From assembly GCA_016930295.1 (NCBI GenBank), contig JAFGHE010000141.1:1-40368 (forward strand): a DNA stretch of 40,368 nucleotides, in the 5' to 3' direction. This DNA comes from Sedimentisphaerales bacterium. Lineage in GTDB: Bacteria > Planctomycetota > Phycisphaerae > Sedimentisphaerales > SM23-30. Below are positions 1 through 40,368 of this stretch, in pieces (the first letter of the stretch is position 1; every line of letters begins with the position of its first letter). Under the pieces are notes generated by a model. It was not told the DNA's origin, did no database searches, and was given only the letters and a program-made list of their open reading frames with translations. The position numbers and the translations under genes are program-made.

Positions 1-527
1 ATAATGGGGCAGGTTTCATCAGCAAGGAGCTGGAAGAGATAACCGTCCAGCAGGCCGGTGGGCAGCCAGTATTGCGCCAGTTTTTCCGGACCGATATCCC
101 ACAGCATTAACGGTTCCGGCGTGGCATTATAGTTCGAATCGGTGGGAGCGGTAAAAACAGCGATCGTGACCTGGCCCCTGATCTGGATGGTCTCAAAATT
201 ATTATTCAATGGAATCACGCGCAATATAAAACGGCGGGGTTTTTCGATATCATTCAATTCGCTCGCGTCTTTGACATAACTCAAGAGAAGTTCGGATATC
301 AGATTGTTGGAAGAAGGCGAGTCCTGGTTCTGGCAGGAGGATAACAGGTTTTGTCCCAATTGAGGGTTCAGGGCCATATTGGTCGTTATAATGGGATCAG
401 CCAATGTTTTAGCCGGAGACTTGTTTTGTTTCTGACAGCCGCTGACAAGCATTACACCAGCGATGGAAAGGCATAACGGGATATACTCGATAATGAATTT
501 ATTTGACTGCTTTAACGGGAATATCAT
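1..527 (-). CDS. Predicted lipoprotein, 3' end outside window (partial)
   Basis: Reading the minus strand from an ATG at 525-527 gives an open frame that runs off the left edge without a stop, so at least 175 residues are present. The N-terminus has lysines at about residues 6 and 10, a hydrophobic stretch, then LVSGC, a good lipobox with Cys at about residue 29, so it is probably a lipid-anchored exported protein. The mature part is unrecognised; it contains an FILRVIPLNN-type strand and a WLPTGLLDGYLF segment that suggest a beta-rich domain. The start lies inside the 3' end of the GspC/PilP-like gene (overlap about 29 bp), which points to translational coupling and membership of the secretion operon. 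It could be a secretion accessory lipoprotein, but that rests on position only. Confidence 0.6.
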   Translation of the reverse strand, partial: MIFPLKQSNKFIIEYIPLCLSIAGVMLVSGCQKQNKSPAKTLADPIITTNMALNPQLGQNLLSSCQNQDSPSSNNLISELLLSYVKDASELNDIEKPRRFILRVIPLNNNFETIQIRGQVTIAVFTAPTDSNYNATPEPLMLWDIGPEKLAQYWLPTGLLDGYLFQLLADETCPI

Positions 528-1197
528 ATTCAAAACCATCCTCGTAGCGTAATCTGACTTTGCCCGGTTCTATATTGACTATTTCGGTGTTTCCCAGTTT
601 TTCGCCAATCTCCATCCGGTACGATCGTCCCTGGAAAATGATATAGGCGAACGCAATTTCCGGCAGCACTTTTGTACCAATGAGTTCATAATCGCTGCCA
701 AATCCGCGTAAACGAGCCAGCGCGTCATCACTGGTTTCTCCGATATCAATTCGTGCTGATTGATTTCCATATTCGCAGCGGATATAGGTGGGATAAATTT
801 CTTTGATAGTCAGGATGTCCTCTATCACATCTCCGACTTTAGACATTCTGGGTTCGCTGGGCTTTTCAAACTGCAGGTGAGCCCGGGGTCCGGCTTCGGT
901 GTTATCATAAGCAACAAAAGTAAAAGGCCGTTTTAAAGGCACCGGTCCGGGTTCGCGCAAGGGAGTTTTCTGAGGCAGAGTTCGGGTATAGGTCGGGGGA
1001 GTGCGTCCCGGTTGGAAGATATTTTTCTGAATAATAGCGGTCTTCATTTTTTCAGGGGTAAGACGGTTTTCCCGGCCGGCGATACCCGGCAGAGAGAGTC
1101 CCAACACCAGTAGTCCAAATCCCAGTCCTAAAAGGACACGCCCGGATATAATACGCATCGGGGAATAATTAAGTGATATCATGTTTTTACTCTCCAT
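499..1197 (-). CDS. GspC/PilP-like secretion or pilus assembly protein
   Basis: This 232-residue protein has one N-terminal membrane segment (about residues 17-40, GRVLLGLGFGLLVLGLSLPG), then a linker with KNIFQP, similar in kind to the short motif following the membrane anchor of GspC proteins, then a Pro-rich stretch and two beta-rich halves. Each half contains a 'KVGDVIEDILTIKEIYP' or 'EKLGNTEIVNIEPGKV' type segment, the pattern of the small homology-region/PilP beta domain. It is the fourth gene after the ATPase and overlaps both neighbours (1187-1197 upstream, about 29 bp downstream), so it is clearly in the operon. The family call is from architecture and position; sequence alone leaves GspC versus PilP open. 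Alternative downstream Met codons exist at residues 6 and 14. Confidence 0.55.
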   Translation of the reverse strand: MESKNMISLNYSPMRIISGRVLLGLGFGLLVLGLSLPGIAGRENRLTPEKMKTAIIQKNIFQPGRTPPTYTRTLPQKTPLREPGPVPLKRPFTFVAYDNTEAGPRAHLQFEKPSEPRMSKVGDVIEDILTIKEIYPTYIRCEYGNQSARIDIGETSDDALARLRGFGSDYELIGTKVLPEIAFAYIIFQGRSYRMEIGEKLGNTEIVNIEPGKVRLRYEDGFEYDIPVKAVK

Positions 1198-1771
1198 CTG
1201 TAGAGGTGTCTCCGGCCGGTTGAGCGGTGGCCGGGGTGGAAACCGTCATTTTTACCATTAAATCCTGGGGCCGGCCGGGAAGTGGGGCTTTACGCTTGGT
1301 TATCTCAATCCTGTCGATATGCAGGAGGGTGTCGGAACTGTCTATCTGGGCCAGAAATTCCACCAGATCCTCCAGGTCGACCGGAAAGGTCAGCTTATAG
1401 CTTAGCACCTGAAAATCGTTATTCTCATCCATAAGCCGTCCGACGGACGGTACACTCAGGTCCGTAAAGTCAAAATCCCTCTGGGCCTCTAATCCCTGTA
1501 GATAGCCCATAAAATTAGTCTGTCTGTCCTCTATGAGTTCATTTTTAAAATCACTTATGCTGTTCCATTTCTTAATATATTCCTGATTATTCAGTATTTC
1601 TGTAGTCGCGTTTTGCAGGTCAAATTTACATTGTTCAATCTGGCTGTCCAGGTCATCCATATAATTCAACATTTTCTGGACTGCCGTTTTCCCTGCCAGC
1701 AGGCCTGCTATCAGAATCAGTAGTATTATCAAGGTCGATTTTCTAACAGGATTTCTCATGGTTTTATTCAC
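1187..1771 (-). CDS. PilO/GspM-like inner-membrane assembly protein
   Basis: A 194-residue protein with a short basic N-terminus, one membrane helix (about residues 12-30), a predicted coiled coil (about 33-65, MLNYMDDLDSQIEQCKFDL region) and a C-terminal alpha/beta domain ending in a Thr/Pro/Asp-rich tail. This is the layout of PilO and GspM, which bridge the PilM/N or GspL platform to outer components. Its start overlaps the stop of the PilM-PilN fusion by 4 bp and its own end overlaps the next gene by 11 bp, so co-translation is likely. The assignment is by architecture and gene order; primary sequence similarity in this family is low. Confidence 0.6.
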   Translation of the reverse strand: MNKTMRNPVRKSTLIILLILIAGLLAGKTAVQKMLNYMDDLDSQIEQCKFDLQNATTEILNNQEYIKKWNSISDFKNELIEDRQTNFMGYLQGLEAQRDFDFTDLSVPSVGRLMDENNDFQVLSYKLTFPVDLEDLVEFLAQIDSSDTLLHIDRIEITKRKAPLPGRPQDLMVKMTVSTPATAQPAGDTSTDGE

Positions 1772-3294
1772 CTGGTCATCTGACGTAAATTACACGTAAC
1801 GGAAAAACTCAGAGGATATAAAACATCACTGACTTCGCGTGTCTGGGAGCCGGCCATTTTGGCTTCCTGAAATATATCGGAAGCATTCAGACGCTCGATA
1901 AATTCCGTCAAGACATCACCCTGACTGACTCGACCGGTGATGTTTATATCCGAAGCTGTTACTGATATCGATGATTTATGTCCCACGATAGTCAAGGAGG
2001 TAATATAGCAATCGCTGGTATCAGGCATCAGTTGATTTATTTCATAGAGTATCCCCAGATAAGACAGACGATAACCGCCTTGGGCCGCGGGCAGATAAGA
2101 ACGGAACAGCTCCCAGTTACGTCGGGCAAGGTCCATTTGTTTGAGATCCGGTTGCATACGGGTTATCTGATTCATCAGGTCGTCACGTTCGAGAATTTTC
2201 TGTTGCACCAGTGTCATCCACATACCCAGCAGGATGGCCATCGCTATAAATAGTATTAAGATGAGTGGTTTCCAGGAAATGGGTTTTTTCTTTCGGGCCC
2301 GGACACTCTGGGGGTGGAGGAAGTTAAACCAGGTGGGCGTGACGGATAAACCATCCAGAGCCGCGCCAATAGCAGGCTGAAAATCAGACACGTCTGTTTG
2401 CTGGTCCCGGGAGCCGGCCCAGGATAATCCTGCTAAAGGTGAACAGAGTGACGTCTCTACCGATAGGCTGTTCTGCAGCTCCAGGGAAATACTATCCAAA
2501 CGGTCAGCCATGGACCTGTCACCGCCAATAAATATTTTTCGGGGAGAATAATCCGGTTTCGTCAGGGCCAATGTATTAAATACCCGTCGTAAGGGTACCG
2601 ACCAGGTTTGGCTGGTGATATCGTTATTATTTTGTTCGGGTAAAAAATAGTGTGTTTGTAATGCTATCAAGCCGGAGGAATCAATCAGGGCGATTTGTCC
2701 CTGGTCCGATTCCAGATAGACCACGGCTATGGTTAGGTCCCGGGCATCCAGCCAGTTGAATAACAAACCGTTGATCGCCGAGAGAGAACGAAGTTCCAGG
2801 GAATGAAGTTTGATGCCTGCCGCAACGGACAATTCCTGGGAAAAGCGGACCACGGATTGTTGTGCGGCTCCCAGTAAAAACAGGCTTCCGTTCCTGTCCT
2901 TATCTGCAGGTGACGGATAGTGAAGATTTCCTTTCCAGAAATCAAGGATCATGCCTTCGTTGGGTACCAGCATGGATTCCTTTGAAGTCTGAATAATGCG
3001 TTCCACGTCCGCTTTGCTTAAATGGCCGTTATTTTTGCCGAGATGTTCCCTGACACTATCAGGAGTGATTTTTCTGATAAAACCCTGTTGTCCCGGCATG
3101 TTTAACACAGCCTTGTACTTGAGCCATCCGTTTTCATCCAGGGCGGCAGCGATTAATTGGCCCAGGAGATGCGGGTCCTGAGTGTGGGTTGGATCCAGGG
3201 GAACAGACAGAGGGGGTTCGATGATAACACCAGCCCTGCGTTTACGCAGGTTCACGACTCTGATGGAAGAATGTGTAATATCGATACCAAGCAT
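1768..3294 (-). CDS. PilM-PilN fusion (GspL-like) cytoplasmic/inner-membrane platform protein
   Basis: A 508-residue protein. Residues 1 to about 330 begin with MLGIDITHSSIRVVNL and include IALIDSSG- and KIFIGGD-type segments, matching the actin-like fold of PilM/GspL. A single membrane helix follows at about 342-362 (LILILFIAMAILLGMWMTL), then a coiled coil and a C-terminal domain of the PilN type (MPDTSDCYITSLTIVGHK...ITGRVSQGDVL). In type IV pilus systems PilM and PilN are separate; type II GspL joins a cytoplasmic actin-like part to a periplasmic domain. The gene lies 7 bp after the ATPase stop and overlaps the next gene by 4 bp. It probably recruits the ATPase to the membrane. Confidence 0.7.
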   Translation of the reverse strand: MLGIDITHSSIRVVNLRKRRAGVIIEPPLSVPLDPTHTQDPHLLGQLIAAALDENGWLKYKAVLNMPGQQGFIRKITPDSVREHLGKNNGHLSKADVERIIQTSKESMLVPNEGMILDFWKGNLHYPSPADKDRNGSLFLLGAAQQSVVRFSQELSVAAGIKLHSLELRSLSAINGLLFNWLDARDLTIAVVYLESDQGQIALIDSSGLIALQTHYFLPEQNNNDITSQTWSVPLRRVFNTLALTKPDYSPRKIFIGGDRSMADRLDSISLELQNSLSVETSLCSPLAGLSWAGSRDQQTDVSDFQPAIGAALDGLSVTPTWFNFLHPQSVRARKKKPISWKPLILILFIAMAILLGMWMTLVQQKILERDDLMNQITRMQPDLKQMDLARRNWELFRSYLPAAQGGYRLSYLGILYEINQLMPDTSDCYITSLTIVGHKSSISVTASDINITGRVSQGDVLTEFIERLNASDIFQEAKMAGSQTREVSDVLYPLSFSVTCNLRQMTR

Positions 3295-3301
3295 ATTTAG
3301 C

Positions 3302-5074
3302 CTATTTATTCATCTCGGTCTGCATATCTATGGTTTCATCCCGAGCCACCCGATACACTTCCGCCAGGGAGGTTAATCCGTGATTTACTTTTTCCAGGCC
3401 GCTTTGCTGGAGGGTTTTCATGCCAATGGCCAGGGCGGCACTGCGGATTTGTTCGGTATTGCCATGATTGAGGATGATCTGTCTTATAGTGTCATTTAAG
3501 GTAAACATTTCAAAAATAGCGGTGCGGCCCTTAAAGCCGGTCATACTACAGGAAGGGCAGCCGTTCGATTTATAGACGGTTCCCTGCCCTAAAGCTTCCA
3601 GGTCGTCCCAGGGAAGAAAATCGGTCGACTCCGCGGGTTTTCGGCAGTGGGTGCATAGCAGACGGACTAATCGTTGTGCTATAACGGCCTCCAGGGCGGA
3701 AGAGACCAGATAAGGCTCCAGGCCCATTTCCAGAAGTCGTATGGGAGCGGAAGGCGCGTCATTGGTATGCAGGGTAGAGAACACCAGGTGGCCGGTCATG
3801 GCAGCGGATATGGCAATTTGCGCAGTGCTCCGGTCCCGGATTTCACCTACCATGATGACATCCGGGTCATGACGAAGGATGCTGCGGAGCATATTAGCGA
3901 AATCCAGGCCGATCTGAGGTTTGACTTGTATCTGGGTAATGCCTTCCAGTTGATATTCAATGGGATCTTCGATGGTGATGATTTTACATATCTGATTGTT
4001 GATTTCATTGAGGGAGGCATAGAGGGTGGTCGTTTTACCGCTGCCGGTGGGCCCGGTTACCAGAATCACGCCATGGGAAAGGGTCAGGATATGCTTATAT
4101 AATCTCATATAATCGTCAGAGAGGCCAAGATGGCCGAGTTTACGAAATGCCACCTGTTTGTCAAGCAGACGCAGGGCCAGCCCCTGTCCGAACATGGTGG
4201 GTAAAACCGAGACTCTTACATCTACCGGTCTGCCCACAACCTGCAGGCGAATCTGTCCATCCTGGGGTAATCTTTTCTCGGCGATATCCATATGGGCCAT
4301 GATTTTAATACGTGAAATAATAGCGGCTTCCAGGTGTTTGAGTTTTTCCGGCACTGGTTCCCTGCGTAAAATACCATCCACGCGAAATCGTATACGCATA
4401 TCTTTCTCAAACGGTTCTAAATGAATGTCTGAAGCTCCCATTTTAACGGCTTCTAAGAGAAGTTGATTAACGAACCGGATAATAGCCGCATCTTCGTCAC
4501 TGGATTCATCCCGGGAGAGATCGACAATTTCAGGTGCCAGGATCATGACTTCCTTTTGAGTGCCTGATTCATCGAGAATATCCTGAACCGTATCAGCGCC
4601 GATGCCGTAGAGCGATTTTATCATTAAAGCGATATCGCTGGGTTGGCCCAGACGGCCGACAATCGTAAACGGTTGCTGCAAACGATTAGGAATATCCCGA
4701 TTATCCTCCAGCAGCATTGCCAGTTCCTGGCATTTTTCAAACTGTCGGGGGTCAGCCAGAGCGATCTCCAGTTGGTTACCTTTCAGGCTCAGCGGTACGA
4801 TTGAATGTTCATGGGCTATACGAGCAGGTAGAATTTTAGCCAGTCCTGGCTCTAAGTGTAACTGATGCGGATCGACGAGTTCGACCTGCAGAAATTCAGC
4901 CAGTGATTTCCATAGTTTATTTTCTAATTCCGGATGATGGCGCAGGAGACGATAATAAATTGGCTCAGCCGTGGCGGATGGCAGTTTTTCAGATGGTTCA
5001 GAGGCATTGACGGCCTCAAATTCATCTGGAGTCAAGATATTCTTTTGGATTAAGAAAGTGTCTAAATTTTTCAT
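3302..5074 (-). CDS. gspE: GspE/PilB-type secretion/pilus extension ATPase
   Basis: A 590-residue hexameric-type ATPase. An N-terminal T2SSE_N-like domain (about residues 40-150) precedes the catalytic core. GPTGSGKTTT at about 340-349 is the Walker A motif, DPDVIMVGEIRD at about 403-414 is the Walker B region, STLHTND lies in the His box, and two CxxC pairs (CTHC about 473, CPSC about 505) form the family zinc site. It powers pseudopilus or pilus assembly from the cytoplasmic face. It is the first gene of a five-gene minus-strand operon; a promoter with an extended -10 sits about 45-70 bp upstream. The start ATG at 5072-5074 gives the usual family length. GspE versus PilB cannot be settled without the pilin genes. 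Confidence 0.9.
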   Translation of the reverse strand: MKNLDTFLIQKNILTPDEFEAVNASEPSEKLPSATAEPIYYRLLRHHPELENKLWKSLAEFLQVELVDPHQLHLEPGLAKILPARIAHEHSIVPLSLKGNQLEIALADPRQFEKCQELAMLLEDNRDIPNRLQQPFTIVGRLGQPSDIALMIKSLYGIGADTVQDILDESGTQKEVMILAPEIVDLSRDESSDEDAAIIRFVNQLLLEAVKMGASDIHLEPFEKDMRIRFRVDGILRREPVPEKLKHLEAAIISRIKIMAHMDIAEKRLPQDGQIRLQVVGRPVDVRVSVLPTMFGQGLALRLLDKQVAFRKLGHLGLSDDYMRLYKHILTLSHGVILVTGPTGSGKTTTLYASLNEINNQICKIITIEDPIEYQLEGITQIQVKPQIGLDFANMLRSILRHDPDVIMVGEIRDRSTAQIAISAAMTGHLVFSTLHTNDAPSAPIRLLEMGLEPYLVSSALEAVIAQRLVRLLCTHCRKPAESTDFLPWDDLEALGQGTVYKSNGCPSCSMTGFKGRTAIFEMFTLNDTIRQIILNHGNTEQIRSAALAIGMKTLQQSGLEKVNHGLTSLAEVYRVARDETIDMQTEMNK

Positions 5075-5117
5075 AAGTTAGTTGTTGCCTGTAAATTATG
5101 GATTTGAGATTGCATGT

Positions 5118-5146
5118 ATTATAACAAATCCTGAGAAGTAACACAA
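5118..5146 (-). promoter_or_regulatory. Sigma70-type promoter of the secretion operon
   Basis: On the minus strand there is TTGTGT (5141-5146), a 17-bp spacer, then TATAAT (5118-5123) preceded by TGT, an extended -10. The -10 is a perfect consensus and the -35 matches 3 of 6. It lies about 45 bp upstream of the gspE-like start, the right place and direction. Not tested by any model. Confidence 0.5.
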
Positions 5147-5471
5147 CGCTGGTAAAAGCAACCAGTGTGAAATAAACAGAAACACTATACCCAAAATTCT
5201 TTTACCCAGGCGGGTATAACAATTAGTCTGTTGAATTCGGATTGCTTAAACTGTGTTTTAGGAATAAATATTTAATAGTAATTATCCATTTTACAGGCAT
5301 TTTCGTCAAGTGTTTGCTGGAAAGCTTTTAGAATTACCCTGGAATCATCTTGCAAAATGGGAAGGTTTATTTAAACTTGCGTTCTGTCATCACGAGATAG
5401 CGAAGGATTCGCTGGAGAATTTATTAACTTTATGTTTAACAATTAGTTAGGTTAGGTAAAGGAGTGCCTCA
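5147..5471. other. Divergent intergenic region with a short hairpin
   Basis: Most of this AT-rich stretch between the minus-strand secretion operon and the plus-strand thymidylate-synthase-like gene shows no open frame or RNA gene. A 6-bp perfect stem, AGCGAA-GGA-TTCGCT, lies at 5399-5413 within a TGTCATCACGAG...GCGAAGGATTCGC context, which recalls GTCATTGCGAGCGAAG-type dispersed repeats seen in many genomes. AAAGGAG at 5458-5464 is the ribosome binding site of the next gene, with 7-bp spacing. I found no convincing promoter for that gene. Confidence 0.4.
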
Positions 5472-6362
5472 ATGACAACCATATGTATGGAAACCGGAAA
5501 CATCCCAGTATTAACGATTGATGCCGAGTGTCTGCCGGAAGCGTGGGAAAAGGCTGTTTTAGCCGTCTGGCACCAGGGAATCGAGGTAAAAACCGAATAT
5601 GACAAGCCGGAGGACCCGCTCAGCCGGGATGCAACGGTTGTAATAACTGTGGATAATCCCTTTGCTGAGCCGCGTATCCATAAGAATTTTCCGGGTGGTC
5701 CGGAAGAACTGGAGGCTTACCGCCAGGAAGTCTGTTATGGCATTCATGATCACTGGATTGACCCGGCTGCCGGGAAATGGACCTACACCTACCATGAGCG
5801 ATTGTTTGCTTACAGTCCGACCGATGATCTAATCAAGGCGAAACCCCGTGTTTTTTTCCCAATAAATCAGATTGATTATATTGTGAATAAATGCAGTGAG
5901 ACTTTTTATACGCGCCGAGCCCAGGCTATTACCTGGATGCCCACGGCGGATCCGGTAACTACTGATCCTCCCTGTCTGCAGAGGTTATGGTTTCGTATAA
6001 TTGAAGGTGCAGGCGGAGAGCTGGTCTTGAATATGAATTCGCATTGGCGCAGCCGGGATCTGTATAAAGCATGGTTTATGAATGTGTATGCGCTTACGGA
6101 TTTGCAGCGGATAGTGGCGGAGCGAATCAGTGAAAAAATTGGTCGAACGGTGAAAGTCGGTCGTTATGTGGATATTACTGATTCACTTCATATCTACGGC
6201 AGTTACTTTAAGGAGGCGCTGCCGGAAATCGAAAAAATGGCGGACGGCGATTATACCCGGCGGTCCTGGTCCAGCGATCATCCGGCATTCCAGATGATGA
6301 CCCAGGAGGCCCGGGAAAAATTAGCCCAGGATCCTGACTGGTACGCTAAAGGAAAAGGGTAA
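5472..6362 (+). CDS. Divergent thymidylate synthase (ThyA)-family protein
   Basis: A 296-residue protein of the thymidylate synthase fold, which methylates dUMP using methylene-tetrahydrofolate. Visible family positions are PPC with candidate nucleophile Cys168, the phosphate-binding RSxD motif (Arg193, Ser194, Asp196), and HIY (His240, Tyr242), which matches the DxHxY segment. Counting from RSxD, Asn204 falls on the E. coli Asn177 position that selects uracil over cytosine, which argues against a dCMP hydroxymethylase. It is unusual otherwise: PPCL replaces PPCH, the usual FNIASYAL reads FMNVYAL, and about 100 N-terminal residues diverge strongly. AAAGGAG at 7-bp spacing supports the ATG. 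It is monocistronic and followed by a repeat element. Activity as a true dTMP synthase is likely but not certain. Confidence 0.65.
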   Translation: MTTICMETGNIPVLTIDAECLPEAWEKAVLAVWHQGIEVKTEYDKPEDPLSRDATVVITVDNPFAEPRIHKNFPGGPEELEAYRQEVCYGIHDHWIDPAAGKWTYTYHERLFAYSPTDDLIKAKPRVFFPINQIDYIVNKCSETFYTRRAQAITWMPTADPVTTDPPCLQRLWFRIIEGAGGELVLNMNSHWRSRDLYKAWFMNVYALTDLQRIVAERISEKIGRTVKVGRYVDITDSLHIYGSYFKEALPEIEKMADGDYTRRSWSSDHPAFQMMTQEAREKLAQDPDWYAKGKG

Positions 6363-6383
6363 AGGCAGATTTTTGCGTACTGT

Positions 6384-6484
6384 CTTCTAGGTGCCACTGT
6401 CAAAAGTGGATATTGGCACTTAAAACCGTTGTTTTTAATCCAGAAACAAGCGTTCGCAATACTTTTGACGCCGGCGTCCTTCTA
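6384..6484 (+). repeat. MITE-like element, copy 1, with 6-bp flanking direct repeats
   Basis: The element core is 6390-6478 (89 bp). Its left end GGTGCCACTGTCAAAAGT and the complement of its right end, GACGCCGGCGTCAAAAGT, match at 13 of 18 positions. It is flanked by exact direct repeats CTTCTA at 6384-6389 and 6479-6484, a candidate target-site duplication. A related element lies at 38017-38106, with near-identical ends, almost the same length and a diverged middle. Strand is given as the orientation with the TGCCAC end first. It begins 28 bp after the stop of the thymidylate-synthase-like gene. It has no coding capacity, so it would depend on a transposase elsewhere. Confidence 0.7.
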
Positions 6485-6645
6485 AGAAAATTGAAGCTTT
6501 TCGTTAGTTTTTAATAGGAAACTTTTGGGTTCTACTTTGGGTGGGCTCTGTTTTGGTATGTGTAAGACATTTGCACAGCGGGGTTTGTGAGTAATGCAGG
6601 TTGGAGCCGGGGATTATGGCTGGTGTTAAGATTTTAAAATTCTTT
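6485..6645. other. Intergenic DNA, no gene seen
   Basis: This is the remainder of the spacer between the repeat element and the pckG promoter. It is T- and G-rich on the plus strand with no open frame of note, no clear hairpin and no RNA gene that I can recognise. Confidence 0.4.
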
Positions 6646-6674
6646 TTGACTTATCCCTATCTATTTGATAGTAT
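6646..6674 (+). promoter_or_regulatory. Candidate sigma70 promoter of pckG
   Basis: TTGACT (6646-6651) is followed after exactly 17 bp by TAGTAT (6669-6674). The -35 matches consensus at 5 of 6 and the -10 at 4 of 6. It would give a leader of about 85 nt before the pckG start. A second TATAAT at 6740-6745 lies closer to the gene but lacks a -35 partner. Confidence 0.4.
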
Positions 6675-6765
6675 TTGGAGATTTTACGCGTTGTTTGCGC
6701 GGTAGTTGGATGGCGATAAGTCGTTCTGATGGAATAAGTTATAATTAAATAGTAAGGAGAAAATG

Positions 6766-8568
6766 ATGGCGCTGACTCAGCATGAGGAGTTGAATCACTG
6801 GATTGAACAGATGGCACAGATGTGTCAGCCTGACGAGATCATTTTAATTGACGGCAGTGAGCAGCAGAAGCAGCAGTTGACCGAAGAGGCCTGTTCAACA
6901 GGTGAATTAATTAAGCTCAATCAGGAGAAATTGCCTGGCTGCTTATATCATCGTACAGCTCAGAACGATGTGGCGCGTACGGAAAATTTGACTTTTATCT
7001 GTACCAGGCTCAAGGATGATGCAGGCCCGAACAATAACTGGATGTCTCCGGAAGAAGGGTATCGTCGTGCCGGTGAAATTTTTCAGGATTCCATGAAGGG
7101 TCGCACGATGTATGTTATCCCGTTTTCGATGGGGCCGGTGGGTTCGCCGTTTAGTAAAGTCGGTGTCGAGCTTACGGATAGTATCTATGTTGTTTTGAAC
7201 ATGCTGATTATGACCCGTGCCGGTCAGGAAGTACTGGAAGCTATGGGTGTTGGTGGTGAGTTTACTAAATGTCTGCATGGAAAAGCTGAACGTGAATTAG
7301 ATAAACGGCTGATTATTCATTTTCCCGAGGATAATACCATATGGAGTGTAGGCAGTGGTTATGGCGGAAATGTTCTTTTGGGTAAAAAATGCCTGGCCTT
7401 ACGTATTGCTTCATTTCTTGCCCGGCAGGAGATGTGGCTGGCTGAGCATATGCTGATATTAGGTATTGAAGAGCCCTCCGGTCGGATCGAATATCTGGCG
7501 GCGGCCTTTCCCAGTGCCTGCGGCAAGACGAATCTGGCCATGCTCATCCCGCCGGAAGGGCTACAGGTCAAGGGGTATCGTATCTGGACCGTGGGTGATG
7601 ATATAGCCTGGATGCGTGTGGATACGGATGGTAAACTCTGGGCCATCAACCCGGAAAAAGGATTTTTCGGTGTGGTGCCGGGGACCAACTCAAAGACGAA
7701 TCCAAGTGCAGTTGAGAGTATCAAGAAAAACACAATTTTTACGAATGTGGTATTGAATCCCGACGGAACAGTATGGTGGGAAGGCTGCGATGATGAGCCG
7801 GTGGCAGAAGGGGCTCTGGACTGGAAGGGTAATCCCTGGAAGCCGGGAATGAAAGATGAAGATGGCAACCCCATCCCGGGTGCTCATCCCAACAGTCGAT
7901 TCACCGCTCCCTTGGAGCAGTGTCCATCGCATTCATTCCGGCTGGATCATCATCATGGTGTGAATATAACTGCGATTATTTTTGGCGGTCGTCGGGCGCA
8001 ACTGGCGCCGCTGGTTTACCAGGCGTTTGACTGGAAGCACGGCGTTTATATGGGTGCTACCATGGCCAGCGAGCGCACGGCGGCTCAATACGGCAAGCAG
8101 GGTGAGGTCCGGCGCGATCCCATGGCCATGTTACCGTTCTGCGGGTACAATATGGCGGATTACTTTGAACATTGGCTGCGTATGGGAGTTCGGATGCGCT
8201 GGCAGCCGAAAATATTCAATGTGAACTGGTTTCGCCAGGATGAAAACGGAGAGTATCTCTGGCCCGGTTTCGGCGAGAATCTGCGGATTCTGGAATGGAT
8301 ACTGGCCCGCTGTCGGGGCGAAGTGGATGGTGTAAAAACCGCTATAGGCTTTATTCCCAAGATCGATGATATTGACATGACCGGTTTGAATATCCCCCGT
8401 TCAGACATGGAAAAACTCTTCAAGATTGATCCCGAGGCGTGGCAGCAGGAGATGGACAGTGTCGCGGAGTTCTTTAAGAAATTTGGTGATCGGTTACCCC
8501 TGGAACTCTGGGCCCAGCATGAAGCTCTGGCCCGCCGGTTCGGAGAACTCGGCGGTTCCAAGTCTTAA
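6766..8568 (+). CDS. pckG: Phosphoenolpyruvate carboxykinase (GTP)
   Basis: A 600-residue enzyme that interconverts oxaloacetate and PEP with GTP/GDP in the cytoplasm, a gluconeogenic or anaplerotic step. FPSACGKTNLAML at about residue 248 is the P-loop (kinase-1) motif with the reactive Cys typical of the GTP class. Further class features are ERTAAQYGKQG, the MLPFCGYNMADYFEHWL block and a C-terminal FNVNWFRQDENGEYLWPGFGEN segment. Length matches the family (about 600). AAGGAG at 6754-6759 sits 3 bp before the ATG at 6763 and 6 bp before the ATG at 6766, so I chose the second; the difference is one residue. It is transcribed alone. Confidence 0.96.
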   Translation: MALTQHEELNHWIEQMAQMCQPDEIILIDGSEQQKQQLTEEACSTGELIKLNQEKLPGCLYHRTAQNDVARTENLTFICTRLKDDAGPNNNWMSPEEGYRRAGEIFQDSMKGRTMYVIPFSMGPVGSPFSKVGVELTDSIYVVLNMLIMTRAGQEVLEAMGVGGEFTKCLHGKAERELDKRLIIHFPEDNTIWSVGSGYGGNVLLGKKCLALRIASFLARQEMWLAEHMLILGIEEPSGRIEYLAAAFPSACGKTNLAMLIPPEGLQVKGYRIWTVGDDIAWMRVDTDGKLWAINPEKGFFGVVPGTNSKTNPSAVESIKKNTIFTNVVLNPDGTVWWEGCDDEPVAEGALDWKGNPWKPGMKDEDGNPIPGAHPNSRFTAPLEQCPSHSFRLDHHHGVNITAIIFGGRRAQLAPLVYQAFDWKHGVYMGATMASERTAAQYGKQGEVRRDPMAMLPFCGYNMADYFEHWLRMGVRMRWQPKIFNVNWFRQDENGEYLWPGFGENLRILEWILARCRGEVDGVKTAIGFIPKIDDIDMTGLNIPRSDMEKLFKIDPEAWQQEMDSVAEFFKKFGDRLPLELWAQHEALARRFGELGGSKS

Positions 8569-8708
8569 GAATTGCCTTACTGGATAATAGATCAGATTAT
8601 TAATTATAGAAGAGACCGATAAGCAAAGTCTGAGAAAAGTGGTGTTTTATAACAAGGGGAAATTATTCGATTAAAAATTATCCTGAAGCTGTCCGATGAT
8701 TATAATAG

Positions 8709-8726
8709 GAATGTAAGCGTACATTC
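8709..8726. promoter_or_regulatory. 18-bp inverted repeat upstream of rfbB, possible operator
   Basis: GAATGTA-AGCG-TACATTC is a perfect inverted repeat with 7-bp arms, 34 bp before the rfbB ATG and directly after a TATAAT at 8701-8706. That position suits a repressor site, though a short mRNA hairpin is equally possible. No -35 partner to the TATAAT was found. Confidence 0.35.
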
Positions 8727-8759
8727 TGGAATTTATAGATATAAGTGAGAATAATCATT

Positions 8760-9770
8760 ATGAGTACAGTACTGGTAACCGGGGCGGCAGGTTTTATTGG
8801 CTGTAATTTTGTGAGGCTTCTTCTGTCGGAAGCATCAGGGGATTATCGTGTAATTGCTTATGACTCATTGACTTACGCCGGTAATTTGGCTAATTTATCC
8901 GATTTTGAGGGTAATGACCGCTATAGCTTTATTAAGGGCGATATCTGCGATGAAGAGAAAGTGGATGAGGTCATGGCCCAGGTGGATGTGGTAGTCAATT
9001 TTGCCGCGGAGAGCCATGTGGATCGCAGTATCCTCTCGAGCCGGGAATTTATCCGTACCAATATTGATGGCACACGGGTGCTGGCTGAATCGGCCCGGCG
9101 TCATAAGACAGGGCGATTTATACAGGTTTCCACGGACGAAGTGTATGGGGCCCTGGGCCCCAGCGGCTATTTTACCGAGGAAACGCCGCTGAGCCCGAAC
9201 AGTCCCTATAGCGCTTCCAAGGCATCGGCTGATATGCTGCTGCGGGCCTATCATCATACCCATGGTTTTCCGGTGATAGTTACGCGCTGTTCGAACAATT
9301 ACGGGCCGTATCAGTTTCCGGAAAAGCTCATCCCGCTTTTTGTCACTAACCTGCTTGAAGGTAAAAAGGTGCCGGTCTATGGTGATGGCCGGCAGGTACG
9401 TGACTGGATTCATGTAGAAGACCACTGCCGGGCGGTGCTGGCGGTTATGGAAAAAGGCAAGGAAGGCGAAGTTTATAATGTGGGCAGCAATAACGAGCAG
9501 TATAATATTGATATAACGCAACTGATTCTGGAACATCTGGGTAAGGATGAATCGTATATTGAGCATGTTACGGACCGGCCCGGGCATGACCGGCGCTATG
9601 CCATTGATTCGACCAAGATGAAAGAGCAGATTGGCTGGGAGGCACAAACTGAATTTAAGCAGGGTCTGCATGATACCATTGAATGGTATCTCAATAATAA
9701 GGAATGGTGGTCGGCGATCAAGACCGGCGAATACCTTAAGTATTATGAAAAGCAGTATGCCAACCGGTAA
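8760..9770 (+). CDS. rfbB: dTDP-glucose 4,6-dehydratase
   Basis: A 336-residue short-chain dehydrogenase/reductase enzyme of the extended type that converts dTDP-glucose to dTDP-4-keto-6-deoxyglucose, the second step to dTDP-rhamnose. GAAGFIG near the N-terminus is the NAD-binding glycine motif, STDEVYG carries the catalytic Thr-Asp-Glu, YSASKASAD carries the YxxxK pair, and RCSNNYGPYQFPEKLIP and VYGDGRQVRDWIHVEDH are RmlB signatures. I use the ATG at 8760. A GTG at 8745 would add five residues but has no ribosome site, whereas AGTGAG lies at a usable distance from the ATG. rfbD follows 54 bp after the stop, with a weak terminator-like structure between them. Confidence 0.95.
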   Translation: MSTVLVTGAAGFIGCNFVRLLLSEASGDYRVIAYDSLTYAGNLANLSDFEGNDRYSFIKGDICDEEKVDEVMAQVDVVVNFAAESHVDRSILSSREFIRTNIDGTRVLAESARRHKTGRFIQVSTDEVYGALGPSGYFTEETPLSPNSPYSASKASADMLLRAYHHTHGFPVIVTRCSNNYGPYQFPEKLIPLFVTNLLEGKKVPVYGDGRQVRDWIHVEDHCRAVLAVMEKGKEGEVYNVGSNNEQYNIDITQLILEHLGKDESYIEHVTDRPGHDRRYAIDSTKMKEQIGWEAQTEFKQGLHDTIEWYLNNKEWWSAIKTGEYLKYYEKQYANR

Positions 9771-9792
9771 ACAATTAATGTTTAACTTTTTT
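9768..9792 (+). terminator. Weak intrinsic terminator candidate after rfbB
   Basis: TAAACA (9768-9773), a 5-base loop, then TGTTTA (9779-9784) forms a 6-bp stem, followed after two bases by six Ts. The stem has a single G-C pair and overlaps the rfbB stop codon, so it would at most attenuate read-through into rfbD. Confidence 0.3.
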
Positions 9793-9824
9793 GTCCTATA
9801 GCATTTCTACAAGATAATCCAGAA

Positions 9825-10703
9825 ATGGCAGATATGAAAAATCCAGTTTTAGTGGTCGGCGCGACAGGGATGTTGGGTACCGAGGTGGTGGCGTTGTTAA
9901 AACAAAGGGGCCGGCAGGTAGTAGAGGCGGTTTGGCCGGGGGATGATGATCCCGAGCATCACGATCTGGATATAACGATTACTGAGAATGTTGAGAAACT
10001 CCTGGAACAGGTTACCCCGGCGGTGGTTATTAACTGTAGCGCTTATACGAATGTCGATAGTGCTGAAGAAGAGGAGGAATTAGCCACGGCTGTGAATGGG
10101 ACCGGAGTAGGGAATCTGGCCCGGGCTAGTAAAAAGATGAATAGCCTGCTGGTCCATGTCAGTACGGATTATGTATTCGACGGCAGGGGGCAGAGTCCCT
10201 ATCAAACGGATACACCCACACATCCGCAATCGGCCTACGGTCGCAGCAAACTCTCCGGGGAAGAGGCGATCCAATCGATAGGGGGCCGATGGATCATAGT
10301 GCGCACCTCATGGCTTTTCGGCAGGATGGGTAAGAACTTCATTGATACGATTTTAAACCTGGCCCGGCAGAGGCCGGAATTGAAGGTCGTCAACGATCAG
10401 AGAGGCTGTCCCACATACGCGACGGATCTGGCCCGCTGCCTGATCGACCTGGCGGATAAAGATGCTCAGGGCTTGTTCCACTTTTGCAACGGCCCGGCCT
10501 GCACCTGGTATGATTTTGCTCAAGAGGCCGTCGAACTTAAGGGCATAGACTGCCGGATAAATCCCTGCAGTACCGACGAGTTCCCCCGTCCCGCGCCGCG
10601 CCCGGCATACTCGGTCATGGATTGCTCCAAAACATTTGAGCAACTCGGCTGGCAGTCACAGACCTGGATGCAGGCCCTGCGCAATTATTTAGACACAGAT
10701 TGA
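9825..10703 (+). CDS. rfbD: dTDP-4-dehydrorhamnose reductase
   Basis: A 292-residue RmlD-family reductase carrying out the last step of dTDP-L-rhamnose synthesis with NAD(P)H. The N-terminal VVGATGMLGTEVV is the dinucleotide-binding loop, NCSAYTNVDSAEE is an RmlD signature, STDYVFDG follows, and YGRSKLSGEEAI holds the catalytic YxxxK. FPRPAPRPAYSVMD near the C-terminus is the conserved RP-rich substrate segment. Length is normal. Start is ATG 9825; an ATG three codons later at 9834 is possible and neither has a clear ribosome site. It pairs with rfbB just upstream; the epimerase rfbC is not in the window. Confidence 0.92.
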   Translation: MADMKNPVLVVGATGMLGTEVVALLKQRGRQVVEAVWPGDDDPEHHDLDITITENVEKLLEQVTPAVVINCSAYTNVDSAEEEEELATAVNGTGVGNLARASKKMNSLLVHVSTDYVFDGRGQSPYQTDTPTHPQSAYGRSKLSGEEAIQSIGGRWIIVRTSWLFGRMGKNFIDTILNLARQRPELKVVNDQRGCPTYATDLARCLIDLADKDAQGLFHFCNGPACTWYDFAQEAVELKGIDCRINPCSTDEFPRPAPRPAYSVMDCSKTFEQLGWQSQTWMQALRNYLDTD

Positions 10704-10820
10704 CACTGATTATCAGGAAGGTAATCATGCTCAGGGGTATTATTATAGATACGGACCGGGGTGAATGCGTGTATGAATGAAAATTATGGATAATCAAAGA
10801 AAAAATAATTTACCAAAGAG

Positions 10821-11930
10821 ATGGTCATAAAAAAAGTAATAGATATGAATATCTTCAATAACCCGGAAGTAATCGAATATCTGGAGATGTATCTGAATTC
10901 ATTTGAGGAGGGAACGGGATACACTATTTCAGACATGCGACCAGAACATCGGAGGTTTTGGACCATGAAGCAACTGGTTCTGAGTTTCAGGATATTTGAT
11001 CGTGTATGTGTGCTTATCGACAATCGCTGTAATTATGAAATGGCACGCTCACGCGAACTGAAGTTTATGGTTAAGAAACTTTCAGAGCTGGCCTTTCCGT
11101 TCTTTGTGGCAGGGATGGATGTCAATCCCATTCATCATCACATGCAGACGGTTGAGAATATGTTCTGGATTGTCACTGAAGATAAACCTGGCTATGAGGA
11201 ACTGCGTAAGGCGCTGGTAGTGGCATTGCTTCATGATATAGGAAGTGGGCTGGTTGCCCCCGGCCTTAAGAAGCTTAAGAGCAGTGATATTAAGGATCGA
11301 TGCGAGCAGTTCCAAAAGGAAAACAGACCACAGGAAGAGATCGACGAGGAAATTCAGAAACTAATCGAGGTGGCGACTCAATACCGAAAAGCCCACATGC
11401 AGGAAGGTGGAAAGGTTGCCCGTCAACTATTAGGTGACATTAATAAAATCGATGAAACACCTCTTGCCCGGGATGACACCGAAGAGATGGTTTGCTGTAT
11501 TGAGAATCATGATAATCCCTCTGTGGCGGAATACTATTGTGTTGTGGGCAGGAAATTCGCTCGCGAACGGCTCATTCCTCTGGAGAACAAACTTGCATAT
11601 GCGCTCCGAGAGGCCGATCGACTGTGGATGGTCTCTAAAGAAGGATTGGAGAGCGACCTGTTTGATGACTTAAAGAAAGGAAAAAAGCCTGATCCATTGA
11701 GTAAGTTAAGGCATAATATCAAGAGATTCAAAGAGGAATATCGTTTGTACGAGAAAGCCGAAGGCATAAAGGAGGATGAGTTGCGCGGATTCAAAGAGGA
11801 GACCCTGTTCCGAACGAAGAGTGGTTTTGCACTATACCGGCAGTATGTTCGTAATCGACTTGGTGAATTATTCCCTGAAACTAACGAGAATGAAATCCAG
11901 GATAGAATAAGAGAGATGGAGAAGATGTGA
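10821..11930 (+). CDS. HD-domain phosphohydrolase-like protein
   Basis: A 369-residue cytoplasmic protein with an HD metal-dependent phosphohydrolase pattern: an early His in PIHHHMQTVENM, the His-Asp pair in VVALLHDIGSG, a later His-Asp in IENHDNPS, and a terminal Asp in LREADRLWM. The last third is charged and Lys/Glu-rich (KKGKKPDPLSKLRHNIKRFKEEYRL) and probably helical. The substrate cannot be told; HD proteins act on nucleotides, cyclic dinucleotides or phosphoesters. The start is uncertain: AAAGAG abuts the ATG at 10821, and an internal ATG at 10845 is also possible. It appears to be a single-gene unit, with short AT-rich spacers on both sides. Confidence 0.7.
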   Translation: MVIKKVIDMNIFNNPEVIEYLEMYLNSFEEGTGYTISDMRPEHRRFWTMKQLVLSFRIFDRVCVLIDNRCNYEMARSRELKFMVKKLSELAFPFFVAGMDVNPIHHHMQTVENMFWIVTEDKPGYEELRKALVVALLHDIGSGLVAPGLKKLKSSDIKDRCEQFQKENRPQEEIDEEIQKLIEVATQYRKAHMQEGGKVARQLLGDINKIDETPLARDDTEEMVCCIENHDNPSVAEYYCVVGRKFARERLIPLENKLAYALREADRLWMVSKEGLESDLFDDLKKGKKPDPLSKLRHNIKRFKEEYRLYEKAEGIKEDELRGFKEETLFRTKSGFALYRQYVRNRLGELFPETNENEIQDRIREMEKM

Positions 11931-12114
11931 TAACCGGAGGCAAAAAGGTCGCTATATACAGATATAATTAATATATTCAATGCACATATTCTGCGTTTTC
12001 CCGGTAATAATTACACTGTATCATCAGGGCTTGGATGTTTATAAGCATCTAAAATACAATATGTTACAACGGTCGATGTTGAGAGCGGGTATATTCTGGT
12101 CGAATAATCTAATA

Positions 12115-12142
12115 TTGACGAATGCGGGTGATACCCTATAAT
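12115..12142 (+). promoter_or_regulatory. Sigma70-type promoter of the M48 peptidase gene
   Basis: TTGACG (12115-12120), a 16-bp spacer and TATAAT (12137-12142) match consensus at 5 of 6 and 6 of 6. The site lies about 45 bp before the start of the peptidase gene in the 257-bp spacer after the HD gene. Nothing else was recognised in that spacer. Confidence 0.55.
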
Positions 12143-12187
12143 TTTTAAAAGAATAATAATTCATATTATACAGGAGAGTTTTTCTTG

Positions 12188-13309
12188 ATGCAGTATCAGG
12201 GCTTTGCGTTTGACCGGCAGTTTGACAAGGGGCGCAAGAGCGGCTCGATAACGGTTGACTTTGAGCGGATTCGTTTTGTCAGGGATGAGGTGGAGTTGTC
12301 GCTGCCGCTGATGCAGTTGAAGGCGGAGTTCGGGGGTGCGGGACATCGGTTGATTTATTTTAGTCATCCGGATGTGCCGGCGACCACGATTTGTACGCCG
12401 GATAAGGGGATTTTAAAGGATGAAGCCCTGATCAATAGTCTCTGTTGTATGGAGTTGGTGCATACGCTTAAGCATAAGCAAATGGTCAGGAGGCTGGTGA
12501 CACTGATCAGTCTGGCGGTTATTGGATTTATCATCCTGTTTCCTTTTGTTTTTGCGGATTCTCTGATCCATGTGGCGGCCAATAAAGTACCGATCGAGTG
12601 GGAGCAGAAATTGGGAGAGAGGTTATTTGATTCCCTGACTTCGGATAAAAGAATTATCGATTCGCCGGCTTTGAAAGGGCGGCTTTATCAAATAGCGGGT
12701 CCTTTACTGGCGGAGGTAAAAAGAGAGTGTCCGGACCATGAATTTGATCTGTATATAATAGAAGATCCAATGGTAAATGCGTTTGCCCTGCCGGGTGGTA
12801 AGGTAGTGGTCAATTCCGGTTTGATATTGAAATCCGAGACGCCGGAGGAGATTGCCGGGGTGCTGGCCCATGAGTTGGCGCATGTAACGTGCCGGCATCA
12901 TATCCGAGGTACACTCAAAAGGATTGGTATCTTCGCGGTTTTGGGTTTCCTGGCAGGTGATATGTCGTCTGTGTCAGATTTATTACTGAGTTATGGCGGG
13001 TCGCTGGCCATGCTCAAAAACAGCCGGACGTTTGAGTTTGAGGCGGATAAACAGGGCTGGGTATATCTCAATCAGGCACGGATTGATCCGCAGGGGATGA
13101 TCGACTTTTTTAAAAAGCTGGAAAGTGACAGTGGGAAAATGAATCCATTGGAAAGTCAACTTGACTTTCTCAGTACGCATCCGGCCACCCGTGAGCGGAT
13201 TGAACGGCTGGAAGAGGAAAAAAAGGCCTTGACCAAGGCGGGAGACTATCATAAATTAGACATTGATTTTGAGACATTCCAGGCGGAGTTGGAGAAGGCA
13301 TTGAAATAA
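12188..13309 (+). CDS. Membrane-anchored M48-family zinc metallopeptidase
   Basis: A 373-residue protein. The first ~95 residues form a small beta-rich cytoplasmic-type domain (GRKSGSITVDFERIRF). One membrane helix follows (about 103-123, LVTLISLAVIGFIILFPFVFA). The peptidase domain has HELAH at residues 228-232 (two zinc His plus catalytic Glu) and FEFEADKQG at about 284-292, which supplies the third zinc ligand. This is the HtpX/Ste24/Oma1-like M48 layout, suggesting quality control of exported or membrane proteins. AGGAG at 12172-12176 serves either TTG 12185 or ATG 12188; I used the ATG. The AIM24 genes follow after a 148-bp spacer that holds a repeat. Confidence 0.85.
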   Translation: MQYQGFAFDRQFDKGRKSGSITVDFERIRFVRDEVELSLPLMQLKAEFGGAGHRLIYFSHPDVPATTICTPDKGILKDEALINSLCCMELVHTLKHKQMVRRLVTLISLAVIGFIILFPFVFADSLIHVAANKVPIEWEQKLGERLFDSLTSDKRIIDSPALKGRLYQIAGPLLAEVKRECPDHEFDLYIIEDPMVNAFALPGGKVVVNSGLILKSETPEEIAGVLAHELAHVTCRHHIRGTLKRIGIFAVLGFLAGDMSSVSDLLLSYGGSLAMLKNSRTFEFEADKQGWVYLNQARIDPQGMIDFFKKLESDSGKMNPLESQLDFLSTHPATRERIERLEEEKKALTKAGDYHKLDIDFETFQAELEKALK

Positions 13310-13326
13310 AATATTCAAATTGGAGA

Positions 13327-13402
13327 TGTCATTCCCTCGGAAACGGGAATCCAGGAATGCTGATAATATCATTTATGGAACCCTGCCTTCTCAGGGATGA
13401 CA
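13327..13402. repeat. MITE-like repeat with ATTCCC-N8-GGGAAT core
   Basis: The ends TGTCATTCCCT (13327-13337) and AGGGATGACA (13393-13402) are inverted repeats with one indel. Inside the left end, ATTCCC and GGGAAT are separated by exactly eight bases, the same form as the neisserial dRS3 repeat and similar to 'CATTCCCGCGAAAGCGGGAATCCAGG' repeats found in unrelated genomes. No flanking direct repeat is evident. It sits between the M48 peptidase and the first AIM24 gene. Confidence 0.5.
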
Positions 13403-13457
13403 ACTCTTTATAAAGAATGATATATCGTATAATATTATCTTTTTAGGGAGTAGTAGT

Positions 13458-14123
13458 ATGAAAGCAGAGATATTAGCTAAGCCGGTATTTTCATATATAA
13501 ATATCGATTTGGAGCCGGGCGAGAGTATTATCGCGGAATCGGATGCCATGGCCTCCATGGCTGCGGAACTGGACATGGAGGCGAAATTTAACGGCGGGCT
13601 GTTTTCAGGTTTATGCAAAAAATTCCTGGGCGGCGAGAGTTTGTTTGTCAACCGATTTACCAATAATACCGGTAGTACCAAAAGGCTGACCCTGACTCAG
13701 AATACACCTGGTGATATCAATTGTGTAGAGTTGGAAGATGACAGCATCTGTCTGCAGCCGGGTGCTTATATATGTTCCACGCCGGGTTTGAAGCTGGGCG
13801 TGAAATGGGCCGGCATTGCCTCGTTCATCGGCAGAGAGGGATTGTTCAAGCTGATTGTCAAAGGGACGGGCCGGTTATGGTATGGTGCGTACGGCGGATT
13901 ACTGGAAAAGGAAGTGGATGGCGAATACATTGTTGATACCAGCCATCTGGTGGCGTATGAACCGCAACTGAAATTGAAATGTCAGTTAGCCGGCGGTGGG
14001 ATATTTTCCAGTTTTTTCAGTGGTGAAGGACTGGTAACCCGTATCAGCGGGAACGGCAAAATCGTTATACAGACGCGGAGTATGCATGGTTTGGTCTCCT
14101 GGCTTAACCGGCATTTGTATTGA
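13458..14123 (+). CDS. AIM24-family protein (first of three)
   Basis: A 221-residue beta-rich protein of the AIM24/TIGR00266 family. It carries the family pattern GESIIAESDAMASM near residue 25, a LGGESLFVNRFTN block at about 58-70, a conserved QPGAYICSTPGLKLGVKW block, GTGRLWYGAYGGLLEKEVDGEYIVDTSHLVAYE, and SGEGLVTRISGNGKIVIQTR at the C-terminus. There is no signal peptide or membrane helix. AGGGAG at 13445-13450 gives 7-bp spacing to the ATG. TATAAT at 13428-13433 might be a -10 but lacks a good -35. Two paralogues follow directly. The bacterial function is not established; the yeast mitochondrial member affects inner-membrane organisation. Confidence 0.82.
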   Translation: MKAEILAKPVFSYINIDLEPGESIIAESDAMASMAAELDMEAKFNGGLFSGLCKKFLGGESLFVNRFTNNTGSTKRLTLTQNTPGDINCVELEDDSICLQPGAYICSTPGLKLGVKWAGIASFIGREGLFKLIVKGTGRLWYGAYGGLLEKEVDGEYIVDTSHLVAYEPQLKLKCQLAGGGIFSSFFSGEGLVTRISGNGKIVIQTRSMHGLVSWLNRHLY

Positions 14124-14196
14124 CCGTAATTAAAGTAAAAAGGATTAAAAATGAGAACAAGTCTATTAACAGATAATCTGATAGTGGAGGTGTTAT

Positions 14197-14874
14197 ATGG
14201 ATATTGATATACAGCACAGGCCGGGGAATTCAGCGGCTAAAATCAATTTAGCGCCTGGTGAGGAATTAACGGCGGAAGGCGGCGCCATGATTTCCATGAG
14301 CGCGGATATGAATATTACGACGACCACTCATACCAAGGGAAAAGGCAGTATTCTTAAGGCGGCCAAGAGGCTGCTGTCGGGCGAGAGTTTTTTTCTCAAT
14401 CATTATACGGCCGGCCCCGGTGGGGGTGAGGTGTTACTGGCGGCCACGCTGCCGGGAGATATGCAGGAATATGAACTTGACAATGAAAAGCTGATCGTAC
14501 AGGGAGGAAGCTATGTGGCCAGCAGTCCCTCGATTGATATTGACCTGGGCTGGCAGGGATTCAAGTCGTTTTTGTCCGGCGAGAGTGTCTTCTGGATCAA
14601 TCTTACCGGTAGTGGGAAGGTGATTTTTAATTCCTTTGGCGCCATTTATCCGGTGGAAGTGGATGGCGAGTATATTGTTGATAGCGGCCATATCGTTGCG
14701 TTTAATGAAACGCTGGAATTTTCGATTACCAAGGCCGGGCAAAGCTGGCTGTCCTCTTTTTTGGGAGGGGAAGGATTGGTCTGCAAATTCCACGGACAGG
14801 GAACGGTCTGGTGCCAGTCGCATAATCCCGGCTCATTTGGCAATACGGTTGGACCAAGGCTCAAATCACGATAG
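14197..14874 (+). CDS. AIM24-family protein (second of three)
   Basis: A 225-residue paralogue of the preceding gene with the same blocks: GEELTAEGGAMISMSADMN, LSGESFFLNHYTAGPGG, VQGGSYVASSPSIDIDLGWQGFKSFLSGES, the VEVDGEYIVDSGHIVAFNETL strand pair, and LGGEGLVCKFHGQGTVWCQS. GGAGG at 14186-14190 with 6-bp spacing marks the start. The gap to the first copy is 73 bp and to the third about 63 bp, so a single transcript is likely. The repeated FLSGES/LGGEG glycine motif marks an internal two-fold beta repeat, as expected for the family. Confidence 0.85.
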   Translation: MDIDIQHRPGNSAAKINLAPGEELTAEGGAMISMSADMNITTTTHTKGKGSILKAAKRLLSGESFFLNHYTAGPGGGEVLLAATLPGDMQEYELDNEKLIVQGGSYVASSPSIDIDLGWQGFKSFLSGESVFWINLTGSGKVIFNSFGAIYPVEVDGEYIVDSGHIVAFNETLEFSITKAGQSWLSSFLGGEGLVCKFHGQGTVWCQSHNPGSFGNTVGPRLKSR

Positions 14875-14937
14875 CAAAGAAAGTATAAGCAATAGAAAAC
14901 AGATTTTCATGAATATAAAGCGGAAAGGTGAATGATT

Positions 14938-15618
14938 ATGGATATGGAAAAGTCTGATTTTGAATATCGGTTTGATCATCGGCCGGATTTTGGTTTTTTG
15001 ACAGTAAAGATTCCCAGCGGGCAGACACTGAAGGTCGAGGCGTCGGCCATGGCCACGATGGACACACATCTTAATATGAAGACCAAATTTAAAGGCGGTC
15101 TCAGCCGGTTTTTGACGGGAGAGTCCTTATTTATCAATGAGTTTACCGCCCAGGGTGGTGACGGTGAGATGGGTATTGCCCCGCCATCGATCGGTGATAT
15201 GGAGCATGTGTATCTGGAGAATGAGACCATTTTTCTGCAGGGTTCGGCGTTTGTCGCCTCCAGTATGAATATTGAGGTAACAAGTAAATGGCAGGGGATG
15301 ATCAAAGGATTTTTTTCCGGCGAACGGATGTTTTTAATCAAGTGCAGCGGGACCGGCGATTTATGGTTCAACAGCTATGGAGGGATTCTGGAAGTGGATA
15401 TTCAGGATGAGTACATCATAGACACCGGGCATATAGTGGCTTTTACCGAGGGACTGGACTATAAGATTGAAAAGGTCGGCGGTTATAAATCGCTGTTTTT
15501 CTCGGGTGAGGGGCTGGTATGCCGGTTCCGGGGTCAGGGCAAGGCCTGGATTCAGACCCGGAAACTGCCGGCCCTGCTTTCGTGGGTACATCCCTTCCGA
15601 CCGGTATCCAGGGATTAA
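14938..15618 (+). CDS. AIM24-family protein (third of three)
   Basis: A 226-residue third paralogue with GQTLKVEASAMATMDTHLN, LTGESLFINEFTAQGGDG, LQGSAFVASSMNIEVTSKWQG, VDIQDEYIIDTGHIVAF and FSGEGLVCRFRGQGKAWIQTR. AAAGG at 14924-14928 is 9 bp before the ATG at 14938 but only 3 bp before the ATG at 14932, so I chose 14938; ATG 14944 is another option. It is closer to the second copy than to the first in several blocks (SGEGLVCxFxGQG). The phosphoesterase gene starts 33 bp after its stop, probably on the same transcript. Confidence 0.83.
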   Translation: MDMEKSDFEYRFDHRPDFGFLTVKIPSGQTLKVEASAMATMDTHLNMKTKFKGGLSRFLTGESLFINEFTAQGGDGEMGIAPPSIGDMEHVYLENETIFLQGSAFVASSMNIEVTSKWQGMIKGFFSGERMFLIKCSGTGDLWFNSYGGILEVDIQDEYIIDTGHIVAFTEGLDYKIEKVGGYKSLFFSGEGLVCRFRGQGKAWIQTRKLPALLSWVHPFRPVSRD

Positions 15619-15651
15619 AGTTTTGGATTCAATAATATTTGGAGAATGCCT

Positions 15652-17223
15652 ATGAGATTTAAATATATCGCATTGATATTTTTTTCCATTATCTTTAACG
15701 GGAATTCGCTTTTAGCTGCTAATCAGCAAGTCACTGTTGGCAATACGACCGGGATGGTTTTTAATGACCTCAACGGTAATGGAATTCGAGATGCCAAAGA
15801 GCCGGGTATCGGTGGTGTGGGTGTCTCTAACGGCCTTGATGTAGTGACTACGGACTCCGAGGGGCGCTACACCCTGGAGGTTACGGATGACACCATCATT
15901 TTTATCATCAAGCCGGCCGGCTGGATGACGCGGGTAAATGAATTAAACCTGCCTCAATTCTATTATATCCATAAGCCGGAGGGTTCCGGGCCCCTGGACC
16001 ATCCTGGTATAGCGCCTACGGGTCCGCGGCCGGATTCAATAGATTTTGCCCTGGTGAAACAGGATGAACCCGAACAATTTGACGTGCTTATTTTCGGCGA
16101 CCCGCAGGTGAGCCGGCAGGAGGAGCTTGGCTATCTAGCGCATGATGTCGTTGATGAGGCGGCCGGTGTCAAGACTGCCTTTGGTATCAGCCTGGGTGAT
16201 ATTGTGGGTAACAATATTGGGGATTTCGGCAGGGTAAACCAGATTATCTCGGCCCTGAATCGGCCCTGGTACAATGTTCCCGGTAACCATGACATGAACT
16301 TCGATGCCGTCGATGACGCCGGTTCGCTGGAAACCTATAAAAGCATTTACGGCCCGACCTGTTACTCGTTTAACTATGCCGATGTACACTTCATTGTGCT
16401 GGATACGATTTTGGCTTATAAGGATGAAAATGATGCAATGAAGTATCGGGAAGAGCTGGAGGAGAAGCAGATTCAGTTTGTCAAAAACGACCTGGCCCTG
16501 GTGGATAAAGACAAGCTTATCGTTTTATTGATGCATGCCCCTGAAAACAGTTTCAGCTCGGGACGTCGTGAGTTATTTGCCGTACTTCAGGATTATCCGC
16601 ATAACTTCTCGATGGCAGGTCATGTACATCGTACGGAGAGTGTATTTCTCGGCCCTGAATTTAATTGGCATGGCAAGCAGCCTCACCATCTTTACATAAG
16701 TGGCGCAGTCTGCGGAGCATGGTGGATGGGCACGCCGGATGAAAGAGGAATACCTCACTCGCTCATGAAAAACGGTGTACCCAACGGCTATTCGGTTATC
16801 ACATTCGACCATAATCAATACACGATACGTTTCCAGGCCTGTGGCCGACCTGCCGAGTACCAGATGAGTATCTGGGCTCCTGAGGTTATTCAACAGGAAG
16901 ATTGTTTAAACACAGAGGTTCTGGTTAATGTTTTTGCCGTTTCGAATAAAGCAAAAGTTCAGATGCGTATGGACGAAACAGGGTCCTGGGTAACCATGGA
17001 AAATATTATTCGTAATGATCCCTATTTTCTTCAGATGCGTCAGTGGGAGAAAGAGAATAATTTTAAACGGGCTTACTGGTCGGAAGAGCCGGCCCAATCA
17101 TCTCACATCTGGCGTGCGACAGTGCCGGGTGATACTTCCAAAGGTCCGCATTTTATTCAGGTAAAGGCAGAAGATGTGTTTGGCAGGGTTTATACAGGCA
17201 GACGGCTGATTAGAATAGAATGA
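15652..17223 (+). CDS. Secreted calcineurin-like metallophosphoesterase with SdrD-B-like N-terminal domain
   Basis: A 523-residue exported protein. A signal peptide (about residues 1-22) is followed by a small SdrD/CNA-B-like domain (GMVFNDLNGNGIRDAKEPGI; YTLEVTDD) and the catalytic core: GDPQ (Asp150), LGDIVGN, GNHD (211-214), LLMHAPEN and GHVH (323-326), the full two-metal phosphoesterase ligand set. A beta-rich C-terminal domain follows. This order matches the MetallophosN/Metallophos/MetallophosC type found in Bacteroidota and Planctomycetota. The substrate is unknown. GGAG at 15641-15644 fits ATG 15652 (7 bp) rather than 15646 (1 bp). It is 33 bp after the third AIM24 gene and converges with the NicO-like gene. 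Confidence 0.88.
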   Translation: MRFKYIALIFFSIIFNGNSLLAANQQVTVGNTTGMVFNDLNGNGIRDAKEPGIGGVGVSNGLDVVTTDSEGRYTLEVTDDTIIFIIKPAGWMTRVNELNLPQFYYIHKPEGSGPLDHPGIAPTGPRPDSIDFALVKQDEPEQFDVLIFGDPQVSRQEELGYLAHDVVDEAAGVKTAFGISLGDIVGNNIGDFGRVNQIISALNRPWYNVPGNHDMNFDAVDDAGSLETYKSIYGPTCYSFNYADVHFIVLDTILAYKDENDAMKYREELEEKQIQFVKNDLALVDKDKLIVLLMHAPENSFSSGRRELFAVLQDYPHNFSMAGHVHRTESVFLGPEFNWHGKQPHHLYISGAVCGAWWMGTPDERGIPHSLMKNGVPNGYSVITFDHNQYTIRFQACGRPAEYQMSIWAPEVIQQEDCLNTEVLVNVFAVSNKAKVQMRMDETGSWVTMENIIRNDPYFLQMRQWEKENNFKRAYWSEEPAQSSHIWRATVPGDTSKGPHFIQVKAEDVFGRVYTGRRLIRIE

Positions 17224-17248
17224 ATATTTCGTAAACAGGAATAAAGAA

Positions 17249-17965
17249 CTAAAGGCCCAGGAACTGGATAGCCAGGCCGCACAGGCAGATGGTGGCCCCG
17301 GCAATGGCGTGGGTGTATTTCTGGATTTTAGCGGCCGGGACAAATTTTATTCCGGTTGAGGCGAATAAGACCATACCCATCATGGTTGTGATCGTGATAA
17401 TACCGAATACGGCGGTGACCAATATTACGCCTATCCAGCTGTTTTTGGCGGCTGGATACATCAATAACGGAATCAGGGGTTCGCACGGGCCCAGGACAAA
17501 GATGATAAACAGGGTCCAGGGCGTCAGGCTCGTGTGTTCCGGCTTTTCATGGACATGAGAATGTTCGTCGTGATGGTTGTGGGGATGATCGTGAATAGTG
17601 CCGTTCGGGTGGAGGTGTTTATGGGTATGTGGTTTACCCCGGTAAGCCTGTCGCAGGCCCCAGATGAAATAGACAAGCCCGAATCCAATCAGCAGCCAGG
17701 CCGCGAGATTGCCGCGATACGATTCAAATATCTCGAGATTCTGGACCGCCAGACCCAGTGCCACACCAATAAAGCCCAGGATAACGGAGCCGGCAATGTG
17801 GCCGATACCGCATAACAGGGTAATAATCATCGTTTTAGTTCGAGACCAGTTTCTTGCCCAACTCATCATAATAAAGGGCAGGTAATGATCCGGGCCAAAG
17901 AGGGTATGTAGGAAACCAATAGAAGCCGCTGTGATTATGAGTGCTGATGTTGAAAATTCGTCCAT
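17249..17965 (-). CDS. NicO/RcnA-like nickel-cobalt permease with His-rich loop
   Basis: A 238-residue polytopic membrane protein with about six predicted helices. HTLFGPDH at residues 20-27 matches the HX4DH metal signature of helix 1 in the NiCoT/NicO superfamily. A cytosolic or periplasmic loop at about 112-143 is very rich in His and Asp (HTHKHLHPNG...HDHPHNHHDEHSHVHE), as in RcnA exporters. PCEPLIPLLMYPAA is a second conserved segment (the UreH/SafE group has a similar one). Export versus import cannot be told. No ribosome site precedes the ATG and the promoter lies so close that a leaderless transcript is possible. The gene converges with the phosphoesterase. Confidence 0.75.
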   Translation of the reverse strand: MDEFSTSALIITAASIGFLHTLFGPDHYLPFIMMSWARNWSRTKTMIITLLCGIGHIAGSVILGFIGVALGLAVQNLEIFESYRGNLAAWLLIGFGLVYFIWGLRQAYRGKPHTHKHLHPNGTIHDHPHNHHDEHSHVHEKPEHTSLTPWTLFIIFVLGPCEPLIPLLMYPAAKNSWIGVILVTAVFGIITITTMMGMVLFASTGIKFVPAAKIQKYTHAIAGATICLCGLAIQFLGL

Positions 17966-17972
17966 AAAATAT

Positions 17973-18002
17973 ATTTTCGTAAATATTTACTGGTTTTGTC
18001 AA
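17973..18002 (-). promoter_or_regulatory. Candidate promoter and palindromic operator of the NicO-like gene
   Basis: On the minus strand, TTGACA (17997-18002) is a perfect -35, with GAAAAT (17973-17978) 18 bp on as a 4-of-6 -10. Between them is the perfect 12-bp palindrome GTAAATATTTAC (17979-17990), well placed for a metal-responsive repressor. Transcription would begin within a few bases of the ATG at 17965. Confidence 0.35.
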
Positions 18003-18008
18003 GAAATA

Positions 18009-18036
18009 TTGCAAAAATTAATAAGTATTTTAGAAT
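18009..18036 (+). promoter_or_regulatory. Candidate promoter of fumC
   Basis: TTGCAA (18009-18014), a 16-bp spacer and TAGAAT (18031-18036) match consensus at 4 of 6 and 5 of 6. The start of fumC is about 77 bp downstream. It stands back to back with the NicO-like promoter. Confidence 0.35.
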
Positions 18037-18112
18037 AGTATAGTTATCAAAGCTGGGAAAATCCAGTAAAAACCAGAAGGCAAGCGGAATTATATGATGG
18101 TGGAGTTTTATT

Positions 18113-19498
18113 ATGCGTATTGAGAAAGATGCATTGGGTGAGGTTCAGGTGCCGGAGGATAGATATTTCGGAGCTCAGACTCAGCGGGCGATAGATAACT
18201 TTCGGGTGGGATGTGAACGATTTCCGGTGGAATTTATCCGGGCCCATGCCCTGGTTAAGAGGGCTGCGGCTGTAGTTAATTCTCAGATGGGGCAGTTGGA
18301 TGAGAAACTTGCGCAGGCGATTATAGAGGCGGCGGCCGAGGTGATAGGGGGCCGGTTTGATGAGCATTTCCCGCTGGTGATCTGGCAGAGCGGCAGCGGG
18401 ACCCAGTTTAATATGAATATGAACGAAGTGATCGCCAACCGGGCCAATGAGATTCTGGGTCATGAGCTGGGGAGCAAGTCGCCGGTGCATCCCAATGACC
18501 ATGTGAATATGAGCCAGTCCACCAACGATACGATCCCGACATCACTGCATATAGCTGCGGTGCAGGCAATTATGGAACAATTATTACCCAGTCTGGATAA
18601 TTTAAAGAGTACCCTGGAGAGGAAAGCTCAGGACTATCATGATATCATAAAGATCGGGCGTACTCATTTGCAGGATGCCACGCCGATGAGTCTGGGGCAG
18701 GAGTTCTCCGGCTATGCCTATCAGTTGCAGCAGGGGCGTAATGCTATTGAGGCCGGTCTGGACCAGGTTTATGAACTGGCGATCGGTGGGACGGCGGTCG
18801 GAACGGGGATTAATACCAGGGTTGGTTTCGATGAAAACATGGTCAGTCAAATTAGTGAGATTACGGGGTATCCATTCCGTGTGGCTGGTAATAAATTTGC
18901 CGCGCTGGCAGCTCACGATGCGATGGTAGGGATTTCGGGAGTCTTAAAAAGGCTGTCTGCGTCATTACTGAAGATAGCCAATGATATTCGCTGGCTGGCG
19001 GCGGGGCCGCGTTGCGGTTTGGGCGAGCTAATCCTGCCGGCCAATGAACCGGGCAGCTCCATCATGCCGGGCAAGGTCAATCCCACCCAGTGCGAGATGC
19101 TCAGTATGGTGGTGTGCCAGGTGTATGGCAATGATACGGCCATTGCCCTGGCGGGCGGATCGGGTAATTTTGAACTCAATGTGTATAAACCCCTGCTGGT
19201 TTATACCCTGATTCAGTCGATAACTCTGCTGGCCGACGGCATGCAGTCGTTTAACGAAAAATGCGTTTCGGGGATTGAACCCAATCGCAGGAAAATCGCG
19301 GAACATCTCCATAATTCATTAATGCTGGTGACGGCTCTGAATCAGCACATCGGTTATGACAAATCCGCTGAAATTGCTTTAAAAGCCTGGCGCGAAGATA
19401 AAACCCTCAGACAGGCCGCAATAGAACTGAAGTATTTAACGGCTGAGCAGTTCGATGAATGGCTGTGTCCGGAAAAAATGATAAAACCGGCAGACTGA
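18113..19498 (+). CDS. fumC: Class II fumarate hydratase
   Basis: A 461-residue iron-independent fumarase, the TCA-cycle enzyme interconverting fumarate and malate. GSSIMPGKVNPTQCE at about residue 313 is the fumarase/aspartase superfamily signature with the active-site Ser loop. SGSGTQFNMNMNEVIANRA, HPNDHVNMSQSTND and GRTHLQDATPM are the other conserved regions. The N-terminus (MRIEKDALGEVQVPEDRYFGAQTQRA) and total length are those of FumC rather than aspartase. TGGAG about 8 bp before the ATG supports the start. It appears monocistronic. Confidence 0.94.
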   Translation: MRIEKDALGEVQVPEDRYFGAQTQRAIDNFRVGCERFPVEFIRAHALVKRAAAVVNSQMGQLDEKLAQAIIEAAAEVIGGRFDEHFPLVIWQSGSGTQFNMNMNEVIANRANEILGHELGSKSPVHPNDHVNMSQSTNDTIPTSLHIAAVQAIMEQLLPSLDNLKSTLERKAQDYHDIIKIGRTHLQDATPMSLGQEFSGYAYQLQQGRNAIEAGLDQVYELAIGGTAVGTGINTRVGFDENMVSQISEITGYPFRVAGNKFAALAAHDAMVGISGVLKRLSASLLKIANDIRWLAAGPRCGLGELILPANEPGSSIMPGKVNPTQCEMLSMVVCQVYGNDTAIALAGGSGNFELNVYKPLLVYTLIQSITLLADGMQSFNEKCVSGIEPNRRKIAEHLHNSLMLVTALNQHIGYDKSAEIALKAWREDKTLRQAAIELKYLTAEQFDEWLCPEKMIKPAD

Positions 19499-19833
19499 GC
19501 AAGTTATACATAACTATCTGTAAAAAAAAAGGATAGGTATTTATTGATGTCCAGCACAGGCAGGCCGGAAATTTCCCTCCCATCATGTCGGATAAATTGT
19601 CTTAAATACAAGTTAAATACTTGACAAAACACAAAATGTTCTTTATAGTAAGAAGTGATAGACATTTTGGCAGGCTTCAAGTATTCTTTGGCTTCTTTAC
19701 TCGGAATCTTCTTGCGTAAAGAGTCCGGGTCCAATTCGTATTGTTGCCAGGATGGAGAATGTTATAGAGGATGATTTTCTTTGTTCAGGTGTTACAGACT
19801 GTTTTACAGTTCTGATTATAGGGAGAATTAAAG
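19499..19833. other. Intergenic leader region before the giant secreted protein
   Basis: No credible gene was found. A run of nine As (19520s) follows a small imperfect stem (AGTTAT/ATAACT) just after the fumC stop; as the run is A and not T on the plus strand, it is not a terminator for fumC. The notable content is the promoter at 19621-19649, giving the downstream gene a leader of about 180 nt, and GGGAG at 19821-19825. Confidence 0.4.
19621..19649 (+). promoter_or_regulatory. Strong sigma70-type promoter for the giant secreted protein gene
   Basis: TTGACA (19621-19626), a spacer of exactly 17 bp and TATAGT (19644-19649) match consensus at 6 of 6 and 5 of 6. This is the best promoter match I found in the window. 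It reads toward the gene starting at 19834. Confidence 0.6.
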
Positions 19834-22800
19834 ATGAAATCCAGGGATTATCATGTCATTTCACGGTTCGTGTTTGTTTATATTTGTTTATGCCTGATAT
19901 TTCCTTCTATCGGAAGAGCCCAGCGATTTACGGCCTATCCAGGCCGTTATGAGGATCCCGCCAGCAGTGACTATATAACTACGGTTATTAATGCCGCCAG
20001 TACAGATGGCGCCGAGTGGGGGGATGATCCAACGTATATTGTTTTTTACCCATCATGGAATCATGGTTCCACGGGGCCGGATCCGGATGATACCCTTTGT
20101 TGGCTGTTCGATTATGTTTCTTCTTTGGGGGATCCTGTATGGTGGAAGGGCGAATTCGATACGGATTATCTCTGTGATCAAATATATATCCAGTTCCATG
20201 GGTGTGACAATAATGACGGTTGGGCAGATATATTTGTAGGTCAGTATAAGGCGGATCTGATCTACGAGGAAAATCCGGATTATTCGTATGATACAAAAGA
20301 TCTTACCAGTCTGGGGATCACCGTGGATAGTATTAACTTTAGCACCAATGGTGCGGTCAGGATTCAGAACCGTCCGGCGGGGGGTGATGTTTCCATTGAT
20401 TATATTGCCAAGAGTATATCTCCGGAAAAGGCGGATAATCCGCATCCCTCTGATACCGCCATCGATATATTATTAACTTACCGATTGGAATGGACCTGTT
20501 ATGATAATTATTTTACGGACTCATTCAAGGTATATTTCGGCACAGATCCTACCCCGGATTCCACGGAATATAAAGGTAACCAGACCGGTAAATATTATCA
20601 TGTTTCCAATTTGGACCCGGGTACGACCTATTATTGGCGGATTGATTCGGTCAATCCGTTTGGCATCAAGACGGGGGATGTCTGGAGTTTTACAACGAAA
20701 CATTCGCCCGAAGAACCCAATAATTGTTATCCTGAAGATGAAGAAATCGGTGTGAGCATCGATACCTTTTTAAGCTGGGATCCGGCGATGTATGCGGATC
20801 ATTATAAAGTGGTTTTAACCTGTGCATGTTGTGTTTGTCCGGATCCGGTTGAAGTCGTTTATGATCCTCATTATGATACATATGTAGACCCTGACCTTGA
20901 ATATGGCCGTATATACGAATGGTATGTCGAGGCTCATAATAATGTAGGATTGACAGAAGGTTGTCGGGGCACATTTACCGTAGAAAATATCCTGCCCGGC
21001 CAGGCTCATACACCCACTCCGGCGGATGGTGATCCGGGAGTTGATAAAGACCTTGCGTATTTGGAATGGGTGAAGGGTGAGAATGCTATATACTCAGATA
21101 TATATTTCGGGACCAATCCTGTTCCGGGGCCGTCTGAATTTCAATGGCGAACGGCAGGTACGACAGATTTGGTTTACGGATCATTAGAATATGATACTCC
21201 CTATTATTGGCGTATTGATTCAGTGAACGGTGATTTTATCACCGAAGGAGAGGTGTGGAGCTTTACTACCGGGACACTCAATGTACTTTCTCCCAATGGC
21301 GGAGAAGTTATCCAGGGTAATACGATTTATCCTATCGAGTGGGAAACGTATGGACCTATTAGTTCCGTGGACATTGAGTATTCAACCAATAATGGTGCAG
21401 ACTGGGCGCCGGTAAGTCCGCCCAACAGCGGCAATAGCGGCAGTTACAGTTGGACCGTCCCCCTGATGGATATTCAGCTGGATGAGTGCCTGGTACGAGT
21501 GAGTGATGCCTATGATCCGATGGCCAATGATATCAGCGATGATCTGTTTACGATTCTGGGGCCGCTGCATGTACTAGATCCTAATGGCGGTGAGCTTATT
21601 GACTGTGGGATGACGTATACCATCGAGTGGGAGACACTCGGTGGGGCGGCCATATCGGATGTATTGATTGATTATTCCATAGATGACGGCAACAGTTGGC
21701 TGCCGGTGGATATCGGCAGCATCCCCAACACAGGCAGTTATGAATGGCTGGTGCCTTTAATGGACGAGGATGAAGAGGAATCCTTGATACGAATCAGCGA
21801 TTATGCCGATCCGTGTGTCTATGATACCAGTGATAAGGTATTTAAGATTCGGGCGGCGGATCTGAATATTACGGTTCCCAATGGGGGTGAAAGGCTATTG
21901 GTCGAGGATCCCTATACCATCGAATGGACGACGATTGGTATTGTGGATGAGGTTGTTATAGAGTATTCCACCAATGGAGGATTCGACTGGAATCCGGTAA
22001 CTCCGGGTAGTATAGCCAATGAAGGCTATTACGAATGGGAAGTGCCCAATACACCTTCTAATAACTGTCTGATTAAGATATATAATCCGTCTCATCCATT
22101 AACCCTTGATATCAGTGATGATGTTTTCCAGATATACAGTCTCCGCCTGTTATGGCCGACCGGAGGTGAAAATCTTACGGCGGCCGTAACCCATACGATT
22201 ACATGGGAGACGAAAGGTGATCCTGGTGATGTACCTTTGGTGAATGTACGTTATTCTTTGGATAGTGGTTTACACTGGTATTCAGTGGTACCGCCCAATA
22301 GTGGCAACGATGGGGCGTATGACTGGATAGTCCCTGAAATGGAAACTGATACCTGTCGGATAAAAATCATTGACGGATCGAATCCGGGCAACTGGGATGT
22401 CAGTGATAATTTCAATATTATCTTTCCCGTTTTAACCTTGCTTTCCCCGAACGGCGGAGAGGATTATACCTGCGGTACCACACCCACAATCACCTGGAAC
22501 ACGTTCGGGATTGTCAACGATGTGATCGTGGAATATTCAATCAATAACGGACTGACATGGAGTGAGGTGTCTCCGGCCAATTCCGGAAACAGCGGTTCTT
22601 ATAGTTGGCTGGTCTGGACCCGTTCCTCCGATGAATGCCTGGTACGAGTAAGATCAGGCGGCGGGGTATTCACTTCGGATACCAGTGATGATGTGTTTAT
22701 TTGCCGGGCGACCTTTGAGGTGCTTGATCCGGATGGCGGAGAGGATATCCTGACCGGGCCGGACAAGATGTATCCTATCCTCTGGGAGACGATAGGAATC

Positions 22801-25116
22801 ATTGATAATGTGACCATTGATTACGGTTATCAGGTTTGTGACGGGACCACCTATGTGTCCATCGAATCTTTGACCGAAAATACGGAATATTATGAATGGA
22901 GTTTACCTATATTTAATAGTCATCAATGTCTGATTCGCTTAAGTGATCCGAATAGCGCATTGAGCATTTCAAATATCAGCGATGATTACTTTACCATCTA
23001 CGAATGCCAGGAGGAGGTTGACCTGGACGGCGACTGCCTGGTGGGAGTGGAGGATTTAAGGATACTGGCCGATTTCTGGTTGTCGGAAGACTGCATTGAT
23101 CCAAACCTGTGTACGATAGTTGATTTTGACCTAAGCAGTTATATTGATCTGTATGATTTTTCATATCTGTCACATCACTGGCTCATATTCTGTGGCAGTC
23201 CTTATGATCCGATATATGATTATTGTCCGACGCCCTGGCCGGAATGCTGGAATTATCCCACGCAATGTCACGGGGATGCAACGGGTGATGCGTTTGTCGA
23301 TCAAACAGATCTTGATCTTTTGACGGAATCCTGGCAGCATCACCGGCCTTTGCCTTGCTATAATATCTGTGCTGATTTTGATCATGATGGTGTGGTAAAT
23401 CAAAATGATTTAAATATTTTGGTGGCGTATTGGGAAATTTTGCCTCCTCCGCTGGGACCGGGTATACCTGAGGATTGCCAGCGGGGCGATCTGTGGCCTC
23501 AGCCTGAAGGTCCCTGCGGTCTTCCACCCTGGCAGATATGTGTTGATAATGACGCTGATGGTTTTGGTGCACCACCGAACAGTACCTGTTGTTCGGAATT
23601 GCTGGACTGTAATGATTTTGATCCGACGATTTATCCCGGTGCTCCTGAGATCTGTGACGGCCTGGACAATGACTGCGACTCGATTATAGACAATAAGGAT
23701 TTTGATGAGGATGGGCATATCGACGAGGCCTGTGGGGGCGACGATTGCGATGACAACGATCCCAATATCTATGCCGGCGCCCCTGAGGTATGTAATGGGA
23801 TCGACGATGATTGTGATGATATTATTGACAACAAGGATGCGGACGAAGATGGGCATATCGATGAGGCCTGTGGGGGTGATGATTGTGACGATTCCGATGA
23901 GGATCGGTATCCGGGCAATCCGGAAGTCTGTGACGGAGTGGATAATGATTGTGATGATATTATTGACAATAAGGATGCGGATGAAGATGACTATATCGAC
24001 GAGGCCTGCGGGGGCGATGACTGTGATGATTCTGATGAGGATGTGAATCCGGCTATGGATGAGATTTGCGGTAACGGTAAAGATGACGATTGTGACGGCA
24101 CGGCCGAGAATAAGGATGCGGATGAAGATAGCTATATCGATGAAGCCTGTGGGGGAGATGACTGTGATGATTCTGATGAGGATGTGAATCCGGGTGTAAA
24201 TGAGATCTGCGGTAATGGTATTGATGATGACTGTGATGGAATCGCTGAAAATAAGGACTTGGATAGCGATTTGCATATTGACGAGGCGTGTGCCGGCGGG
24301 GATGACTGTGATGATACGAATTCGGATGTCTATACTGGGGCGCCGGAGATCTGCGACGGCCTGGATAATGACTGCGATGATATAATTGATAACACCGGAG
24401 TTGCCGAAATTTGCGATAATGACATCGATGATGACTGCGATACGTTTATCGACTGTGATGATTCGGATTGCGGGTGTAGCGATCTGGATGGTGATGATTA
24501 CGGAGATCCGGCCAATGTTTGCTGTTTGTATGAGGAATGGGACTGTGATGATTCCGATCCGGATGTAAATCCGGGGATGGAGGAAATCTGCGGCAACGGT
24601 AAGGACGATGATTGCGACGGCACGGCGGACAACAGAGATTTTGACGAAGATGGCTATATTGATGAATTATGTGGCGGAGATGACTGTAATGATGTCAATC
24701 AGGATATTTACCCCGGCGCGCCGGAACTGTGTGACGGCCTGGACAATGATTGCGATGACATCATCGACAATCCCTCTCCGGAAGTGTGTGATAATGGCCT
24801 GGATGATGACTGTGACGGATATATAGACTGCGATGACCTGGACGACAATTGTGACCTTGATCCTTATTGTGATTGTCCATGTAATCCGGATATCGATCGT
24901 GACGGGGATGTAGATGGTGACGATATAGATGCTTTTCAGGCGTGCTATATGCTCTATTGTCCGGAAGCTGATTTAAACTGTGACGGTCATGTATGGCCGA
25001 ATGATTTATCCATATTACTAAATATCTGGGCTTGCCTGGGACTGGATCCGGAAGACCCGGAAGCTTCCGCGCCGGTAGGCGACGGCATCGCCTGCTGCCT
25101 GATGGTACGGCCCTGA
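19834..25116 (+). CDS. Giant secreted modular protein: FN3-like, Ig-like, dockerin-like and MopE-type repeats
   Basis: A 1,760-residue exported protein. Modules in order: signal peptide (1-30); a jelly-roll-like N-terminal domain (about 31-195); three FN3-like modules (about 198-480), two with TYYWRIDSVN or PYYWRIDSVN; six ~95-residue Ig-like repeats (about 481-1055), each opening with a variant of LxVLxPNGGE and containing VxIEYSxNxGxxW, SYxWxVP and a DxSDDxF ending; dockerin-like EF-hand pairs (about 1063-1118 and 1145-1205); Cys/Asp-rich MopE-type metal-binding repeats (about 1236-1678); and a final dockerin-like pair (about 1683-1740). The MopE part has 46-47-residue units with DCDDxDxDxxPGxxEICxxxxDxDCD. 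Calcium binding is expected from the DxDxDG loops. GGGAG at 8-bp spacing fixes the start. No cell-surface anchor is obvious at the C-terminus. Confidence 0.85.
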   Translation: MKSRDYHVISRFVFVYICLCLIFPSIGRAQRFTAYPGRYEDPASSDYITTVINAASTDGAEWGDDPTYIVFYPSWNHGSTGPDPDDTLCWLFDYVSSLGDPVWWKGEFDTDYLCDQIYIQFHGCDNNDGWADIFVGQYKADLIYEENPDYSYDTKDLTSLGITVDSINFSTNGAVRIQNRPAGGDVSIDYIAKSISPEKADNPHPSDTAIDILLTYRLEWTCYDNYFTDSFKVYFGTDPTPDSTEYKGNQTGKYYHVSNLDPGTTYYWRIDSVNPFGIKTGDVWSFTTKHSPEEPNNCYPEDEEIGVSIDTFLSWDPAMYADHYKVVLTCACCVCPDPVEVVYDPHYDTYVDPDLEYGRIYEWYVEAHNNVGLTEGCRGTFTVENILPGQAHTPTPADGDPGVDKDLAYLEWVKGENAIYSDIYFGTNPVPGPSEFQWRTAGTTDLVYGSLEYDTPYYWRIDSVNGDFITEGEVWSFTTGTLNVLSPNGGEVIQGNTIYPIEWETYGPISSVDIEYSTNNGADWAPVSPPNSGNSGSYSWTVPLMDIQLDECLVRVSDAYDPMANDISDDLFTILGPLHVLDPNGGELIDCGMTYTIEWETLGGAAISDVLIDYSIDDGNSWLPVDIGSIPNTGSYEWLVPLMDEDEEESLIRISDYADPCVYDTSDKVFKIRAADLNITVPNGGERLLVEDPYTIEWTTIGIVDEVVIEYSTNGGFDWNPVTPGSIANEGYYEWEVPNTPSNNCLIKIYNPSHPLTLDISDDVFQIYSLRLLWPTGGENLTAAVTHTITWETKGDPGDVPLVNVRYSLDSGLHWYSVVPPNSGNDGAYDWIVPEMETDTCRIKIIDGSNPGNWDVSDNFNIIFPVLTLLSPNGGEDYTCGTTPTITWNTFGIVNDVIVEYSINNGLTWSEVSPANSGNSGSYSWLVWTRSSDECLVRVRSGGGVFTSDTSDDVFICRATFEVLDPDGGEDILTGPDKMYPILWETIGIIDNVTIDYGYQVCDGTTYVSIESLTENTEYYEWSLPIFNSHQCLIRLSDPNSALSISNISDDYFTIYECQEEVDLDGDCLVGVEDLRILADFWLSEDCIDPNLCTIVDFDLSSYIDLYDFSYLSHHWLIFCGSPYDPIYDYCPTPWPECWNYPTQCHGDATGDAFVDQTDLDLLTESWQHHRPLPCYNICADFDHDGVVNQNDLNILVAYWEILPPPLGPGIPEDCQRGDLWPQPEGPCGLPPWQICVDNDADGFGAPPNSTCCSELLDCNDFDPTIYPGAPEICDGLDNDCDSIIDNKDFDEDGHIDEACGGDDCDDNDPNIYAGAPEVCNGIDDDCDDIIDNKDADEDGHIDEACGGDDCDDSDEDRYPGNPEVCDGVDNDCDDIIDNKDADEDDYIDEACGGDDCDDSDEDVNPAMDEICGNGKDDDCDGTAENKDADEDSYIDEACGGDDCDDSDEDVNPGVNEICGNGIDDDCDGIAENKDLDSDLHIDEACAGGDDCDDTNSDVYTGAPEICDGLDNDCDDIIDNTGVAEICDNDIDDDCDTFIDCDDSDCGCSDLDGDDYGDPANVCCLYEEWDCDDSDPDVNPGMEEICGNGKDDDCDGTADNRDFDEDGYIDELCGGDDCNDVNQDIYPGAPELCDGLDNDCDDIIDNPSPEVCDNGLDDDCDGYIDCDDLDDNCDLDPYCDCPCNPDIDRDGDVDGDDIDAFQACYMLYCPEADLNCDGHVWPNDLSILLNIWACLGLDPEDPEASAPVGDGIACCLMVRP
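23692..24387 (+). repeat. Tandem 138-141 bp coding repeats (MopE-type units)
   Basis: Successive AAT/AAC-AAG-GA(T/C) unit starts fall at 23692, 23830, 23968, 24109 and 24250, spacings of 138, 138, 141 and 141 bp. Units are close at DNA level (AAGGATGCGGATGAAGATG and GAGGCCTGTGGGGG recur), implying recent duplication. A more diverged partial array continues to about 24870. It is coding throughout, in frame, with no loss of phase. Confidence 0.8.
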
Positions 25117-25168
25117 TGGGCAAAAGATTAATAATTTTAGACCGATTGGAATCAAGGCACAATAAATA

Positions 25169-26116
25169 CTATCTTTGTTGTGATTGGGCGTAATCCAGTG
25201 CCTGTTGGGCAAGCCGGCGCAGGTGGGGGGAGAGGCTTTGGTCCCGGGTTAACTCGGAAAGAAACGCCTGGGTCTGGGGCTCCTGATAGAATTCCTTGAT
25301 AATCCATTCCAGGATAGTATGTCTGGTATCGAGTTGGCGTGCTCGTTTAAAGGAGTCTATCATGCGTCGCTGGCGTTGTCCTTTGGATTCGCCGGGGCGG
25401 TCGGCAATGACCTCGAAGGGATCATCAATATCGCCGGAGTTGCTGGTATCTCCCAAAGACTCAATAGCCTGGCCCAGGCCCCGGTAATATTGCTCCACGC
25501 CGGTCTTGGGAGCCATATCAATAGGGAACTCGTTGATTTCCTTGATACCATAATGAGTTTTATCGTCATAGCCCTTAGAGGGTTCTATAGTCAGGTTCAG
25601 TACTACGCCGCCATCAAAGACTACTTCATGGCCGTCCGGGGATACATCCATCGTGGCCGTAAAATCCTGGGCTGCGTATTTGGTCAGATATTGTCGGATA
25701 CGATCGAAATGAGGAAAGTAGGCATTTTCCCGGCTCTGCTGGCCGCCCACTACTGCGGCTTTTCGTTCCTTAACCAGAAATTTGTAACATGTTTGATAGT
25801 CCTGATTCTGGAGGGCGTAAAAAAACTCACTAGTGGTTTCAAAAGGATCCGTAGGGTGAGGATGGATCGGCTGCATGGCTTTATAGGTATGTTTGAAACC
25901 CACGTACACCAGCCAGCCAATGAGGGCAATAACCGCGCAGATAATGATCGTTCTTATGACCGGCCTTATCCATTCCGCCATGTTTTCACCGGCAGATGAT
26001 CGTGTTCTCGCTGAGGGTGAGGTTCTGGCCAGCGAACAACCGCAAAATTCACAGCTCGTGCGGGTAACACTGTTAATCGTCCCGCAGTCCGGACATATAT
26101 TCTGTTGCGATGACAT
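25169..26116 (-). CDS. Membrane protein with N-terminal zinc ribbon, function unknown
   Basis: A 315-residue protein. Residues 8-26 hold a double-CxxC zinc ribbon (CPDCG...CEFCGC); one membrane helix lies at about 54-73 (IRTIIICAVIALIGWLVYVGF). The outer part contains a domain starting DPFETTSEFFYALQNQDYQTCYKFL, a pattern like NTF2/DUF4878-type lumen domains that often begin with 'A..f..Al..gD...ay..l'. The last 60 residues are helical and repeat-like (REIL... LARQALDYAQSQQ). It starts one base after the stop of the HEAT-repeat gene, so the two are translated together. I do not recognise a specific function. Confidence 0.6.
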   Translation of the reverse strand: MSSQQNICPDCGTINSVTRTSCEFCGCSLARTSPSARTRSSAGENMAEWIRPVIRTIIICAVIALIGWLVYVGFKHTYKAMQPIHPHPTDPFETTSEFFYALQNQDYQTCYKFLVKERKAAVVGGQQSRENAYFPHFDRIRQYLTKYAAQDFTATMDVSPDGHEVVFDGGVVLNLTIEPSKGYDDKTHYGIKEINEFPIDMAPKTGVEQYYRGLGQAIESLGDTSNSGDIDDPFEVIADRPGESKGQRQRRMIDSFKRARQLDTRHTILEWIIKEFYQEPQTQAFLSELTRDQSLSPHLRRLAQQALDYAQSQQR

Positions 26117-26117
26117 T

Positions 26118-28688
26118 TTAATTGGCCCTGGGGTTAGTTGATGATTCTACTGGTTTTACCACATTCTCGTCGGTATTGTTATCTGTTTTATCAGGTTTTG
26201 GTTCGGGCGCTTTTGGAAGATCAGCCTCCGGTTTTTCGGCCGGGGGTGAGGCCATGGGCAAATCAAGGATCTGACGGAATTTTATCAGTGCTTCTTTTTG
26301 TTTTTCGGGCTCGGTATCGAAGGGAAATTGGTTAAGTCGTGCATCCAGTTGCTGGATCAGATGAATGCAATCCTGATCAACCTTACCCGTTTCCGCCAGG
26401 AGTTTTTCCTGTTGGCTGATCAGGGCAGAGGTTATAGCAGATATTTGACTCTTCCAGAATCGCTCTGACTCGATGTTGGGATATTTTGATGAAGGCAGGG
26501 GACTTATTAAGGCGGCGATGATCCGGGCCCGGATCAGTAATTCCTGTTGGTCGGTGATTTTCAGTTTTTCACATGACTGCCTGATGAGTTCTAAAGCAGC
26601 CGGTTTATGAGGTAATAATTCCTTTAGCTCGGTTTCCGCGCTAACAAGTTTATCGCTGTCGGGCTGATTCAGGGTGAGCGAGAGAAATTTTTCTCTGAAA
26701 CCATCCTTTTGTGCCTGGGGCAGCGAGAGTTTCAGAAGATTTTGATACCATTTTAAAGCCTGGTCCGGCTGATTTTTAATTTCCGCCGTTTCCGCCAGAT
26801 GACTTAGGGCGAATAATTCAATTTCAGGGTCAATACTTTCGCCGGCCGAACGAGCCTGAGAGATATTATCCCAGAGGATACGTATGGTATCCTGAAGCAG
26901 TTTCTGCTCAATTTCACCGGATGAATTCTGGTATCTGAGAGCATACTGGTAGATTTGTTTAAAGTTCATGGAGGACAATATGGTTTGCAGGGTTTCTTCA
27001 ATTCGCTGGGCGATAGACCGGTCGGTCTCGATCAGGAGGCGTTCTCGCAGCAGATCAAGTTGATTCGGGCCACCAAAGGTTTCCGCGGCCAGGATAACCG
27101 CAAATCTCACAGTGGTCTCTTCATCATTGAGCATATTACGGGGTTCCGTAAGCAGTAGCGGGAGAACATCACGACGCAGTAATCGGGTACAGGCGTAAAC
27201 TCCCTGAGAGCGGACCTGCACCCTGGGGTCGTCCAGTGATTTTATCAGAATGTCACGGAAATCTTTCTCTGCCTGTTTACGGAATTCCTCTTGCTCAGCG
27301 ATTCTGCGCATGGTCTGGATGATTTCACTGCAGATTTCTTCGGACTCGTAAAATCGGGAATACACTTTGGGCAGTTGCACGGCGATCTTTTGGATTTGTT
27401 CAGCGGGGATGGTCTTGGGCTGGGCGGCACATATTCTACCTATAGCGCGAGTGGCATAAATCACCACTTCCGTACTGTCGGTAGAATCCAGAATTTTTAA
27501 GGCCACATCTAAAGTGGGGGCATAACCAAATGTCCCTAAGGTACTCATGATCATGGCCTGTACATGGGGGTCTTCTTCCTTTTGTAACTGCTCCAGCAGG
27601 GCAACCGATGCGGAACTGGCCTTATCAAAATTCAGTTTCCCCAGCGACACGGCACTAAGGGCCCTGATCTGCTTGTCCGGGTCGTTTATTAACGGGATCA
27701 GCAATTCTATCAGGTCATCCGTAATTTCACCTGACCGGACATAAGCGGTATCGCTCCAGGCGGCAATTTTTTGCAGGGCCCAGACACGGAGCAGATTTTC
27801 CGATGAGTCAGTCAAAAATTTATTGAGAAAATTCAGTTTTTCTCTGGAATCAGGAAGAAGATTGAATTGTTCATTCTTGGCGTCAAAGTATTTTTTCTGC
27901 CAAAACGTGACTTTCTGTTTATATTGACTTATCTGGTCATTCAGGTTTTGAATATACGCTTCCTTACGGTCAACCTGCCAAAGTAAAAACCGTTCCTGAT
28001 TCATTTCTCTGACCTGGGGCAGGATACGTTCCTGAAACATAGTAATATCCAGGGGTTCGGGCAGGTATAACATTTGAGCCAGGCCGCGGGCGGCCTGATT
28101 TTGGACCTGAGGCTGATTATCATTTAGTATTTCCGCCAGAGCCAATACCGAGTCCCGACCCGGGATCAAGGCCAGTGCATTGATGGCAGCCAGACGATGG
28201 GTAAGTATCTGGTTTGAGTCCCGTGCCATGTCAGAGAGTTTTTCAGCGACCGCTCCGTGACAACGGACCAAAGCCTTGGCCGACCAGGAAGCCAATTCCA
28301 CGTTTTCCGACATCAGGGCGTTGGATAGGGGTTCGATAAACGTTAACGGAAGGTGTATTTTTCCTTCCGGGGATGGATAATCACCATTTTTCAGGGTGGC
28401 AATGGCCTGGGCTATAATTCTTTTGGCGACAGTATGGTTGCCGTTATCCGGCAGATTGAGCACATCAAGCAGGGCTGGATGTGCCTCGGGATCCTGGAGC
28501 AACAGTTTGGCGTTAGCCAGACGAAGTTCGAGGGGAGTATCCTCAGACAAAACCACCTTGAGCATAACGTCGATCTTGGTTGAGGCTTCGGAAGCAATTT
28601 CCTGAGCCTGGATATTCTGGATGAACCAGCTACTCTTAATCAGAAGAAAGATCAAAGCCAGTATTTTTAATCGGTTACAGTGGGCCAC
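26118..28688 (-). CDS. Secreted HEAT-repeat protein
   Basis: An 856-residue protein with a signal peptide (about residues 1-29, LKILALIFLLIKSSWFIQNIQAQ). HEAT-like helical repeats fill residues ~35-560, for example LIPLINDPDKQIRALSAVSLGKL and the segment LDDPRVQVRSQGVYACTRLL. A tetratricopeptide-like stretch follows (LAETAEIKNQPDQALKWYQNLLKL), and the C-terminus is Pro/Glu/Lys-rich. A coiled coil lies near residues 240-270. It likely acts as a scaffold in the periplasm. The start is GTG with AGGAT 6 bp upstream. It is the first gene of a two-gene unit with the zinc-ribbon protein. No catalytic motif is visible. Confidence 0.75.
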   Translation of the reverse strand: MAHCNRLKILALIFLLIKSSWFIQNIQAQEIASEASTKIDVMLKVVLSEDTPLELRLANAKLLLQDPEAHPALLDVLNLPDNGNHTVAKRIIAQAIATLKNGDYPSPEGKIHLPLTFIEPLSNALMSENVELASWSAKALVRCHGAVAEKLSDMARDSNQILTHRLAAINALALIPGRDSVLALAEILNDNQPQVQNQAARGLAQMLYLPEPLDITMFQERILPQVREMNQERFLLWQVDRKEAYIQNLNDQISQYKQKVTFWQKKYFDAKNEQFNLLPDSREKLNFLNKFLTDSSENLLRVWALQKIAAWSDTAYVRSGEITDDLIELLIPLINDPDKQIRALSAVSLGKLNFDKASSASVALLEQLQKEEDPHVQAMIMSTLGTFGYAPTLDVALKILDSTDSTEVVIYATRAIGRICAAQPKTIPAEQIQKIAVQLPKVYSRFYESEEICSEIIQTMRRIAEQEEFRKQAEKDFRDILIKSLDDPRVQVRSQGVYACTRLLRRDVLPLLLTEPRNMLNDEETTVRFAVILAAETFGGPNQLDLLRERLLIETDRSIAQRIEETLQTILSSMNFKQIYQYALRYQNSSGEIEQKLLQDTIRILWDNISQARSAGESIDPEIELFALSHLAETAEIKNQPDQALKWYQNLLKLSLPQAQKDGFREKFLSLTLNQPDSDKLVSAETELKELLPHKPAALELIRQSCEKLKITDQQELLIRARIIAALISPLPSSKYPNIESERFWKSQISAITSALISQQEKLLAETGKVDQDCIHLIQQLDARLNQFPFDTEPEKQKEALIKFRQILDLPMASPPAEKPEADLPKAPEPKPDKTDNNTDENVVKPVESSTNPRAN

Positions 28689-28843
28689 AGTTATATCCTA
28701 GTTATCGGTCGTTATTATTTATATAATACGTACCAAGGGATGGTACGGTTCAATGTAATCACCATATCTCAAGTAAGCTGATATGTCAATCATTCACTTG
28801 ATTATAGCATCAAACAAAATATTGCTCTGGGTTAATTTGATAT

Positions 28844-28849
28844 TATAAT
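28844..28849 (+). promoter_or_regulatory. -10 element placed for a leaderless transcript
   Basis: A consensus TATAAT ends 8 bp before the ATG at 28858, and a weak -35 (TTGCTC, 28822-28827) lies 16 bp upstream of it. No Shine-Dalgarno sequence lies between them. If used, transcription would begin at or within two bases of the ATG. Confidence 0.4.
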
Positions 28850-28857
28850 AGGGTCCC

Positions 28858-29877
28858 ATGAGTAAAAATGTCAAAACAGGTATCTGGTCCGGTATTGCGA
28901 TTCTGGCCCTGGCCTATTTAGTCCTTACCACACCCAGAGCTACATTTAAGGATACCATAATTCATATCAACTGGAGCTGGGGTATCTGGGCAATTTTGTT
29001 TCAAATGACAGCGCAATCGATCCTGGCCGGTCGCTGGGTACTGTTGCTCAAGGTACAGGAAGTCCACATATCTCTGTTTCAGGCCGTCAAGCTAACCTAT
29101 TTAGGGCTGTTTTATAACAATATGATGCCCGGTTCCGTAGGGGGTGACCTGTTGAAAGGCTGGTATATTACCCAACATTGTGATAAAAGCCGTCGGGTTG
29201 AGGCCGCCGTAACCGTTTTTGTTGACCGGCTGGTGGGCTTAATCGGTACGATTTTACTTTCTGTTGTTGCCAGTTTTTTCATCGGGCCTGATATCGCTTA
29301 TGGCAGGCTCCAGATACGCTATTTAGTCTGGAGTATTTTTCTGGCCATGATTGTTGGATCTGTCATTTTTCTCAGCAAACGGATTCGTATGGCTTTGAGG
29401 TTAAATATTTTACTGGAAAAACTCCCCTTTGCCGGAGTTCTTAAAAAGGCGGACTCGGCTATCCAGATATATCGCCATCACAAGCAAATTATGATAATAG
29501 CGTTACTTATGACGGCCCTGTTACAGAGTATATCCATTTGCGGTATATGGATGCTGACTCAGGCTCTTCATTTGGATATAGTTAAATTTATTCAATGTTT
29601 GATTATTATGCCCATCATCTGGGTCATTGGTGCTGCCATCCCGGTTCCAGGTGGAATTGGGATTATTGAAAACAGTGTCAGATATCTCTTCCGAGTGGTA
29701 ATCAATCCGGTATTTCCGAATGATGCTGATGCGGTCGGGCAGGCGGCGGCATTGGCGCTGCTTATCAGAGTCTTGATCTGTGTCTGTTCACTGCCGGGGG
29801 CATTGGTACCGATATTTGGGGGGCATCTGCCCAAAATGAAAGAAATGGAAAAAGACCTTAAGAATATTGATAATTAA
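28858..29877 (+). CDS. LPG-synthase-TM/AglD-like (UPF0104) membrane protein
   Basis: A 339-residue membrane protein with about eight helices, of the family that includes the transmembrane half of lysylphosphatidylglycerol synthase (MprF flippase). NNMMPGSVGGDLLKGWYI near residue 92 is the family signature (the N-x-x-x-P-G-x-x-G-G-D pattern), and PVPGGIGIIE near residue 260 is the second conserved segment. There is no synthase domain, so it is flippase-like or a glycolipid-related membrane protein. The stop overlaps the plsY start (TAATG), so the two are co-translated; both concern membrane lipids. Confidence 0.75.
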   Translation: MSKNVKTGIWSGIAILALAYLVLTTPRATFKDTIIHINWSWGIWAILFQMTAQSILAGRWVLLLKVQEVHISLFQAVKLTYLGLFYNNMMPGSVGGDLLKGWYITQHCDKSRRVEAAVTVFVDRLVGLIGTILLSVVASFFIGPDIAYGRLQIRYLVWSIFLAMIVGSVIFLSKRIRMALRLNILLEKLPFAGVLKKADSAIQIYRHHKQIMIIALLMTALLQSISICGIWMLTQALHLDIVKFIQCLIIMPIIWVIGAAIPVPGGIGIIENSVRYLFRVVINPVFPNDADAVGQAAALALLIRVLICVCSLPGALVPIFGGHLPKMKEMEKDLKNIDN

Positions 29878-30632
29878 TGTCGTTTCCGTTTTACTATAAG
29901 AAGACAATAAAAGCAGATATTCCGGATTTTTTAAATATGAAGACAGCAGATATAACAATTTTTCTGATATTACCGCTTCTGGGTTACCTATTAGGAGCTA
30001 TTCCATTTGGCTATATAATTGGGCGGTCCAAAGGGATTGATATTCGTTCTCAGGGTAGTGGGAATATTGGTTCTACAAATGTCGGCAGGGTATTAGGGAA
30101 GAGATGGGGTTATATCTGTTTTCTCCTGGATGTTGGCAAAGGTTTGGTTCCGGTTTTATACGCGGGAAATTACTTACGACAGATTTTAGAGATAGATACC
30201 GGCCAGGTCCTGCCGCTAAAGGGGCAGTTGGCCTGGATGGCAGTGGGAGCGGCCTGTATTTTAGGGCATATGTTTTCAATTTATCTGCGGTTCCGGGGGG
30301 GCAAAGGTGTAGCGACCTCCTTAGGGGTAGTACTGGGTATCTGGCCGTATTTTACCCTGGCCGGGGTGATGACCCTGGCTGTCTGGGTGGGTATCTGGGG
30401 GCTCACCCGATATGTATCATTAGCCTCAATCACCGCAGCGGTTATGTTTCCGACGGCCTTTTTACTACTCATCTGGCGGATACCGGGAGAGAGATGGGAG
30501 ATTAATCAATTGTTCCCGCTTTTGGCTTTTAGCTGCCTTATGGCGATACTGGTGATCATCCGTCATCGCAGTAATATTAAGCGCTTATTAGACGGTACTG
30601 AATTGAAAGGGGGAAAACCTAAAGAGGTCTAG
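29877..30632 (+). CDS. plsY: Glycerol-3-phosphate acyltransferase PlsY
   Basis: A 251-residue membrane enzyme that transfers an acyl group from acyl-phosphate to glycerol-3-phosphate, the first step in phospholipid synthesis. SGNIGSTNVGRVLGKRWG is motif 1, GHMFSIYLRFRGGKGVATS is motif 2, and SLASITAA corresponds to motif 3. Five helices are predicted. The 20 residues before the Met at 29937 are absent from typical PlsY (about 200-215 aa), so the real start may be 29937, although the TAATG overlap with the preceding gene supports 29877. Acylphosphatase follows 2 bp after its stop. Confidence 0.9.
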   Translation: MSFPFYYKKTIKADIPDFLNMKTADITIFLILPLLGYLLGAIPFGYIIGRSKGIDIRSQGSGNIGSTNVGRVLGKRWGYICFLLDVGKGLVPVLYAGNYLRQILEIDTGQVLPLKGQLAWMAVGAACILGHMFSIYLRFRGGKGVATSLGVVLGIWPYFTLAGVMTLAVWVGIWGLTRYVSLASITAAVMFPTAFLLLIWRIPGERWEINQLFPLLAFSCLMAILVIIRHRSNIKRLLDGTELKGGKPKEV

Positions 30633-30634
30633 TC

Positions 30635-30904
30635 GTGATACGAAAGCATGTTTATTATAAAGGGACGGTGCAGGGAGTAGGATTTCGTTATACGACGTTG
30701 CATATTGCCGCGAATTATGATATAACAGGATTCGCAAAAAATTTATATGATGGCCGTGTGGAACTGGTGGTGGAAGGCCGGGCGAATGATGTTGATGCCT
30801 TCCTGGTTGAGATAGAAAGCCGGATGGGCGTGTATATCCGGGATATTCAGGCTGTCGATGAGTCTTATATAAATGAGTTTAATCGTTTCGATATACGATT
30901 TTAG
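30635..30904 (+). CDS. acyP: Acylphosphatase
   Basis: An 89-residue cytoplasmic enzyme that hydrolyses carboxyl-phosphate bonds. GTVQGVGFR carries the catalytic Arg18, and TGFAKN supplies the catalytic Asn36; length is standard. The start is GTG, with AGAGG about 7 bp upstream. It lies 2 bp after plsY. As PlsY uses acyl-phosphate as donor, the pairing could reflect control of acyl-phosphate levels, which is inference from position. Confidence 0.93.
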   Translation: MIRKHVYYKGTVQGVGFRYTTLHIAANYDITGFAKNLYDGRVELVVEGRANDVDAFLVEIESRMGVYIRDIQAVDESYINEFNRFDIRF

Positions 30905-30913
30905 ATTGAAAAT

Positions 30914-31255
30914 ATGGTTAAGAAACTCAAATATATAACTGCTATTCTTGTTCTGATAAGCTTCTGGTTGGCTGCAAACGGTCCGCTGGAGTTGATTCAT
31001 AAAACACAGTGTAATCATCACAAGAAGACCGGAGCGGATGGCCATCAGGATTCTGACCGGGGGGAAAAGCACAATTCCCGGGAATGTATGACATGTTACT
31101 ATTTAGGTTCTTTTCTGAAAAGCTGGTCTGGTGAATCACAGGGATTTCTATTTAATTGTGATGATATCAAATTCAGGATAATTTATTTTTTAGACACTCA
31201 GCTACAGGATTATCATTTCCATTTTTTTTCCGCTAGAGCCCCTCCTTCTATCTGA
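30914..31255 (+). CDS. Small exported Cys/His protein, DUF2946-like
   Basis: A 113-residue protein with an N-terminal hydrophobic signal segment (about 7-22), a His/Lys/Asp-rich middle (CNHHKKTGADGHQDSDRGEKH), a CMTCYYLG motif, and a C-terminus ending FFSARAPPSI. The spaced C-x-x-C plus terminal R-A/G-P-P is typical of small DUF2946-type proteins that often neighbour metal transporters, and that is the context here. It starts 9 bp after acyP and lies upstream of the metal cluster. A role in periplasmic metal handling is a guess from composition and neighbours. Confidence 0.55.
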   Translation: MVKKLKYITAILVLISFWLAANGPLELIHKTQCNHHKKTGADGHQDSDRGEKHNSRECMTCYYLGSFLKSWSGESQGFLFNCDDIKFRIIYFLDTQLQDYHFHFFSARAPPSI

Positions 31256-31333
31256 ATAACATTATTCTCATTTAAATCTTTGTACAAAAAACAGCGGACT
31301 TTCCATATTTAGACTTTATATTACAGCCGGACA

Positions 31334-31391
31334 TCTCGAGAGAGGCCTGATGGGATTGTATGCGGTTCATCAGATAAAGTTTATGCATAAA
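31334..31391 (+). promoter_or_regulatory. Candidate structured leader before the porin-like gene
   Basis: Two hairpins sit in the 147-bp spacer: UCUC-GAGA-GAGG with a GNRA-type loop (31334-31345) and CUGAUG...CAUCAG with a 15-base loop (31347/31352 and 31368-31373). A perfect palindrome TTTATGCATAAA (31380-31391) then overlaps the AAAGGAG ribosome site. Any of these could control metal-cluster expression; no known riboswitch class was matched. Confidence 0.3.
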
Positions 31392-31402
31392 GGAGTTATA
31401 TT

Positions 31403-32800
31403 ATGCAAAAAATACCCCTTTTAATTATATTATTATTTTCAGTTTTCTTTGCGGGCTTTGCTTATGCTGAGGATGATGCGGGTAGTACAAAGCAGTTGCA
31501 GGACGAAATACTACGGCTTCAACAACAGATCGTGGAGATGCAGAAAAGCCATGATGCTGAGATAAACACTTTAAAGCAGCAAATTGATCAGCTTGCCGAA
31601 CATGTGGCCCGGCAGCAGGCAACAGATGAGCTGGCGGCCTTACAGGAACTGGCCCGGGCGGAAGCGGTAAAGGAAAAACCGTCGGAGGATATGATCAAAG
31701 ATGAGATTTTTGAGGCGCGCGGGCTCAGCCTTCAGGCCCTTAATCCGGAGATCAGTGTTACGGGTGACATTCTGTTTTCAAGCAGTCAGAAGAGTGAAAG
31801 CAACCCGAGCAGCGATTTTACGTTTCGAACCCTGGGTGTTCATTTTGAATCCTGGCTTGATCCCTATACGCGTTTCAAGGCAGCCGTGCCGGTTACAGAA
31901 GATGAGACTACGCTGGGTGAAGGGTATGTTACCTTATATAATCTCGGTGAAGATCTGAATGTGACTATCGGTAAATTTCGTCAGCAGTTTGGTGTGGTTA
32001 ACCGATGGCATAAACACGGGCTGGACCAGGTTGATTTTCCCCAGGCGCTCCGCCGGATTTTCGGGGATGGCGGCTTAAATCAGACCGGTATATCAGTGGA
32101 TTGGCTGATGCCGCCTGCCGGGGAAGATTCCCGGGAGTTAACATTTCAGGTCACAGATGGTTCCAACGACCGATTGTTTGGCGGAAATAACCGAAACCGG
32201 CCCAGCCTTCTTCTTCATTATAAAAATTACCGTGATCTTTCGAAAGATACCTATATGGAATGGGGCCTTACCGGCCTGGTCGGCTGGAACGATGAGTGGG
32301 ATATCGATGGCGGAATTGAGCAAAACAGTAGTAAGACGACGACTGTTCTCGGAGCCGACCTGACGGTTCTGTGGGAGCCTACCGAAAAAATGCGTTATCG
32401 AAATATCGAATGGCGGAGCGAGGCCTATTGGCTGATTAAGAAACTTTTGGCGTCGGACGAATCGGGTTCTGATACGGTCAATGCCTGGGGATTGTACAGT
32501 TATCTCCAGATGAAACTGTCCCGAACAATCGAAGCGGGCATTCGGGGTGATTTTTATCAGCCTGATACCAAAGACTATGCCAATATATCCAGTGACCTGT
32601 CCTTATCACCGCTGGCGGTGGAGTCGGACAGTCCGTATCTTTGGCAGGTCAGCCCTTATCTGACCTGGTGGCAAAGTCCGTTTGTCAAATTCCGTGCCGA
32701 ATATGATTACAGTAACAGCCGGGGGATAGAAAATCCTGAACATATCATCTGGCTGCAGGCGATATTTTCAGCCGGTCCTCACAAACATGAACGATACTGA
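31403..32800 (+). CDS. Outer-membrane porin-like beta-barrel with N-terminal coiled coil
   Basis: A 465-residue exported protein. The signal peptide ends at AYA (about residue 22). Residues 28-75 form a coiled coil (QLQDEILRLQQQIVEMQKSH), as in porins that hold the peptidoglycan or form trimers. From about 110 on it has alternating strands with aromatic girdle residues (VTIGKFRQQFGVVNRWHKH; YLTWWQSPFVKFRAEYDYSN) and ends in HERY. This resembles the barrel proteins found beside zinc ABC transporter genes, and the next genes encode such a transporter. Substrate is unproven. AAGGAG (in AAAGGAGTTATATT) gives a good start. Confidence 0.65.
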   Translation: MQKIPLLIILLFSVFFAGFAYAEDDAGSTKQLQDEILRLQQQIVEMQKSHDAEINTLKQQIDQLAEHVARQQATDELAALQELARAEAVKEKPSEDMIKDEIFEARGLSLQALNPEISVTGDILFSSSQKSESNPSSDFTFRTLGVHFESWLDPYTRFKAAVPVTEDETTLGEGYVTLYNLGEDLNVTIGKFRQQFGVVNRWHKHGLDQVDFPQALRRIFGDGGLNQTGISVDWLMPPAGEDSRELTFQVTDGSNDRLFGGNNRNRPSLLLHYKNYRDLSKDTYMEWGLTGLVGWNDEWDIDGGIEQNSSKTTTVLGADLTVLWEPTEKMRYRNIEWRSEAYWLIKKLLASDESGSDTVNAWGLYSYLQMKLSRTIEAGIRGDFYQPDTKDYANISSDLSLSPLAVESDSPYLWQVSPYLTWWQSPFVKFRAEYDYSNSRGIENPEHIIWLQAIFSAGPHKHERY

Positions 32801-32819
32801 CATAAGGAGTTAAATACCC

Positions 32820-33869
32820 ATGAAAAGACTATTAATGATAACTGGATTTATTCTGACCTTAATAACAAGGAGCGTCTATGCCGGGCCGCCTCTTAAGGTA
32901 GTAACCACGCTGCCCGATTATGCGTATTTTGCTAAAGAGATTGGCGCAGAGAGGATTTCTGTGACGAGTATTGTACGAGGCGACCAGGACGCTCATTTTA
33001 TTCGGCCCAAACCTTCGTTTGCCTCGGCTTTGAGAGACGCGGATGTTTTGATCGCAACCGGCCTGGACCTGGAACTCTGGCTGCAGACCGTTATCGATGG
33101 TTCGGGAAATGAGCGAATACGAAGCGGCCAGATCGGTTATGTATCGGCGTCCAGCGGAATGAACCTGTTGGAAAAACCCCATACCATGTCCCGGTCCGAA
33201 GGCGGGGTTCATATTTATGGAAATCCACATTTTACTTCCAGCCCGATCATGATGAAGATTGCGGCCCGAAATATAGCGACCGGATTAATTAAAAACGATC
33301 CGGAAGGCAAGGATCTCTATATGAAAAATCTCAAGATTTTACTTGATCGTATAGACGAGAGCCTGTTTGGCAAAAAACTGGTGGACCTGTTGGGCGGTGA
33401 TACACTCTGCCGTCTGGCCGAGCAGGACAGACTTGTACCTTTTCTTCAGGAACAACAGTATGAAGGCAGGCCTTTGATTGACTATCTGGACGGCTGGATA
33501 GGTAAAATGCTCCCCTTAAGGGGAACCCCCATCGTTACGTATCATAAGAACTGGGTATATTTTGTACAGCTATTCGGCCTGGAAGAAGCTGGTACGGTGG
33601 AACCCAAACCCGGGATACCGCCGTCCCCCAAGCATGTTACTGCGTTGATTGAACTGATGAAGGAGAAAAAGATCGGGATTATCCTGGCGGCCAATTATTT
33701 CGATGAGCAGAAAATACGAACCGTGGCGGCCCGGACCGGCGCGGAAGCGGTTATTGTGCCGGTGTATACAGGCGGCGCCCCCGGCACGGAGGATTACTTC
33801 AAACTTATGGATTATTATGTTGACGGCCTGCTGAAAGCGGCGCAGAAAAAGGGCATGATAAATAAATAA
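32820..33869 (+). CDS. Metal ABC transporter substrate-binding protein (ZnuA/cluster 9 family)
   Basis: A 349-residue exported protein with a signal peptide ending near residue 21. It carries candidate metal ligands His59 (DAHFIRPKPS), His137 (NPHFTSSP) and His242 (YHKNWVYF), spaced as in the SBP-A-I family. The family segment DADVLIATGLDLELWL, the helical backbone region and the C-terminal AANYFDEQKIRTVAARTGA segment, where family members place the fourth acid ligand, are also present. Zinc is the likeliest substrate, manganese is possible. The insert between residues 60 and 137 lacks the very long His-rich loop of E. coli ZnuA. It begins 19 bp after the porin-like gene and is followed by two permeases. 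Confidence 0.82.
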   Translation: MKRLLMITGFILTLITRSVYAGPPLKVVTTLPDYAYFAKEIGAERISVTSIVRGDQDAHFIRPKPSFASALRDADVLIATGLDLELWLQTVIDGSGNERIRSGQIGYVSASSGMNLLEKPHTMSRSEGGVHIYGNPHFTSSPIMMKIAARNIATGLIKNDPEGKDLYMKNLKILLDRIDESLFGKKLVDLLGGDTLCRLAEQDRLVPFLQEQQYEGRPLIDYLDGWIGKMLPLRGTPIVTYHKNWVYFVQLFGLEEAGTVEPKPGIPPSPKHVTALIELMKEKKIGIILAANYFDEQKIRTVAARTGAEAVIVPVYTGGAPGTEDYFKLMDYYVDGLLKAAQKKGMINK

Positions 33870-33879
33870 TGGAGATAAA

Positions 33880-34692
33880 ATGAGTTCAGAAACAATGAGA
33901 TTTTTTTCAGTTCAGATCGCTTTATTGGCAGTCGTGCTGGTGCTGCATACCTATATCGGTCTGCATATTATCAGGCGGACATTGATCTTTTCAGATTTGG
34001 TGCTTGACCAACTGGCGGCGTTGGGGGCCCTGATGGGAATCGGGCTGGGGATAGCCTATGGAACGGCTCAGTCCTATTTGTTTCCCCTGATAGCGGTGTT
34101 TGTCGGTGCTGCGTTTCTGGCGGTTATAAAACCCCGAAAAATAATTCCCCGGGAGGCGGTCATCGGGATTATGTACGCATTAGTGCTGGTGGCGTGTCTT
34201 TTACTGGGTGATAAGCTGCGTGGTGGTGAGGCCTATGTGAGCAAAACACTGGCCGGTTCGATGTTATGGGTGACCTGGCCGCTGGTGGTGGTCACCCTGG
34301 TGACCTACCTGATATTGACGGGTTTTCATTATGTATTCCGCCATCGGTTTATCGCTCTGGTGGAGAGGCCGGGAACAAATACCGGGGAAAAATTATGGGA
34401 TTTTCTGTTTTTTGTCAGCCAGGGGATTATAACCGTTTTGATAGTCCCAACCGCCGGGGTACTGCTGGCATATGCGTTTTTGATGATACCGGCGGCAATT
34501 GCCACGGTGTTTACTCGGAAATGGCACCTGGCGATTCTGGTCGGCTGGTCCGTTGGTTTTCTGGCCTGTGTGGCGGGTGTGTGCCTGTCCTATTTTATGG
34601 ATTTGCCCTATGGTCCGACCCTGGTTTTGTGTTTGGGTGTATGTTTTATCTGTGCGATATTGATCCGCTGTTTCATCAGTCGGACTGAATAG
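33880..34692 (+). CDS. Metal ABC transporter permease (ZnuB/TroC family), first
   Basis: A 270-residue inner-membrane protein with about eight predicted helices. LHIIRRTLIFSDLVLDQLAALGALMG fits the family helix 2-3 segment, in which a conserved residue run (F-x-D-x-x-x-x-Q) recurs, and TVLIVPTAGVLLAYAFLMIPAAIATVFT is the membrane-domain core conserved in ABC-3 permeases. It sits 10 bp after the binding protein, and a second, related permease starts about 17 bp after its stop. No ATPase gene is adjacent. Confidence 0.82.
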   Translation: MSSETMRFFSVQIALLAVVLVLHTYIGLHIIRRTLIFSDLVLDQLAALGALMGIGLGIAYGTAQSYLFPLIAVFVGAAFLAVIKPRKIIPREAVIGIMYALVLVACLLLGDKLRGGEAYVSKTLAGSMLWVTWPLVVVTLVTYLILTGFHYVFRHRFIALVERPGTNTGEKLWDFLFFVSQGIITVLIVPTAGVLLAYAFLMIPAAIATVFTRKWHLAILVGWSVGFLACVAGVCLSYFMDLPYGPTLVLCLGVCFICAILIRCFISRTE

Positions 34693-34709
34693 TGATAGAG
34701 GAGCGCATT

Positions 34710-35531
34710 ATGTCGGAAATTCTGGAAATTCTGAGTTTGCCATTTCTGGCGTGTTTGTTAATGGGCAGTGTTCTTGGCTATTTTGGGATCCATGTACTAA
34801 AGAGGGAGGTCATCTTTGTTGATATTTCCCTGGCCCAGATAGCCGCTGTTGGTTCCATTCTGGCCCACATGCTGTTCAAGGTGCATGGGAATTCGCTTCT
34901 GGCATATGGTCTGGCTGTATTTTTTGTCATCCTGGTCGGCTGTTTTTATGCGTTGGCGCGGCGACGGGTAACGCAAATTTCTCTGGAAGCGATTATCGGG
35001 GTGACCTATGCCATCGCGGCGGCCGCGGCACTTTTCCTGGTAGGGATCGCACCCGGCGGCCATCTCCATGTCCAGCGTATGCTGGCCGGCACCCTTTTAT
35101 GGGTGAGCCCGTCGGATATTATCCAGAGTGCGGTGATATTTACCGCGGTCTGTCTGTGTTTCTATATTTGGAGAAAGCCCCTCACCGCGATAACAGAAGT
35201 ATATCAGGAAACGACAAATGAATCGCGCCATGCGATTGGCTGGGACTCGTTATTTTATGCACTTTTGGGAATCGTTATTATTTCGTCGGTAAAGATGGCG
35301 GGAGTGGTTGTTGTTTTTGCCTACCTGATCATACCGGCCACCATTGCATTGTTATTCACCCGGAGAACGGCCGGCCAACTGCTCATTATCTGGTCCATGG
35401 CGTTCCTGGCATCCATCGCGGGTCTTTTGTTTTCGTATTTCTTTGATTTTTCTGTCGGTCCTTCGATTGGCGCATTCATGGGAGGACAAGTAATAATTGC
35501 CGGAATAATCAGCAAATTATTTCTGAAATGA
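34710..35531 (+). CDS. Metal ABC transporter permease (ZnuB/TroD family), second
   Basis: A 273-residue paralogue of the preceding permease with the same regions: LKREVIFVDISLAQIAAVGSILAHML and IISSVKMAGVVVVFAYLIIPATIALLFT, the ABC-3 core. Two different permeases with one binding protein match TroC/TroD-type heterodimeric importers. I start at ATG 34710, which has GAGGAG 6 bp upstream; a GTG at 34692 overlapping the previous stop is less likely. The operon ends here, converging on the Nudix gene, so the ATPase must be encoded elsewhere. Confidence 0.82.
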   Translation: MSEILEILSLPFLACLLMGSVLGYFGIHVLKREVIFVDISLAQIAAVGSILAHMLFKVHGNSLLAYGLAVFFVILVGCFYALARRRVTQISLEAIIGVTYAIAAAAALFLVGIAPGGHLHVQRMLAGTLLWVSPSDIIQSAVIFTAVCLCFYIWRKPLTAITEVYQETTNESRHAIGWDSLFYALLGIVIISSVKMAGVVVVFAYLIIPATIALLFTRRTAGQLLIIWSMAFLASIAGLLFSYFFDFSVGPSIGAFMGGQVIIAGIISKLFLK

Positions 35532-35557
35532 AATCTTTTTTAAGAAAATATACCGGT

Positions 35558-36076
35558 TCAAAGAGTATTCAGATAGTAAAGTAATCCGTTTTTTGTTGAC
35601 TCAAAGGCGAATTGTTCCAGTTGTATGTCGTTAGGGGCCAGCAGAAGATAGTCGCTGATTTCCTTGTCCAGTTTTAGTTGATCCATATCAAGAACCCGAC
35701 AGATAAAGAAAATGTCCAGGACCGGATAAGCGACATCTTTATAATGATACCAGTTAGGTGCAGTGGTGAGAAAACGTAAATCTGTCAGATCGAGATTGAG
35801 TTCCTCTTTGACTTCTCTTGTGAGAGCCTGATGGGCGGTTTCGTCGTAATCCACAAAGCCGCCGGGCATATCGAGGCTGTCTTTATGGGGTTCAAAGGCA
35901 CGGCGGGTGACGATGATCCGACCCTCCACCTCGATGATCGCGGTTACCGCTGCGGCGGTATTATGGTAATAGATAAAGCCGCACTGCCGGCATTTATACG
36001 ATTTGGCATCGTATTGACTTAACTGCTCCGACCGGCATCGAGGACAATATTGCCAGGGAAGTATCTGTTTTAACAT
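35558..36076 (-). CDS. Nudix hydrolase with N-terminal zinc ribbon
   Basis: A 172-residue enzyme. Residues 8-32 hold a zinc ribbon (CPRC...CRQCG, NudC-like), followed by the Nudix box GFVDYDETAHQALTREVKEEL, which matches GX5EX7REUXEEXGU except for Asn where Gly is usual near its end. ATG 36076 gives this length; TTG 36082, with AGGAT 6 bp upstream, would add two residues. Nudix proteins with this ribbon often act on NAD(H)-like dinucleotides or ADP-ribose, but the SQPWW-like NADH motif of NudC is not visible, so the substrate is open. The gene is last in a minus-strand run. Confidence 0.85.
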   Translation of the reverse strand: MLKQILPWQYCPRCRSEQLSQYDAKSYKCRQCGFIYYHNTAAAVTAIIEVEGRIIVTRRAFEPHKDSLDMPGGFVDYDETAHQALTREVKEELNLDLTDLRFLTTAPNWYHYKDVAYPVLDIFFICRVLDMDQLKLDKEISDYLLLAPNDIQLEQFAFESTKNGLLYYLNTL

Positions 36077-36186
36077 TTTCAAATATTATCCTGAATCAGG
36101 TGAAAATAATTATTAATTGAACGTAATGATGTTTCGGTGTAAACTATTGGTTAATATCTTACAGATATGAGCTTCTGGTGTAAAGG

Positions 36187-37086
36187 TTAATTTGTTGTGA
36201 ATAACCTTTTAGCGGCATTTAGTGAGCATTTTTGATATTTGGCATAGGCCTGTGCTGCGGCGTTATGGATAGCGGTCTCATCGTAGCCGGCCGACCAGGA
36301 ATCGACAATTGCTTCCAGGGTGTACGCCTCCGGTGCCATAAGGCCGGTCGTGGTTATCAAGGGTTGACACCCGATCTCATGCAGTAAGGGGCTAAAATAG
36401 GACTGGCTCTGACAGGCCAGTACCACGGCGCATTCCGGTCGGTCACCTGAGCCTTGTTCCGGGATGCGATCAAGCTGAAAATCCATCAGTCCGTTATGCC
36501 CGACGAAACATACCATATCCGCCAGAGCCCCGGCCTGAATCTCGATGGAGCTATCTCCCTGGCCGATGATAAATAAATTTGATTTTTGTCCGGCGGCTGC
36601 GTTAAGGAAATCTACTAATATCGTCTTCATGGTTGCGCCATCGTAGGCCTGGGCAATGAGAAACACCTCACCCTTTTTAAATGCGATTTGCTCAAGTATC
36701 TCAGGGCGTATCTGATAGGATGACATCCGAACCGGTTCCCAGGTTTTTTGCCGGCGAAAATAACCTTTAACGCCATACATGGCGCCCCAGTACAGATTAT
36801 TGGCAGGATCCTGGCCGTTCCCCAGCGATGCCGGAACTGGTACGATTCCCTGGTTTTGGTTGTCACAAAGGGCCACATAGACATGGATAACCCTGTGCTT
36901 ACGCCGGGGTCGTGTCAGTTTATTTTGGTTTTCATGAACAAGAGGTGTTGCAGCGATGAGTGTGCTGGTTTCTTTTTGTCGGGTATCTGTATCGCTTAGC
37001 GATTGGTTTTGTCGGTCACAGTCAGAGCATAATAAGGCTCCTCCCAGCAGGGCAATGATCAAAACAAATGGACCGGTTTTTTTCAT
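36187..37086 (-). CDS. Exported protein with caspase/CHAT-like His-Cys pattern
   Basis: A 299-residue exported protein with an N-terminal signal segment (MKKTGPFVLIIALLGGALLCSDC; two Cys but a non-canonical lipobox), a basic linker, then a fold with VCFVGHNGLMDF (His197) and CAVVLACQSQSYF (Cys225). A hydrophobic strand-loop GCQPLITTTGLMAPEAYTL follows. A 'GHxG' after a beta strand and 'xACxS' after the next strand is the layout of clan CD (caspase, gingipain, CHAT) cysteine peptidases. The His-to-Cys distance of 28 is shorter than usual, so this is a structural suggestion, and it could be inactive. It lies 35 bp downstream of rfbA in the same direction. Confidence 0.5.
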   Translation of the reverse strand: MKKTGPFVLIIALLGGALLCSDCDRQNQSLSDTDTRQKETSTLIAATPLVHENQNKLTRPRRKHRVIHVYVALCDNQNQGIVPVPASLGNGQDPANNLYWGAMYGVKGYFRRQKTWEPVRMSSYQIRPEILEQIAFKKGEVFLIAQAYDGATMKTILVDFLNAAAGQKSNLFIIGQGDSSIEIQAGALADMVCFVGHNGLMDFQLDRIPEQGSGDRPECAVVLACQSQSYFSPLLHEIGCQPLITTTGLMAPEAYTLEAIVDSWSAGYDETAIHNAAAQAYAKYQKCSLNAAKRLFTTN

Positions 37087-37121
37087 TTTAATCTCAAAGG
37101 TGAAACCGCTGATAATAAGGT

Positions 37122-37856
37122 TTAATCCGCATTATTGGCGCCATTGTTAGCGACCATGAGGGTGGCGCGGTGGAGGGATTCGAGGGTGCCGGCGTCGGTC
37201 CACCAGCCGTCCAGAACATTGCTGGTCAGGGTTCCCTGTTGGATATAGACGTTATTAACATCAGTTATTTCCAGTTCATTGCGCGCGGAAGGTTTAAGGT
37301 CTGAAATGATATCAAAGACCTGGTTATCAAACATATAGATGCCGATAACGGCATACTTGCTTTTTGGATGTTTTGGTTTTTCCTCGATACTCAGGACTTT
37401 ACCCGTGTCGTCCACCTCAGCCACACCAAAACGCTGGGGGTCGGATACTTCTTTTAAGAGTATTTTAGCCCCGGTGGGCTGGGTGAAAAAACCGGCTACG
37501 GCCGAGCGAATGTTTTTTTCGATGATATTGTCGCCCAAAACCACGACTACTTTGTCGCGATCCACAAAATCTTTGGTCAGCCCTAATGCCTCGGCTATAC
37601 CTCCTGCGCCTTCCTGGTAGGTATAATGGAGCTCCTGCAGGCCAAACTCCCTGCCATTGCCCAGCAGTTCCAGAAAATCCCCGGCCTTGTTGCCGCCAGT
37701 GACCACCATAATGTCCTTGATCCCGGCATTGACCAGACATTCAATGGGATAGAAGATCATGGGTTTATGATAGACTGGTAACAAGTGCTTATTCGTTACC
37801 CGGGTCAATGGTTGTAGTCGGGTTCCATACCCGCCGGCTAATATTACACCTTTCAT
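37122..37856 (-). CDS. rfbA: Glucose-1-phosphate thymidylyltransferase (short form)
   Basis: A 244-residue nucleotidyltransferase that forms dTDP-glucose, first step of dTDP-rhamnose synthesis. GGYGTRLQPLT (residues 8-18) is the nucleotide-binding signature; KHLLPVYHKPMIFYPIE carries the catalytic Lys, VLGDNIIE the metal Asp, and DPQRFGVAEVD and EEKPKHPKSKYAVIGIYMF are RmlA segments. The usual RmlA has about 290 residues; this lacks the C-terminal extension, as do ~240-residue members of the family. It is upstream of the caspase-like gene and about 27 kb from rfbB and rfbD. Confidence 0.88.
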   Translation of the reverse strand: MKGVILAGGYGTRLQPLTRVTNKHLLPVYHKPMIFYPIECLVNAGIKDIMVVTGGNKAGDFLELLGNGREFGLQELHYTYQEGAGGIAEALGLTKDFVDRDKVVVVLGDNIIEKNIRSAVAGFFTQPTGAKILLKEVSDPQRFGVAEVDDTGKVLSIEEKPKHPKSKYAVIGIYMFDNQVFDIISDLKPSARNELEITDVNNVYIQQGTLTSNVLDGWWTDAGTLESLHRATLMVANNGANNAD

Positions 37857-38010
37857 GGTTGAGTCCTTTACTATATTGATAATAATTAGTTATAATAATC
37901 TGAAAATATATAACATCAATAATTATTTGGAAAATTTTATCTCATATATCGGTACTAATAATTGGGTAAATAAAGATACTATCAAAGCACCCTGAGATAT
38001 TATTGAGTAT

Positions 38011-38112
38011 TATTATGACGCCAGCGTCAAAAGTATGTTAAAGTTTTGATTCTGACTCATTAAGCCTATTTTTACGTTGGTAAGATTGACTTTTGACGGT
38101 GGCATCTATTAT
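38011..38112 (-). repeat. MITE-like element, copy 2, with 6-bp flanking direct repeats
   Basis: The element core is 38017-38106 (90 bp). Read on the minus strand it starts GATGCCACCGTCAAAAGT, and the complement of its other end is GACGCCAGCGTCAAAAGT: 18-bp terminal inverted repeats with only two mismatches. TATTAT occurs at 38011-38016 and 38107-38112, exact direct repeats that fit a target-site duplication, though TATTAT is low complexity. Its ends match copy 1 (6390-6478); the middle has drifted. The right-hand TATTAT overlaps the sulfatase-fold gene's stop codon. Confidence 0.75.
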
Positions 38113-40166
38113 AAGTAACCTAAAGATTTTAGCCTGTCTATTTCATCCTGATTCAATGTTCTTACCGGTATGTTTTTATCATACTGAGCCATCTGGGCAA
38201 GCCAGGCATCCAGTCTCAAGCGTAACTCTTTGTGGACGTCAGGTTTTGCCAAGATCAGGTTGGTTTTTTCCCGGGGATCGTTTTTTACATCAAACAAAAA
38301 TTCCTGTTGACGATCATGATCTATAAACAGTCGCCAATCGTCTGTCCAGATCGCCGACTTGCGGGAAGCTCTCCATGTTCCGTCATAGACCGTAAAGGCA
38401 TAGCCGGGTTCATTGTCTGGTTCGCTTGTCATATAAGGTAGAAGGCTGGCAGGAGGATTATCGGTAACAGCCGGCAATCCGACGAAATCGAGGATCGAAG
38501 AGTATATGGCCCTGGTTTCAACTGTTTTATCGACAACGGCATTGTGATGCCTGGTTTCTGGTAGCACTATGATTAAGGGGACATGAAGGACCTCACGGTA
38601 GAAACTTCTTATATGGCCAATGTGATTATGTTCATTAAACTCTTCGCCATGATCCGCAACCACGACCAGCATCGTCTTGTCTTTCCACGACGACTGATTA
38701 ATATAATCGAGCAGCCGGCCAATATGCATGTCCGTGAAAGCCACTTCTTCGTCATAGGCGTCGGTAAGATACTCAATTTCCTGTTCGGAGAGTAATTGCG
38801 GTGATAAGGGCAAATCAGCGGTGTTTTTGCTCACCCAGCCGTGATAATAATCCGCATAGGTCCATTCTGCATGATTCTGATAATCTGCATGAGGATCAAA
38901 GTAATGAACAAACAAAAAGAAATTTTGATCACCATGCCGGTCTAAAAACGATATCGCTTCATTGGTTATATCCCTGGAGGTAATAGAGGTATCATCAGAC
39001 ATATACTTTTCGTTAAAGTACATAAAACCCTGATCGAAATTCGGGCTTGAACTTACATAGTAATTACTTATGATCCCGCCGGTGAGATAACCGGCCTCGC
39101 GCATTATCTCCGACAGGGTGGTTTCCCTGTCCCGCAGTGTTCCCGTCGGATGTTGAATAGCGCCGTGCTCATAAGGATATTTACCGGTGAACATTGAGGA
39201 AAAGGACGGCAGGGTCCAGGAGGATTGGGAGATGGCATTGGCAAAAATAGTGCCCCGGGCCGCAAGAGCTTTAAGATTTGGAGTCAGTTCGCGCCCCTTG
39301 GCCGTCGGGCCCAACAGGGTGGTCCGATCCGATCGGAGTGTATCAATTCCGATCAGAATCACATTCCAAGGCTGTTTTGGCTGTAACCCGGTCGGGGAGA
39401 TCTCTCGGGTTATTAAAGGAATAAAAGAGATAATAAGCAAAATCAGAGCCGGCAACAGAGCCCGACCGGCATTCCTTTTGGTTGAATAAACAGCCGTATC
39501 CCGGGTGTATAGGGGAGCAAGAATGGTTAATACCAAAACCAATAAAAAGATAACAAGGCAAAAAGCCATGAACATTTCAGGCACAAACAGATAGAATTTT
39601 ATTTGTGATTTATCAAACAATGGCAGGAACGTGATCAGCAGAAGGACACCAGCGTAGAAATCCGTCCGAAAGGCCTGGCCCTGAAACCAGTAAATGCGAT
39701 CGGATGTCTTAGATATTCTGCGATAAAGAAAAAATACCAGAGACCAGAATGATCCCAGTATGGCGAGGAAGAGTAATCCCAAAATTCCTATCGAATCATA
39801 AATAATCAGGTGGACCAGCAGGATAAAAAATATCACTCCCATACAGACCAGGTAAGGCCTTTTGTCCGGCGTTATGGCTTTTATTATATTTTGAATGCTC
39901 TTCCGACGCGACAGGAAGTATACCCAGACCATTTTTACTGCCAGAAAAATCAGGCCTGCCAGTATTCCCGGAATAATATAGTGAGCACTGCGGTCTGATA
40001 TGATCTGAACGATGGTTTTCCAAAAACCCAGGGATATATAGTCATTGGCACGTATTTTACTCAGAGCCGAACCCAGTGATATAATGACACTGGTCGCAGG
40101 GAAAATTAAAAATAGATTCAAATTCCTTAACCAGGAAATCCAGTTTATTTTCTTATCCGTTGCCAT
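38109..40166 (-). CDS. Membrane-bound sulfatase-fold protein with Thr at the nucleophile position
   Basis: A 685-residue protein. About six or seven membrane helices fill residues ~20-240; the extracytoplasmic alkaline-phosphatase-superfamily domain follows. NVILIGIDTLRSDR (Asp275) is the first metal motif; SSWTLPSFSSMFTGKYP occupies the formylglycine region, where CxPSR would be expected, but Thr318 stands at the Cys/Ser position. FVHYFDPHADY and VVVADHGEEFNEHNHIGH carry the remaining metal ligands; the C-terminus ends LKSLGYL. A Thr nucleophile is found in phosphoethanolamine transferases and LtaS, so a phospho- or sulfo-transferase or phosphodiesterase role is more likely than formylglycine-type sulfatase. 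ATG 40166 was chosen over GTG 40181, which has no ribosome site. Confidence 0.8.
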   Translation of the reverse strand: MATDKKINWISWLRNLNLFLIFPATSVIISLGSALSKIRANDYISLGFWKTIVQIISDRSAHYIIPGILAGLIFLAVKMVWVYFLSRRKSIQNIIKAITPDKRPYLVCMGVIFFILLVHLIIYDSIGILGLLFLAILGSFWSLVFFLYRRISKTSDRIYWFQGQAFRTDFYAGVLLLITFLPLFDKSQIKFYLFVPEMFMAFCLVIFLLVLVLTILAPLYTRDTAVYSTKRNAGRALLPALILLIISFIPLITREISPTGLQPKQPWNVILIGIDTLRSDRTTLLGPTAKGRELTPNLKALAARGTIFANAISQSSWTLPSFSSMFTGKYPYEHGAIQHPTGTLRDRETTLSEIMREAGYLTGGIISNYYVSSSPNFDQGFMYFNEKYMSDDTSITSRDITNEAISFLDRHGDQNFFLFVHYFDPHADYQNHAEWTYADYYHGWVSKNTADLPLSPQLLSEQEIEYLTDAYDEEVAFTDMHIGRLLDYINQSSWKDKTMLVVVADHGEEFNEHNHIGHIRSFYREVLHVPLIIVLPETRHHNAVVDKTVETRAIYSSILDFVGLPAVTDNPPASLLPYMTSEPDNEPGYAFTVYDGTWRASRKSAIWTDDWRLFIDHDRQQEFLFDVKNDPREKTNLILAKPDVHKELRLRLDAWLAQMAQYDKNIPVRTLNQDEIDRLKSLGYL

Positions 40167-40368
40167 AAAACTTATCCCCACAGTCGGTTAAATTGACCTG
40201 GAAAACCCGAAAAACAATATCATCAGGTCTGTTTTTGGTTTATTCATTATATATATTTTATTGATACAAGTTCCTCATCCCAGATTACCAGCCGTTGGCT
40301 CATTTATATTAATTATATCGGCCAAAAGAAAAAATAGCAAGACAATGGCACTATAATATAATGATGTA

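Follow-up and report, generated by a model that had tools for sequence, protein, structure and literature searches.

A high-copy MITE family in a Sedimentisphaerales-related genome shares its ends with an IS1182-like insertion sequence

The short element that occurs twice in the window (the whole stretch of 40,368 bp that was analysed; Table 1) is a member of a MITE family with many copies in the host genome. It is very probably a non-coding element (~89 bp) in which a short spacer is flanked by both ends of an IS1182-like insertion sequence, served by a transposase in trans. Briefly, the transposase would come from a full-length element of this type and would recognise the GAYGCCnnCGTCAAAAGT ends and join them to AT-rich, mostly intergenic DNA via a 6-bp staggered cut, after which gap repair would leave the 6-bp duplication. 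A preliminary description of the window had proposed a non-autonomous transposable element family, and this proposal is upheld by the many copies, by their 6-bp duplications and by the presence in related genomes of full-length insertion sequences that agree with the family both in their ends and in the length of the duplication. The family, left unnamed at that stage, can be given a partner element that is, judged by its transposase sequence, IS1182-like.

Copies, ends and target sites in the host genome

The terminal inverted repeats are 18 bp long and paired at 13 of 18 positions in copy 1 and at 16 of 18 in copy 2. Recomputation thus reproduced the pairing previously given for copy 1, and the exact CTTCTA reported on either side of it was seen as well. 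The second copy had been described as having the same ends and the same length; the ends agree, but the length differs by one base pair, and the interior of copy 2 belongs to a different subfamily, so that it is mainly the ends that are common to both. An 18-bp inverted repeat (at least 13 of 18 paired) enclosed by two copies of a 6-mer is found twice in the window; 150 random windows from a Markov-1 model contained 0.04 such cases on average and never more than 1. Elsewhere in the window (19834-25116), a 1760-aa ORF contains eight matches to the MopE-type metal-binding motif (PF11617) and has repeats spaced about 138-147 bp.

Table 1. Positions of the two MITE copies and their parts in the window.
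Feature	Position	Strand
Target-site duplication CTTCTA, left, copy 1	6384..6389	.
MITE copy 1, 89 bp, subfamily A; left end GGTGCCACTGTCAAAAGT	6390..6478	+
Left terminal inverted repeat, copy 1; consensus GATGCCACCGTCAAAAGT	6390..6407	+
Right terminal inverted repeat GACGCCGGCGTCAAAAGT, copy 1	6461..6478	-
Target-site duplication CTTCTA, right, copy 1	6479..6484	.
Target-site duplication TATTAT, copy 2	38011..38016	.
MITE copy 2, 90 bp, second subfamily; left end GATGCCACCGTCAAAAGT	38017..38106	-
Target-site duplication TATTAT, copy 2, other side	38107..38112	.

The host genome (G000) is a Sedimentisphaerales-related draft of 4,229,061 bases in 329 contigs that is 88.6% complete. Right ends with no more than two mismatches were found in it 231 times (reversed-pattern control, 0), and the further copies by which the preliminary description had suggested judging the family are therefore present genome-wide. 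The left-end pattern gave 409 matches, but with two mismatches allowed it picks up right ends as well; the copy number is therefore reasonably put at roughly 200, with a density of about one copy per 18 kb. Most copies measure 88-92 bp and are without coding capacity. Many are 95-99% identical to copy 1, the median nearest-neighbour identity among copies is 96.6%, and certain copies are clearly degraded or one-ended. Grouping of 90 unique insertions at 80% identity yielded sets of 72 and 18. In a third type (L052, L056, L207, L221 and L224), the left half contains a hairpin, CCCGGCG...CGCCGGG, which the MITE may have acquired as a small palindrome of separate origin.

The 90 unique insertions are the places listed by the searches and not a random draw. 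The 6-bp target duplication is exact in 48 of them and has one base different in another 21, whereas shuffled pairing of the flanks (2000 trials) gave a mean of 0.62 and a maximum of 5 exact duplications. The flanking duplications expected at other copies from the preliminary description are hence present at most insertions. The duplicated 6-mers vary between sites, and the targets are AT-rich with a symmetric avoidance, few G occurring at the first and few C at the last position. An empty site is available as well, since the copy in L007 lies within another repeat whose sibling in L226 is without a MITE. When the flanks in L007 were rejoined by removal of the element and one duplication, they aligned with L226 at 82% identity over 92 bp, and the gap-free junction indicates that the element inserted as a unit. 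The interrupted repeat is a second short repeat with TTTCGCA...TGCGAAA ends (L226:922-1010; L007 around 1440-1625), and the similarity of its ends to those of the L061 IS1634 element suggests that it may be an IS1634-derived MITE. Only 10 of the 90 insertion points fall in ORFs (at least 100 codons, element removed), and such ORFs make up 80% of that sequence. The scarcity of intragenic copies is consistent with selection against insertions in genes and is not evidence of function.

Partner element and distribution in related genomes

The partner is an insertion sequence of ~1.9 kb, found in related genomes, that has GAYGCCnnCGTCAAAAGT ends and a DDE transposase. The element in G022 is 1895 bp long, with the ends GATGCCTGCGTCAAAAGT and GATGCTGGCGTCAAAAGT on either side of a 576-residue transposase (P0001), and its relative in G167 (1917 bp; ends GATGCCAGCGTCAAAAGT and GATGCCGACGTCAAAAGT) encodes a transposase that is 68% identical to P0001. 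The transposase genes or gene pieces of G116 and G141 have upstream of them the end GATGCCACCGTCAAAAGT, which is the same as the consensus of the MITE left end. The ends of the MITE and those of the P0001-type elements match at 18 of 18 bases. The interior of the MITE beyond these ends matches no full-length element seen, and this comparison lends no support to an origin by simple internal deletion of a full-length element.

Profile searches with P0001 returned PF13751 (51.7 bits) and, as the best match in NCBIfam, IS1182 (NF033551) with 132 bits. As this score lies below the family cut-off of 270 bits, the transposase is called IS1182-like and not IS1182, although IS1182 is still its best family. 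Residues D151, D346 and E478 are invariant in five aligned proteins, including a relative from Microvirga and an annotated IS1182 protein from Streptomyces.

The flanks of the full-length elements were compared as left and right ends, and the 6-bp pairings in G001 and G022 join contig ends by inference. For G001, 17 of the 528 left-right combinations match over exactly 6 bp, with a 6-bp partner for 12 of the 16 left ends; several of these matches are runs of A. Seven of the right ends used for G001 came from other genomes, and these gave no match. The corresponding figure for G022 is 6 of 105 combinations, and pairing at offsets of 3 or 6 was 0 in both genomes. The sole complete copy of the insertion sequence with both flanks (L200) is without a duplication.

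The full-length transposase gene with the same ends, proposed earlier as an object of search, is thus present in related genomes, and none is assembled in the host. A P0001-type gene was likewise found assembled in no searched genome of the host's GTDB family; for this reason, mobilisation of the MITE in trans by such a transposase is inferred. The gene may be absent from the host or only missing from its assembly, as the bin is 88.6% complete and short-read assembly loses multi-copy elements, as in G001 and G022.

End-pattern matches were counted in other genera of the host's GTDB family (G004, 178; G007, 118; G008, 80; G001, 57; G009, 7) and in another family of the same order (G022, 29); in G001 and G022, most of them are ends of the longer element, located at contig ends. 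Among named records, the two-ended pattern was found in Phycisphaerae and Sedimentisphaerales MAGs. In six genomes that have P0001-type genes, the MITE pattern occurs once, in G141; this genome has copies of the transposase gene, and its one MITE-like element lies between TAGAAT duplicates. Neither the two-ended pattern nor relatives of P0001 were found in viral contigs, and the search of plasmids with P0001 returned distant relatives only (best full-length one, 31% identical). As a tentative extension, the partner might represent a distinct group next to IS1182, with GAYGCCnnCGTCAAAAGT ends and 6-bp duplications, whose ends have given rise to MITE expansions independently in several genera of a single planctomycete family while the transposase is rare or comes from outside the lineage.

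Alternative explanations

The MITE could instead be moved by an IS1634-family transposase resident in the host, which is improbable. IS1634 elements also make duplications of 5-6 bp, and the host has two genes of this family (303 and 338 bits). A MITE left end lies directly upstream of the one in L061, whose own end contains GGTCAAAAA, a partial resemblance. In addition, an IS1634 MITE with 6-bp repeats is already known from Methanosarcina barkeri (PMC3852290). The measured ends of the L061 element, however, are TTCGCACTTGGCGGTCAAAAA, nested within a MITE copy, and not GAYGCCnnCGTCAAAAGT, the L066 gene is flanked by a different repeat of 94 nt, and the agreement at 18 of 18 bases is with the P0001-type elements. 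The ends of the resident IS1634 elements (TTCGCACTTGGCGG...) do not match those of the MITE. The L061 element (L061:638-2649, G000:C18, to the contig end) appears to be inserted in a MITE copy, 36 bp from its left end, with its right junction cut off by the contig end. In L066 (1586-3778, G000:C102), the inverted repeats around the IS1634-family gene are 96% complementary and unusually long for IS ends. The DDE_Tnp_1 genes of the host were also considered as partners and rejected, none of the six matches lying between MITE-type ends.

A dead relic family, whose transposase has since been lost from the lineage and whose MITEs no longer move, would accommodate the missing P0001-type gene in the host and its family as well as the degraded and one-ended copies. 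It is nevertheless rather unlikely in view of the high identity among copies, of the fact that about half of the duplications are exact, and of the incompleteness of the bin together with the dropout of multi-copy elements from short-read assemblies. The inverted ends, the mostly intergenic position and a hairpin in copy 2 could also suggest a structured non-coding RNA, a REP or a terminator-like repeat with incidental flanking 6-mers. As a sole explanation, this is refuted by the duplications, which far exceed the chance level and vary between sites, and by the empty site; given also the transposase-bearing elements with the same ends and an Rfam search of the window without a match, such a repeat is extremely improbable. 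Secondary structure as the function was rejected, copy 1 folding only slightly better than shuffled sequences (z -1.67). REP elements are palindromes of 20-40 bp tagged at one end with GTAG or CGTC (PMC3733652); a REP element was ruled out by the length of ~89 bp, the two transposon ends and the 6-bp duplications.

Comparison with known systems

The analysis documents a high-copy MITE family in a planctomycete group and ties it to a transposase type by its ends and its duplication length. The MITE/IS family accounts for many of the breaks between contigs in drafts of related genomes, and its insertion sites form a clean set for the study of target choice. The literature search found no MITE family described for this planctomycete group, and a search with the end sequence gave no transposon paper among its eight matches, judged by title. 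MITEs of the IS1182 family are already known (PMC3852290), and what is mildly unusual here is limited to the 6-bp duplication and the divergence of the transposase.

P0001 has its best match in the IS1182 family (NF033551), whose annotated relatives share the DDE residues and are similar in length; identity to the compared relatives from Streptomyces and Microvirga is only 26-33%. The ISMac2 (IS1182 family) MITEs of Methanosarcina acetivorans are likewise non-coding, with inverted ends of ~25 bp and an assigned IS1182-family partner; they measure 160-169 bp, occur in 7-14 copies and have direct repeats of 4 or 0 bp (PMC3852290), whereas the planctomycete family is shorter (~89 bp), has more copies (roughly 200) and makes 6-bp duplications. 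IS1272, of the same broad transposase family as the planctomycete partner, inserts by replacing inverted-repeat targets, without a canonical duplication (PMC5678879); the planctomycete MITE, in contrast, duplicates 6 bp at AT-rich sites that are not palindrome-specific. The ISMba11 (IS1634 family) MITE of M. barkeri is 247 bp long, with 6-bp direct repeats and inverted ends of ~20 bp (PMC3852290). It thus resembles the planctomycete MITE in its 6-bp repeats and inverted ends, but the latter is only ~89 bp long, is assigned to another transposase family and does not match the ends of the IS1634 elements in its host.
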